NCBI GenBank assembly: GCA_030040715.1
Contig: JASHTF010000088.1
Coordinates: 1-47,831, forward strand
Direction of reading: 5' to 3'
From: Gammaproteobacteria bacterium
GTDB taxonomy: Bacteria; Pseudomonadota; Gammaproteobacteria; Steroidobacterales; Steroidobacteraceae
DNA length: 47,831 nt
Shown: piece after piece, positions 1 through 47,831 of the stretch
Layout: each line of letters opens with the position of its first letter
How positions within the stretch are numbered: position 1 is the first letter of the stretch
Made by a program: the position numbers and the translations under genes
Notes under the pieces: generated by a model
Seen by the model: only the letters and a program-made list of their open reading frames with translations
Told to the model about the DNA's origin: nothing
Databases searched by the model: none

Positions 1-933
1 CGCTTGATCGATTTCAATCCTGGAATCTGCAATCTCGCGCCTGAGTGCGCCCTGCTCCGAGAGTGGACGGCCGAATGCGACGCGGGACTGCACGCGACGG
101 CACATCGTTTGCAGCGCACGCTCGGCTATACCTATGCTGCGCATGCAGTGATGAATGCGGCCCGGGCCCAAGCGCCCTTGCGCGATTTCAAATCCTCTTC
201 CCTCCCCGAGCAGCAGGTTGTCCGCGGGCACCCGTACATTCGTGAATGAGATCTCGGCGTGGCCGTGCGGCGCATCGTCGTATCCAAACACGTCCAACAT
301 GCGCTCAATCTTGACGCCAGGAGTATCCATCGGCACCAGAATCATCGATTGCTGCCGGTGCCTCGGGCCGTCGGGATTGCTACGACCCATGAGAATTGCG
401 AGGCGACAGCGGGAATCCCCGGCGCCGGACGTCCACCATTTGCGTCCGTTGATGACGTAGAAGTCGCCGTCCCGTGCGATCGAGGCACGAATGTTGGTCG
501 CGTCGGAACTCGCCACATCCGGCTCTGTCATCGCAAAGCAGCTCCGGATCCTTCCCTCGAGCAGGGGCACCAGCCATGTCATTCTCTGTTCTGGCGTCCC
601 GTATCGCTCCAGCACTTCCATATTGCCGGTGTCGGGCGCGGAACAATTGAATACCTCCGCAGCATGCGGCGATCGGCCCATCACCTCGCAAAGCATGGCG
701 TACTCCAGGTTGGTCAGGCCGGCGCCGCGGTTCGAGTCCGGAAGGAACAGGTTCCAGAGACCAGCCGCCCGGGCCTTGACCTTGAGCTCCTCGATGACCG
801 GCACGGGCTGCCACCGATTGGCCCGAATCTGCGCCGCCCAGATTCCTTCCGTGGGGTAGACGTTCTCCTCCATGAACGCTTCCAACTGTTTGCGCAGACC
901 GGTTGCCCGCTCACTGATCGCCCATGCAGTCAT
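1..933 (-). CDS. acyl-CoA dehydrogenase (ACAD10/11-like), 3' end cut by window edge
   Basis: Manual minus-strand translation from ATG at 933: [30 protein letters not shown]..., with [30 protein letters not shown] and [23 protein letters not shown], all typical ACAD motifs. Frame stays open to base 1. Confidence 0.92.
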
Positions 934-1010
934 GATTCATTACCCCACGCGGCTCATAACGAGATCGATGTACGAGCGGAGATTCCGGTAAGCCCAATCC
1001 ATTGGCTACG

Positions 1011-2654
1011 TTACTCCTGCAGCACACGCCACAGGATCTTTCCGGTACCCGACCGCGGCAGAGTATCGACAAAAGAGATGAGCCGCGGCACCTTGTAGGC
1101 GGCCATGTGCTCGCGAGCCCAGGCGATGATCGCTTCCTCGCCGGTCGAACGGCGAAGCTCCGGTCGCAGCACGACGACCGCCTTGACCGTTTCGCCCCGA
1201 TAGGGGTCCTTGGCCGCGACCACGCAGACTTCCTTGATCGCCGGATGGCCATACATGATCGCTTCGACTTCGGCCGGCCATACCTTGAATCCCGAGGCGT
1301 TAATCATGCGCTTCAGCCGATCGACAATGAAGAAATAGCCATCCTCGTCGATGCGACCCAGGTCGCCGGTACGGAAATAGCGTTCGCCCCCGATCTCGAC
1401 AAATGCGGCTGCGGTTGCCTGGGGATTGTTCCAATAGCCCTCAAAGATTTGCGGACCTCGGGAGACGATCTCGCCCACCTCTCCCTGTGGCAGTTCGCGG
1501 AGGGTTTGCGGATCGATCACGAGCGACTCGACGTCGGACACGGGGATCCCGAGGCATTGCCGCTTTGCATGAGCGCGGGGATTGATATGCGTCTGCGCCA
1601 TGGTCTCGGTCAAGCCATATCCCTCGGCATAGATCAGGCCCCTGTCCTCCAACCGCTTTGCGAGCGCAGCGGGCATCGCCGCCCCGCCGCCGCCTAACTT
1701 GCGGACGGAGGACAGGTCATAACTGCATACATCTTCGCTGTTGAGGAAGTCGACGAGCATCGTCGAGATCACGTTCCAGCAGGTCACGCGATGTTCCGCG
1801 ATCAGGCGGGCGGCCTCGGTCGCGTTCCAGCGCGGCATGATAACGATCGTGGCACCGGCGTAGAGCGGAGCATTCATACACCACTGCATTCCGGTCACAT
1901 GGAAGAGCGGCAGTACCGCCAGCACCACATCGTCCTGCTGCATGGGCGACCACGCCGCGGCGCCGACGAGAGTCGACATGAGGCTGCGGTGGTTGTGCAG
2001 AGCTCCCTTGGGAGCACCCGTGGTCCCGGAAGTGTAGACGATCACCGAGTGATCGGTTGGATCGACGACGGAAGCGCCCGGCTGCAGGTTCAAGGCGAGC
2101 GCATCGTTCCAGTGCGTGACGCGAGGGTCGTCGAGCTCGCGCCGACACTGCCGGATGAAATCCGGAGTAGTAGGGTCGCTCGGGACGCGATCCAAGTAGT
2201 CGGCATACGTCACGAGCAGCACATGGTGCAGGGAGTCGTCCGGGACGCCACTCACGACTTCCCAGGTATCCTGGCCGGTGATGACGAGGCGGGCTCCGCT
2301 GTCCTGGAAAATGTGGTGGAATTCCTGGCTGCGGTTCATCGGATTGACCGGCACGACGATGGCGTCCGCGCGCAGAATCGCGTAATAGGCGATGACGAAT
2401 TGCGGGCTGTTCTGCAGGTTCAGGATGATGCGGTCGCCCTTGCGAACACCGCGCTGCTGCAGCCAACCGGCCAGACGCTTCACTTCCGAATGGAGCTGCG
2501 AATAGGTGATCGAGGTGCCGTAGAAAAGGAGGCACGACTTGGCGCCAAACCGAGCCGCTGACACCTCGAGATTGTAAGACACGGGAGTCGCGGGAATCGT
2601 CAGGTTGAACGGCAGGCCAGGCGGCCAGTACCGATTGTCCTTGGAGTTTGCCAA
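1011..2654 (-). CDS. AMP-dependent acyl-CoA synthetase/ligase
   Basis: 547 aa; P-loop VYTSGTTGAPKGALHNHRS, YGLTET, YFRTGDLGRIDEDGYFFIVDRLKRMINASGFKVWPAEVE. Confidence 0.95.
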   Translation of the reverse strand: MANSKDNRYWPPGLPFNLTIPATPVSYNLEVSAARFGAKSCLLFYGTSITYSQLHSEVKRLAGWLQQRGVRKGDRIILNLQNSPQFVIAYYAILRADAIVVPVNPMNRSQEFHHIFQDSGARLVITGQDTWEVVSGVPDDSLHHVLLVTYADYLDRVPSDPTTPDFIRQCRRELDDPRVTHWNDALALNLQPGASVVDPTDHSVIVYTSGTTGAPKGALHNHRSLMSTLVGAAAWSPMQQDDVVLAVLPLFHVTGMQWCMNAPLYAGATIVIMPRWNATEAARLIAEHRVTCWNVISTMLVDFLNSEDVCSYDLSSVRKLGGGGAAMPAALAKRLEDRGLIYAEGYGLTETMAQTHINPRAHAKRQCLGIPVSDVESLVIDPQTLRELPQGEVGEIVSRGPQIFEGYWNNPQATAAAFVEIGGERYFRTGDLGRIDEDGYFFIVDRLKRMINASGFKVWPAEVEAIMYGHPAIKEVCVVAAKDPYRGETVKAVVVLRPELRRSTGEEAIIAWAREHMAAYKVPRLISFVDTLPRSGTGKILWRVLQE

Positions 2655-2784
2655 ATGTCCTCAAACCTTTTCGTGCGATGCTGCTAGAGTTGAGGCGCTA
2701 TTGTAGCGGGGAATCTGAACCTACCGAGGCTGAGCGGCCGGAGGACGGCACGGACTACGCGGCTGCGCTTCGTTCCCAGGCCGG

Positions 2785-3855
2785 TTGCCTATGGACAGAA
2801 CAAAAGAGAATACCGGCACGATACCGATGCGGGAAGCGCATCGGTTCGATGAGATGCGTCTGGACCAATGGCTCAAGAGGAGCGTTCCAGATTATGCGGG
2901 TCCGCTGACTGTCGAGCAGTTCAAGGGCGGGCAGTCCAACCCCACCTATAGGCTGCACACCCCGGATCGAATCTACGTATTGCGCCGCAAGCCTCCTGGT
3001 CAGCTCCTGCCTGGCGCGCACGCCGTGGACCGGGAGGCGCGCGTTCAAGAGGCACTGGGATCGCTGGGATTCCCGGTGCCGACGATCTACCGGCTCTGTA
3101 CCGACGACACCATCGTCGGATCCATCTTCTACATCATGGATTACGTCGAAGGCCGAATTTTCTGGGAAATCACTCTACCGGAGGTCGCGCTGGCAGAGCG
3201 GCCGAAGTACTTCGATGCCATGAATGCGACGATTGCATGGCTCCATTCGGTCGACTACACCTCAATCGGGCTTCAGGATTACGGCCGACCCGGCAACTAC
3301 TTCGCACGCCAGATCCAACGCTGGGCGAAGCAATACCGTGGCGACGTCGAGGCGGGTGCAGACCCAAATATGGATCAGCTGATTGACTGGTTATTAGCGC
3401 GTATCCCCACGAACGATGAGTCGAGTCTGGTCCACGGTGATTTTCGTATCGACAACATCATTTTTCACCCTAGCGAACCGCGCGTGCTCGCCGTCCTCGA
3501 CTGGGAACTGTCGACGCTCGGCCATCCACTGGCCGATTTTGCCTACCATCTGTTGCCATACCGCATGCCGCCAACGCTCCGAGCGGGATTGCTCGGTGCC
3601 GATCTCGCCCTTCTGAATATCCCGACCGAAGCAGAGTATGTCGCCGCCTACTGCCGGCGTACGCATCGTACCTCGATTCCGGGACTTGATTTCTACGTTG
3701 TCTTTGGCTTGTTCCGCCTGGCGGCGATCATTCACGGTATCAGGGGTCGCTTGGCCCGTGGCACGGCCTCCTCCGCGCATGCCGCCCACCATGCAAGCAC
3801 GTTTCCCGCGATAGCGGAACACGCATGGAATCAGGCGCGGGCGGCCCGGCTCTAG
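2785..3855 (+). CDS. APH-type phosphotransferase family protein (ACAD10/11 N-domain/LvaA-like kinase)
   Basis: 356 aa; SLVHGDFRIDNIIFHPSEPRVLAVLDWELSTLGHPLADFAYH is the APH/choline kinase-type catalytic HGD..N / D..E motif; divergent from the ligase and ACAD genes. Confidence 0.9.
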   Translation: MPMDRTKENTGTIPMREAHRFDEMRLDQWLKRSVPDYAGPLTVEQFKGGQSNPTYRLHTPDRIYVLRRKPPGQLLPGAHAVDREARVQEALGSLGFPVPTIYRLCTDDTIVGSIFYIMDYVEGRIFWEITLPEVALAERPKYFDAMNATIAWLHSVDYTSIGLQDYGRPGNYFARQIQRWAKQYRGDVEAGADPNMDQLIDWLLARIPTNDESSLVHGDFRIDNIIFHPSEPRVLAVLDWELSTLGHPLADFAYHLLPYRMPPTLRAGLLGADLALLNIPTEAEYVAAYCRRTHRTSIPGLDFYVVFGLFRLAAIIHGIRGRLARGTASSAHAAHHASTFPAIAEHAWNQARAARL

Positions 3856-3870
3856 ATCGAACCGCGATGC

Positions 3871-4605
3871 CTAGCTGGCGACCGTGCAGACTCGATCGCC
3901 TTCGAGTCGCGCCACAACGTCCAAACTATCGTGACGCGCCGCGTACTCGACTTCGTCTTGCAACGAGCGCTCGCACATTATTTTTCCTACGCGCGAGCTG
4001 AGCAGGGCGGTGCGGGAATCGCAGCCACGATGCAGAAGCAAAGCGGCGTTCGCCGCGTCGTTCAGATCGTAGTCCGGGCGGTGTGTCCTGAAATGCGACA
4101 GCAAGTGCCCCGCCCCGTAGAAATCCTCCAGATTGAACCGTCCCACGGAGCCGGCGCATACGATCAATACCGGCGCATCCGGGTGCTCGCGCACGATATG
4201 CGCCACCAGGGCAGCCCCGTTCAGCAGCGCCCCCGGATACACGGACGCTGCCGCCGCCGCGCGCCGCAGCGCGACCGTCCCGTTCGTTGTGCAATAAACT
4301 AGAACCCGGTCCTTGAGGCCATGACGGCCTAACGCAAGCGGTACGGCCGGCGCAAACCCCGGCACGGTGTCGGTGAGGTACTCGCCAGCACAAAGGGGCT
4401 GACCGAGCGTTGCCGCCATGGCTTTGGCTTCGTGACGATCGAGCGCGAGCCAAATGCTCTTTACGCCCTCGCTTACGGCGTGCACGATCGTGGAGGTTGC
4501 AAACAGGATGTCCAGGACCACCACGATCTGATTGCTGATCCGCTTCGGATCTAGATCTTGCTGTCTGCACAGTACCTGCAGAGTCGGCATATCAGTACAA
4601 CTCAA
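3871..4605 (-). CDS. 2-phosphosulfolactate phosphatase (ComB) family protein
   Basis: 244 aa; VVVLDILFATSTIVHA, CTTNGTVALRRA and VCAGSVGRFNLEDFYGAG resemble ComB. Start is TTG overlapping the stop of the upstream gene, or ATG 15 nt downstream. Confidence 0.82.
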   Translation of the reverse strand: MSCTDMPTLQVLCRQQDLDPKRISNQIVVVLDILFATSTIVHAVSEGVKSIWLALDRHEAKAMAATLGQPLCAGEYLTDTVPGFAPAVPLALGRHGLKDRVLVYCTTNGTVALRRAAAAASVYPGALLNGAALVAHIVREHPDAPVLIVCAGSVGRFNLEDFYGAGHLLSHFRTHRPDYDLNDAANAALLLHRGCDSRTALLSSRVGKIMCERSLQDEVEYAARHDSLDVVARLEGDRVCTVAS

Positions 4606-6266
4606 TCCGACATTGGCGCCACGACGAACCAGCGTCCCGCGGTGTGCGTAAGCTCGCCGTCCTCGAGCAACTTCTCGAGATGCGCCTCGAGCGAACGCGC
4701 TGCCAGCGTATGCAACGACGCGGGGACATCGTCATACACGCGGGGTAATAGGGACGTCAGCGTAGCGCTGCCGCCTTGCTCTTGCAGCGCTCGCCGCACC
4801 TTCTGTTCCCGCCCCAGGCGGTGGCGGACCACGCGATCGATCTCCTGTTGGGGCTCGCCCAGCAGAAAACCGTGGCCCGGGGCAATGATGCTGCTACCCA
4901 GTGCTCGCAGTCGCTTGAGCGACTCGAGGTATGCGCGCATGTTACCGTCGGGCGGCGCGATGACCACGGTGAACCCCTGCACGAGCTGATCGCCGCTGAA
5001 CAGCATGCCGGTGGCTTCGAGCAGGTAGCAAACATGATTCGAAGCGTGTCCGGGTGTGTGAATCGCGCGCATCGTATGCGCTCCCAGTTGCAGACATTCT
5101 CCGTCCTGTAGCACACGGTCGAAATCCAATTCGACATGGCCTTGGACGCCCCGAACGGCGCCGCCGCCGAGGAGCCTGGCGCCAGTGAGCTCGCGCAGTC
5201 TCGCGGCTGCCGGCGCATGATCTCGATGCGTGTGTGTCAGCAAAATCCAGCGTATGTCGCCGTGGGCCGCCTCGAGTAGCGCTTGCACGTGCGCTGGCTC
5301 ATCGGGTCCGGGGTCGATGACTGCTACGCTGCCCTCGCCGATCAGATAGCTGTTCGTCCCTGGACCAGTCATCAGACCGGCATTGGGCGCGATGACTCGG
5401 ACGCAATGGTGATCCAATCTCTTTGGCGTGCCGGCCTCCAGCTCATAGCTCGACAGACCGGTCTCATCCGGATCCACCCAGGCGATTTCCGCATACGCGG
5501 CCTCGCCACGTTGGAAAATGCGTCGTCCTTGTCGCCCCTGTGCGACGCGCGATCGGTTTTCGATCACCTGCCTCCGCGCGGTGGCATACGCCAGCGCGGC
5601 TGCGGGTACTACGAACTGCGCCAGCTCCTCCAGGATGCGTCTGGTCGGGGTGGAACCAAGTTCCAATTCGCCGCGCTGCTCGCGTTCGAGCATCTGCGTT
5701 GGTGACGACCATAAGGCGTCGACCATCTCGATACCATCTACTCGGCATTGCTGTCGATCGGGCATCTCAGCAAGGAAGAAGCGCGTGTTGAAACGGCGCG
5801 CCTGCACGGGCGGGGTAATCCAATGGGCGAAATAGGCCATTAGGTCAGCCGCGACGAACAACCCCTCGCGCTCGAGCGCCTCGAAGAAATGCCCCACGTG
5901 GGTCCCGCGCGCCCGCAGGCGCAGCAGAGACTCTTCGCCTGGTGTTCGACGCTGCTCGTCGACCGCCAGCACGATGCCGGTCTCCTCGAAGCACTCGCGC
6001 ACGGCCGCCATGAAGTGGCCGGCGGCGAAGGCATCCGGGGCCATTTGCAAGCGAGTAGCCGCCTGTTGAGGCGTCAATCCGCGAAAGCAGCGCAGGGTCT
6101 GTGCTTCGCTGTCAGAAACGTCGAGCACGCCACCAGGGAACACATAGGTACCGGGGAACGCGGACGCCTTCGGGCTGCGCTTGAGCATCAGAACCTCAAG
6201 CCTCTGCGCTCCCGCTCGAAGCAGTATCAGACTCGCCGAGGGAATAAGAACCGGTGGGGGGGTCAC
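4602..6266 (-). CDS. Nudix hydrolase / metallo-beta-lactamase fold fusion protein
   Basis: 554 aa; N-terminal Nudix-like VFPGGVLD...AAVRECFEETGIVL and C-terminal MBL ILLTHTHRDHAPAAARLRE...HTPGHASNHVCYLL...SGDQL in one open frame. Confidence 0.9.
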   Translation of the reverse strand: MTPPPVLIPSASLILLRAGAQRLEVLMLKRSPKASAFPGTYVFPGGVLDVSDSEAQTLRCFRGLTPQQAATRLQMAPDAFAAGHFMAAVRECFEETGIVLAVDEQRRTPGEESLLRLRARGTHVGHFFEALEREGLFVAADLMAYFAHWITPPVQARRFNTRFFLAEMPDRQQCRVDGIEMVDALWSSPTQMLEREQRGELELGSTPTRRILEELAQFVVPAAALAYATARRQVIENRSRVAQGRQGRRIFQRGEAAYAEIAWVDPDETGLSSYELEAGTPKRLDHHCVRVIAPNAGLMTGPGTNSYLIGEGSVAVIDPGPDEPAHVQALLEAAHGDIRWILLTHTHRDHAPAAARLRELTGARLLGGGAVRGVQGHVELDFDRVLQDGECLQLGAHTMRAIHTPGHASNHVCYLLEATGMLFSGDQLVQGFTVVIAPPDGNMRAYLESLKRLRALGSSIIAPGHGFLLGEPQQEIDRVVRHRLGREQKVRRALQEQGGSATLTSLLPRVYDDVPASLHTLAARSLEAHLEKLLEDGELTHTAGRWFVVAPMSD

Positions 6267-6330
6267 AGCAGATCCGTAATTGTGCCTTGGTAAGCTCGCG
6301 AACGGGCCGGGGAGTGCTCCAAGTGATTGA

Positions 6331-6408
6331 TTAGTAAAGCCCCGTAGTCGTCAAAGCCAGACCGATGAAGCCGAAGATCGCCGGTTCAAAATCCCACGCC
6401 GCTACCAT
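6331..6408 (-). CDS. candidate 25-aa membrane microprotein
   Basis: Manual translation: MVAAWDFEPAIFGFIGLALTTTGLY*; hydrophobic segment but no obvious Shine-Dalgarno. Confidence 0.22.
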   Translation of the reverse strand: MVAAWDFEPAIFGFIGLALTTTGLY

Positions 6409-6477
6409 ACTGCATACCGCGGACCGCTTTCAGGCGACCATCTCCAAATGCGGCGCGACGTCGGCTACTAAATACGC

Positions 6478-7737
6478 GTGAATCATCGGCCACGCATCGT
6501 TGTTGTCGGTGGCGGGTTCGCCGGCTTGTGGGCCGTTCGGGCTCTGCGGCGCACCCCCGTCGATATCCTGCTCATCGATCGCAGCAATCACCACACCTTT
6601 CAGCCTCTGCTGTACCAGGTGGCGACTGCGGGGCTCGCAGCCCCCTCCATTGCAGCGCCCCTGCGTCATGTGCTCCGTCGCCAGCGCAACGTCACCGTGC
6701 TGCTCGGTAGCGTCACTGGAATCGATACCGACGCGCGGCGCGTCATCGCCGATCAGACGCCCTACTCCTACGATTACCTATTCGTCGCGACCGGTGCTAC
6801 GCATGCCTATTTCGGTCACGATGATTGGCAGCGCGACGCACCGGGTCTGAAGACCCTGGGCGACGCCCTCGCAATGCGTGCCCGAATCCTGATGGCATTC
6901 GAACGCGCTGAGGCAGCATCGGATTCCACCGAGCGGGTGGAGTGGCTGACCTTTGTCATCGTCGGCGGCGGTGCCACTGGAGTCGAGCTGGCAGGCACAT
7001 TGGCAGAGATCGCTCGCCACACCCTGAAGGGCGAATTCCGACGTATCAGCCCCTCTGACGCGCGCATCCTGCTGGTCGAGGCCGGTCCGAGGGTACTGCC
7101 GTCATTCGTCGAGACATTGTCGCGCTATGCGGAGCATGCCTTGCAGCGATTAGGTGTCACGGTTCGCACCGGGCGAGCGATTACCCAGGTGAGTCCCAGA
7201 GGCGTATCCATGGAAGCAGAGCGGATCGCTGCCCGCACCGTGCTGTGGGCGGCCGGCGTCGAAGCCTCACCACTCGCTCGCCACCTCGGAGCCGACGTCG
7301 ACCGCTCAGGCCGGGTCAAAGTTTGCCCCGACCTGAGCATCGAGGGGCATCCCGAGGTGTTTGTCGCCGGCGATCTGGCGCACGTCAGGGCGGCGTCGGG
7401 CGTTGTTCCCGGGCTCGCCCCTGCGGCAAAACAGATGGGAGCGCACGTGGCTCGGTCGCTGCGAGCCAGACTCCGTGGCGCACCCACGACGGCATTTCGC
7501 TATCGCGACTACGGGCAACTTGCCACCGTAGGTCGGCGCGCAGCGGTGGTGCAGCTCGGGCCGCTGCGGCTCACCGGGGCGATCGCCTGGTGGTTCTGGT
7601 TGACTGCGCACATCTTCTTTCTCATCGGTTTCCGCAACCGCCTGGTGGTACTGATCGACTGGGCGAGCGCCTATTGGACCTATCGCCGCGGTGCGCGGAT
7701 CATCGTGAACTCACCTCCGAGCTCATCCGCTCGATGA
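6478..7737 (+). CDS. ndh: type II NADH:quinone oxidoreductase / FAD-dependent pyridine nucleotide-disulfide oxidoreductase
   Basis: 419 aa, GTG start; RIVVVGGGFAGLWAVRAL, NHHTFQPLLYQVATAGL, FVIVGGGATGVELAGTLAEI, VFVAGDLAHV; C-terminal hydrophobic helix. Confidence 0.93.
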   Translation: MNHRPRIVVVGGGFAGLWAVRALRRTPVDILLIDRSNHHTFQPLLYQVATAGLAAPSIAAPLRHVLRRQRNVTVLLGSVTGIDTDARRVIADQTPYSYDYLFVATGATHAYFGHDDWQRDAPGLKTLGDALAMRARILMAFERAEAASDSTERVEWLTFVIVGGGATGVELAGTLAEIARHTLKGEFRRISPSDARILLVEAGPRVLPSFVETLSRYAEHALQRLGVTVRTGRAITQVSPRGVSMEAERIAARTVLWAAGVEASPLARHLGADVDRSGRVKVCPDLSIEGHPEVFVAGDLAHVRAASGVVPGLAPAAKQMGAHVARSLRARLRGAPTTAFRYRDYGQLATVGRRAAVVQLGPLRLTGAIAWWFWLTAHIFFLIGFRNRLVVLIDWASAYWTYRRGARIIVNSPPSSSAR

Positions 7738-8067
7738 GCCGAAGCTATGCAACAGGATAGTGGGTATGCGCCGCCGTAGTTCCGGCCGCAAGTCTGGCGC
7801 TCATGCGTGGCACTGCGTGGGCGTTCGCTCTTTGCTCTGCCGCCGTCACGGCGGTGAGCTCGCGATTTCTATTCATCATACCCATCGCTTTCTCAACCGT
7901 GATTACCTTATGTCTGTCTGCGGCGGCCTCGCTCTCAGCGAAGCCGGCTTCCCTACCCGCAGTGCGATCGTAACGACGGCAAGGTCGGTACTCGCTCAGT
8001 CCACCCAGAGCGGGGCGTTAACCGCTCTTAGACCACATTTGGCCGGCCTGATGGCTGCGCTGCGCCG

Positions 8068-8166
8068 CTAGGATCTCGAGCGCCGTAGCCATGGGATCAC
8101 GACTGGAAGGCTGGAGACAATGATCGCTCCAACAACAATTCCGACAATGGTCAGGATCGTTCTCAT
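8068..8166 (-). CDS. candidate 32-aa single-TM microprotein downstream of the HxlR gene
   Basis: Manual translation: MRTILTIVGIVVGAIIVSSLPVVIPWLRRSRS*; starts 15 nt after the HxlR stop; GAAGG upstream. Confidence 0.4.
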   Translation of the reverse strand: MRTILTIVGIVVGAIIVSSLPVVIPWLRRSRS

Positions 8167-8181
8167 GCTCGACTACCGCCT

Positions 8182-8595
8182 TCAAACGGGACGCCTGGCT
8201 CGAACGCGGCGGCTGCTCGCTGGGGATGCTGCGGAACTGGTATGCGCCAGATCCTGGTTCAGCGTCAACGTGCCGGGAATGTGCTGTTTGCCCCAACGCA
8301 CCAATGCGAGTAGCACGTCCCCAAGCGCGCTACCCTTTGGGGTGAGCGTGTAAGCGTACCGCACTGGATGCTGCTGATATGGGGTACTGCCAATGATGCC
8401 GGCAGCTTCCAGACGCTTGAGCCGGTCGGCAAGGATATTGGTCGGAATGTGCTCCGGCGAATTCACGAGCTCGCCGTAGGTGCGCTTGCCGTGCAGCAAG
8501 TCTCGCACTACGAGCAATGACCATTTGTCGCCCACGATGTCCAGCGAATTCGCGATCGCACAGGCAGAGCGCGAAAAAGGCTTCACGGTAGTCAC
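8182..8595 (-). CDS. HxlR-family winged-helix transcriptional regulator
   Basis: 137 aa; CAIANSLDIVGDKWSLLVVRDLLHGKRTYGEL...IPTNILADRLKRLEAAGII...YTLTPKGSAL; GTG start. Confidence 0.94.
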   Translation of the reverse strand: MTTVKPFSRSACAIANSLDIVGDKWSLLVVRDLLHGKRTYGELVNSPEHIPTNILADRLKRLEAAGIIGSTPYQQHPVRYAYTLTPKGSALGDVLLALVRWGKQHIPGTLTLNQDLAHTSSAASPASSRRVRARRPV

Positions 8596-8629
8596 CAGTC
8601 GAGTTTCTCCGGAATCGCCACGACCAATA

Positions 8630-8688
8630 CACTTGCATAATGCAAGTGTCTATGCTAACGTGCCACCGTCGACTTGCAATATGCAAGT
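8630..8688. promoter_or_regulatory. two near-identical palindromic operator-like sites in the divergent hxlR/membrane-protein promoter
   Basis: CACTTGCAT-A-ATGCAAGTG at 8630-8648 and ACTTGCA-ATA-TGCAAGT at 8672-8688; centres 41 bp apart. Confidence 0.7.
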
Positions 8689-8708
8689 TACAGCTCGAGG
8701 AGCATATC

Positions 8709-9365
8709 ATGGCAACCGCAGTCCTGCCCCGCCCTGCCAGGACTGAGCCCGCCGGGCTCAGTGGCACTCGCTTGAGCGCCATGCTGGTGCTGGCCCTCTG
8801 GTTCCTGATCATCATTTCACTGGGCGCGGCCGGTGCCTTCGTCGGTCGTCCGGGGACACCACCCATTGGCATTGCGATAGGGGTCGGAGCGCCGCTGCTG
8901 CTCTTTTATGCCTGGCTACGGATCTCGAACTCATTTCGCGAATTCCTTCTGTCGCTCGATCTGCGTCTGATCGCGGGTATTCAGGCGTGGCGGTGGGCAG
9001 GTCTGGGCTTCCTCGCCCTGTATGCGCACAAGGTCCTTCCGGCCATGTTCGCTCTGCCTGCCGGTCTCGGGGACATGGCCATTGGCTTCGCGGCTCCGTG
9101 GATCATCCAGGCCCTTGTTCGCCGGCCTGACTTCGCCGCTAGTGCCGCATTCATCCGTTGGAATGTGCTAGGGATACTCGATCTTGTCGTGGCCATCAGC
9201 CTCGGAACCCTGAGTGCGACGCTATCTACCGGAGCCGTGGGAGAAATCAGCACCGCTCCGATGGCAACACTGCCGCTGCTGTTGATTCCCGCATTTCTCG
9301 TGCCGCTATTTCTCATGTTGCACACAGTGGCGCTGATGCAGAGCCGGCGCCTGACCCGCCTTTGA
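8709..9365 (+). CDS. polytopic integral membrane protein of unknown function
   Basis: 218 aa from ATG preceded by GAGGAG; several TM segments (MLVLALWFLIIISLGAAGAF, LLLFYAWL, LPLLLIPAFLVPLFLMLHTVAL). Confidence 0.85.
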   Translation: MATAVLPRPARTEPAGLSGTRLSAMLVLALWFLIIISLGAAGAFVGRPGTPPIGIAIGVGAPLLLFYAWLRISNSFREFLLSLDLRLIAGIQAWRWAGLGFLALYAHKVLPAMFALPAGLGDMAIGFAAPWIIQALVRRPDFAASAAFIRWNVLGILDLVVAISLGTLSATLSTGAVGEISTAPMATLPLLLIPAFLVPLFLMLHTVALMQSRRLTRL

Positions 9366-9449
9366 TCCTGGGACGGCGACCCGGGCCGTGCGCCCGTTGG
9401 CGATTCTGGCGGTTCCGTCGCATACTTTGTAATAAATACAGGGGGATCC

Positions 9450-10553
9450 ATGGCCGAAAAGAACGACGGCTCACATGCCGCCATGCATCGCACACAGTCC
9501 CCGAATGCCACGGATCTGCGCCGCATCGGCGCGCATCCGGACTACTGGTACCCGCTGGCCTGGTCCAATGAGCTCAAGCGCGGTCGCACACTCGGCCGGC
9601 GGTTCGCCGGTGAACCCATCGTCCTGTGGCGCGGAGAAAGCGGCGCAGTCTTCGCGATGGAGGACCGCTGCGCCCACCGGCAGGTTCCGCTGCATCTCGG
9701 CGTGGTAACGGGCGATGAGATCAAGTGTCACTACCACGGCTGGACATACGACGGCACCGGCAAGTGCGTCAATGTCCCGTATCTCGGCAACGCCCGGCTG
9801 TCGTGTGCGGTCAGGCGCTATCCGGCGCACGAAGTGGATGGCTTGATTTTCGTCTTCCCAGGGAATCCGGACCTGGCGGCTAGCCGTCTACCGCACGGAC
9901 TTGGTTCATCGCAGCGCGGGGACTACAAGACTCGGCGCCTCAACCGTGATGTAGCGTGCCACTACACCTTCATGCACGAAAATCTGTTCGACATGAACCA
10001 TCAGTTCATGCACCGCAAGTACATGGGTTCCATCACCGCCCAATGCCTTGGGCGAGATCACGGCAAACAATGGGCCCAGGTTGAGTACACCTTCAGTCGA
10101 ACCACGGGCAAGACCTCGGTCGGTGAACATATCATTGTCGATCTGATGCGCAAGAAGGAAGCCGGCGCCAGCAAGGACTTCTCTGACCACATGCGCATAC
10201 GTACAGACTACCCGACCCAGTCGCTGAAGGTCTGGGTGGGCCGAAATATTCAGCAGACCGACGATCCAGTGCTGGACGTTTGGCTCAGCTATACACCGCT
10301 CGATGCAGAGCAACGCACCAACCGCACTTTTGGTTATCTGTCGGTGAAAAAACCTCGCATGCCCGGTCTCATCCACGCTGTCTGGCCATTCGTGGCGTGG
10401 TTCACGGAGCGCATCTTCCAGGAAGACAAGGAAATCGTCGAGTGTGAACAGCGGGCACACGACGCGCAGGGGGGCGACTGGAACAAGGAGGTATTTCCCG
10501 CACTGCGCGATTTGCGCACCGTGCTCGCGAGCTGCGGCAGCCCTATGGCATGA
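9450..10553 (+). CDS. Rieske (2Fe-2S) non-heme iron oxygenase, alpha-subunit type
   Basis: 367 aa; Rieske CAHRQVPLHLGVVTGDEIKCHYHGW; iron-site-like ENLFDMNHQFMH. Confidence 0.95.
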   Translation: MAEKNDGSHAAMHRTQSPNATDLRRIGAHPDYWYPLAWSNELKRGRTLGRRFAGEPIVLWRGESGAVFAMEDRCAHRQVPLHLGVVTGDEIKCHYHGWTYDGTGKCVNVPYLGNARLSCAVRRYPAHEVDGLIFVFPGNPDLAASRLPHGLGSSQRGDYKTRRLNRDVACHYTFMHENLFDMNHQFMHRKYMGSITAQCLGRDHGKQWAQVEYTFSRTTGKTSVGEHIIVDLMRKKEAGASKDFSDHMRIRTDYPTQSLKVWVGRNIQQTDDPVLDVWLSYTPLDAEQRTNRTFGYLSVKKPRMPGLIHAVWPFVAWFTERIFQEDKEIVECEQRAHDAQGGDWNKEVFPALRDLRTVLASCGSPMA

Positions 10554-10588
10554 ACCGACGGCAGAAAATTGGGAAGCCGCTGTCCGGG

Positions 10589-10789
10589 TTATTTCTTGCT
10601 CATCCAGCTATAAAAAATCCAGATGATGAACAGACCAAGAACACCCGTAGTGAAGTTACCAGTTGGTCCATCAAAATAATATATTCCAGCTTCGACCAGG
10701 CAAAAGCCCACGATGTACGGATACTTCTCGCGGATGAATGAAACGACGTTGTTCAACATGAGGGGAACGCCACGACCCGCCTCGATCAC
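10589..10789 (-). CDS. small two-TM membrane protein
   Basis: 66 aa (or shorter from an internal ATG): MLNNVVSFIREKYPYIVGFCLVEAGIYYFDGPTGNFTTGVLGLFIIWIFYSWMSKK; start overlaps the desaturase stop by 4 nt. Confidence 0.7.
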   Translation of the reverse strand: MIEAGRGVPLMLNNVVSFIREKYPYIVGFCLVEAGIYYFDGPTGNFTTGVLGLFIIWIFYSWMSKK

Positions 10790-11742
10790 TCGGCGGCAAC
10801 GGGCGACAGAGTATCCCTTCTTTCAAACAGACGCGTAACCGCAGGAAATGCCCTGGCACCCAACAATATCTTTAGATAATTGGGCTCATCGGCGTAGCCA
10901 CCAGGGTGCCCAATGCGCGCGGGCGGGATCGCATGCCCCTTCTCATCTTGGGGCAAATAGAATGTTCCAAAAATGATATCCCAAAAGGTGACTCCCACGC
11001 CGAAGTTGCAGCCGTATCTAAACCTCTGGTCGTCAGGAAACTCGGCGGCGTGATGCCAGCGATGCACTTCCGGCGTATTGAAGAAATAGTTCAACCACCC
11101 GCCTTTCATATCACCGCCGCAGTGAGAAAAATCTCCATATACATTAAGGGTGCCCGCGATAACGATCGCGATTGGGTTAAAGCCGACGATACTAAGCAGC
11201 AGACCTCCCAGGATATTGCGCAGCGCCCACTCGAACGGATTGGAAACGAGTACGTTAGAGATCTGTATATGAGTCACGCTGTGATGGTAGCCGTGAAGCT
11301 TCCATAGAAACGCGTTGTAATGTTCAAAGCGATGCATCCAATATTCCCAGAAAGTGGACAGGAGAAAAACTGCCAGCACCTGCACCCACAATGGGCCCAA
11401 CTGATTGGAAAGCCCGAACAAAAACCTGCGACCCAAAAACGCATTGGGAAAGTAGCGCAAGACCGGCAAAACGATCGCACTCATTACGGCGCCGGCGAGG
11501 AACGTTTGCACGGCCGTCGACATCAGATCTCTCCAGATCATGTGCCTTTGAGAAACAGCTCGACTGTAGGAGTAGATACGTTCGATTGCGATCACGGCAA
11601 GATACAAGAAAAACGAATCGTAGTAGGGGAAGGCGTGCGCGAAGGCGCTACCTCTGGCTAATAATGTCATTGCCCCCAAAGCTATGAGGAGGAAGGGCAG
11701 CATCGCGTAACGGGTGAGATCTAGAAATTTCTTGGCCAACAC
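10786..11742 (-). CDS. sterol desaturase/fatty acid hydroxylase superfamily protein
   Basis: 318 aa; histidine clusters HRFEHYNAFLWKLHGYHHS and EVHRWHHAAEF; TM segments; GTG start. Confidence 0.93.
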   Translation of the reverse strand: MLAKKFLDLTRYAMLPFLLIALGAMTLLARGSAFAHAFPYYDSFFLYLAVIAIERIYSYSRAVSQRHMIWRDLMSTAVQTFLAGAVMSAIVLPVLRYFPNAFLGRRFLFGLSNQLGPLWVQVLAVFLLSTFWEYWMHRFEHYNAFLWKLHGYHHSVTHIQISNVLVSNPFEWALRNILGGLLLSIVGFNPIAIVIAGTLNVYGDFSHCGGDMKGGWLNYFFNTPEVHRWHHAAEFPDDQRFRYGCNFGVGVTFWDIIFGTFYLPQDEKGHAIPPARIGHPGGYADEPNYLKILLGARAFPAVTRLFERRDTLSPVAAE

Positions 11743-12119
11743 TTACGTGCCTCCTTTTTGTTCTCCGGCTCAGTTCCCTTGGCTGCCGAGTTTAGAGATT
11801 GTCGTGGGCGCTTTAAATAGCCGAAGGCCAGGGCCGTCGCCACGGGTTGTGCCATGATCCTGCAGCGCAGCATATTGTCGCCGGTGCTCCGCTCCGTTGA
11901 CCGTCCCAGGGGTGATTGCGTTCTGACAGGTACCATCGCTCACGACCTCTACTCCTCAACTCGCACTGCCAGGGGCGATGCTGCGCGCTGCGAAATTAGG
12001 GTTGAGCTGACGAGTCCGCCCTGCGCAAATTCGGCGGTTGGCAGCTCCAGGACGAGTGCTTATGATCTGACCCCGCGAACCCTACGCACAAGTTAAAGTC
12101 AAGAGTTCGGGAGATCACC

Positions 12120-13727
12120 ATCAGTACTACCACTCGCGCAGCGACGCGAGCGCTCTGGCTCACTCTCGCTCTGCTGAGCTTCGGCCAGCGCCTGCTCTCG
12201 GACGAAGCCTACCCGCCGCCGCGCTTCTCCGACCCGCAGCGACTGAGCAAGCTTGAATCGGCGCTGCCGGAGGTCGATCGCATCTTTCGCGACTACGCGA
12301 GCAACAAGCGCATTCCGGGTATGGTATGGGGCGTGGTCATTGACGGCCAGCTCGTGCACGTCGGAGCCAGCGGCGTACAGGATCTCAATAGCAAAGCGCC
12401 GGTCACGGCCGACACCGTATTTCGCATCGCCTCGATGACCAAGAGCTTCACGACGCTTGCGATCCTCAAGCTTCGCGACGAGGGCAAGCTCTCGCTGGAT
12501 GATCCGGTCTCGAAGTGGGTGCCCGAATTCGCTCACATTCCGCCTCCGACGCGCGACACCGCGCCGCTGCGGATCCGGCAGCTTCTGAGCCATAGCGCCG
12601 GACTCCCGGAAGACAATCCCTGGGGTGATCAACAGCTCGCCGCGAGCGATGCCGACATGAGGCGCTGGTTGCAACAGGGGTTGGCGTTCTCGACACCGCC
12701 TGGGACGCGCTACGAGTATTCTAATTTTGCGTTCGCGTTGATGGGACGCGTGGTGACGCGGGCCTCCGGCATGCCCTACGAGCGCTACCTTCGCACCGAG
12801 ATCCTGGCACCGTTGCATATGGATGCAACGACGTTGCGGTTCGACGAGGTACCGCGCGCGCGGCGCGCGATCGGCTACCGGCTGCAGCCGGACGGCACCT
12901 ATCGGGAGGAACCGCCGCTGCCGCAAGGCGCGTTCGGCTCCGCCGGCGGGCTGCTGACCAATGCGCGCGACCTCGGCAAGTACGTGGCGTTCCATCTGTC
13001 GGCGTGGCCTCCGCGCGACGATCCGGAGGACGGGCCGGTGCGACGCGCCTCGGTGCGCGAGATGAGCGCCCTCTGGACACCAGCCAACTTCACCGTACAG
13101 CACGTCGACGGCAAACTAAACGCCTTCGAGGCGGGCTACGGCTTCGGGCTGCGTGTGCGGACCGACTGCCGCTTCGAGCACATTGTGAGTCACGGCGGAG
13201 GACTGCCAGGCTTCGGCTCCTATATGCAATGGCTGCCCGACTACGGAGTGGGTCTGTTTGCGATGGCGACACTGACCTATGCCGGTCCGGACGAGGCCAT
13301 CGGGCGGGCGTGGGATGCCATGCTGCAGACGGGCGGTCTGCGGCCGCGCGAGCTGCCCCCGTCGCCAATTCTGGTTGAGATGCGGGATCACATCATCCAT
13401 TTGTGGACGCACTGGGACGATAAGGAGGTCCGACAGATCGCCGCGATGAATCTGTTGATCGATTTTCCCGCCAGTCAGCGCCGCGCCGAAATCGCGCAAC
13501 TCCAGCGGCAAGTCGGTGCGTGTCCGACCGCGGGGCCGATCATTCCGGAGAACTGGCTGCGCGGTCAGTTCAACCTGCGCTGCGAGCGCGGCACGATCGG
13601 CGTGTTCTTCACGCTATCACCAACCCGGCCGCCCTCGATTCAGCATCTGAGCTTCCACCTACTCGACTCCCAATCGACGCGGCTTGAATCCCCAACGGGG
13701 GCACGCGCTGGCGTGACGTGCTCCTAG
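12120..13727 (+). CDS. serine hydrolase, class C beta-lactamase/penicillin-binding family, predicted secreted
   Basis: SMTKSFTTLAILKL (SxxK) and C-terminal half of the fold. In-frame upstream extension encodes a signal-like STTTRAATRALWLTLALLSFG but with ATC rather than ATG after GGGAG; first canonical start is ATG 12321. Confidence 0.87.
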   Translation: MSTTTRAATRALWLTLALLSFGQRLLSDEAYPPPRFSDPQRLSKLESALPEVDRIFRDYASNKRIPGMVWGVVIDGQLVHVGASGVQDLNSKAPVTADTVFRIASMTKSFTTLAILKLRDEGKLSLDDPVSKWVPEFAHIPPPTRDTAPLRIRQLLSHSAGLPEDNPWGDQQLAASDADMRRWLQQGLAFSTPPGTRYEYSNFAFALMGRVVTRASGMPYERYLRTEILAPLHMDATTLRFDEVPRARRAIGYRLQPDGTYREEPPLPQGAFGSAGGLLTNARDLGKYVAFHLSAWPPRDDPEDGPVRRASVREMSALWTPANFTVQHVDGKLNAFEAGYGFGLRVRTDCRFEHIVSHGGGLPGFGSYMQWLPDYGVGLFAMATLTYAGPDEAIGRAWDAMLQTGGLRPRELPPSPILVEMRDHIIHLWTHWDDKEVRQIAAMNLLIDFPASQRRAEIAQLQRQVGACPTAGPIIPENWLRGQFNLRCERGTIGVFFTLSPTRPPSIQHLSFHLLDSQSTRLESPTGARAGVTCS

Positions 13728-13770
13728 GGATAAGCCGCGATCCCTAAAGCCACACCCCGGATCTGGTCCC

Positions 13771-14256
13771 ATGTATCTGATCAGCATCCTGGTGCTAATG
13801 CTGCTTGCACCGGCGGTGTCCGTGCTACTCGGGCGATACCACGCACCAGGGGCTGCTGTGACTGGGCTCGCGCTAGACTGGGCGACGTTTTGGATGGTGG
13901 GCGGACGGCTATTTCTCGCCGGGATACGCCAGATCGTGCAGCCCCGCTACACAGCCGCGACGATTCTCGGCGTGGAACACGCAGACTCGTTGCTGTTCGT
14001 GCGTGAGCTGGGTTTCGCGAACCTCGCGCTTGGGACGGTCGGACTGGGCGGCGCCCTGTGGACACAGTGGACGGTACCTGCCGCGGTAGGCGGGACGATC
14101 TTTTACGGTCTCGCTGGGCTTAACCACCTCCGCGCTGGTCAGCGGACCGCCTCAGCACGTATCGCGATGCTCTCTGACCTGTGGGCGCTCGTCGTGCTGG
14201 CTGTGCTACTCGGGTTGACAGGCGTGCAGCCTGACGGCGCAGCTCAAGCGCCGTAA
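13771..14256 (+). CDS. small polytopic membrane protein
   Basis: 161 aa with about four hydrophobic segments; last bases overlap the convergent APC gene. Confidence 0.75.
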   Translation: MYLISILVLMLLAPAVSVLLGRYHAPGAAVTGLALDWATFWMVGGRLFLAGIRQIVQPRYTAATILGVEHADSLLFVRELGFANLALGTVGLGGALWTQWTVPAAVGGTIFYGLAGLNHLRAGQRTASARIAMLSDLWALVVLAVLLGLTGVQPDGAAQAP

Positions 14257-15722
14257 CCCTTGTCCCAGTCCACTTCGCCGTCGACGCCGCTGCGACAGCC
14301 GACCAGCATCGTGCCGCCGCGCTCAAGTGCCGTCGGGTCGCTCGCCGCGCACCATTGCATGTACATGAAACCGCCGCCCAGTCCCAGAAGGAACACGTAC
14401 GGGGCGAGGCTGTAGGGCCACGGCGGCAGCGGATAGAGAGTGACGATCAGCACGGGCAGCAAAACCAGAGTTGCAGTCCAGGGAACGACGAGGTGTTGCC
14501 AAATCGTGAAATCCTCTCGATGCTCGCGGCGCATATAGGAGGTCAGCGCCAGGTTCGCCATCGCATAGAGCACGATGACGGCCAGCGTGGCGATCGTCTC
14601 CAGAAAGCCGAAGATATACGCCGGCTTTAACAGCAGACCGACCAGCAGCACCGAGACCAAACCAACTACTTGTGCGAAGGAGATCGCAAAGCTCGGCGTC
14701 TGGTGGACCGGATGGATCGTGGCGAATGGCGCAGGCAGCGTGCCGGCCCTACCCATGGTGTACATCACGCGGGAGACAGCATTGGTGCCGGCGATGCCAA
14801 CCGCAACGGCACTGTTGATCAGGGCGAGGACGACGAACCACCAGCTCGCTCCCCAGAGTGCGTGCCCCAGCGCGTAGTAGGGGTTAGGATTGGAAGCGAA
14901 TGCAGCCATGGCGCCCGTGCCCCAGCCGACGGCACTGGCGTACGAGGTGAAGATATAGAACAGACCGATTGCGAGCAGCGACAGCGTGACCGCTTGGCCC
15001 ACGTACTTGCCGGCGCAGCGCGATTCCTGCGCCAAAGGCGCTGGGCCCTCGAAGCCACTGAGAGCGAGCACGGAAAAAACCATCCCGGCCAAAATGCCTA
15101 GGAATCGATGCGGCGAGAATGAGGGATCCAGAGGTGCCCGGTACGAACTGCCGGGTCCCGGATGGATCAGGAACGTGATGGCGAGCGCTATCATGATCAG
15201 CAGCTCGAGCCCGCCTAGCAGCGCGGTGATGCGCATCGAGAGGCGGACACCGTAGTAGGTGAGCATCCAGATGGCTATGAAGGTCACCAGGGCGAACACC
15301 CACCACGGAATGTTCACGTGAAACTGCGTTCGCAACATGTCCGAGATCAGGTAGCCGAGGAACCCGACGGAGCCTGCGGGCCCCAACAGGTCATAGATCA
15401 GATAGCTCCAAGTGGCGATGAAGCCGCCGCGACTGCCCAGGCCACGCGTCGCGAAAGAGTAATATCCCCCGCTCGAAGGCATGTATTTGGAAAACTGCGA
15501 CACGGTGTTGCCGATGAACAGGCAGACGATCGTGGTCAGCAGCAGTGACAGCGGCATAGTCGGACCGGCGTTGAGCGCAATGATGGGAAATGCGAACACC
15601 ACGTTGATCGCCGGCGCGATGTGCGTAACGCCTTGAAAGACCAGCTCCGGCAAACCGAGCGCATTGCGCCGCAGCTGTGGCGCGGCAGTAGCGTGGGCAG
15701 ACTCAGCGCTCGAGGCCATCAT
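14244..15722 (-). CDS. APC superfamily amino acid permease
   Basis: 492 aa; LGLPELVFQGVTHIAPAINVVFAFP, SGGYYSFATRGLGSRGGFIATWSYL, repeated TM segments. Confidence 0.92.
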   Translation of the reverse strand: MMASSAESAHATAAPQLRRNALGLPELVFQGVTHIAPAINVVFAFPIIALNAGPTMPLSLLLTTIVCLFIGNTVSQFSKYMPSSGGYYSFATRGLGSRGGFIATWSYLIYDLLGPAGSVGFLGYLISDMLRTQFHVNIPWWVFALVTFIAIWMLTYYGVRLSMRITALLGGLELLIMIALAITFLIHPGPGSSYRAPLDPSFSPHRFLGILAGMVFSVLALSGFEGPAPLAQESRCAGKYVGQAVTLSLLAIGLFYIFTSYASAVGWGTGAMAAFASNPNPYYALGHALWGASWWFVVLALINSAVAVGIAGTNAVSRVMYTMGRAGTLPAPFATIHPVHQTPSFAISFAQVVGLVSVLLVGLLLKPAYIFGFLETIATLAVIVLYAMANLALTSYMRREHREDFTIWQHLVVPWTATLVLLPVLIVTLYPLPPWPYSLAPYVFLLGLGGGFMYMQWCAASDPTALERGGTMLVGCRSGVDGEVDWDKGYGA

Positions 15723-15812
15723 GCGGTGGTTTCGAAGGGATCTTGCAACGCCCAGCGTACCGCTCCGTTGACGGCGCCGTCCGCTAGGCGCTCCACTGAG
15801 TATTCGGCGCTA

Positions 15813-16190
15813 CTATGCGGTAGTGTCAAGGCGTTGCAGCAGCTCGCGGCAGGCCTTTAGGGCGCGGTCGCGAACGCTGCTCTCGTAACGCCCTCGCTCT
15901 GCGTCCTGTCTTTGGAGCGCTTCTGGATTCCAGTGATCTCGGACGGCTCCAAGCGGAAAAGCATCTGTTTCTGAGTCTATTCCCAGAAACGTAACAAACG
16001 GTTCTTCCAGGGCACTCCCCAGCTCGTAAGCCGGTCCCATGATGCGTCGCGCCGCCTCGGTGATCGAGATGCTTCCGCTCAGCAGCTCCCGGGCGGCCGC
16101 GGCAATCTGATGCTGCAGGGCCAGCTGATACGGTTCGTCGCGTTCTGCTCCGGCGGACATCTCGCAGCCTTTTAGCTCATACGAATCCAT
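15813..16190 (-). CDS. conserved hypothetical protein
   Basis: 125 aa soluble ORF; ITEAARRIMG...FVTFLGIDSETDAFPLGAVRDHWNPEAL...ALKACRELLQRL. Confidence 0.7.
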   Translation of the reverse strand: MDSYELKGCEMSAGAERDEPYQLALQHQIAAAARELLSGSISITEAARRIMGPAYELGSALEEPFVTFLGIDSETDAFPLGAVRDHWNPEALQRQDAERGRYESSVRDRALKACRELLQRLDTTA

Positions 16191-16253
16191 CTAACCACAG
16201 CGCGCTCCCCAGATCGCCTACTGCATCACGGTGCAGCTGCTCGGTGCCTATAT

Positions 16254-17345
16254 TTAGGATTCCCCTCGGTTTACGGAGTTGGCGTTGCTGATCTGCAGGT
16301 CGAAGCCGCTCGGCGTCATCGTGTGATAGCTCTTGTATGGCGCGGTCTCGATCGGCTCAGGGCCGCCCGTGTCCGCCGAAGCCGGCAGCCCGCGCGCCGT
16401 AAGGGCCGTCTTCACCTCATCCGCGTTAAAGGGCTCGATACCGAAGGAAATATGATCGATGAGCACGCCATGGGCGCCGCCGAAGTGGTTGCGGATGATC
16501 GTGTCACCGACGTTGCCGATACGGACTTGGTTGGAGTCACCGTAGTCCAACTCCGGCTGCCATCCGAGAAGCGCCTGATAGAACGCGACGGTCGTCCTGT
16601 AGTCTGAGCACTGATAGGACATGTGGTCGAGCCAGATGGTCTTCCAGTCCGTATGCTCGAACGGCGCTGCCTGGTTGAGCCTGCCGCGCGCCGGTGTTGC
16701 GCGCCGATTGCGGCTGTTACCGTTGCTGATTTGAACGTCGAATCCATCGGGATCCTTGATGTGAAAGCTTTCGAACTCGTCCCCACGGTTGTCCGGCACG
16801 GGACTCAGGCCTCGGGCCTTGAGCGCGGCTTCGACCATCCGTGCATCCCAGGGCTCGATGCCCCAGCAGACACGGTCGAAGACCGCATTGCGCGGCACGA
16901 AGGGCCCTATCTGAAAGCCCCTGGTGCGTGCACGCGCTGCCCTACGCTCGTACTGAGCGCGTTCGGCCGCTACTTCGGACGCCGATGGCCGATACCCGCC
17001 GCGGATAATGATGCCGCCCCAGTCACCGACATCCAACACCGCCTCGCTGCCATTGTCCTGTCTGACAGTCCAGTTCATCAGGGCGTTGTAGAAGGCCGCC
17101 TCCTTCTCATGGTCCTGTACCCTGCAGGACAGATGGTCGAGCAGCACCGTTTTCCAGCCGGTCGGCTCGAACGGCAGCGTCGGCGGTGTCCCAATCCAGC
17201 CCCCCCTTTTCGGGCTGCGCGGAGCCGGTGCAGCCAGCGCCGACGCCGGGACCAGCGCGCAGGCCCCTAGAGCCCGCAGCAATTGCCGACGCGAGAGCCG
17301 GCCGCAGTGGAACGCCTCAAGCAATGCCGAGAACCCATCATTCAC
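16254..17345 (-). CDS. Tat-type exported protein with two VOC (glyoxalase/dioxygenase) domains
   Basis: 363 aa; SRRQLLRALGACALVPASALA leader; repeats WKTVLLDHLSCRVQDHEKEAAFYNALMNW and WKTIWLDHMSYQCSDYRTTVAFYQALLGW. Confidence 0.87.
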   Translation of the reverse strand: MNDGFSALLEAFHCGRLSRRQLLRALGACALVPASALAAPAPRSPKRGGWIGTPPTLPFEPTGWKTVLLDHLSCRVQDHEKEAAFYNALMNWTVRQDNGSEAVLDVGDWGGIIIRGGYRPSASEVAAERAQYERRAARARTRGFQIGPFVPRNAVFDRVCWGIEPWDARMVEAALKARGLSPVPDNRGDEFESFHIKDPDGFDVQISNGNSRNRRATPARGRLNQAAPFEHTDWKTIWLDHMSYQCSDYRTTVAFYQALLGWQPELDYGDSNQVRIGNVGDTIIRNHFGGAHGVLIDHISFGIEPFNADEVKTALTARGLPASADTGGPEPIETAPYKSYHTMTPSGFDLQISNANSVNRGES

Positions 17346-17520
17346 TGGAAGCCCCCCGATTCAAGACCACGAGCGCGTGGTGTGCGGTACCAAGTATGCG
17401 TTGATCGTCGGGCAATTCGCAAACGGGCCGGAAGGGCGCGGCTGCCCGTCCTCGAGCTTGTTTCCCAAATTTCAACCGTACGTCAAAATGGATCTCAGCG
17501 GGGCAACACGGAGCCACGCC

Positions 17521-17682
17521 ATGTTTCCAAGCGAACCGGGCACGCCAGCCGCATTAGCGTATTTGGAGCGAGCCACGGCCGCTGTGGGCTACGTGATGAA
17601 TCTGGAGCGCGCTTGGGCTTGGCGCCCAGATATCGCTCAGGGCTTCAGCGCCAGCGCCCCGGTAGGGGAGACGCCTGCTTGA
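17521..17682 (+). pseudogene. possible N-terminal remnant of a carboxymuconolactone decarboxylase/AhpD-like gene
   Basis: MFPSEPGTPAALAYLERATAAVGYVMNLERAWAWRPDIAQGFSASAPVGETPA*; the first part resembles the CMD-like YVxNxxRxxAxRPDI region, then stops. Confidence 0.3.
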
Positions 17683-18029
17683 GATGGCTGCTTGTCCTGG
17701 CGCGGAGTGGGCGCGCCGATCGCACGTGTGAGATTCGGGGAGCAGGCAATCACCGCCGCAAGCAAAACCGAAGATGGGCTGCGCACGAGAGCACCTCCGC
17801 CAATGGCGCTGTCACAGCGTTCCCCACACTCGCAGGCTTAGCGGCAGCTTCCTTCCCCGCGTCCTGGCGTGTACGCCCGCGCACCCTACCGGAATGATCC
17901 ACACGAGACGCGAGCGCGGGAAGCAGCCGACATTTATTGAGGATCCGGGCAGAGGTACTATTGCACCGTCGCCGCGGATGGTCGCTCGAGACTGGTATTT
18001 TAAGCCCGCGGTGCGCATGGGGACATCGA

Positions 18030-18743
18030 TTGAGTACCGATCTTGTGTTTCGGGACGACGCCTATCTCAAGAGCATCACGGCGCGCGTCCTCGAGGCGGA
18101 CGAACGCGGGATCTCGCTTGATCGCACCATCTTTTATCCGATGGGAGGCGGCCAGCCCGGCGACAGCGGCGTCCTGGTCCGAGAGACGGGTGAGCGCATT
18201 ACGATCACCGATACGCGCAAGGGCGAGGCCCCCGACAGTGTCTTTCACATTCCTGCGCCGGGGATGTCCCCTCCTCAGGCCGGCGAGCTGCTGTCGCTGG
18301 AGATCGACTGGGAGCGTCGCTACTCACTCATGCGGCTGCACACCGCGCTGCATCTGCTCTCCTGTGTGGTAGTGGCTCCCGTATCCGGGGGGAACATCGG
18401 CCCCGACAAGGCGCGCCTCGACTTCGACATTGACATGAATCTGCTCGACGCCGAGCGCATCACGCGCGAGACCAATGCCCTGATCGCCTCCGGTGTTTCC
18501 ACCGAAACGGTCTGGATCAGTGATGAGGAGCTCGATGCGCAACCCGAGCTCGTAAAGACCATGAGCGTACAGCCGCCGCACGGGCTTGGCCGCGTGCGGC
18601 TTCTCAGGATACCCGGCATCGATCTGCAACCGTGTGGAGGTACGCACGTACGCAACATCGCGGAGATCGGTGGCATTCGCGTCATGCGCATCCGCAACGA
18701 AGGCAAGCGGAACAAACGCGTCGAAATCGTACTCGCGACCTGA
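18030..18743 (+). CDS. alaX: alanyl-tRNA editing protein (AlaX family)
   Basis: FYPMGGGQPGDSG, RLHTALHLLSCVV, CGGTHVRNIAEIGGIRV; probable TTG start at 18030. Confidence 0.92.
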   Translation: MSTDLVFRDDAYLKSITARVLEADERGISLDRTIFYPMGGGQPGDSGVLVRETGERITITDTRKGEAPDSVFHIPAPGMSPPQAGELLSLEIDWERRYSLMRLHTALHLLSCVVVAPVSGGNIGPDKARLDFDIDMNLLDAERITRETNALIASGVSTETVWISDEELDAQPELVKTMSVQPPHGLGRVRLLRIPGIDLQPCGGTHVRNIAEIGGIRVMRIRNEGKRNKRVEIVLAT

Positions 18744-18967
18744 CTCCCAGCGCCCCAGCGACCGGGTCGGGCACGGTCGCAACAAGACGAGGGAGCGACG
18801 CAACCTGTGAACAGGTCGCACGCCAGGCGATCTTCGCCCATGGCGCGATACGCCTGGCAGACATTCCCGCGGTGATGGAGGCCTGATGGCGCAGAGAGTC
18901 GCAGCGCTCCGAGCGTGGGCAGTGGCGCGCACGGTTCCAGCGGAATAGATACGCTGGGAGTCAAGTT

Positions 18968-19036
18968 ATGATCGCGCTGCTGGTGCTACTCTTGCTCGCG
19001 GCCGTCGTCGCCTACGACATAGGGAAGCGACCTTGA
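18968..19036 (+). CDS. candidate 22-aa single-TM microprotein
   Basis: MIALLVLLLLAAVVAYDIGKRP* preceded by GGGAG at suitable spacing. Confidence 0.3.
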   Translation: MIALLVLLLLAAVVAYDIGKRP

Positions 19037-19111
19037 TACGCGGTAACCGCAAAGCTCGAGCGCCGTGGTGTCGCGTATGGCATCACCAGGTTGGGCCTGC
19101 GCTTCGAGACG

Positions 19112-19627
19112 TTACTGGGGGCACTCACTGCCTTCGGCATTGAAATTGTCGACCGCCATCGTGATCCGGCCCCAGACTCTCTTCTTGCTCGCCTCGCTGG
19201 CGACGATGCGATGTGTCTCTATCGTGACAAGCGTTGCTTTCATTGGCTGACCGGTTCGCTCCGCTTCCTGCTTGCGCTGGGCGAGATAGGAGCTGATGCA
19301 TTGCTGATAGCGGTTGGCAGCAGCCGTGAATTTCTTCGCCGCCACGAGATCCACCATCAGTTGATCCCGGCTGGCCTTGGTGCCATCCGGTGCCGGTGGC
19401 TCCTGTGGCAGCCAGCAATTGTCGTTCTCGAAGCTCTGTCTCATCCAGGCCGGATCGGGACGGCCTTCGTCACCCGTGCGGCAGATCGCGGCCGACGAAG
19501 CCGCGGTCTGTGGCGGAATGGAAAATGTGGCGGCACGTTCCGGTGACACCTGCGCCACGAAGCCGAGCAAGAGGGCGCCGGCCACGCCAATAGTGAGCCC
19601 ACCACCCAATTTTTGCGTCCGATCCAT
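19112..19627 (-). CDS. exported protein of unknown function
   Basis: MDRTQKLGGGLTIGVAGALLLGFVAQVSPERAA...; hydrophobic leader followed by hydrophilic Cys-containing domain. Confidence 0.75.
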   Translation of the reverse strand: MDRTQKLGGGLTIGVAGALLLGFVAQVSPERAATFSIPPQTAASSAAICRTGDEGRPDPAWMRQSFENDNCWLPQEPPAPDGTKASRDQLMVDLVAAKKFTAAANRYQQCISSYLAQRKQEAERTGQPMKATLVTIETHRIVASEASKKRVWGRITMAVDNFNAEGSECPQ

Positions 19628-19655
19628 ACAGCGCTTCTCGACTCGCAAAGCAGCA

Positions 19656-19679
19656 GGGGGAGCGTGCTGACGCTCCCCC
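19656..19679 (-). terminator. perfect inverted repeat, possible terminator after the beta-propeller gene
   Basis: GGGGGAGCGT-GCTG-ACGCTCCCCC, 10-bp arms with 4-nt loop, just downstream of the 19690 stop on the minus strand; T-tract poor. Confidence 0.5.
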
Positions 19680-19689
19680 TCTCCCAGCT

Positions 19690-20997
19690 TTACTCGGGAG
19701 CGTAGATCTCGCTGTTACCCAAGAACTTCATCTGCATCAGCTTACTCAGCGGGATCATGCCCTTATAGACGAACTTCTGCACCCGCTGACCACGATAGGT
19801 CTCGGTCGTGAAGATATCGCCCTTGGCGTTGGTCGCGATGCTGTGCAAGGCATAGAACTGACCGGCCTGACGGCCGCCGCCGCCGAGTGCATAGAGCTCC
19901 TTCATGCTCAGGCGGTCGAACACATGGATCTTCTCGTTTGCACCGTCCGCGATGTACATGAATCTCTGCCGCGGATCACGGGAGAAGGCGATCTCCCAGA
20001 TTGAACCGTCGCCCCTGGTGTTGGTCTCCAACGTGTACTGTTTCACGTAGGTACCGTCATCCTTGAATACCTGCATGCGGTTGTTGGTGCGGTCGCAGAC
20101 ATAGATCAAGCCGTCATTCGAAGGCTCGGCGCAATGCACCGGGTTGCCGAACTGTGGTGAGTTCACGTCATAGTGAGGGACGGGATCGTCGGTCGGTGGC
20201 CTCCCGTAAGCGCCCCACATGCGCTTGAACTTCAATGTGACCGGGTCAAACACCGCAACGCGGTGATTGCCATAACCGTCAGCGGCAACCAACTCGTTGG
20301 TGCCGGGGATGAAGCGGACCATCGCCACGCCCTTCACATTCTCGGTATCCAGACTCCCCTTGCTGGCATCGGCCCTACCGATCTCACCCAGAAATTTACC
20401 ATCGTGGCTGAGCTTCAGAATGAAGTCATCATGATAGGGGACGTTGGCACCGCTCGCGTAAGGCGGAGGCTGCGGCCCCATGCCGCGGCGTGGAAACTGC
20501 TCTGCGCTGCCTGGCGCATAGGGCGCGGGCTGCGCCGCGCCATTGCCCCCCAACCAGACATTGCCATCTCTGTCGACGGTGATGCCGTGATTGGAGCTGG
20601 GCCAGTCATGGCCTTCAACCTTGCCGAACGAATTGATCACATTGCCCGCCGGATCGAATTCCAGAACGTCCGGCGCGGCAGTGCAGCAATCGGCTTCGCC
20701 GCGGGTTGTATACGACTCCATACGCTCTAGCGTACCCGGCCGATGGACGATCCAGACGTCGCCGTGCGAATCGATCGAAACACCGACGGTCTGGCCGAGC
20801 CGCCAATGATGCGGAAGTGGTCTGGGCCAATAAGGATCGGCTTCAAAATACGGCACCATCGGATCGGCCGTCTGGGCCTCGGCGCGACCGATGAAATGCC
20901 CACTGACGGCCGCAAGACCCAAACCCAAGACGGCGACCAGGCCGACGAGGTTTGCACTCAGCAATGATTTGCCGAGCCGAGCAGGTTTGAATTTCAC
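19690..20997 (-). CDS. exported NHL-repeat / six-bladed beta-propeller protein (PAL-like)
   Basis: Leader VKFKPARLGKSLLSANLVGLVAVLGLGLAAVSG; blades VSIDSHGDVWIVHRPG, ITVDRDGNVWLGG, DGLIYVCDRTNNRMQVF, SIATNAKGDIFTTET. GTG start at 20997 preceded by AGGGGG. Confidence 0.88.
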   Translation of the reverse strand: MKFKPARLGKSLLSANLVGLVAVLGLGLAAVSGHFIGRAEAQTADPMVPYFEADPYWPRPLPHHWRLGQTVGVSIDSHGDVWIVHRPGTLERMESYTTRGEADCCTAAPDVLEFDPAGNVINSFGKVEGHDWPSSNHGITVDRDGNVWLGGNGAAQPAPYAPGSAEQFPRRGMGPQPPPYASGANVPYHDDFILKLSHDGKFLGEIGRADASKGSLDTENVKGVAMVRFIPGTNELVAADGYGNHRVAVFDPVTLKFKRMWGAYGRPPTDDPVPHYDVNSPQFGNPVHCAEPSNDGLIYVCDRTNNRMQVFKDDGTYVKQYTLETNTRGDGSIWEIAFSRDPRQRFMYIADGANEKIHVFDRLSMKELYALGGGGRQAGQFYALHSIATNAKGDIFTTETYRGQRVQKFVYKGMIPLSKLMQMKFLGNSEIYAPE

Positions 20998-21252
20998 ACT
21001 ACCCCCTATTAGGAATTTGTTGTGAGGCGACGGAGCGTAGCGCGAATCTCTGCTGTGTGTCCAGAACGCGAACACTCGCTCGAGCTTAGCAACTGCCGGG
21101 AAACCTGCTGTATTTCTGTCGCCGCTTCTTCCGCATCCTTGAGCCGCACAGAAGGTAGAGCCGATGCGCTGTGCCCGACTGCGCTCGTCTACATTTATAA
21201 TTATACTCGGCCAGCAGATCAGGGCTCTAGTTCCAGCCACGGTCATGAGCCG

Positions 21253-21858
21253 ATGCCCAACACCAAACAAGCGCTAGCCTCCTATCTGCTGTTGGCCGCA
21301 GCCGTCGCAGGAGGACTGCTGTGGTACGAGCGCGAGACCCTGCCACAACTTGGGCAGACGCATGTCGGTGGGCAAATTACGCTGGGCGGCGACTACCGGC
21401 TGACCGACCAAGATGGCAGATCACGTTCCAGCACCGACTTTCTTGGTAAATATCAGCTGATCTATTTCGGATACACTCTCTGCCCTGATGTGTGCCCCAC
21501 GACACTGGCGATCATCGCCGCAGCGATGGACAAGCTCGGACCCACACAGAACCGGATAGTGCCGATCTTCGTCAGCATCGATCCAGAACGCGACAAACCT
21601 GCTGCCTTGAAAACCTATCTTGCCTGGTTCGGCCCGCGTTTTGTGGGCTTGACCGGTACACCCGAGCAGATTGCGCGGATTGAAGGGGAATTTCGCGTGT
21701 ACGCAAGGAAACAGTCGTTGCAGGGCGGCGGCTACAGCATAGATCATTCCAGCGTGATCTATTTGATCGGACCAGACGGCAAGCTTGTCTCAGTCTACGA
21801 CGATGCAGCCTCGCCTGCGGATCTGGCCAAAGATATACGGCGGCGACTGGCAGGTTGA
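21253..21858 (+). CDS. SCO1/SenC family copper chaperone-like protein
   Basis: YFGYTLCPDVCPTTLAII (CxxxC), FVSIDPERDKP, YSIDHSSVIYLIGPDG; N-terminal TM anchor. Confidence 0.93.
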   Translation: MPNTKQALASYLLLAAAVAGGLLWYERETLPQLGQTHVGGQITLGGDYRLTDQDGRSRSSTDFLGKYQLIYFGYTLCPDVCPTTLAIIAAAMDKLGPTQNRIVPIFVSIDPERDKPAALKTYLAWFGPRFVGLTGTPEQIARIEGEFRVYARKQSLQGGGYSIDHSSVIYLIGPDGKLVSVYDDAASPADLAKDIRRRLAG

Positions 21859-22173
21859 TCCAGCGACCGTTGCCGAAGGCCGCGGCAGTGCACGTATCGC
21901 TTGCTTTCGGGTCGGAATGTGCAGCCGATCGGCCAATCGATAGAGCCAGTTGTTGACAGCGGGATTGGACAGGTCGAAGCCGTTCATGACGTCTATCTCG
22001 ATACGCCCGATGCGGGCTCCGGATGCGACGAGCTGCGCATCACTCGGAATCTTGGCCTCCGGAGGGATTTGCAGCGACGGAGGAATGCTGTACGCAGGCG
22101 GTGGGCCCAGCTGAAGCGCGAAGCTTGGCGCCACGGCGAGCAGGCAGAGCAGAAGCAGTCGCGTCCGGCGCAT
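21790..22173 (-). pseudogene. probable truncated Omp85/BamA-like outer-membrane protein N-terminus
   Basis: Leader MRRTRLLLLCLLAVAPSFA then IGRIEIDVMNGFDLSNPAVNNWLYRLADRLHIPTRKQAIRA, resembling the N-terminal region of Omp85-like proteins; similarity ends near 21890 and the frame runs into SCO1 antisense. Confidence 0.5.
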
Positions 22174-22489
22174 GGCTGCCAATCGGAATGCGTTGTTGGG
22201 GTTCTTTATCTGCAGAGCGCAAACTTCACGGTCAGATAGCGAGTAGCCGCAAGTAGGCAGTGCCCGCACTCATTGCCGTGGCCGTATCGCCCCTCACGAC
22301 CGCCTGCGCCTCAGCCGCTAGTCCACTTCTCAGCTGCCTCCATGCATAGGGCGCTGGCCTTTTAACGACTACGCTAAGCACAATATCCCAGGGGTATGAC
22401 GGCTCGATCTCAATTCGGGAGAGCGGACCTCCCTGACCAGCGGGTTCGCGACCCGTGCCGGCACGCCGTCACCGTTCGCGGTCCTGACG

Positions 22490-23470
22490 TCAGTTAAATC
22501 GGTCGTTCCAGCGCTTGGATGCGCCGGAATACCAGAAGCGAACCGCGGTAGACGAGGCCGATACAGAATCTGATTGAATTCTTGCGAGGCGCTCGAACAC
22601 ACGTTGCATCGTATTGATACGAGCGAGATAGACGCGGACGTCGTGATCCCCGCAGCGCTGGCCGTCGATCAACCTAAACCCGCGTCTCACGTAGTCCTCG
22701 CCAGCGACCGCGCCGCACAGGTGTATCACCGCAGCCAGCCTCTGCTGCTGTCGAAGTGTGGCGGCGGCCGTTCGGTGCCGCTCGAGCGTGATTGCGACAC
22801 TCCGGTCGAGGTAGGCTGATGTGAGCTCCACGGCGTGACTAGGCACCGCCCGGGTGTACAGGCTATTGAACCAGCACGATCGCCAACTGTTCCAAGGCCC
22901 ATCCTCCGCGACAGCGTGATTGTGAATGCAATAGCGCCTCGCTTCTGCAAACGTTCCGTCGGTAATCTGATACATCCCAACGGCGCTGGAGGCTGGCCGG
23001 TATACCTCGAAGGGCTGTGTCGTCCATGACCACCGCCAGTACGTCCGCACAACCGGATTTCCGGAGCTCTCTACCTGCGCAATCGCCGCGAGCAGCTCGG
23101 GGGTGATTACGTTGGTCGCATACTTTCTAAACAGCGGCGCGTATTGTCGCCACGTTTCGGACGGTGTCTTGTAGAGCGCTCCGCTGACGGGAAAGAACAA
23201 TTCCGATGGCTTACCGATGACCTGATAGACCCAATTGATGGCCAGCGCCAGCGTAAGCACGACCGTTCCGCCAACGATGATCTTCGCGAGCACGGATGCA
23301 TGCCAGTAGGCGCGTCGCCAGCGTCGTCTCAAGTGAGCGTTGGGCCACAGACGTGACGAGCGCAAGCGAGGCGTCTGAATTCTTCCGGTCTTCGGTCGGA
23401 TGCCTCGGGTAGCGCTCGGACGCAGCATCAGGTCAGATCCTACGCTCCAGTAGAGCTGGCACGGCGGCAA
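22490..23470 (-). CDS. lytic transglycosylase SLT-domain protein
   Basis: ITPELLAAIAQVESSGNPV...SSAVGMYQITDGTFAEARRYC; N-terminal TM helix. Confidence 0.85.
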   Translation of the reverse strand: MPPCQLYWSVGSDLMLRPSATRGIRPKTGRIQTPRLRSSRLWPNAHLRRRWRRAYWHASVLAKIIVGGTVVLTLALAINWVYQVIGKPSELFFPVSGALYKTPSETWRQYAPLFRKYATNVITPELLAAIAQVESSGNPVVRTYWRWSWTTQPFEVYRPASSAVGMYQITDGTFAEARRYCIHNHAVAEDGPWNSWRSCWFNSLYTRAVPSHAVELTSAYLDRSVAITLERHRTAAATLRQQQRLAAVIHLCGAVAGEDYVRRGFRLIDGQRCGDHDVRVYLARINTMQRVFERLARIQSDSVSASSTAVRFWYSGASKRWNDRFN

Positions 23471-23700
23471 TCGCTCTCGCCCTCTTCTCCATGCTGCTCA
23501 TCGCGCCTCCCGCCAATGCGCAGACGACGAGCCAACGGACTTCCCGGCAAATTATACAGCGACTGCATCAGCTGGACTCGGGATTGGCCCGAGCGAGGCG
23601 TTGAGCAATTGCAGCAGCTTATTGAACTAATGCAGGGGGTGGGTCAGTGCCTACCTTGACCCAAGCTCATTTGAGCCCGTCGATCGGCCACGAAGCTCGA

Positions 23701-25224
23701 TTAGCCTCGCAGTCGCCGGTATCGGGCGCTGATGCTCGCTTCGGTCGCAGCATCGGCACTGATGCGACTCGTCGCCAGCTTGACTCGGTTGCGCCCGCTG
23801 ATTTTGGCCTCGTAAAGTGCTCGGTCGGCCGCTTCGACCATCTGCCCTGCCACGGTGCCGTCGGTGAGCTCACCGCTGGCAACACCAATGCTGACCGTGA
23901 CTACCGACTCGGGACTGCTGGCATTTTCCAATCGCAGATGCTGTACCGCGGAACGCAATCGCTCGGCGACGACTTGTGCGCCGGCCGCGGTGCTGTCGCG
24001 CAAGAGCACGATGAATTCCTCGCCACCGTAGCGCGCCAGCACGTCATCCGGACGGCCCAGACCACGCTGCAGAGCCCGGGCAACCTCGCGCAGGCAGCCG
24101 TCGCCCACGGGATGGCCATACCGATCATTGAGCAGCTTAAAATGATCGATGTCGATCATCAGGATCGCCTGCGGCGCGGAACGGCGCTCGTCGCGCCAAG
24201 CGCGCACCAGTGCTTCGGTGAAGAAGTGGCGGTTGGGCACGCCGGTCAATGCGTCAGTCCAAGCGATGGTCTGAAGCATGGATGCTTCTCGCCTTAGGGC
24301 TTCCCTGCGCTCGATATGCTGCACCTGGATCAAGGTCGTGCGCACACCAATCCCGAGCACAGCAATCAAGATGCCAACGCAGCCCCAGAGATACTGCACT
24401 CGAATCAAAAGCAAGGACGCCGTGAGCAGCGCGAGTGCCAGCAAGATCGGGCTGCCGCTGCGTACGATGCGTATCAGAGCGGCGTTCACCAAATGCACCG
24501 GCTGAGCCGAGGGAGCGCGTAACGCGAAGCCGCAGAGCACCGCAAAGGCCACCGTGATGATCGTACCGTATTGCGGCCCGAAGGCGGGGTTACCCGCGAA
24601 GTAATGGTCATTGATAAACACAATAACGAAGTAGATGCACAGGTGCACCGCGAGCGCTCGGAACAGGTCGCGTTCGTCGCTGTCCTGGGCCACGTACCAG
24701 CGCACCAGCGCTCCCAAGGCAAGGTAGATGTTTTGGAAATCCAGTAGCCATACCAAGTAGGTCACACCGGCTTCAGTGGGAGCGGCATGGTCGTGGATCA
24801 TGCTCCACGTGTACTGGGAGTACGTGCAGCCAAGCGCGAGGGCGACCAGCGCATCGACCACACGCAGCAGCTGTCGTTGATGCAACCGCCAGTCGCTGGC
24901 GACCAAGAACGTGGTCGGAACCACCGCCAGACTGAAGGCCACCATGCTGGTGCGATACATTTCGTTTTGGTGATGCAGGATCATCTCCTGCCACAGATTG
25001 GCGAATGCACCCACCGCCCAGATGGTCAGTGCCAAAGCGAGGGCATACCAACCAAAGCGGACCGAGGTGGTGTGCGAGCGCCCGCGCCAGAACGTGGCCG
25101 CCGCGGCGAACAGCGGCGCGATCACCATCAGGATATAGGCCGCCGGAGCGGTCACCGTGGGCCCGAAGCAGGTCAGGATGATGAGCTGCAGTAACAGGAA
25201 GGCTATCGGTAGGTACAGCGACAT
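23701..25224 (-). CDS. membrane-bound diguanylate cyclase (GGDEF)
   Basis: 507 aa; TM sensor region, DALTGVPNRHFF, MIDIDHFKLLNDRYGHPVGDGCL, RYGGEEF; RPDD five residues upstream fits an inhibitory I-site. Confidence 0.95.
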   Translation of the reverse strand: MSLYLPIAFLLLQLIILTCFGPTVTAPAAYILMVIAPLFAAAATFWRGRSHTTSVRFGWYALALALTIWAVGAFANLWQEMILHHQNEMYRTSMVAFSLAVVPTTFLVASDWRLHQRQLLRVVDALVALALGCTYSQYTWSMIHDHAAPTEAGVTYLVWLLDFQNIYLALGALVRWYVAQDSDERDLFRALAVHLCIYFVIVFINDHYFAGNPAFGPQYGTIITVAFAVLCGFALRAPSAQPVHLVNAALIRIVRSGSPILLALALLTASLLLIRVQYLWGCVGILIAVLGIGVRTTLIQVQHIERREALRREASMLQTIAWTDALTGVPNRHFFTEALVRAWRDERRSAPQAILMIDIDHFKLLNDRYGHPVGDGCLREVARALQRGLGRPDDVLARYGGEEFIVLLRDSTAAGAQVVAERLRSAVQHLRLENASSPESVVTVSIGVASGELTDGTVAGQMVEAADRALYEAKISGRNRVKLATSRISADAATEASISARYRRLRG

Positions 25225-25493
25225 GAGGCTTCAGGTTCTGACCAGTGCCCTAGGGTAAGAATAGGATGTCTCCCCACACCCGACAGTGATGCAAGGCTGC
25301 TTTGTGTGGCTCGTCGTCGCAGCCATTTGTGCTCGTACCGGCGAGGACCCACACCGTAATGAGCACGGCAGGCGTCTCATCTAGCGCGATATTAGAACAC
25401 ATAAATCAATGCCTTACGACATATTTATAGAGCGAAATCTCTAGGCGTTCGGGACAATGTCCGCGGCGGTCGGCTGCGCCGTCGAGAGCTAGA

Positions 25494-26231
25494 ATGCACC
25501 TGCGCTCCCCGGAGAAGTCAATGAAGAAGATGAAAGGCGCCCTGCCATCGGCCGTCCTTCTTTACGCTGCGCTGTTCTACCCACAGTGGCAAGCGCGAGC
25601 GTCAGCGGCGGAAATGCCCTATCCGGTCATGGCTCCGGTCGATCGGTACCTGATGTCCGAGGGAGCTGAAATCACATTGGCCCGCACCGCTGCTCCACGA
25701 GCGATCTCAGACGGAGCCGAGGTGATGGTACTCGGACGGGAGGGGTACAGGAGCGCGGCCAAGGGCAGGAACGGCTTTCTCTGCCTGGTGGAACGATCAT
25801 GGGGCGCTGCTACCGACGATCGGGACTTCTGGAACCCCAAGGTCCGCGCTCCAATCTGTTTCAATCCACCGGCTGCGCGGACCTTTGCGCCCATCTACCT
25901 CATGAAGACCAAGTTGGTGCTGGCCGGGAGCTCCAAGATGCATCTGGTCGGGGCGATTGCGGCGGCGTTCGACGACAAGGAACTGTCGGCGCTCGAACCC
26001 GGTGCGATGTGCTACATGATGTCGAGAGAGCAGTACCTCAGCGATCTGGCTCACAGTTGGCATCCACATCTGATGTTTTTTGTTTCGGGAAACGCTGGGA
26101 AAAGCTGGGGAGGGAATCTCCCCGGCTCGCCGGTTATAGCGGCAAACGATCCTGAAGAACGGGCAACGATCTTCCTGGTCTGGGTCAGCAGCTGGTCCGA
26201 TGGGACACCCGCTCCGCAGTCAATGCAGTGA
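25494..26231 (+). CDS. exported protein of unknown function
   Basis: MKKMKGALPSAVLLYAALFYPQWQARASAAEMPY... signal-like leader; 245-aa ORF. Confidence 0.75.
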   Translation: MHLRSPEKSMKKMKGALPSAVLLYAALFYPQWQARASAAEMPYPVMAPVDRYLMSEGAEITLARTAAPRAISDGAEVMVLGREGYRSAAKGRNGFLCLVERSWGAATDDRDFWNPKVRAPICFNPPAARTFAPIYLMKTKLVLAGSSKMHLVGAIAAAFDDKELSALEPGAMCYMMSREQYLSDLAHSWHPHLMFFVSGNAGKSWGGNLPGSPVIAANDPEERATIFLVWVSSWSDGTPAPQSMQ

Positions 26232-26826
26232 CTGGTGTTCGAAAACCCTGAGTCGCTGGGATCATCCGCGCCCTTGAGCCCGGAAATATCGGCAAATGGC
26301 AGGTCACCTGGGCCTTCCTTTGGATCACCGACGGCCACGCCGTGCTCACGACACCGGCCAATTCATCGAACGTATACACCGCACAGGCGGAGTGGAACGA
26401 CGCTGCTGCGCCTGCGGCGAGGCAATATCCGGTAGCGATACGCAACCCACGTCTTCTTCGATAGGCTGACCGCCTACTCGTACTGGCTGCCGGAAGTGCC
26501 CTGCGACGGCTCGATCATGTTTGCGCTCTGCGCGCCTTCGCCGCTGGTCACACCGTTCGCTCCAGTCGCGTGTCGAGTCGAGGCGACCACATCAGGGCTG
26601 GAATTCTCGGCACCGTATGGACGGCGTCTAGGCTGAGCTCCCGTAGTCGGGCTCCTCGGATCCCATGCCGCATTGCGGGGCTCGAGTACGGCATCTGAAA
26701 CCTAACGGCGCAATCGTGGGTATTCCATCGGAACGTCCAAAATGGAAGTCACGATTCAATCACCAGGCGCGGGTTCGTTAGTGACACTGCTACGACCCAT
26801 ACCATCGACCAAACGAGTAGGTACCC

Positions 26827-27003
26827 ATGAATCACATTCGCGTAATCGCCCTCCTGGGCGCGATCCTTCTCACGGCCAGTGAGCTCTTCTCTCTCTATTA
26901 CTACACCGCGTGGCTGGTCTCAGAGCATACGAGTCAGGCTGCGGTGCCCGCGCTCATTGCGCAACGGTACTCTCCGGCACAGGGCCGCGATTGCGCATCA
27001 TGA
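26827..27003 (+). CDS. candidate 58-aa small membrane protein
   Basis: Manual translation: MNHIRVIALLGAILLTASELFSLYYYTAWLVSEHTSQAAVPALIAQRYSPAQGRDCAS*; below the length of the supplied ORF track. Confidence 0.5.
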   Translation: MNHIRVIALLGAILLTASELFSLYYYTAWLVSEHTSQAAVPALIAQRYSPAQGRDCAS

Positions 27004-27166
27004 GGTTTCACGTGCGACTCGTACCGATACGACACTTCTATAGCCGAAACGGGATATACAGGATCTGACTAGGTCGTAAGGTACCTTCCCGAGAGGTACA
27101 ATGAGACCTTCCGCTTCGTAAGATGGACGAACTGGGCGAGCGCGCTCCGATATCAGGTGGGCTGAC

Positions 27167-27919
27167 ATGCGAAAGATCAAAATCTTGCTCGTGAGTGGGC
27201 TCTTATTCGGCCCTTGCGGAGCGGCTTTTGCTGCCATTCCGCCCTACGTGACCGCCGCCTTGAGCGACTCGGCGCGTGGCAAGGATGTTGAAGCAGACGC
27301 ACGCCGGCACGCCGCACAACTCGTGGCCTTCGCGCAAGTGAAGCCGGGCGACACGGTCGTCGATCTAATTCCGGGCACCGGATATTGGACGCGCATCTTC
27401 AGCCGGATCGTCGGGCCTCGGGGACATGTCTATATCATCTGGCCCAGCGAATACGTAAAAGAAGACGCTGACGAGCTGGCGCTTACCCAGGCCCTGGTGA
27501 AGGACCCACACTATTCGAACGTCACGCTGCTCATGCAGCCTGCCGCGCAGTTCAGTGTCCCGGTGGCGGCCGATGTCGTGTGGACCTCGCAGAATTATCA
27601 CGACTACCCGGACAAGTTCATGGGGCCGACGGACCCCAGGCTGCTGGACGACGCCGTATTCAAGGCGCTCAAGCCCGGCGGCGTATTCGTCGTCGTCGAT
27701 CATGTCGCCGAGTCGGGCTCAGGCCTGCGTGATACGGACACGTTGCATCGGATCGATCCACAGGTCGTCAAACAGCAAGTGCTTGCCTCAGGCTTCAGGT
27801 TCGACGCCGAGAGTACCGCGCTTCGCAATACCGCGGACAACCACAAGCTGAAGGTATTTGACGCCGCCATCCGTGGCCACACCGATCAGTTCAGCTTCCG
27901 TTTCCGCAGACCTCGATAG
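27167..27919 (+). CDS. signal-peptide-bearing class I SAM-dependent methyltransferase-like protein
   Basis: [22 protein letters not shown] leader; [54 protein letters not shown]. Confidence 0.87.
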
Positions 27920-28272
27920 GAACTTTGGTAGAGAAGCGGGCTCGCACCGTGCTCAGCGGGCTCCCGTACGGCCTTTCGAGCGGCGTCTGGGGCGCGAACA
28001 CAAGTCGGACCTACGAGGTCGCCCGTCAAATGCGGACGGATCAGGTCGCCATCGACGCTGCGCCGCAAAATCTGCGCACCCGTTCGGCGGATTCACACAG
28101 TCCGGCTATGGGCGTGAGAACGGTCGCTTTGGGGTCGAAGAGTTCCTTCAATGCAAGGCCCTCCACGGCTGCCATTGATCACAGCGCCCTAGCTTATCTC
28201 GGTGTTGTCCATGAACAGCGTCCACAGATGCCGGACCCATCCCCTCGGCTTCACATTGCAGCTCCCCTGTTC

Positions 28273-29655
28273 TCACCCTTCAGACTCGGGCGCCGCTCGG
28301 CCATCGGGCTCGACCGACTGGCTCGCCTGGCCGAAGACCCGCCGACCGAGCCAAAAGAGCGGCCAGCCGGTGAGCAGGACAATGGCTCCTGTCAGCGAGA
28401 CGAGCGGATCTAGGGTGAATACCCGGAACGACACTGCGAGCAGGCAGGCGATATAGAGCACCGTCAGGGACGGCAACGCGGGTAACGAGAACACCAACTG
28501 CGCGGCCGTGCGTCGGCGCAGAACGAACAGTGTCGATGCCACGATGGCGATCGTGAGCGTATCGCTGAAGATGACGTAGTTCAGGAGCTTCTCGAAGGTC
28601 CCCAGAATAAACGCCGGCAGCAGCATCGCCGCGCCGAAGAACAGCAGCGCAATCTCCTGTGTCTGGGTGCCGGGATTCACGCGCAGGAACGCACGGGGCA
28701 GCGCGCCATCCTGCGCCATGGCGTACAGGCTGCGCGGCATCTGCAGGATGGTGGCATTGACGAACCCTGCGGCCGAGAGAAATACCGCCAGCGAGAACAC
28801 CACCTCGCCCGGGGCACCGAAAAGCGTCCGTGACAGCGCCGCCGCTACGAGCTTCGAGCTGGCGATGCCATCGATGCCGAGCACGCGGTAATAGGCGAGG
28901 TTGAGCAGCAGATACAGCGTCACGACGGTGAGCATCCCCGCGCCGATCGCGATCGGAAAGCGCCGAGGCGCGTTGCGCAGATCGGCGCCGAGGTTCATCG
29001 TCATCTGATAGCCGCCGTAGGCGTAGAAGCAAGGCACCAGGGCTGCGACGAGGCGCGGTACCGAGGATCCCGCGGCCGGCGGCTCCTGCATGTGTGCAGG
29101 CAAGCGCCCGTATATCCAGAAGGCACTCAACGCCAGCCCGATGATCATTGCGATCTTGAGCATCGAGAGCAGATTCTGGGTGCGCGCACCGGGTCTGATG
29201 CCACGATAGTTGAGTGTCAGGAGCAGCAGCATCGTGGCGCCGGCGATGGCGAGCGCGGCATGTGGCGTGCGGTAGCGCTCCGACAGCAGCACTGGCATCA
29301 GGTATTCGGCGCCGATGACGGCAACGCCCGCGCCGCCGGCGCCCTGCACAATGATCTGCGACCAGTTCAGCATGAAAGCGAGCGTCGGGTGGTAGCAGTC
29401 CGCCACGACGCGGTAATAACCCCCGGCACGCGGATGCCGAGAGCCGATCTCCGCGAACACGAACGCCCCGATCAGGCTGACCAGCCCCCCGGCGATCCAA
29501 GCCGTGAAAAAAAGGCCCGTACTGCCCGCGGCACGCGCGACAATGGCCGGCGTGCGAAAGATCCCGATCCCCACGACCAGGCTGAAGACGACCATCGCCG
29601 TGTCGAAGGTTGAGAGCCGTGCCTCGATGCGCGCAGGCGCAGACTCAAGCCCCAT
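28273..29655 (-). CDS. APC superfamily amino acid permease (paralog A)
   Basis: Probable start MGLESAPARIEARLSTFDTAMVVFSLVVGIGIFRTPAIVARAAGS...; multi-TM; start overlaps the aminotransferase stop region. Confidence 0.92.
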   Translation of the reverse strand: MGLESAPARIEARLSTFDTAMVVFSLVVGIGIFRTPAIVARAAGSTGLFFTAWIAGGLVSLIGAFVFAEIGSRHPRAGGYYRVVADCYHPTLAFMLNWSQIIVQGAGGAGVAVIGAEYLMPVLLSERYRTPHAALAIAGATMLLLLTLNYRGIRPGARTQNLLSMLKIAMIIGLALSAFWIYGRLPAHMQEPPAAGSSVPRLVAALVPCFYAYGGYQMTMNLGADLRNAPRRFPIAIGAGMLTVVTLYLLLNLAYYRVLGIDGIASSKLVAAALSRTLFGAPGEVVFSLAVFLSAAGFVNATILQMPRSLYAMAQDGALPRAFLRVNPGTQTQEIALLFFGAAMLLPAFILGTFEKLLNYVIFSDTLTIAIVASTLFVLRRRTAAQLVFSLPALPSLTVLYIACLLAVSFRVFTLDPLVSLTGAIVLLTGWPLFWLGRRVFGQASQSVEPDGRAAPESEG

Positions 29656-30805
29656 ACAGGCACTCCCGCAGTAGCTGCGCCAAGCGCTCGAATTGTTGCG
29701 CGTGGTTGTAGAGCTGCGCCGAGATCCGCACCACCGGCCGCGGCTCAGCATGCATCCAGGTCTCAATGCCGCGCTCGCGGAACCAGTCGTGCAAACCTTT
29801 GACGTCGAGCCTCGCACCGTTCGCGTGTGCATGGGCCGCGGGCAGCGGAACTGAGGCCATCGAGCCGATCATCTCTGGCGGACAGGGCACCGCGACTCCG
29901 AGCGCCTCGAGCACCAGCGTGCGGGCGTGCAGCGCCAAGGTGCGGTTGTGAGCCATAACCTCCGGCCACCCGCCCGGAAGTAAGGCTTCCATGAAGCGCA
30001 GCGCAGCGGGAATGCACAGCCACGCCGTCGGATCGCAGGTACCCGTCCAATCGAACTCCGCTTGAAAGCCGCGCGGATAGCCATGACTGATCACGTTCGG
30101 ATGTAGATCATGCTGGCGATCGCGACGGACGTGCAGGAATGCCGCACCCTTGGGCGCACAGAGCCACTTGTGGGCATTGCCGGTGTAGTAAGCGGCGCCG
30201 AGCTGCGTGAGGTCGAGCGGCACCATGCCCGGCGCGTGCGCCCCGTCCACTAGCGTCTCAATCCCTTGCTCGCGTAGCTCGTGGACGAGGCTTGCGATCG
30301 GTAGCACCAGTGCAGTCGGGCTCGTCACGTGATCGAGCAGCGCGAGACGCGTGCGTGGTGTGACAGCAGCAAGCACTGCGCTCTGAATCTGCTGGGGACT
30401 CTGCAGGGGAAAGGGCAAACCGACGACCACGAGATGCGCTCCGGTACGTGCGGTGACGAACTCGAGCGTCTTGCGGCACGCGGCATAAGTATGGGTCGTG
30501 AGCAGCAGCTCATCCTCCGACTCAAAGGTGAGCGAACGCAGAACGGCATTCACGCCGGCCGTGGCATTCGGTACGAACACGAGGTCGGCCGGATCTGCGC
30601 CCAAGAATGCGCCCAATGCTGCGCGCGCTTGCGCCAATCGTTGCGGCAAGGTGGCGTCAAGAAAGTCGACGGGTTCACGCTCTAACTCCTGCCGCAGGAG
30701 CGTCTGCGTGTGCAACACGGCAGCGGGGCAGGCGCCAAAGGAGCCGTGATTGAGATAGCTGACCGCGGGATCGAGCGTCCAGTGGGCGGCGAGCGGCGAG
30801 TTCAC
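29645..30805 (-). CDS. PLP-dependent aminotransferase class V (isopenicillin-N-epimerase-like)
   Basis: 386 aa; LVDGAHAPGMVPLDLTQLGAAYYTGNAHKWLCAPKGAAFLHV contains the D..H...G / HKW PLP lysine motif. Confidence 0.93.
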   Translation of the reverse strand: MNSPLAAHWTLDPAVSYLNHGSFGACPAAVLHTQTLLRQELEREPVDFLDATLPQRLAQARAALGAFLGADPADLVFVPNATAGVNAVLRSLTFESEDELLLTTHTYAACRKTLEFVTARTGAHLVVVGLPFPLQSPQQIQSAVLAAVTPRTRLALLDHVTSPTALVLPIASLVHELREQGIETLVDGAHAPGMVPLDLTQLGAAYYTGNAHKWLCAPKGAAFLHVRRDRQHDLHPNVISHGYPRGFQAEFDWTGTCDPTAWLCIPAALRFMEALLPGGWPEVMAHNRTLALHARTLVLEALGVAVPCPPEMIGSMASVPLPAAHAHANGARLDVKGLHDWFRERGIETWMHAEPRPVVRISAQLYNHAQQFERLAQLLRECLYGA

Positions 30806-30910
30806 GTCAAGGCAGCAGTGGTTGCAAACACGGATAGCCTACCGTAACGCACGGCTCAACGGTTAAACTTACTGCTACATCAAGAATTCCAGGGGGCGGA
30901 GGAGTAAATC

Positions 30911-32926
30911 GTGCGCGCGACGAAGACATCCATTTGGATTGAGGGCGTGCTGGGATTGGCGCTGTCGTTCTTGGGCAATAATCTGTGCGCACAGACGCAG
31001 ACGCCGCCGGCCAATCGGGAGGCGCCGGCGGCCGAATCAGCGCCCATGTACCCGGATCTTCCCAGCGAAACGCCGCGGAAGTTCGTGCGCCCCACGTACG
31101 GCGCCGATTTCGAGGCGCGTGATGTGATGATTCCGATGCGCGATGGGGTAAGGCTTCATACCATCATTCTTGTACCCAAAGGTGCCAGGAACGCCGGTAT
31201 CTTGCTCACGCGAACACCCTACGAAGCGAAGCACCTCACGGCCAACAGGCAAAGTCTGCACCTCGGTCCGAGACTGTGGGGCTATGACAATGCGGTCGAG
31301 ACGATCATCGAAGGTGGCTACATTCGCGTTGTGCAGGACATTCGCGGCAAATATGGGAGCGAAGGCGACTACGTAATGAACCGCCCCATGCGCGGACCCC
31401 TCAATCCGACACCCGTCGATGAGTCGACCGATACCTACGACACCATCGATTGGTTGGTGAAGAACGTGCCGGAGTCGAACGGCAAGGTTGGCGTACTTGG
31501 GATCTCCTATGATGGCTTCCTGGCGCTTACCCCATTGATCAATCCGCACCCGGCGCTCAAGGTCGCAGTGCCGATGAATCCGATGGTGGACGGCTGGCGT
31601 GGTGATGACTGGTTTCACAACGGTGCGTTCCGTCAACAGGGTCTGCCTTACATTTACCAGCAGACCGCCACCCGCTCCAACGATGAGCCATGGCAGTCCG
31701 GAGCGTTCGATGATTACGACCTTTACATGCGAGCGGGTTCGGCAGGGGAATTGGCAAAGCAGCACGGCATGGAGCAGATCGGATTTTGGAACAAGATCGT
31801 CGCGCATCCCGCCTATGATGCGTTCTGGCAAGAGCAGGCCATGGATCGCATCCTGGCGCGTGCCCCGCTGACCGTACCGACGATGCTGGTAGCGGGGCTG
31901 TGGGACCAGGAAGACATTTATGGGGCGAATGCGGTCTACAAGGCACTGTATGCCGAGCCGGGCAACCGCAAAAATCTGTTTCTGGTGATAGGGCCGTGGT
32001 ACCACGGTCAGGAGATCGACGAGGCGAGTGCGCTCGGGCCCATCCGCTTCGGCAGCGACACCGGTCTCTATTTCAGACGCCACATTCTCGCGCCCTTCCT
32101 GGCGCGCTACCTCAAGGACGATGCCGCCGCGCCGCCCGCGGTCGCACCGGTCACGGCTTTCCGCACCGGCATTAACGCCTGGGAGCAACTACCGTCGTGG
32201 CCTTCCGCGTGCGAGGGCGCGTGTCAACCGCGGGCGACACCGATTTATCTGCAGGCTCAAGGCAAGCTGGGATTCCAGGCCCCAGCAGCTGGGGCGGCGT
32301 TCGACGAGTACCAGTCGGATCCCGCGAAACCGGTTCCATTTCGAGTCCGACCCAGCCAACCGGTGGGCTACGATCCGCCGCTTACCTGGACGCGGTGGTT
32401 GGTAGACGATCAGCGGGAATTCTCTGGGCGGCCCGACGTGCTCACATACAGCACCGCGTCTTTGGATGCGCCGCTTGCTATCAGTGGCGAACCTGTAGTC
32501 AATCTGGTTGCGGCGACGACCGGTACCGACGTGGACTGGGTGGTGAAGCTGATCGATGTTTATCCGGACGAGGTGGCCTCACAACCCGAGCTCGGCGGCT
32601 ATCAGCTCCCGGTCGCGATGGACATCTTTCGCGGACGCTATCGGGAGAGCTTCAGCGTCGCAAAGCCGATCAAGCCGAATGTGCCGCTCACCTATCGATT
32701 CGCGCTTCCTACGACCAACCACGTGTTCCTGGCCGGGCACCGCATCATGGTCCAGGTACAGTCTGCTTGGTTCCCGCTGTACGACCGCAACCCGCAGACC
32801 TTTGTGCCGAACATCTTCTTCGCGAAACCCGAGGACTACCGGAAGACGACCGAGCGCGTGTATCACACAGGGGGTAACGCGAGCTTCATCGAGCTTCCCA
32901 TCGTCCCGGCGCCGTCATCGTGGTGA
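30911..32926 (+). CDS. CocE/NonD family hydrolase (X-Pro dipeptidyl-peptidase S15-like), secreted
   Basis: 671 aa; RDGVRLHTIILVPKGA, DIRGKYGSEGDY, VGVLGISYDGFLAL nucleophile elbow, C-terminal jelly-roll-like region. Confidence 0.93.
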   Translation: MRATKTSIWIEGVLGLALSFLGNNLCAQTQTPPANREAPAAESAPMYPDLPSETPRKFVRPTYGADFEARDVMIPMRDGVRLHTIILVPKGARNAGILLTRTPYEAKHLTANRQSLHLGPRLWGYDNAVETIIEGGYIRVVQDIRGKYGSEGDYVMNRPMRGPLNPTPVDESTDTYDTIDWLVKNVPESNGKVGVLGISYDGFLALTPLINPHPALKVAVPMNPMVDGWRGDDWFHNGAFRQQGLPYIYQQTATRSNDEPWQSGAFDDYDLYMRAGSAGELAKQHGMEQIGFWNKIVAHPAYDAFWQEQAMDRILARAPLTVPTMLVAGLWDQEDIYGANAVYKALYAEPGNRKNLFLVIGPWYHGQEIDEASALGPIRFGSDTGLYFRRHILAPFLARYLKDDAAAPPAVAPVTAFRTGINAWEQLPSWPSACEGACQPRATPIYLQAQGKLGFQAPAAGAAFDEYQSDPAKPVPFRVRPSQPVGYDPPLTWTRWLVDDQREFSGRPDVLTYSTASLDAPLAISGEPVVNLVAATTGTDVDWVVKLIDVYPDEVASQPELGGYQLPVAMDIFRGRYRESFSVAKPIKPNVPLTYRFALPTTNHVFLAGHRIMVQVQSAWFPLYDRNPQTFVPNIFFAKPEDYRKTTERVYHTGGNASFIELPIVPAPSSW

Positions 32927-32985
32927 GGCAGCCGGCAGCTCGTGCTGGTTTCAGGCACTGCCAGGACGGCTGCCTGCCGGCTGCC
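32927..32985. repeat. 12-bp perfect inverted repeat directly after the CocE stop codon
   Basis: GGCAGCCGGCAG (32927-32938) and CTGCCGGCTGCC (32974-32985), 35-nt loop, between convergent genes. Confidence 0.75.
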
Positions 32986-33011
32986 GCCCGTCGCGAAGCA
33001 CTCCCGGTCTC

Positions 33012-34424
33012 CTACCCGCGCTGCTTTTCGCTTCTTTCCGACTCGCACAGCAGTCGGCTTTCGGCTTCGACCGACTGCGGCGTGTGGCCGAACACCCGAC
33101 GACCGAGCAGGAAAAGCGGCCAACCGGTGAGCAGGATGACGGCCCCCGTGAGCGAGACGAGCGGATCGAGGGTGAACGCCCGGAGCGACACTCCGAGGAG
33201 GCAGGCAACATAGAACGCCGTCAGGAACGGCGAGCCGGCTAGTGAGAAGACCGGCTGGGCGGCCGGGCGTCGGCGCAGAACGAACAGTGTCGATGCCGCG
33301 ATAGCCATCGTGAGCGTATCGTTGAAAATGACGTAGTTCAGGAGCTTCTCGAAGGTCCCGAGTACGAACGCGGGCAGCAGCATCGCTGCGCCGAAGAACA
33401 GCAGCGCGATCTCCTGGGCTTGCGTGGTGGGGTTCACACGCAGGAACGCGCGCGGCAGTACACCGTCCTGTGCCATGGCGTACAGGCTGCGCGGCATCTG
33501 CAGGATCGTGGCATTGACGTAGCCTGCAGCCGAGAGAAATACCGCTAGCGAGAACACTACCTCACCCGGGGTACCGAACAGCGCTCCTGAGAGCGCGGCG
33601 GCCACGAGCTTCGAGCTGGCGATGCCGTCGATGCCGAGCACGCGGTAATAGGCGAGGTTGAGCAGCAGATATAGTGTCACGACGGTGAGCATGCCTGCGC
33701 CGATTGCGATCGGAAAGCGCCGAGGCGCGTTACGCAGATCGGCTCCGAGGTTCATCGTCATCTGATAGCCGCCGTAGGCGAACAGGCTCGGCACGATGGC
33801 TGCGGTGAAACGCGGCGCCCACGAGCCCGCGACGACAGGCACCTGTGCGTGTACGTGCGCGTGTGCAGGCAAACGCCAATATATCCAGAAGGCGCTCAAC
33901 GCCAGCCCGGAGATCATTGTGATCTTGAGCATCGAAAGCAGATTCTGCGTGCGCGCTCCCGGCTTGATACCTCGATAGTTGAGCGTCAGGAGCAGCAGCA
34001 TCGTGGCGCCGGCGATGGCGAGCGAGGCATGTGGCGTGCGGTAGCGCTCCGGCAGCAGTACTGGCATCAGGTACTCGGCGCCGATGACGGCAACGCCAGC
34101 ACTACTGGCACCTTGCGAGATGGTCTGCGACCAATTCAGGATGAAGGCGAGCGTCGGGTGGTAGCAGTCCGCCACGACGCGGTAATAACCCCCGGCACGC
34201 GGATGCCGAGAGCCGATCTCTGCGAACACGAAGGCCCCGATCAGGCTGACGAGGCCCCCGGCGAGCCAGGCCGTAAAAAACAGGCTCGTACTACCGGCAG
34301 CACGCGCCACGATGGCCGGCGTGCGAAAGATCCCGATCCCCACGACGAGGCTGAAGACGACCATCGCCGTGTCGAAGGTCGAGAGCCGTGCCTCGATGCG
34401 CGACGGCGCAGGCTCAGTTGACAT
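33012..34424 (-). CDS. APC superfamily amino acid permease (paralog B)
   Basis: MSTEPAPSRIEARLSTFDTAMVVFSLVVGIGIFRTPAIVARAAGS...; nearly collinear with the 28273-29655 product. Confidence 0.92.
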   Translation of the reverse strand: MSTEPAPSRIEARLSTFDTAMVVFSLVVGIGIFRTPAIVARAAGSTSLFFTAWLAGGLVSLIGAFVFAEIGSRHPRAGGYYRVVADCYHPTLAFILNWSQTISQGASSAGVAVIGAEYLMPVLLPERYRTPHASLAIAGATMLLLLTLNYRGIKPGARTQNLLSMLKITMISGLALSAFWIYWRLPAHAHVHAQVPVVAGSWAPRFTAAIVPSLFAYGGYQMTMNLGADLRNAPRRFPIAIGAGMLTVVTLYLLLNLAYYRVLGIDGIASSKLVAAALSGALFGTPGEVVFSLAVFLSAAGYVNATILQMPRSLYAMAQDGVLPRAFLRVNPTTQAQEIALLFFGAAMLLPAFVLGTFEKLLNYVIFNDTLTMAIAASTLFVLRRRPAAQPVFSLAGSPFLTAFYVACLLGVSLRAFTLDPLVSLTGAVILLTGWPLFLLGRRVFGHTPQSVEAESRLLCESERSEKQRG

Positions 34425-34453
34425 GAAACGCATTCACATCGCGCAGCCGCCAC

Positions 34454-35326
34454 TCACGACCGGCGCGTCGGTGCTTCAGCGCGGAGATACGGTTTGTTCA
34501 CCTCGACGATGCTCTTCCAGGCGTATGGATCTTCTCCCGCGACCATCACGATATCGCGCAGATCCTCGGTGGCTGGTAGCTTTCCATCCTGATCCCACGG
34601 CAGCATCGATTCGGCACTCATGTAATGGTTGACGAGCGCCATACGAAAGCTATTCGCAGTGCTATTTCTGCGCGAGCTGTGCAAGATATAACCGTTGAAG
34701 AAAACCACCGAGCCTCGCTGCACCTCGATCGGGATGATGCGATCGCGCTCGTAGCCAGACAGCTCAATCATGTCCTTCTCTGCGAACTCCGGATCGTTGC
34801 CCGGCACTCGCCGACGGATCACACTGGGATGGTGTGATCCGGGAATGAGCCACAGACAACCGTTCTCGACCGACGCGTCATCGATGGCGATCCACGCACC
34901 GACCAACGATCGGTCTCTGGTAGGAATATAGTACTCATCCTGGTGCCATGACTGACCCAATTTCCCAGGTGCCTTGACGAACAGCATGGACTGCATGCAT
35001 TTGAGATTAAGACTGACGATCTTGATCAGAATATTCACAATCCTCGGGTGAAACAGATAGCCCCTGATCAGCGTCGAGAGCTTGTGAGGGAAATGAATTG
35101 CGGTGTACCGCGCGAGGACCTCGGTGTCCGTGAGTCCGGCAGCATCGAGCAGACCATCGACTTGCCCGCGGTTGCCCCGAAAAACCTCCGTTGCTTCCTG
35201 TCTCAGTTCTTCGAGCTCCGCCGTTGTGAGAAGATCCGGCGCTATCAGATAGCCGTTGTCGTCATAGAAACCGCTATTGGCTCGATTCACACCCGCGACA
35301 CCGACCGTGGCATGCTCTGTTCTCAT
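34454..35326 (-). CDS. phytanoyl-CoA dioxygenase (PhyH) family protein
   Basis: SWHQDEYYIPTRDRSLVGAWIAIDDASVENGCLWLIPGSHH (HxD motif) and later HSSRRN. Confidence 0.93.
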   Translation of the reverse strand: MRTEHATVGVAGVNRANSGFYDDNGYLIAPDLLTTAELEELRQEATEVFRGNRGQVDGLLDAAGLTDTEVLARYTAIHFPHKLSTLIRGYLFHPRIVNILIKIVSLNLKCMQSMLFVKAPGKLGQSWHQDEYYIPTRDRSLVGAWIAIDDASVENGCLWLIPGSHHPSVIRRRVPGNDPEFAEKDMIELSGYERDRIIPIEVQRGSVVFFNGYILHSSRRNSTANSFRMALVNHYMSAESMLPWDQDGKLPATEDLRDIVMVAGEDPYAWKSIVEVNKPYLRAEAPTRRS

Positions 35327-35528
35327 ACGAGTGATGTCGCGACGAGTCTCCCTACCTGAAGCGCCCTCGCGTCGTGGTTCAGTAGTTTACGAGGTCCGCG
35401 AGGTCCTTTAAAGCAAGCCGGTGGAGACTTCCATGACGATGTGCATCGCAGCAGCAGCTTGTCTAGTGACAGCTTGCTCGACGTCCGCTGACACAAAGGC
35501 CGCGCCTCTAGCGCGACACTGCCAGCAG

Positions 35529-35615
35529 CTATTTTTCTTTGCCAGTGCTCGAAAGCAACCCCATAACGATCACTATCGTGACGATTACGCCGATGATTGC
35601 GGGTATTGATCCCAT
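35529..35615 (-). CDS. candidate 28-aa single-TM microprotein
   Basis: MGSIPAIIGVIVTIVIVMGLLSSTGKEK*; no strong Shine-Dalgarno seen. Confidence 0.33.
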   Translation of the reverse strand: MGSIPAIIGVIVTIVIVMGLLSSTGKEK

Positions 35616-35777
35616 GCGCACGGCTCACGACAAATCTGCCCGGCAATGTGCCGTGAGCGTGCTGACTGTAGCCTGAACAGCGCCATGCACATTGTCCTAC
35701 GCCCGGCCTTTCTGCGTTTCGGAAAATGATCGCTTTTCAACGTGGTCAACGCAGGCCCGAGCCTGCCGGGCGCCCCT

Positions 35778-36209
35778 TTAGAACGGCAGGGGCTCCAGAT
35801 CCGGATCAACCCAACTGCGGCGCGCCTCGACGGAGAACAGCACCGACCTGGACCAATAGCGCAGCAGCCAGTCCGACCGCCCGTATTCCGTGGCCAGCAG
35901 TGCGTTTAGTGACCCGGACAGGGAGGCGTGACGGGGACGGCCATCGAGCCAGGCGCGGGCGGCGCGCAGCGATGCTTGGGTGATGGTCTCGTGATACCCA
36001 CTGCGCTCAGTATTGGCCACGCCGGTAGCTTCGTTGTAGGCCCGGATCAACACTGGCATGTCGCGCAGCGCGTCGGTGTCGGGCTGACGCAGTAGCCACA
36101 AGGCGGCAGCGAAGTGGGCGGCGTGCGTCCATTCGGTCTTGGGAAGGCTGCGCTCGAGCAGGCCCCGGCCAATCCGGTCGACGTCAACATCAGAGAATAT
36201 GTGCGGCAC
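35778..36209 (-). CDS. conserved hypothetical protein
   Basis: From GTG 36209: VPHIFSDVDVDRIGRGLLERSLPKTEWTHAAHFAAALWLLRQ...YNEATGVANTERSGYHETITQA; ORF can extend to 36251. Confidence 0.75.
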   Translation of the reverse strand: MPHIFSDVDVDRIGRGLLERSLPKTEWTHAAHFAAALWLLRQPDTDALRDMPVLIRAYNEATGVANTERSGYHETITQASLRAARAWLDGRPRHASLSGSLNALLATEYGRSDWLLRYWSRSVLFSVEARRSWVDPDLEPLPF

Positions 36210-36243
36210 GAGCGCGACTCCTAGGCGAGACGGCCGCGGAGCC

Positions 36244-36386
36244 CAAAACAAGCAACCCCGCCGGCGGCGGGGTTGCGAATGCTTCGAAACTGTAACTTGA
36301 AAGCTTCAGCTTCCACAGAGCAGGCACGCAGACCCCACCCGAAAGAGGGTCTGCCGTTGAGCCTTCCGAGCGATGAACCGAAGCAT
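36244..36386 (-). ncRNA. candidate structured RNA (leader/riboswitch-like or sRNA) ending in a terminator hairpin
   Basis: Long-range pairing ATGCTTCG (36279-36286) with CGAAGCAT (36379-36386) enclosing hairpins 36290-36318 and 36328-36354; followed on minus strand by terminator 36252-36276. Confidence 0.45.
36252..36276 (-). terminator. rho-independent terminator-like hairpin
   Basis: GCAACCCCGCC-GGC-GGCGGGGTTGC, 11-bp perfect arms; minus-strand tail TTGTTTT. Confidence 0.7.
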
Positions 36387-36863
36387 CGAGAACACTCTAA
36401 CGGCGGTTCGACGGTCGATCAAGCGGCGGACCCGAGGCGACCGAAGCCGGCCGCCTACCGATCCTAGAAACACATGCTCACTTTCCCCGGTCACCTCGCG
36501 ATGAGATCTACGATCTCGACGCCGGAGTGCTCCCGCGTGAGATGGACCGCTTTGAAATCGAGCGAGTGGTTCTCTCCCCACCACCGATCCCACCGGGCCG
36601 CGGACGCCCGAGTGTCGAGGAGCTGAGGGCCATCACGCGCAAGCAGCCGCGCATGAGAATGCGCGCCGCATCTATCGGCTTGCCTGAGATTACAACGAGC
36701 CTGGTGACAGTCGCTGTTGAGCGCGATGTTGACAGCAGCTGAGGTGTAGTAGGCCATGCCAGTGTGGCAAGGGACGCGAGTCATTAGCCCGGCCCACACC
36801 CTGAACGCACGGCGAGTTTCGCGCCCGGCTCGAATCCTGGCGTGGACCTGCCTATACTGCAGT

Positions 36864-38615
36864 ATGAAACACCTATCAACGTCCTGCTTTCTACTGACGT
36901 TCGGTCTGCTGTGCATCACGCAGGTGCAGGCGCAGGCCGTCAGCATCAGCTTCCCTGCTGCGCGCTCGAACAAGGCGTTGGATGGACGACTGCTGTTTCT
37001 GGTCTCGGACGCTCCGAACGCGATGACTGACCCCAAGGCCGAGCCGCGCCTGCAAATCAATGACACGCCGAGAACGCAAATGGTGTTCGGCGTCACCGTC
37101 GACGGCTGGCAACCGGGCCAGCCGCTGTCGATCGGGGATGAGGCGGCGGGTTATCCGCGCCGCCATCTGAAGGACATACCTCCAGGCGACTACACCGTAC
37201 AGGCGGTGCTGAACGTCTACGAGACGTTCCATCGTGCCGATGGCAAGACGGTCAAGCTGGCGCCGGATCGCGGCGAAGGCCAGAACTGGAGCCGCGCGCC
37301 CGGCAATCTGCTGTCCAAGCCGAGGCACGCCCGCTTCGGGCCTGGCGCACCGGCCATCGTGCTGTCGCTCGATCAGGTCATCCCCCCGATCGAAGCGCCG
37401 GCCGATACGAAGTATGTTCGTCACATCCGCATTCAATCGGCACTGCTGAGCAAGTTCTGGGGACGACCGATGTATCTGTCGGCGATCGTGCTGGTACCCG
37501 AAGGCTTCGATACGCATCCGCACGCGCACTACCCGCTGATCATTTCGCATGATCACTACGTCGCCGATCTCGACAGCGACTTTCGTACCACACCGCCCGA
37601 TCCCAACCTCAAACCCGATTACTCAGAGCGCTTTCACCTCGCGGGCTACAATCGCATCATCCAGCAGGAAGCCTACAAGAACTATCAATCCTGGATTGCG
37701 CCCAACAGAGCGCGCTTTCTGATCGTAAAGCTTCAGCACGCCAACCCATTCTACGATGATTCGTACGCGGTCAATTCGGCCAACGTCGGCCCCTACGGCG
37801 ATGCGCTCGAGACCGAGCTGATTCCCGCGATCGAAAAGCGGTTTCGGGCCATTGGCCAGGGCTGGGCGCGCTTCGTTTACGGCGGCTCGACCGGCGGCTG
37901 GGAATCCCTCGCCGTGCAGCTGTTCTATCCCGAGCATTACAACGGCGCGTTCGTCGCTTGCCCTGATCCCGTCGACTTTCACGCCTACATGACCGCCGAC
38001 CTGTACTCGCAGGACGACATCTTCTACCTCGAAGGTGCCAACAAAAGAATCGAGCAGCCCGCAATGCGCGACTATCTCGGCCATACGCTGCTGAGCATGC
38101 GCGACAACATCGCCTACGAGGCCGCGCTCGGCGATCATGGTCGCTCCGGCGAGCAGTTCGACATCTGGCAGGCGGTGTACTCACCGGTAGGGGCGGACGG
38201 CTACCCGCGACCGATCTTCGACAAGCAGACCGGCAAGATCGATCACCAGACTGCCGAGTACTGGCGCGAGCACTACGATCTGGACGCCAAGCTGCAACGC
38301 GAGTGGCCCACCCTCGGCCCCAAAGTGCAGGGTAAGCTGCACATCTACGTCGGCTCAGACGACACCTACTTCCTGAACGACGCGGTCTATCTCATGGAGG
38401 ATTTTCTCAAGCAGACCGGTACGCCCGGGCACGGTGTACCGTACCAGGGCGAGGTCACTTACGGCCCCCGGGCCGAGCACTGCTGGAACGGTGATCCCGA
38501 CAAACCGAACTGGTACACGCGGTTGCATTACGATCAGATGTACGTGTCGCAGATACTTGAGCGCATCAAGAAGACCGCGCCTGCTGGGGCCGACCTCTCC
38601 AGTTGGCGCTACTGA
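36864..38615 (+). CDS. secreted alpha/beta-hydrolase fold esterase-like protein
   Basis: MKHLSTSCFLLTFGLLCITQVQAQA signal leader; FVYGGSTGGWESLAVQLFYPEHYNGAFVACP nucleophile region. Confidence 0.83.
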   Translation: MKHLSTSCFLLTFGLLCITQVQAQAVSISFPAARSNKALDGRLLFLVSDAPNAMTDPKAEPRLQINDTPRTQMVFGVTVDGWQPGQPLSIGDEAAGYPRRHLKDIPPGDYTVQAVLNVYETFHRADGKTVKLAPDRGEGQNWSRAPGNLLSKPRHARFGPGAPAIVLSLDQVIPPIEAPADTKYVRHIRIQSALLSKFWGRPMYLSAIVLVPEGFDTHPHAHYPLIISHDHYVADLDSDFRTTPPDPNLKPDYSERFHLAGYNRIIQQEAYKNYQSWIAPNRARFLIVKLQHANPFYDDSYAVNSANVGPYGDALETELIPAIEKRFRAIGQGWARFVYGGSTGGWESLAVQLFYPEHYNGAFVACPDPVDFHAYMTADLYSQDDIFYLEGANKRIEQPAMRDYLGHTLLSMRDNIAYEAALGDHGRSGEQFDIWQAVYSPVGADGYPRPIFDKQTGKIDHQTAEYWREHYDLDAKLQREWPTLGPKVQGKLHIYVGSDDTYFLNDAVYLMEDFLKQTGTPGHGVPYQGEVTYGPRAEHCWNGDPDKPNWYTRLHYDQMYVSQILERIKKTAPAGADLSSWRY

Positions 38616-38839
38616 TCGGCTGGTGGACTGCCCGCGGTCGCACGGCGGTAAGGTCGTGCTCAACACCATGGGTGACGCTCGCCCAGTGGCAGAACGGACG
38701 CGCGCAGGCCTAGCTCACGCTGCCGTACTGCTGCCTCATGCCGGAATGATTTGACTGCAATAGCTGCCCTATATACCTTCGGGCTTCAGGCATACAGCGC
38801 GCCGTAACTGACAGGCTTGGCGCGCAGCCAGGAGTAGAG

Positions 38840-40075
38840 ATGCGCTCAGCAACTGCTCACAACTCCCGACGCGCGTTCCTCATGAACGCGGGCGCGGCTG
38901 GAGCCGCGGCTCTGACGGGCGTGACGCGTGCATTGGCGGATCCCGCACAGTACGTCGATCTTGGGTTTGCGAACGGACGCCGCCGCCTGGTCACCGATTT
39001 TCCCCAGAAGGGAACCATGCTGCTCTTGCGGACTCGCCCTCCTCTGCTCGAGACGCCGTTCGACGCTTTTGATCGCAACGTATTCACACCAAATTCCAAC
39101 TTTTACGTACGCTGGCATCTTGCCAACATCCCGACGTCGATCGATCCGTCAGAGTTCCGCCTGATGGTACATGGACACGTACGAAAGGCGATTTCCCTGT
39201 CACTCAACGATCTCGTTAATGGGTTTCCGTCAATCCAGATTGCCGCGGTTAATCAGTGCTCGGGCAACTCCCGCGGCTACTTCGCTCCCCGAGTCGCTGG
39301 CGGCGAGTGGGGGAACGGAGCGATGGGGAACGCGATCTGGCGCGGTGTCCGATTAAGCGATGTGCTCGCGCGTGCCGCAGTGATGCCGGGTGCTCTGCAG
39401 GTACGTTTCAGAGGACTTGATGCGGGAGCACTTCCTCAGACCCCGCTCTTCATGAAGTCACTCGCTCTCGATCATGCATCGGACGGGGAAGTCATGATCG
39501 CTTACGAGATGAATGGACAACCTCTGCCGCTTCTGAACGGCTTTCCGATCAGGCTGGTCGTGCCGGGCTGGTACGCCACGTATTGGATCAAGATGCTCAG
39601 CGACATTGAGGTTCTGGATCATGCTGACGATAATTTTTGGATGAGCAAGGCCTATCTGATTCCTAACACCAGCGGCACCAATATGACTCCTGGTCAGAAG
39701 GACGTTGCCATGGTTCCGATCAACCGGATGGTACCCCGCTCATTCATTACGAACCCCAGGGACGGAACTACGGTTCAGAGAGGCGCGCCCTTGCAGGTTC
39801 GGGGCATCGCCTTCGGCGGCGACACCGGGATTGCCAGGGTACTGCTATCCATCGATGACGGGCGTACCTGGGAGGAGACCAGGCTTGGAGCTAATCACGG
39901 CAAATATAGCTTCCGTTTATGGGAAATGACCACGCGCTTCGCCGCGCGTGGCTCGCGGGCGTTGATGTGCAGGGCGGTCAATTCTTCCGGCCTGGCTCAA
40001 CCAACTATTCCCAATTGGAATCCAGGCGGTTTCATGCGCAATGTGGTGGAATCAGTTCCTGTCCGGGTCGTGTAA
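38840..40075 (+). CDS. Tat-exported sulfite oxidase-family molybdopterin oxidoreductase (SorA-like)
   Basis: NSRRAFLMNAGAAGAAALTG Tat leader; AAVNQCSGNSRGYF, GNAIWRGVRLSDVL, LNGFPIRLVVPGWYATYWIKMLSDI. Confidence 0.9.
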   Translation: MRSATAHNSRRAFLMNAGAAGAAALTGVTRALADPAQYVDLGFANGRRRLVTDFPQKGTMLLLRTRPPLLETPFDAFDRNVFTPNSNFYVRWHLANIPTSIDPSEFRLMVHGHVRKAISLSLNDLVNGFPSIQIAAVNQCSGNSRGYFAPRVAGGEWGNGAMGNAIWRGVRLSDVLARAAVMPGALQVRFRGLDAGALPQTPLFMKSLALDHASDGEVMIAYEMNGQPLPLLNGFPIRLVVPGWYATYWIKMLSDIEVLDHADDNFWMSKAYLIPNTSGTNMTPGQKDVAMVPINRMVPRSFITNPRDGTTVQRGAPLQVRGIAFGGDTGIARVLLSIDDGRTWEETRLGANHGKYSFRLWEMTTRFAARGSRALMCRAVNSSGLAQPTIPNWNPGGFMRNVVESVPVRVV

Positions 40076-40111
40076 CTCAAAGTGGGGCGCTTAGTGCCAT
40101 CGGCGGCCATC

Positions 40112-40498
40112 ATGTCGCATTTGCTTCCAAGAGCGTCGGTAGCGCTGGTGTCGGTATTGATCTTCGCGGCGGGTACTTCCTTGCTGTCAGCACAGACTGA
40201 ACAGAAGTCGAATCCGCGGCAGTCAATGCCAGCACTCAACTGGACGCCAATCAGCGTGACTCTGCCCGCAAGCACTTCGGTGTTCACCGGAGGCGATGGT
40301 GCAGGCGTCGCCAACTCGCAGTGTCTGATCTGCCACTCTGCTGCGATGATCCTCACACAGCCGAAGATGACACGCGAACAGTGGCGAGCTGAGATAGAAA
40401 AGATGCGTAACGCATACGGTGCGCCGCTTCCCGCTGATCAAGTTGATCGGCTGGCTGCGTATCTGTCTTCGTTAGACCAGGGTATCAGCGGCAGCTAG
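40112..40498 (+). CDS. monoheme c-type cytochrome subunit (SorB-like)
   Basis: Signal leader MSHLLPRASVALVSVLIFAAGTSLLSA; heme motif CLICH; directly downstream of the SorA-like gene. Confidence 0.87.
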   Translation: MSHLLPRASVALVSVLIFAAGTSLLSAQTEQKSNPRQSMPALNWTPISVTLPASTSVFTGGDGAGVANSQCLICHSAAMILTQPKMTREQWRAEIEKMRNAYGAPLPADQVDRLAAYLSSLDQGISGS

Positions 40499-40552
40499 CA
40501 AGCGAACGCGGCCCCGTAGCTGTAAAAACTTCCTCATGACCTCGCCCCGTGT

Positions 40553-41053
40553 TCAGGACGGAGCCTTGCCTTCAGGCACCGCCTTGATTGGAGTCCCCTT
40601 GGTGTAGTCGATGATGCGATTAGCCTCGCCGGCGGGAGCCCAGATCAGCAGCACTTTGGCGTCCGCGCCCTTTGGCACGATATGACGCACGTGGTCGCCC
40701 GGTCTCACGACTCCGACCATGCCCGGCTTGAGAAGATAGTAATGACCGTTGACTTCGTGACCCCACGTTCCGGAGAGGACGTAGATAATCTCCAAAGAGT
40801 GGTGAGTGTGGCTCGGAACGGTGGTGCCGGCGGGGAGCGTCAATTCGGCTAGCTCAAGCTCGCTGCCGCCGAGGTTAGATTTGTCCAGGAGGATCCTCCA
40901 GATCTCACCGGGTAACCGTACATCTACGACGCCGGCGGTCGCGTACGAGTATCCGATGGCCTCGTCGCGGCCCGAGTGATTATCGGCGGCTAACCCCGTG
41001 CTCGCTATCACGAGCACACACGGAATCAATAGACCTCGCAAGCTTCTTTTCAT
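40553..41053 (-). CDS. exported cupin-domain protein
   Basis: Leader MKRSLRGLLIPCVLVIASTGLAA; cupin LPAGTTVPSHTHHSLEIIYVLSGTWGHEVNG. Confidence 0.87.
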   Translation of the reverse strand: MKRSLRGLLIPCVLVIASTGLAADNHSGRDEAIGYSYATAGVVDVRLPGEIWRILLDKSNLGGSELELAELTLPAGTTVPSHTHHSLEIIYVLSGTWGHEVNGHYYLLKPGMVGVVRPGDHVRHIVPKGADAKVLLIWAPAGEANRIIDYTKGTPIKAVPEGKAPS

Positions 41054-41161
41054 ACCAGATGCCCTCTTTCCAGCCCATCGATTTACTTAATAAACGGCAA
41101 ACCCCCAGCCGCGTGGCAAGCTGTCGGCTACTCCTCGTCCGCGTCCCGGGCGCACCCAGAC

Positions 41162-42223
41162 CTACTGGTCCGCGTTGCAACGCAGGCGGTAGAGCGCACC
41201 CACGACGCTCGGCGCGTACCGGCCCGGACTGAATGCATTAGCAAGGCTAGCCTTGGCTCGCCACCCCGTACAGTGGCCTGGGGCAACCACTTGGGGCTCT
41301 ACACGCGTCTTGAGGTCATGGACCGTCGCCTCAATGCGAGATTCCATTGCCTTGCCGGCGAGGTGATAACCGCCAAGCACGACGTCAATCTTGGAACCCG
41401 AAAAGTGCTTCTTGGCACTCAGACAGGTGTTGACGATGCCCGCATGTGAGCAGGCCGAAAACACAGTGACGCCCCTGTCTCGCACGTGGACCGCAACGAA
41501 ACGCTCATCCATGATCAAGGGATCTGGCTCGCCCTGCCCGCCACGAAACGTATGGTGACCGACGAGGCCAGTCTCGTAGTCGGTTACGCGATCGATGACC
41601 CCGCTGCCGAAGAAGAAGCCGGCGCACATCGGATGCGGGTAAGCATTGGTGGCGACTTCGGCGCCGGCTTTCGCGAGCGCGTCCAAGGTCGGTTCCGGAG
41701 GGAGCATGATCATCAACCCGCTCGGCAGTAGAATCCCGCGCTGGTCCGGCCGATTTGGGTGTAAATCGACACGCGGCCGTGCCAATCCCGCCGCGGCCCG
41801 CGCGGCGCTGACCGCGGCGATCACCTCGGGAAACCCACCGCTGTGGTCAAAATGCCAGTGTGATAGAAAGACATGTTCGATCGCCGCAAGATCGACCCCT
41901 AAGCGGCGGGCATTGTCGAGCCAGAGACCGGGATAGGGCCCGACATCGAATAACATGCTGTGTTGCTCGCTCCCTTTGCGCCCCGTGATCAATACTGAGA
42001 GACCGTGACAAGCGCAGCAGAGCTGGTCAAACACTGTCTTGCACTCGTGTCCCTGATAGGTGCGACTGGTAGGAGTCCGCGCACAGAGGTGCACGACCTC
42101 CGGAACCTGCGGAGCTCCGACGTCGACGCTCGACAGCGTGTCAGTCTCGTTGTCGACGACAACGAGGATATCCAGTTCGTCGAGCGATAATACGCCGGAG
42201 GGAAGCAAATCGAGTGCACTCAT
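41162..42223 (-). CDS. MBL-fold metallo-hydrolase
   Basis: EHVFLSHWHFDHSGGFPEV, FSACSHAGIVNT, DVVLGGYHL, VAPGHCTGW. Confidence 0.9.
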   Translation of the reverse strand: MSALDLLPSGVLSLDELDILVVVDNETDTLSSVDVGAPQVPEVVHLCARTPTSRTYQGHECKTVFDQLCCACHGLSVLITGRKGSEQHSMLFDVGPYPGLWLDNARRLGVDLAAIEHVFLSHWHFDHSGGFPEVIAAVSAARAAAGLARPRVDLHPNRPDQRGILLPSGLMIMLPPEPTLDALAKAGAEVATNAYPHPMCAGFFFGSGVIDRVTDYETGLVGHHTFRGGQGEPDPLIMDERFVAVHVRDRGVTVFSACSHAGIVNTCLSAKKHFSGSKIDVVLGGYHLAGKAMESRIEATVHDLKTRVEPQVVAPGHCTGWRAKASLANAFSPGRYAPSVVGALYRLRCNADQ

Positions 42224-42424
42224 GCTTGCCCCATCAGAACCTATATGCGCTCAAGCCGGAGTAATACTGCTCTCAGAGTTAAGGGTCCGCAAAGATTGCG
42301 CGCGAGCCCTGTGGAATCGTACGATGCGCTACGGCCGTCGACGGCAGCTGCACCACCGGCGTGCCACTTCGCTAACTGCAGACCTCACGTACCGAGCCGG
42401 TACCTATACACAACGGTCACTACC

Positions 42425-44482
42425 GTGCACGCGAAACACCCGTTGACCCTTACCGTCGTCCTCATGACCTGTCTTGCGCCGCTTGGCGCACACGCGCGGC
42501 GCGCGCTGACTCCCGAGGACTGGTACCGCTTTCAGGCGGTGTCGGATCTGAGGATCGCGCCTGATGGGGGGACGGTTGCGTACCTCGTGACGAGCTACGA
42601 CCAGGCATCCGATGAGAGCCGTGCAGCGCTCTGGACCGCCGACTGGAGCGGCCGGCGCAGCGAGCAGCTCACGCGCGGGGAGAGCGTGAGTGACCCGCGC
42701 TTCAGTCCCGATGGACGCTACCTCAGCTTTCTGTCCGCACGGCCCGCGGGCGCCAAGACCCAGGTGTGGCTGCTCGACCGCAAAGGCGGCAAGCCGCGGC
42801 AGCTGACCCATGTGAGTGGTGATATCACCAGCTACGAGTGGTCGCCCGATGGCGCCCAGATGGTGCTGGTCATGCACGGCCTCGAACCAGGCACCGGCGA
42901 AGCCGCGGCCGCAAGAGTCGATCGGGCGCGCAAAGAGGATCAGGCGGGCACGGCACCCAAGCCGCTGGTCATGGACGCCCTACAGTTCAAGCGGGATGAA
43001 GAGGGCTATCTCACAGCCGATTCGCGTCCGCACCTCTACCTCCTCGATGTGCGCAGCGGCACCGTGGTGGCGCTCACGACCGATCCGCAGCGCGCGGATT
43101 CAAAGCCGCAGTTTTCGCCCGACGGCCGACAGATTGCCTATGTGAGTCAGCTCGTGGGCAGCAGCGGCCCGCGGGAAGTCGGGATCGACGAGTTGTATCT
43201 GCTTGCCCCCACGGCGGGTGCCAGGCCGCGCCGTCTGCTCAAGACCTGGAGCCCGAATAACCAGCGCCTGGAGTGGAGTGCCGATGGGCGCGAGATCGCT
43301 TTCCTCATCGGTGATGAGCCGAGATACTTCGCCTACATCATGGACCGTCTCGCGGTGGTGGACGTGGCCTCGGGTCGCGTGCGCGATCTGACCGGAAAGC
43401 TCGATCGCGCGGTCGTCTCCCCTACTTTCAGCTCCGACGGACGGACCATCCAGTTCGCGATCGAGGACGATGGTTTTCAGTACCCGGCACAGGTGGCGCT
43501 CGAGAGCGGGGCGATCACCCCGCTGGGTGGCTCCATGGTGGTCACGGAGCTCGCGAGTGCCGCCGGGCACACGGCGGTGCTGGCGACGAACGATCGGTCT
43601 GCGGTCGAGGTGAATGCGCTCGAGGCGGGCAAGCTTCGGCCGCTGAGTACGCACAATCGCACGCTTCTCGATGAGCTCGCCCTCGGCTCGGTCGAGGATA
43701 TCGCTTTCACGAGTCGTGACGGAACGCCGATTCATGGCCAGATCGTGAAGCCGCCGGACTATGCCATCGGCCATCGCTACCCGACCATTCTGTGGATCCA
43801 TGGCGGGCCAAACGGTCAGGATCAGCACGAGCTGGTGCTCGAAGGCTATGGACCGCCGCTCGAGCGGCAGCTGTTTGCCACGCACGGCTACGTAGTGCTC
43901 GCGGTCAACTATCGCGGCAGCACCGGCCGAGGCGCAGCCTTTGCGCGCAGTATCCTCGCCGACTGGGGCGACAAGGAGGTCCAGGATCTGCTGGCTGGCG
44001 TTGATTACGCCATCGCCAAGGGCATCGCCGACCCGGCACGCCTTGGCATTGGCGGCTGGAGCTATGGCGGACTACTAACCGACTACACCATCGCGAGCGA
44101 TGCGCGCTTCCGTACCGCGATCAGCGGCGCGGGCAGCGGCAATCAGCTCACCACCTACGGCAGCGATGAGTACGTCATACAGTACAACGCGGAGCTCGGA
44201 CCGCCGTGGCGCAACACGGCGCTATGGATGCAGGTTTCCTACCCCTTCTTCCACGCGGACCGCATCCGCACGCCCACACTCTTCCTGGGCGGAGACAAGG
44301 ATTTCAACGTCCCAATCGCCGGCGGTGAGCAGATGTACCAGGCGCTGCGAGTGCTCGGCATTCCAACCGAGCTCATCGTGTATCCCGGCGAATACCACGT
44401 GTTCACGCGTCCGAGCTTCCTCGTCGACCGTTGGAAACGCTACCTCGGGTGGATTAACCGCTACCTCGGCAGCGAACCCTGA
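42425..44482 (+). CDS. S9 family peptidase (prolyl oligopeptidase/DPP-like) with beta-propeller domain, secreted
   Basis: Leader VHAKHPLTLTVVLMTCLAPLGAHA; repeated FSPDGR blades; LGIGGWSYGGLLTDY nucleophile; PGEYHVF histidine. Confidence 0.94.
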   Translation: MHAKHPLTLTVVLMTCLAPLGAHARRALTPEDWYRFQAVSDLRIAPDGGTVAYLVTSYDQASDESRAALWTADWSGRRSEQLTRGESVSDPRFSPDGRYLSFLSARPAGAKTQVWLLDRKGGKPRQLTHVSGDITSYEWSPDGAQMVLVMHGLEPGTGEAAAARVDRARKEDQAGTAPKPLVMDALQFKRDEEGYLTADSRPHLYLLDVRSGTVVALTTDPQRADSKPQFSPDGRQIAYVSQLVGSSGPREVGIDELYLLAPTAGARPRRLLKTWSPNNQRLEWSADGREIAFLIGDEPRYFAYIMDRLAVVDVASGRVRDLTGKLDRAVVSPTFSSDGRTIQFAIEDDGFQYPAQVALESGAITPLGGSMVVTELASAAGHTAVLATNDRSAVEVNALEAGKLRPLSTHNRTLLDELALGSVEDIAFTSRDGTPIHGQIVKPPDYAIGHRYPTILWIHGGPNGQDQHELVLEGYGPPLERQLFATHGYVVLAVNYRGSTGRGAAFARSILADWGDKEVQDLLAGVDYAIAKGIADPARLGIGGWSYGGLLTDYTIASDARFRTAISGAGSGNQLTTYGSDEYVIQYNAELGPPWRNTALWMQVSYPFFHADRIRTPTLFLGGDKDFNVPIAGGEQMYQALRVLGIPTELIVYPGEYHVFTRPSFLVDRWKRYLGWINRYLGSEP

Positions 44483-44808
44483 GCGCGCTACCCGCCGGTA
44501 TGAGACCTCTATCGCCCAACCTCAACCTCCGCAACGATAAAGGTGGTCGCGGACGATAACGACGACGGGAAATCGAATAACTCGGCACCAGAGGCCATTA
44601 CTTCTCGTGCTCCGGTTGCCACATCGATCCGGATCGCTCGCGGTTGCAGCGGCCGCGCCGCGTTTATCGCGCCTCAGCGCTCGGGCGGCGCTGCTTTCTG
44701 TAACTGCGGAGGCTGGACCGGCCACTAGAGCGCTTGCCTCACGACGATCGTAGTAGACTGTCCTCGCATGGACCATATTCTTACCCCATCAGTCGGAAGC
44801 TCCATCCA

Positions 44809-46554
44809 ATGACCCATAAACTACTGAACCTCGTCTCGGGCATGGTCCTCATGAGCGCGGTTTGCGGCGTCGCGACTGCATCGACACAGGAGGCGGGTCC
44901 ACCCGATCTGATCCTGGCGCATGGCACCGTGCTCACCGTCGATTCGCGCGACTCGACGGCTCAGGCGGTTGCAATTCGTGATGGCAAGATCCTTGCGGTC
45001 GGCACGGACGCAGAGATTCTGGCGATGAGAGGTCCTCGAACTCGACTTATCGATCTGCACGGACACACGGCGACACCCGGGTTGATCGACTCGCACGCAC
45101 ACGTAGCTGAGAGCGGACTCGGTCTGGTCATTTCTTTGCAGCTCAGCGATGCCACCAGCGTGACCGAAATCCTCCGCCGGGTGCACGAGCGCGCCGCACA
45201 GCTCAAACCCGGAGACTGGATCCAGGGCGAGGGTTGGGATGAGGGCAAGCTCGCCGAGCATCGCTACGTGTATGCGGCCGATCTGGATACCGCGGCACCC
45301 AATAATCCAGTCTGGCTCGAGCAGACCACGGGGCATTACGGCGTTGCCAACAGCTACGCCCTGCGCCTCGCCAAGGTGACCGCGGATACGCCGAATCCGG
45401 CGGCCGGTACCATCGACCATGACCGCAATGGAGCTCCGTCCGGCGTGCTGAAAGAGAGCGCCACGGACCTGGTGACGAACCTGATCCCGGCGCCAACAAT
45501 GGAGCAGCGCAGACAGGGCCTGCTGAAGATGATCGACCTGCTGCACCGGGAAGGAATGACGGCCTACAAGGACCCCGACGACACCCAACCGGACTGGGAC
45601 ACATACCGTGCGCTGCTGGACGCCGGACAGCTTACCGTGCACGTGTGCATGCTGTGGCACGCCGGTTCGACGGTAGAATCGGCGAAGGCGGTCATCAAAA
45701 CTATAGAGGCCTTACCTCGACCCCCGCAATCGCTCGGCGACGGGCGGCTACTGTCCTGCGGCGCCAAGATTTATATGGACGGCAGCGGTGGCGGACGCAC
45801 TGCATGGATGTATCAGGAATGGAACAAGAATAGGGTCGATGTCGATCACGGCAACTACGGCTACCCGGCAGAAGACCCCCAGGTCTATCGGCAGATGGTG
45901 CGGCTGCTGCACCAGGAGGGCATCCACGTAGGAACTCACGCGATCGGTGACCGAGCAATCGATTGGGTCGTCGACACTTACGCTGAGGTACTGCGTGAGA
46001 AGCCCACACACGGGCTTCGGCACGCGATCATCCATGCCAATCTGCCGAGCGAGCATGCCATCGAAGTGATGGCCATGCTGCAGAAGCAATACGATGCCGG
46101 CTATCCCGAGATGCAGCCGCCCTTCATGTGGTGGATCGGTGACCTCTATGCCGGCAATCTCGGTCCGGTGCGCGCCCCGCACTTGGAGCCACTCAAAACC
46201 CTGCTGGCGCGCGGGGTGCAATGGACCGGTGGTTCGGATTTCAACGTGACGCCGATCGCTGCCCGTTACGGGCTTTGGGCGGCGGAGGAGCGGCAGACCC
46301 TGAAGGGTACCTACGGCCAGCATCCCTTCGGTACCGCAGAGGACGTTGATCCGCACGCGGCGCTGCGCGCGTACACGGCGGCGGCCGCGCGGCAATTGTT
46401 CCTCGAGAAGAGAATCGGTTCGCTCGAGCCCGGCAAGGAAGCCGATATCGCGGTCTGGGATCAGAATATCTATTCGGTACCCGGCTCGCAGCTGGAGCAC
46501 CTGAAATGCGAGATGACGTTGTTTCACGGCAAGGTGGTCTATCAGGCTGACTGA
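44809..46554 (+). CDS. exported amidohydrolase family protein (YtcJ-like)
   Basis: Signal leader; ILAHGTVLTVDSRDSTAQAVAIRDGKILAVG, TPGLIDSHAHV, GTHAIGDRAIDWVVD, GSLEPGKEADIAVWD. Confidence 0.93.
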   Translation: MTHKLLNLVSGMVLMSAVCGVATASTQEAGPPDLILAHGTVLTVDSRDSTAQAVAIRDGKILAVGTDAEILAMRGPRTRLIDLHGHTATPGLIDSHAHVAESGLGLVISLQLSDATSVTEILRRVHERAAQLKPGDWIQGEGWDEGKLAEHRYVYAADLDTAAPNNPVWLEQTTGHYGVANSYALRLAKVTADTPNPAAGTIDHDRNGAPSGVLKESATDLVTNLIPAPTMEQRRQGLLKMIDLLHREGMTAYKDPDDTQPDWDTYRALLDAGQLTVHVCMLWHAGSTVESAKAVIKTIEALPRPPQSLGDGRLLSCGAKIYMDGSGGGRTAWMYQEWNKNRVDVDHGNYGYPAEDPQVYRQMVRLLHQEGIHVGTHAIGDRAIDWVVDTYAEVLREKPTHGLRHAIIHANLPSEHAIEVMAMLQKQYDAGYPEMQPPFMWWIGDLYAGNLGPVRAPHLEPLKTLLARGVQWTGGSDFNVTPIAARYGLWAAEERQTLKGTYGQHPFGTAEDVDPHAALRAYTAAAARQLFLEKRIGSLEPGKEADIAVWDQNIYSVPGSQLEHLKCEMTLFHGKVVYQAD

Positions 46555-46610
46555 CGCACACATCGGGCGCGCTGCCGTTTGGACGCAAAACGCAGCCGTT
46601 GGGGGTAAAC

Positions 46611-46715
46611 CTATCTGACCGTCACCGCCAGGCGATCGCATCCCTCGTTCGTGCGCCGATAGTCGAATGAGCTTGCGGCACGATGCACGAGCAGTAGGCC
46701 GTGCTGGCCGACGGC
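46611..46715 (-). pseudogene. possible C-terminal remnant of an RsbW-like anti-sigma ATPase
   Basis: Minus-strand VGQHGLLLVHRAASSFDYRRTNEGCDRLAVTVR* resembles the GxGLxLVxR...DYRR...NRLxxxxR tail of RsbW/HATPase_c proteins; rest of domain not found upstream. Confidence 0.42.
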
Positions 46716-46949
46716 TGTGCGAGCACCTCGCTGCCACGGTTTTACACTAGCGTGCAGGCCCCCGCACCCCCGACCTCCAACAGTCGTGCACCCGAGCATC
46801 GGCATCCTGCGCGCCGAGCATTGAGCTTGGGCGCTCGCGCCCTTATCGCACTGCGGTCGGCCGAGGAACGGTGTAGAAAACACCGGTTATGCCCCATACT
46901 TGGCTGTCGAGCAACCCTCGGCTCCTCTTCAGCCAATGAAAGTTAGCGC

Positions 46950-47831
46950 ATGAATCAACAGAACGAATCTGCCTTCATCTCTGGCTCCGCCCCCGAGCCG
47001 GCCTCGGCGCCCACGCTCAGCCGCGCTCTGGCCAATAGACACGTGACGATGATCAGCATCGGGGGGATTATCGGTGCGGCCCTCTTTGTCGGCAGCTCGA
47101 CCGCGATTGCCAATATCGGCCCCGCGGTAGTGCTGAGCTATCTGCTCGCCGGCGTGATGATTCTGCTGGTCATGCGCATGCTGGCGGAGATGGCCAGCGT
47201 GCTGCCCGGGACACGCAGCTTCACGGATTTTGCCCGCGCGGGCCTTGGCGACTGCGCCGGTTTCGTGACCGGCTGGCTGTACTGGTACTTCTGGGTCATC
47301 GTCGTGCCAATCGAGGCCATTGCCGGTGCGGTGCTGCTGCACGGCTGGATCGCCCTGCCGGTGTGGCTGCTCGGGGGTGTGCTGATTCTGGTTATGACAT
47401 CGGTCAACCTGATGTCGGCGCGTTCGTATGGCGAATTCGAGTTCTGGTTCGCTTCGATCAAGATATCGGCGATCGTGTTGTTCATCGCCCTCGGGGCCGC
47501 CTATGTGTTCGGGTTGATGGGGCGTCACCCGCCGGTGCTGCGTAACCTCTACGCCTTCGGCGGCTTTATGCCGCATGGGCTGCTCGCCGTGCTCTCGGGC
47601 GTTTCAACGGTGTTCTTCCTGCTGACCGGCGCCGAGATCACCACGGTCGCCGCGGTCGAGTCGCGCGATCCGGGACGTGCACTCACGAAGTTAACCACTA
47701 CCGTGATGTCACGCATCATGTCGTTCTACGTACTCTCGACACTCCTGATCGTGACCGTGGTTCCATGGACACTCATCGTCCCGGGAGAGTCGCCATTCAC
47801 GCACGCGCTGCGGACGATGCATTTTCAAAGT
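46950..47831 (+). CDS. APC superfamily amino acid permease, 3' truncated by window edge
   Basis: MNQQNESAFISGSAPEPASAPTLSRALANRHVTMISIGGIIGAALFVGSSTAIANIGPAVVLSYLLAG...; open frame to the last base. Confidence 0.93.
   Translation, partial: MNQQNESAFISGSAPEPASAPTLSRALANRHVTMISIGGIIGAALFVGSSTAIANIGPAVVLSYLLAGVMILLVMRMLAEMASVLPGTRSFTDFARAGLGDCAGFVTGWLYWYFWVIVVPIEAIAGAVLLHGWIALPVWLLGGVLILVMTSVNLMSARSYGEFEFWFASIKISAIVLFIALGAAYVFGLMGRHPPVLRNLYAFGGFMPHGLLAVLSGVSTVFFLLTGAEITTVAAVESRDPGRALTKLTTTVMSRIMSFYVLSTLLIVTVVPWTLIVPGESPFTHALRTMHFQS

Follow-up and report, generated by a model that had tools for sequence, protein, structure and literature searches.

The minus-strand RNA upstream of the gene at 36209–35778 in the window (the whole 47,831-nucleotide stretch of Steroidobacteraceae DNA analyzed here) is very probably a ribosome-mediated transcription attenuator of that gene, with glutamine codons as its signal. 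The anatomy of the element, its conservation and its co-variation make the attenuator reading well supported, and the charging of tRNA-Gln is its likely signal. The initial annotation had weighed a three-way-junction riboswitch against an attenuator. The second of these is supported by regulatory codons within a leader ORF and by three mutually exclusive helices (1:2, 2:3 and 3:4), and this leader-peptide design does not support the first. The helices and the terminator of that annotation stand; new to it are a leader ORF with its promoter, an antiterminator pairing and the conservation of the element. Table 1 lists the features.

Table 1. Features of the leader region and the gene downstream (positions in the window)
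Feature	Position	Strand	Basis
Candidate -35 box TTGATC, 17-nt spacer	36417–36422	minus	Sequence; TTG position in homologues
Candidate -10 box TAGAGT, 7 nt before leader ATG	36394–36399	minus	Sequence; homologues alike
Leader ORF, 26 codons + stop, MLRFIARKAQRQTLFRVGSACLLCGS	36306–36386	minus	Same-kind leader peptides in 42 loci
Regulatory Gln codons CAA (36359–36357) and CAG (36353–36351), one Arg codon between	36351–36359	minus	Gln runs of homologues at same place
Strand 1, pairs with strand 2	36344–36357	minus	MFE of unoccupied leader; own-versus-swapped test
Strand 2, GGUGGGGUCUGCG, pairs with strand 1 or strand 3	36327–36339	minus	Duplex, own-versus-swapped test, folding
Extra hairpin between strands 2 and 3 (first hairpin of the initial annotation)	36290–36318	minus	Sequence, folding
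Long-range helix, 3′ half	36279–36286	minus	5′ half 36379–36386 is the first codons of the leader ORF
Strand 3, CGCAACCCCGCC, terminator 5′ arm and antiterminator partner of strand 2	36266–36277	minus	2:3 duplex
Strand 4, GGCGGGGUUGC, terminator 3′ arm	36252–36262	minus	Terminator scan, folding
Terminator U tract TTGTTTT	36245–36251	minus	Sequence, terminator scan
Shine-Dalgarno AGGAG, 8 nt before GTG	36218–36222	minus	Sequence
Regulated gene, 143-aa all-helical predicted protein	35778–36209	minus	Homologue and structure searches

Folding and strand of the leader RNA

The long-range helix (ATGCTTCG at 36279–36286 with CGAAGCAT at 36379–36386), the two internal hairpins (36290–36318 and 36328–36354) and the 11-bp terminator hairpin (36252–36276), followed on the minus strand by TTGTTTT, all lie in the sequence where they had been placed in the initial annotation. 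The minus-strand RNA from 36246 to 36389 folds at -69 kcal/mol, compared with -49.6 ± 3.7 kcal/mol for dinucleotide shuffles (z -5.2), and its 108-nt core without the terminator has a folding z of -3.1. When both strands were folded, as had been proposed, the plus strand gave about the same energy as the minus strand, so folding energy alone cannot pick the strand. The earlier preference for the minus strand is supported by the T tract, the promoter, the leader ORF and the downstream gene. The U tract is 3′ of the hairpin on the minus strand only, and 36252–36276 with this tract is the only strong terminator-like site there on that strand. An intrinsic terminator lies between the leader ORF and the gene, and it is at the same place in most homologues; several Steroidobacter loci have a poor terminator U tract, and this counts against the reading.

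Promoter and leader ORF

The long-range helix begins at the leader ATG (36386), 36 nt after the -35 box, and the leader ORF ends at 36306, within the structure. TTGATC-N17-TAGAGT puts the predicted transcription start at the ATG or one base before it, and therefore the leader ORF of the window is probably leaderless. A homologous leader, L025, has TTGACC-N17/18-TATAGT-N7-ATG, and 34 of the 42 homologous leaders have a TTG 34–38 nt ahead of their ATG (shuffles: mean 2.4, maximum 8); a Shine-Dalgarno-like sequence precedes one of these 42 starts. Leaderless starts are known for the trp leader of Sinorhizobium meliloti (PMC10117765) and for many Caulobacter genes (PMC4117421).

From its own promoter to its terminator the element would give a discrete RNA of ~143 nt, as it would if it were an independent trans-acting sRNA that ends at the terminator. 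Attenuators always release a short terminated RNA, and the leaderless trp attenuator RNA of S. meliloti, rnTrpL, is a dual-function sRNA (PMC10117765). We give an independent sRNA very little credence, however, because it would not need conserved leader codons, an antiterminator pairing or a place beside one gene family across orders.

Alternative helices and ribosome position

Strand 2 (36339–36327), read as GGUGGGGU-C-UGCG, pairs either with the leader ORF around its Gln codons or with CGCAACCCCGCC. In the window the 2:3 duplex has 12 pairs and one bulge at -20.9 kcal/mol (z -3.3 relative to shuffles of strand 2), and this antiterminator and the 3:4 terminator are mutually exclusive. The protector hairpin 1:2 overlaps the regulatory codons, both in the MFE of the unoccupied leader and in the own-versus-swapped test below.

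Folding of the window sequence with ribosomes at different positions gave the 1:2 hairpin and the terminator when no ribosome was present, and the antiterminator as MFE when the A site was at either Gln codon and the RNA extended to the end of strand 3; with the ribosome at the leader stop codon only the terminator remains. Strand 2 is accessible in the folds with the ribosome at the Gln codons and covered in the fold with the ribosome at the stop codon. The extra hairpin is also retained in the antiterminator fold. When strand 4 is included in the stalled-ribosome fold the MFE reverts to the terminator, and therefore the antiterminator must win kinetically, as in classical attenuators.

From these computed features (the leader ORF, promoter spacing, terminator and Gln codon position, and the three alternative helices with their conservation and co-variation) we infer leader translation, ribosome stalling, readthrough and a Gln-tRNA signal, in the following order. 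Transcription would begin at or beside ATG 36386, with the leader ORF leaderless. In an unoccupied leader strand 1 would pair with strand 2, and the 3:4 terminator would halt transcription. Scarcity of charged tRNA-Gln would make the ribosome pause at the Gln codons (36359–36351) and mask strand 1; the freed strand 2 (36339–36327) would capture strand 3 (36277–36266) before strand 4 is synthesized, and with the antiterminator formed the polymerase would continue into the 143-aa gene. A ribosome that reaches the leader stop codon (36308–36306) would mask strand 2, and the terminator would form again.

The MFE structure is junction-like, and a metabolite-binding riboswitch with a three-way junction was the other reading put forward in the initial annotation. 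In the Rfam comparison suggested there, the known riboswitches, T-box and amino-acid leaders of Rfam 15 gave no match in the window; none of 20 homologous loci matched at the gathering threshold, and relaxed thresholds gave weak matches only, carried by the terminator. There is no conserved aptamer-like sequence core, and conservation sits instead in the coding frame and the alternative helices. The element is almost certainly not such a riboswitch.

Conservation among homologues

A plain DNA search in 60 relatives gave no match beyond the window, and homologous elements surfaced only via the 143-aa protein. Genes of this family are preceded by the same anatomy in Steroidobacteraceae, Caulobacterales, Hyphomonadaceae, Sphingomonadales and others; carriers of the layout include Steroidobacter, Peristeroidobacter, Phenylobacterium, Caulobacter, Hyphomonas, Asticcacaulis, Kordiimonas, Sphingobium and Solimonas. 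Among the cultured carriers are Phenylobacterium kunshanense, Peristeroidobacter agariperforans and Caulobacter ginsengisoli. A lack of conservation in related genomes had been named beforehand as an outcome that would speak against a structured RNA; the element is conserved alongside its gene family.

An unbiased scan covered ORFs of 15–40 codons that end 75–130 nt before the gene in 81 upstream regions. Such ORFs contain QQ or longer in 39 of the 81 regions, compared with none of 81 on the reverse strand and ~0.7 in shuffles, so that at the family level a short leader ORF with a regulatory codon cluster precedes the gene. About half of the 81 homologues have no Gln leader, and this counts against the reading. 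Five of the latter (L079, L081, L086, L093 and L104) have as a neighbor, on the opposite strand, an alphaproteobacterial tmRNA gene of the permuted type (RF01849).

Within the 42 leaders, which were chosen partly on Gln content so that Gln statistics are to be taken from the unbiased scan, frame 1 carries the Gln runs in 38, and the counts for the other two frames are 0 and 2. The runs are 2–5 codons long, CAA and CAG are used 60:86, Arg is often next after the run, and outside the run the peptides are poorly conserved.

Where homologous leaders have these runs, the window has QRQ, two Gln codons split by Arg; the missing run counts against a Gln attenuator. The split form is shared by L034 (RQRQ) and L060 (RQR). 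QRQ in place of QQQ could mark a decayed attenuator that works in homologues but in the window is left without its Gln run and without regulatory function, and no second copy was found in the draft genome. We regard decay as quite improbable, since the promoter, leader frame and strong terminator are intact, the 2:3 pairing in the window is strong (z -3.3), two other leaders have the split form, and covariance model R1 (below) scores the window at 85.8 bits, the window being in its training set.

Co-variation of the pairings

The own-versus-swapped test compares the pairing of each locus's own strands with that to the strands of other loci, after row and column effects are taken out. It was applied to 37 leaders whose alignment was chosen by leader peptide and terminator motif, independently of 1:2 or 2:3 pairing. 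The z values were -5.8 for 2:3 (0 of 20,000 permutations) and -7.4 for 1:2, and with close relatives removed -4.4 and -6.1, respectively, values in which the permutations leave some effect of shared ancestry. The window's own 2:3 residual is near zero (-0.2) and counts against the reading. Compensating 2:3 changes include GUUUGCG/CGCAAAC in Phenylobacterium, GGGUG/CACCC in L082 and L090, and GCUGG/CCAGC in L101; these sit outside the terminator stem and are needed by the antiterminator only. Both the 1:2 and the 2:3 pairing are maintained through compensating change. RNAalifold on a MAFFT alignment recovered hardly more than the terminator, since strands 1 and 2 are not in the same register from one lineage to the next, and per-sequence duplex tests were substituted for alignment folding.

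Codon position and sibling leaders

The distance from the last Gln codon to strand 2 has a median of 15 nt (IQR 14–17; 14 in the window), a spacing at which a paused ribosome would leave strand 2 just free. R1, built from the leaders and run over ~880 proteobacterial genomes, detects additional Gln leaders ahead of members of this gene family, among them L109 and L135–L138. Leaders with this layout were also detected ahead of thrS (KHQQVTTTW; MSQMRKHQQVTTTW...) and of asd (TTTKRTTKTTT; MFTTTKRTTKTTT...), genes identified from Pfam. In these siblings the leader codons fit the regulated gene. Both thrS leaders tested have 14 nt between their last Thr codon and strand 2; the asd leaders, with a more variable spacing of 9–17 nt, count against the pattern. 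By the same logic the Gln leaders would point to tRNA-Gln charging. The correspondence between regulatory amino acid and gene pathway holds in the thrS and asd siblings, and the 143-aa protein is without an annotated pathway. Chance explains some R1 matches, among them terminators that follow Gly-rich genes and other hits within L114–L134.

Several further loci deserve separate mention. Three genomes of one alphaproteobacterial genus (L144, L160 and L161) have a leaderless ORF, MSQMRKHQQVTTTWTADRR..., with TTT before a threonyl-tRNA-synthetase-like gene, in the same attenuator layout; for two of the three the antiterminator was computed, at -22 to -24.5 kcal/mol. Thr/Lys-rich leaders (MFTTTKRTTKTTT..., MTPMKTRTITLKK...) with a terminator (L140–L143, L145–L147, L155, L157, L111, L113 and L122) precede aspartate-semialdehyde dehydrogenase, identified by Pfam in L141, L146 and L157 and by sequence likeness in the others except L111, whose downstream gene is putative; they are found in the window's own family too. 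L159 has a Gln-containing leader, MSGIAHIPQHQQDRRPAARFSLARK, in an attenuator-like layout before a LysE-type amino-acid exporter, possibly a second Gln-controlled gene, and L158 has an Arg-rich leader peptide, MILPSPRTSRRRILRAAVRFRACRSADGKCRA, with a terminator before a GNAT acetyltransferase.

The RNA logic would be identical if the leader encoded a nascent-chain arrest peptide, with a small molecule or antibiotic stalling the ribosome on QQ(Q)-R and the signal not being Gln-tRNA, and the Arg that often follows the Gln run agrees with this. Yet the peptides are poorly conserved apart from that run, its length varies from 2 to 5 as in codon-counting leaders, both Gln codons are used, and the Thr/Lys codons of the sibling leaders match thrS and asd; we consider an arrest peptide unlikely.

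The regulated gene

Sequence searches with the 143-aa protein gave no match in Pfam, NCBIfam or PDB, and plasmid records hold no relative of it. Its AlphaFold model is confident and all-helical (pLDDT 96.7, pTM 0.90). A PDB fold search with the model gave no match, and its only significant fold match is an uncharacterized Tupanvirus protein of 295 aa (E 7.6e-5, TM 0.78 on the query). The invariant residues of the family (among them W27, T28, H29, H32, N59, G63, N66, G71, H73, T75–T77, W114, W119 and R130) suggest an enzyme or a ligand-binding site. The protein is not known to be connected with glutamine, and this counts against the reading. Gene neighbors give no link to glutamine or another pathway; nine loci of the set have a thyA-like gene after the 143-aa gene. 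The Gln content of the protein is low (1.2% vs. 3.4% in neighboring genes of the window), but this was rejected as a glutamine link, because family members that lack the leader are just as poor in Gln.

The codons of a leader-peptide attenuator tell which amino acid must run short for a gene to respond, and glutamine is the cell's main nitrogen signal. A Gln-coded leader kept across orders is a first functional clue for this unannotated family without a structural relative. We think it fairly probable that an attenuator responding to tRNA-Gln charging is common to alpha- and gammaproteobacteria and marks a widespread gene, one without a solved-structure relative, as a glutamine-limitation response gene. 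If so, codon-sensing attenuation would extend to glutamine, and many proteobacteria would have in the 143-aa gene a candidate for the response to glutamine shortage. The candidate thrS and asd leaders found by R1 make side-by-side tests of the codon logic possible.

Comparison with known systems

The mechanism is of a known kind, that of the leader-peptide attenuators. Its amino-acid specificity and its target were not found described, nor was any Gln-codon leader attenuator, in the literature searched, an incomplete search with most subscription papers outside it. The best Rfam score on the element is that of the rnk_pseudo leader (RF01772); it is 25.4 bits, where the gathering score is 55, and comes mostly from the GC-rich terminator, and the downstream gene of rnk_pseudo differs. 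The glutamine riboswitch (glnA RNA) and the gltD motif would likewise respond to glutamine supply, but they are aptamer RNAs without a leader peptide, and the element has no Rfam match to them.

Closer in design is the trp attenuator of S. meliloti (rnTrpL/peTrpL), an attenuator of a biosynthetic gene in which a leaderless ORF likewise opens the RNA (PMC10117765); it has a Trp leader of 14 aa and trpE, whereas here there are Gln codons, ~27 aa and an unannotated gene. The uORFC-8-2 motif upstream of cysS in Rhodobacterales is an alphaproteobacterial leader ORF with proposed ribosome-mediated attenuation and tandem regulatory codons at positions 14–15 (PMC8632094); it differs in its Cys codons, its tRNA synthetase gene and its sequence family. 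The Thr/Lys sORFs of the SEP5 type, for one of which, ahead of an aspartate dehydrogenase gene of S. meliloti, translation was detected by experiment (PMC10117765), and the thrS leaders differ from the Gln leaders in having Thr/Lys codons and known pathway genes, but they have the same layout and fall under the same covariance model, and the thrS leaders share the same distance from codon to strand 2.
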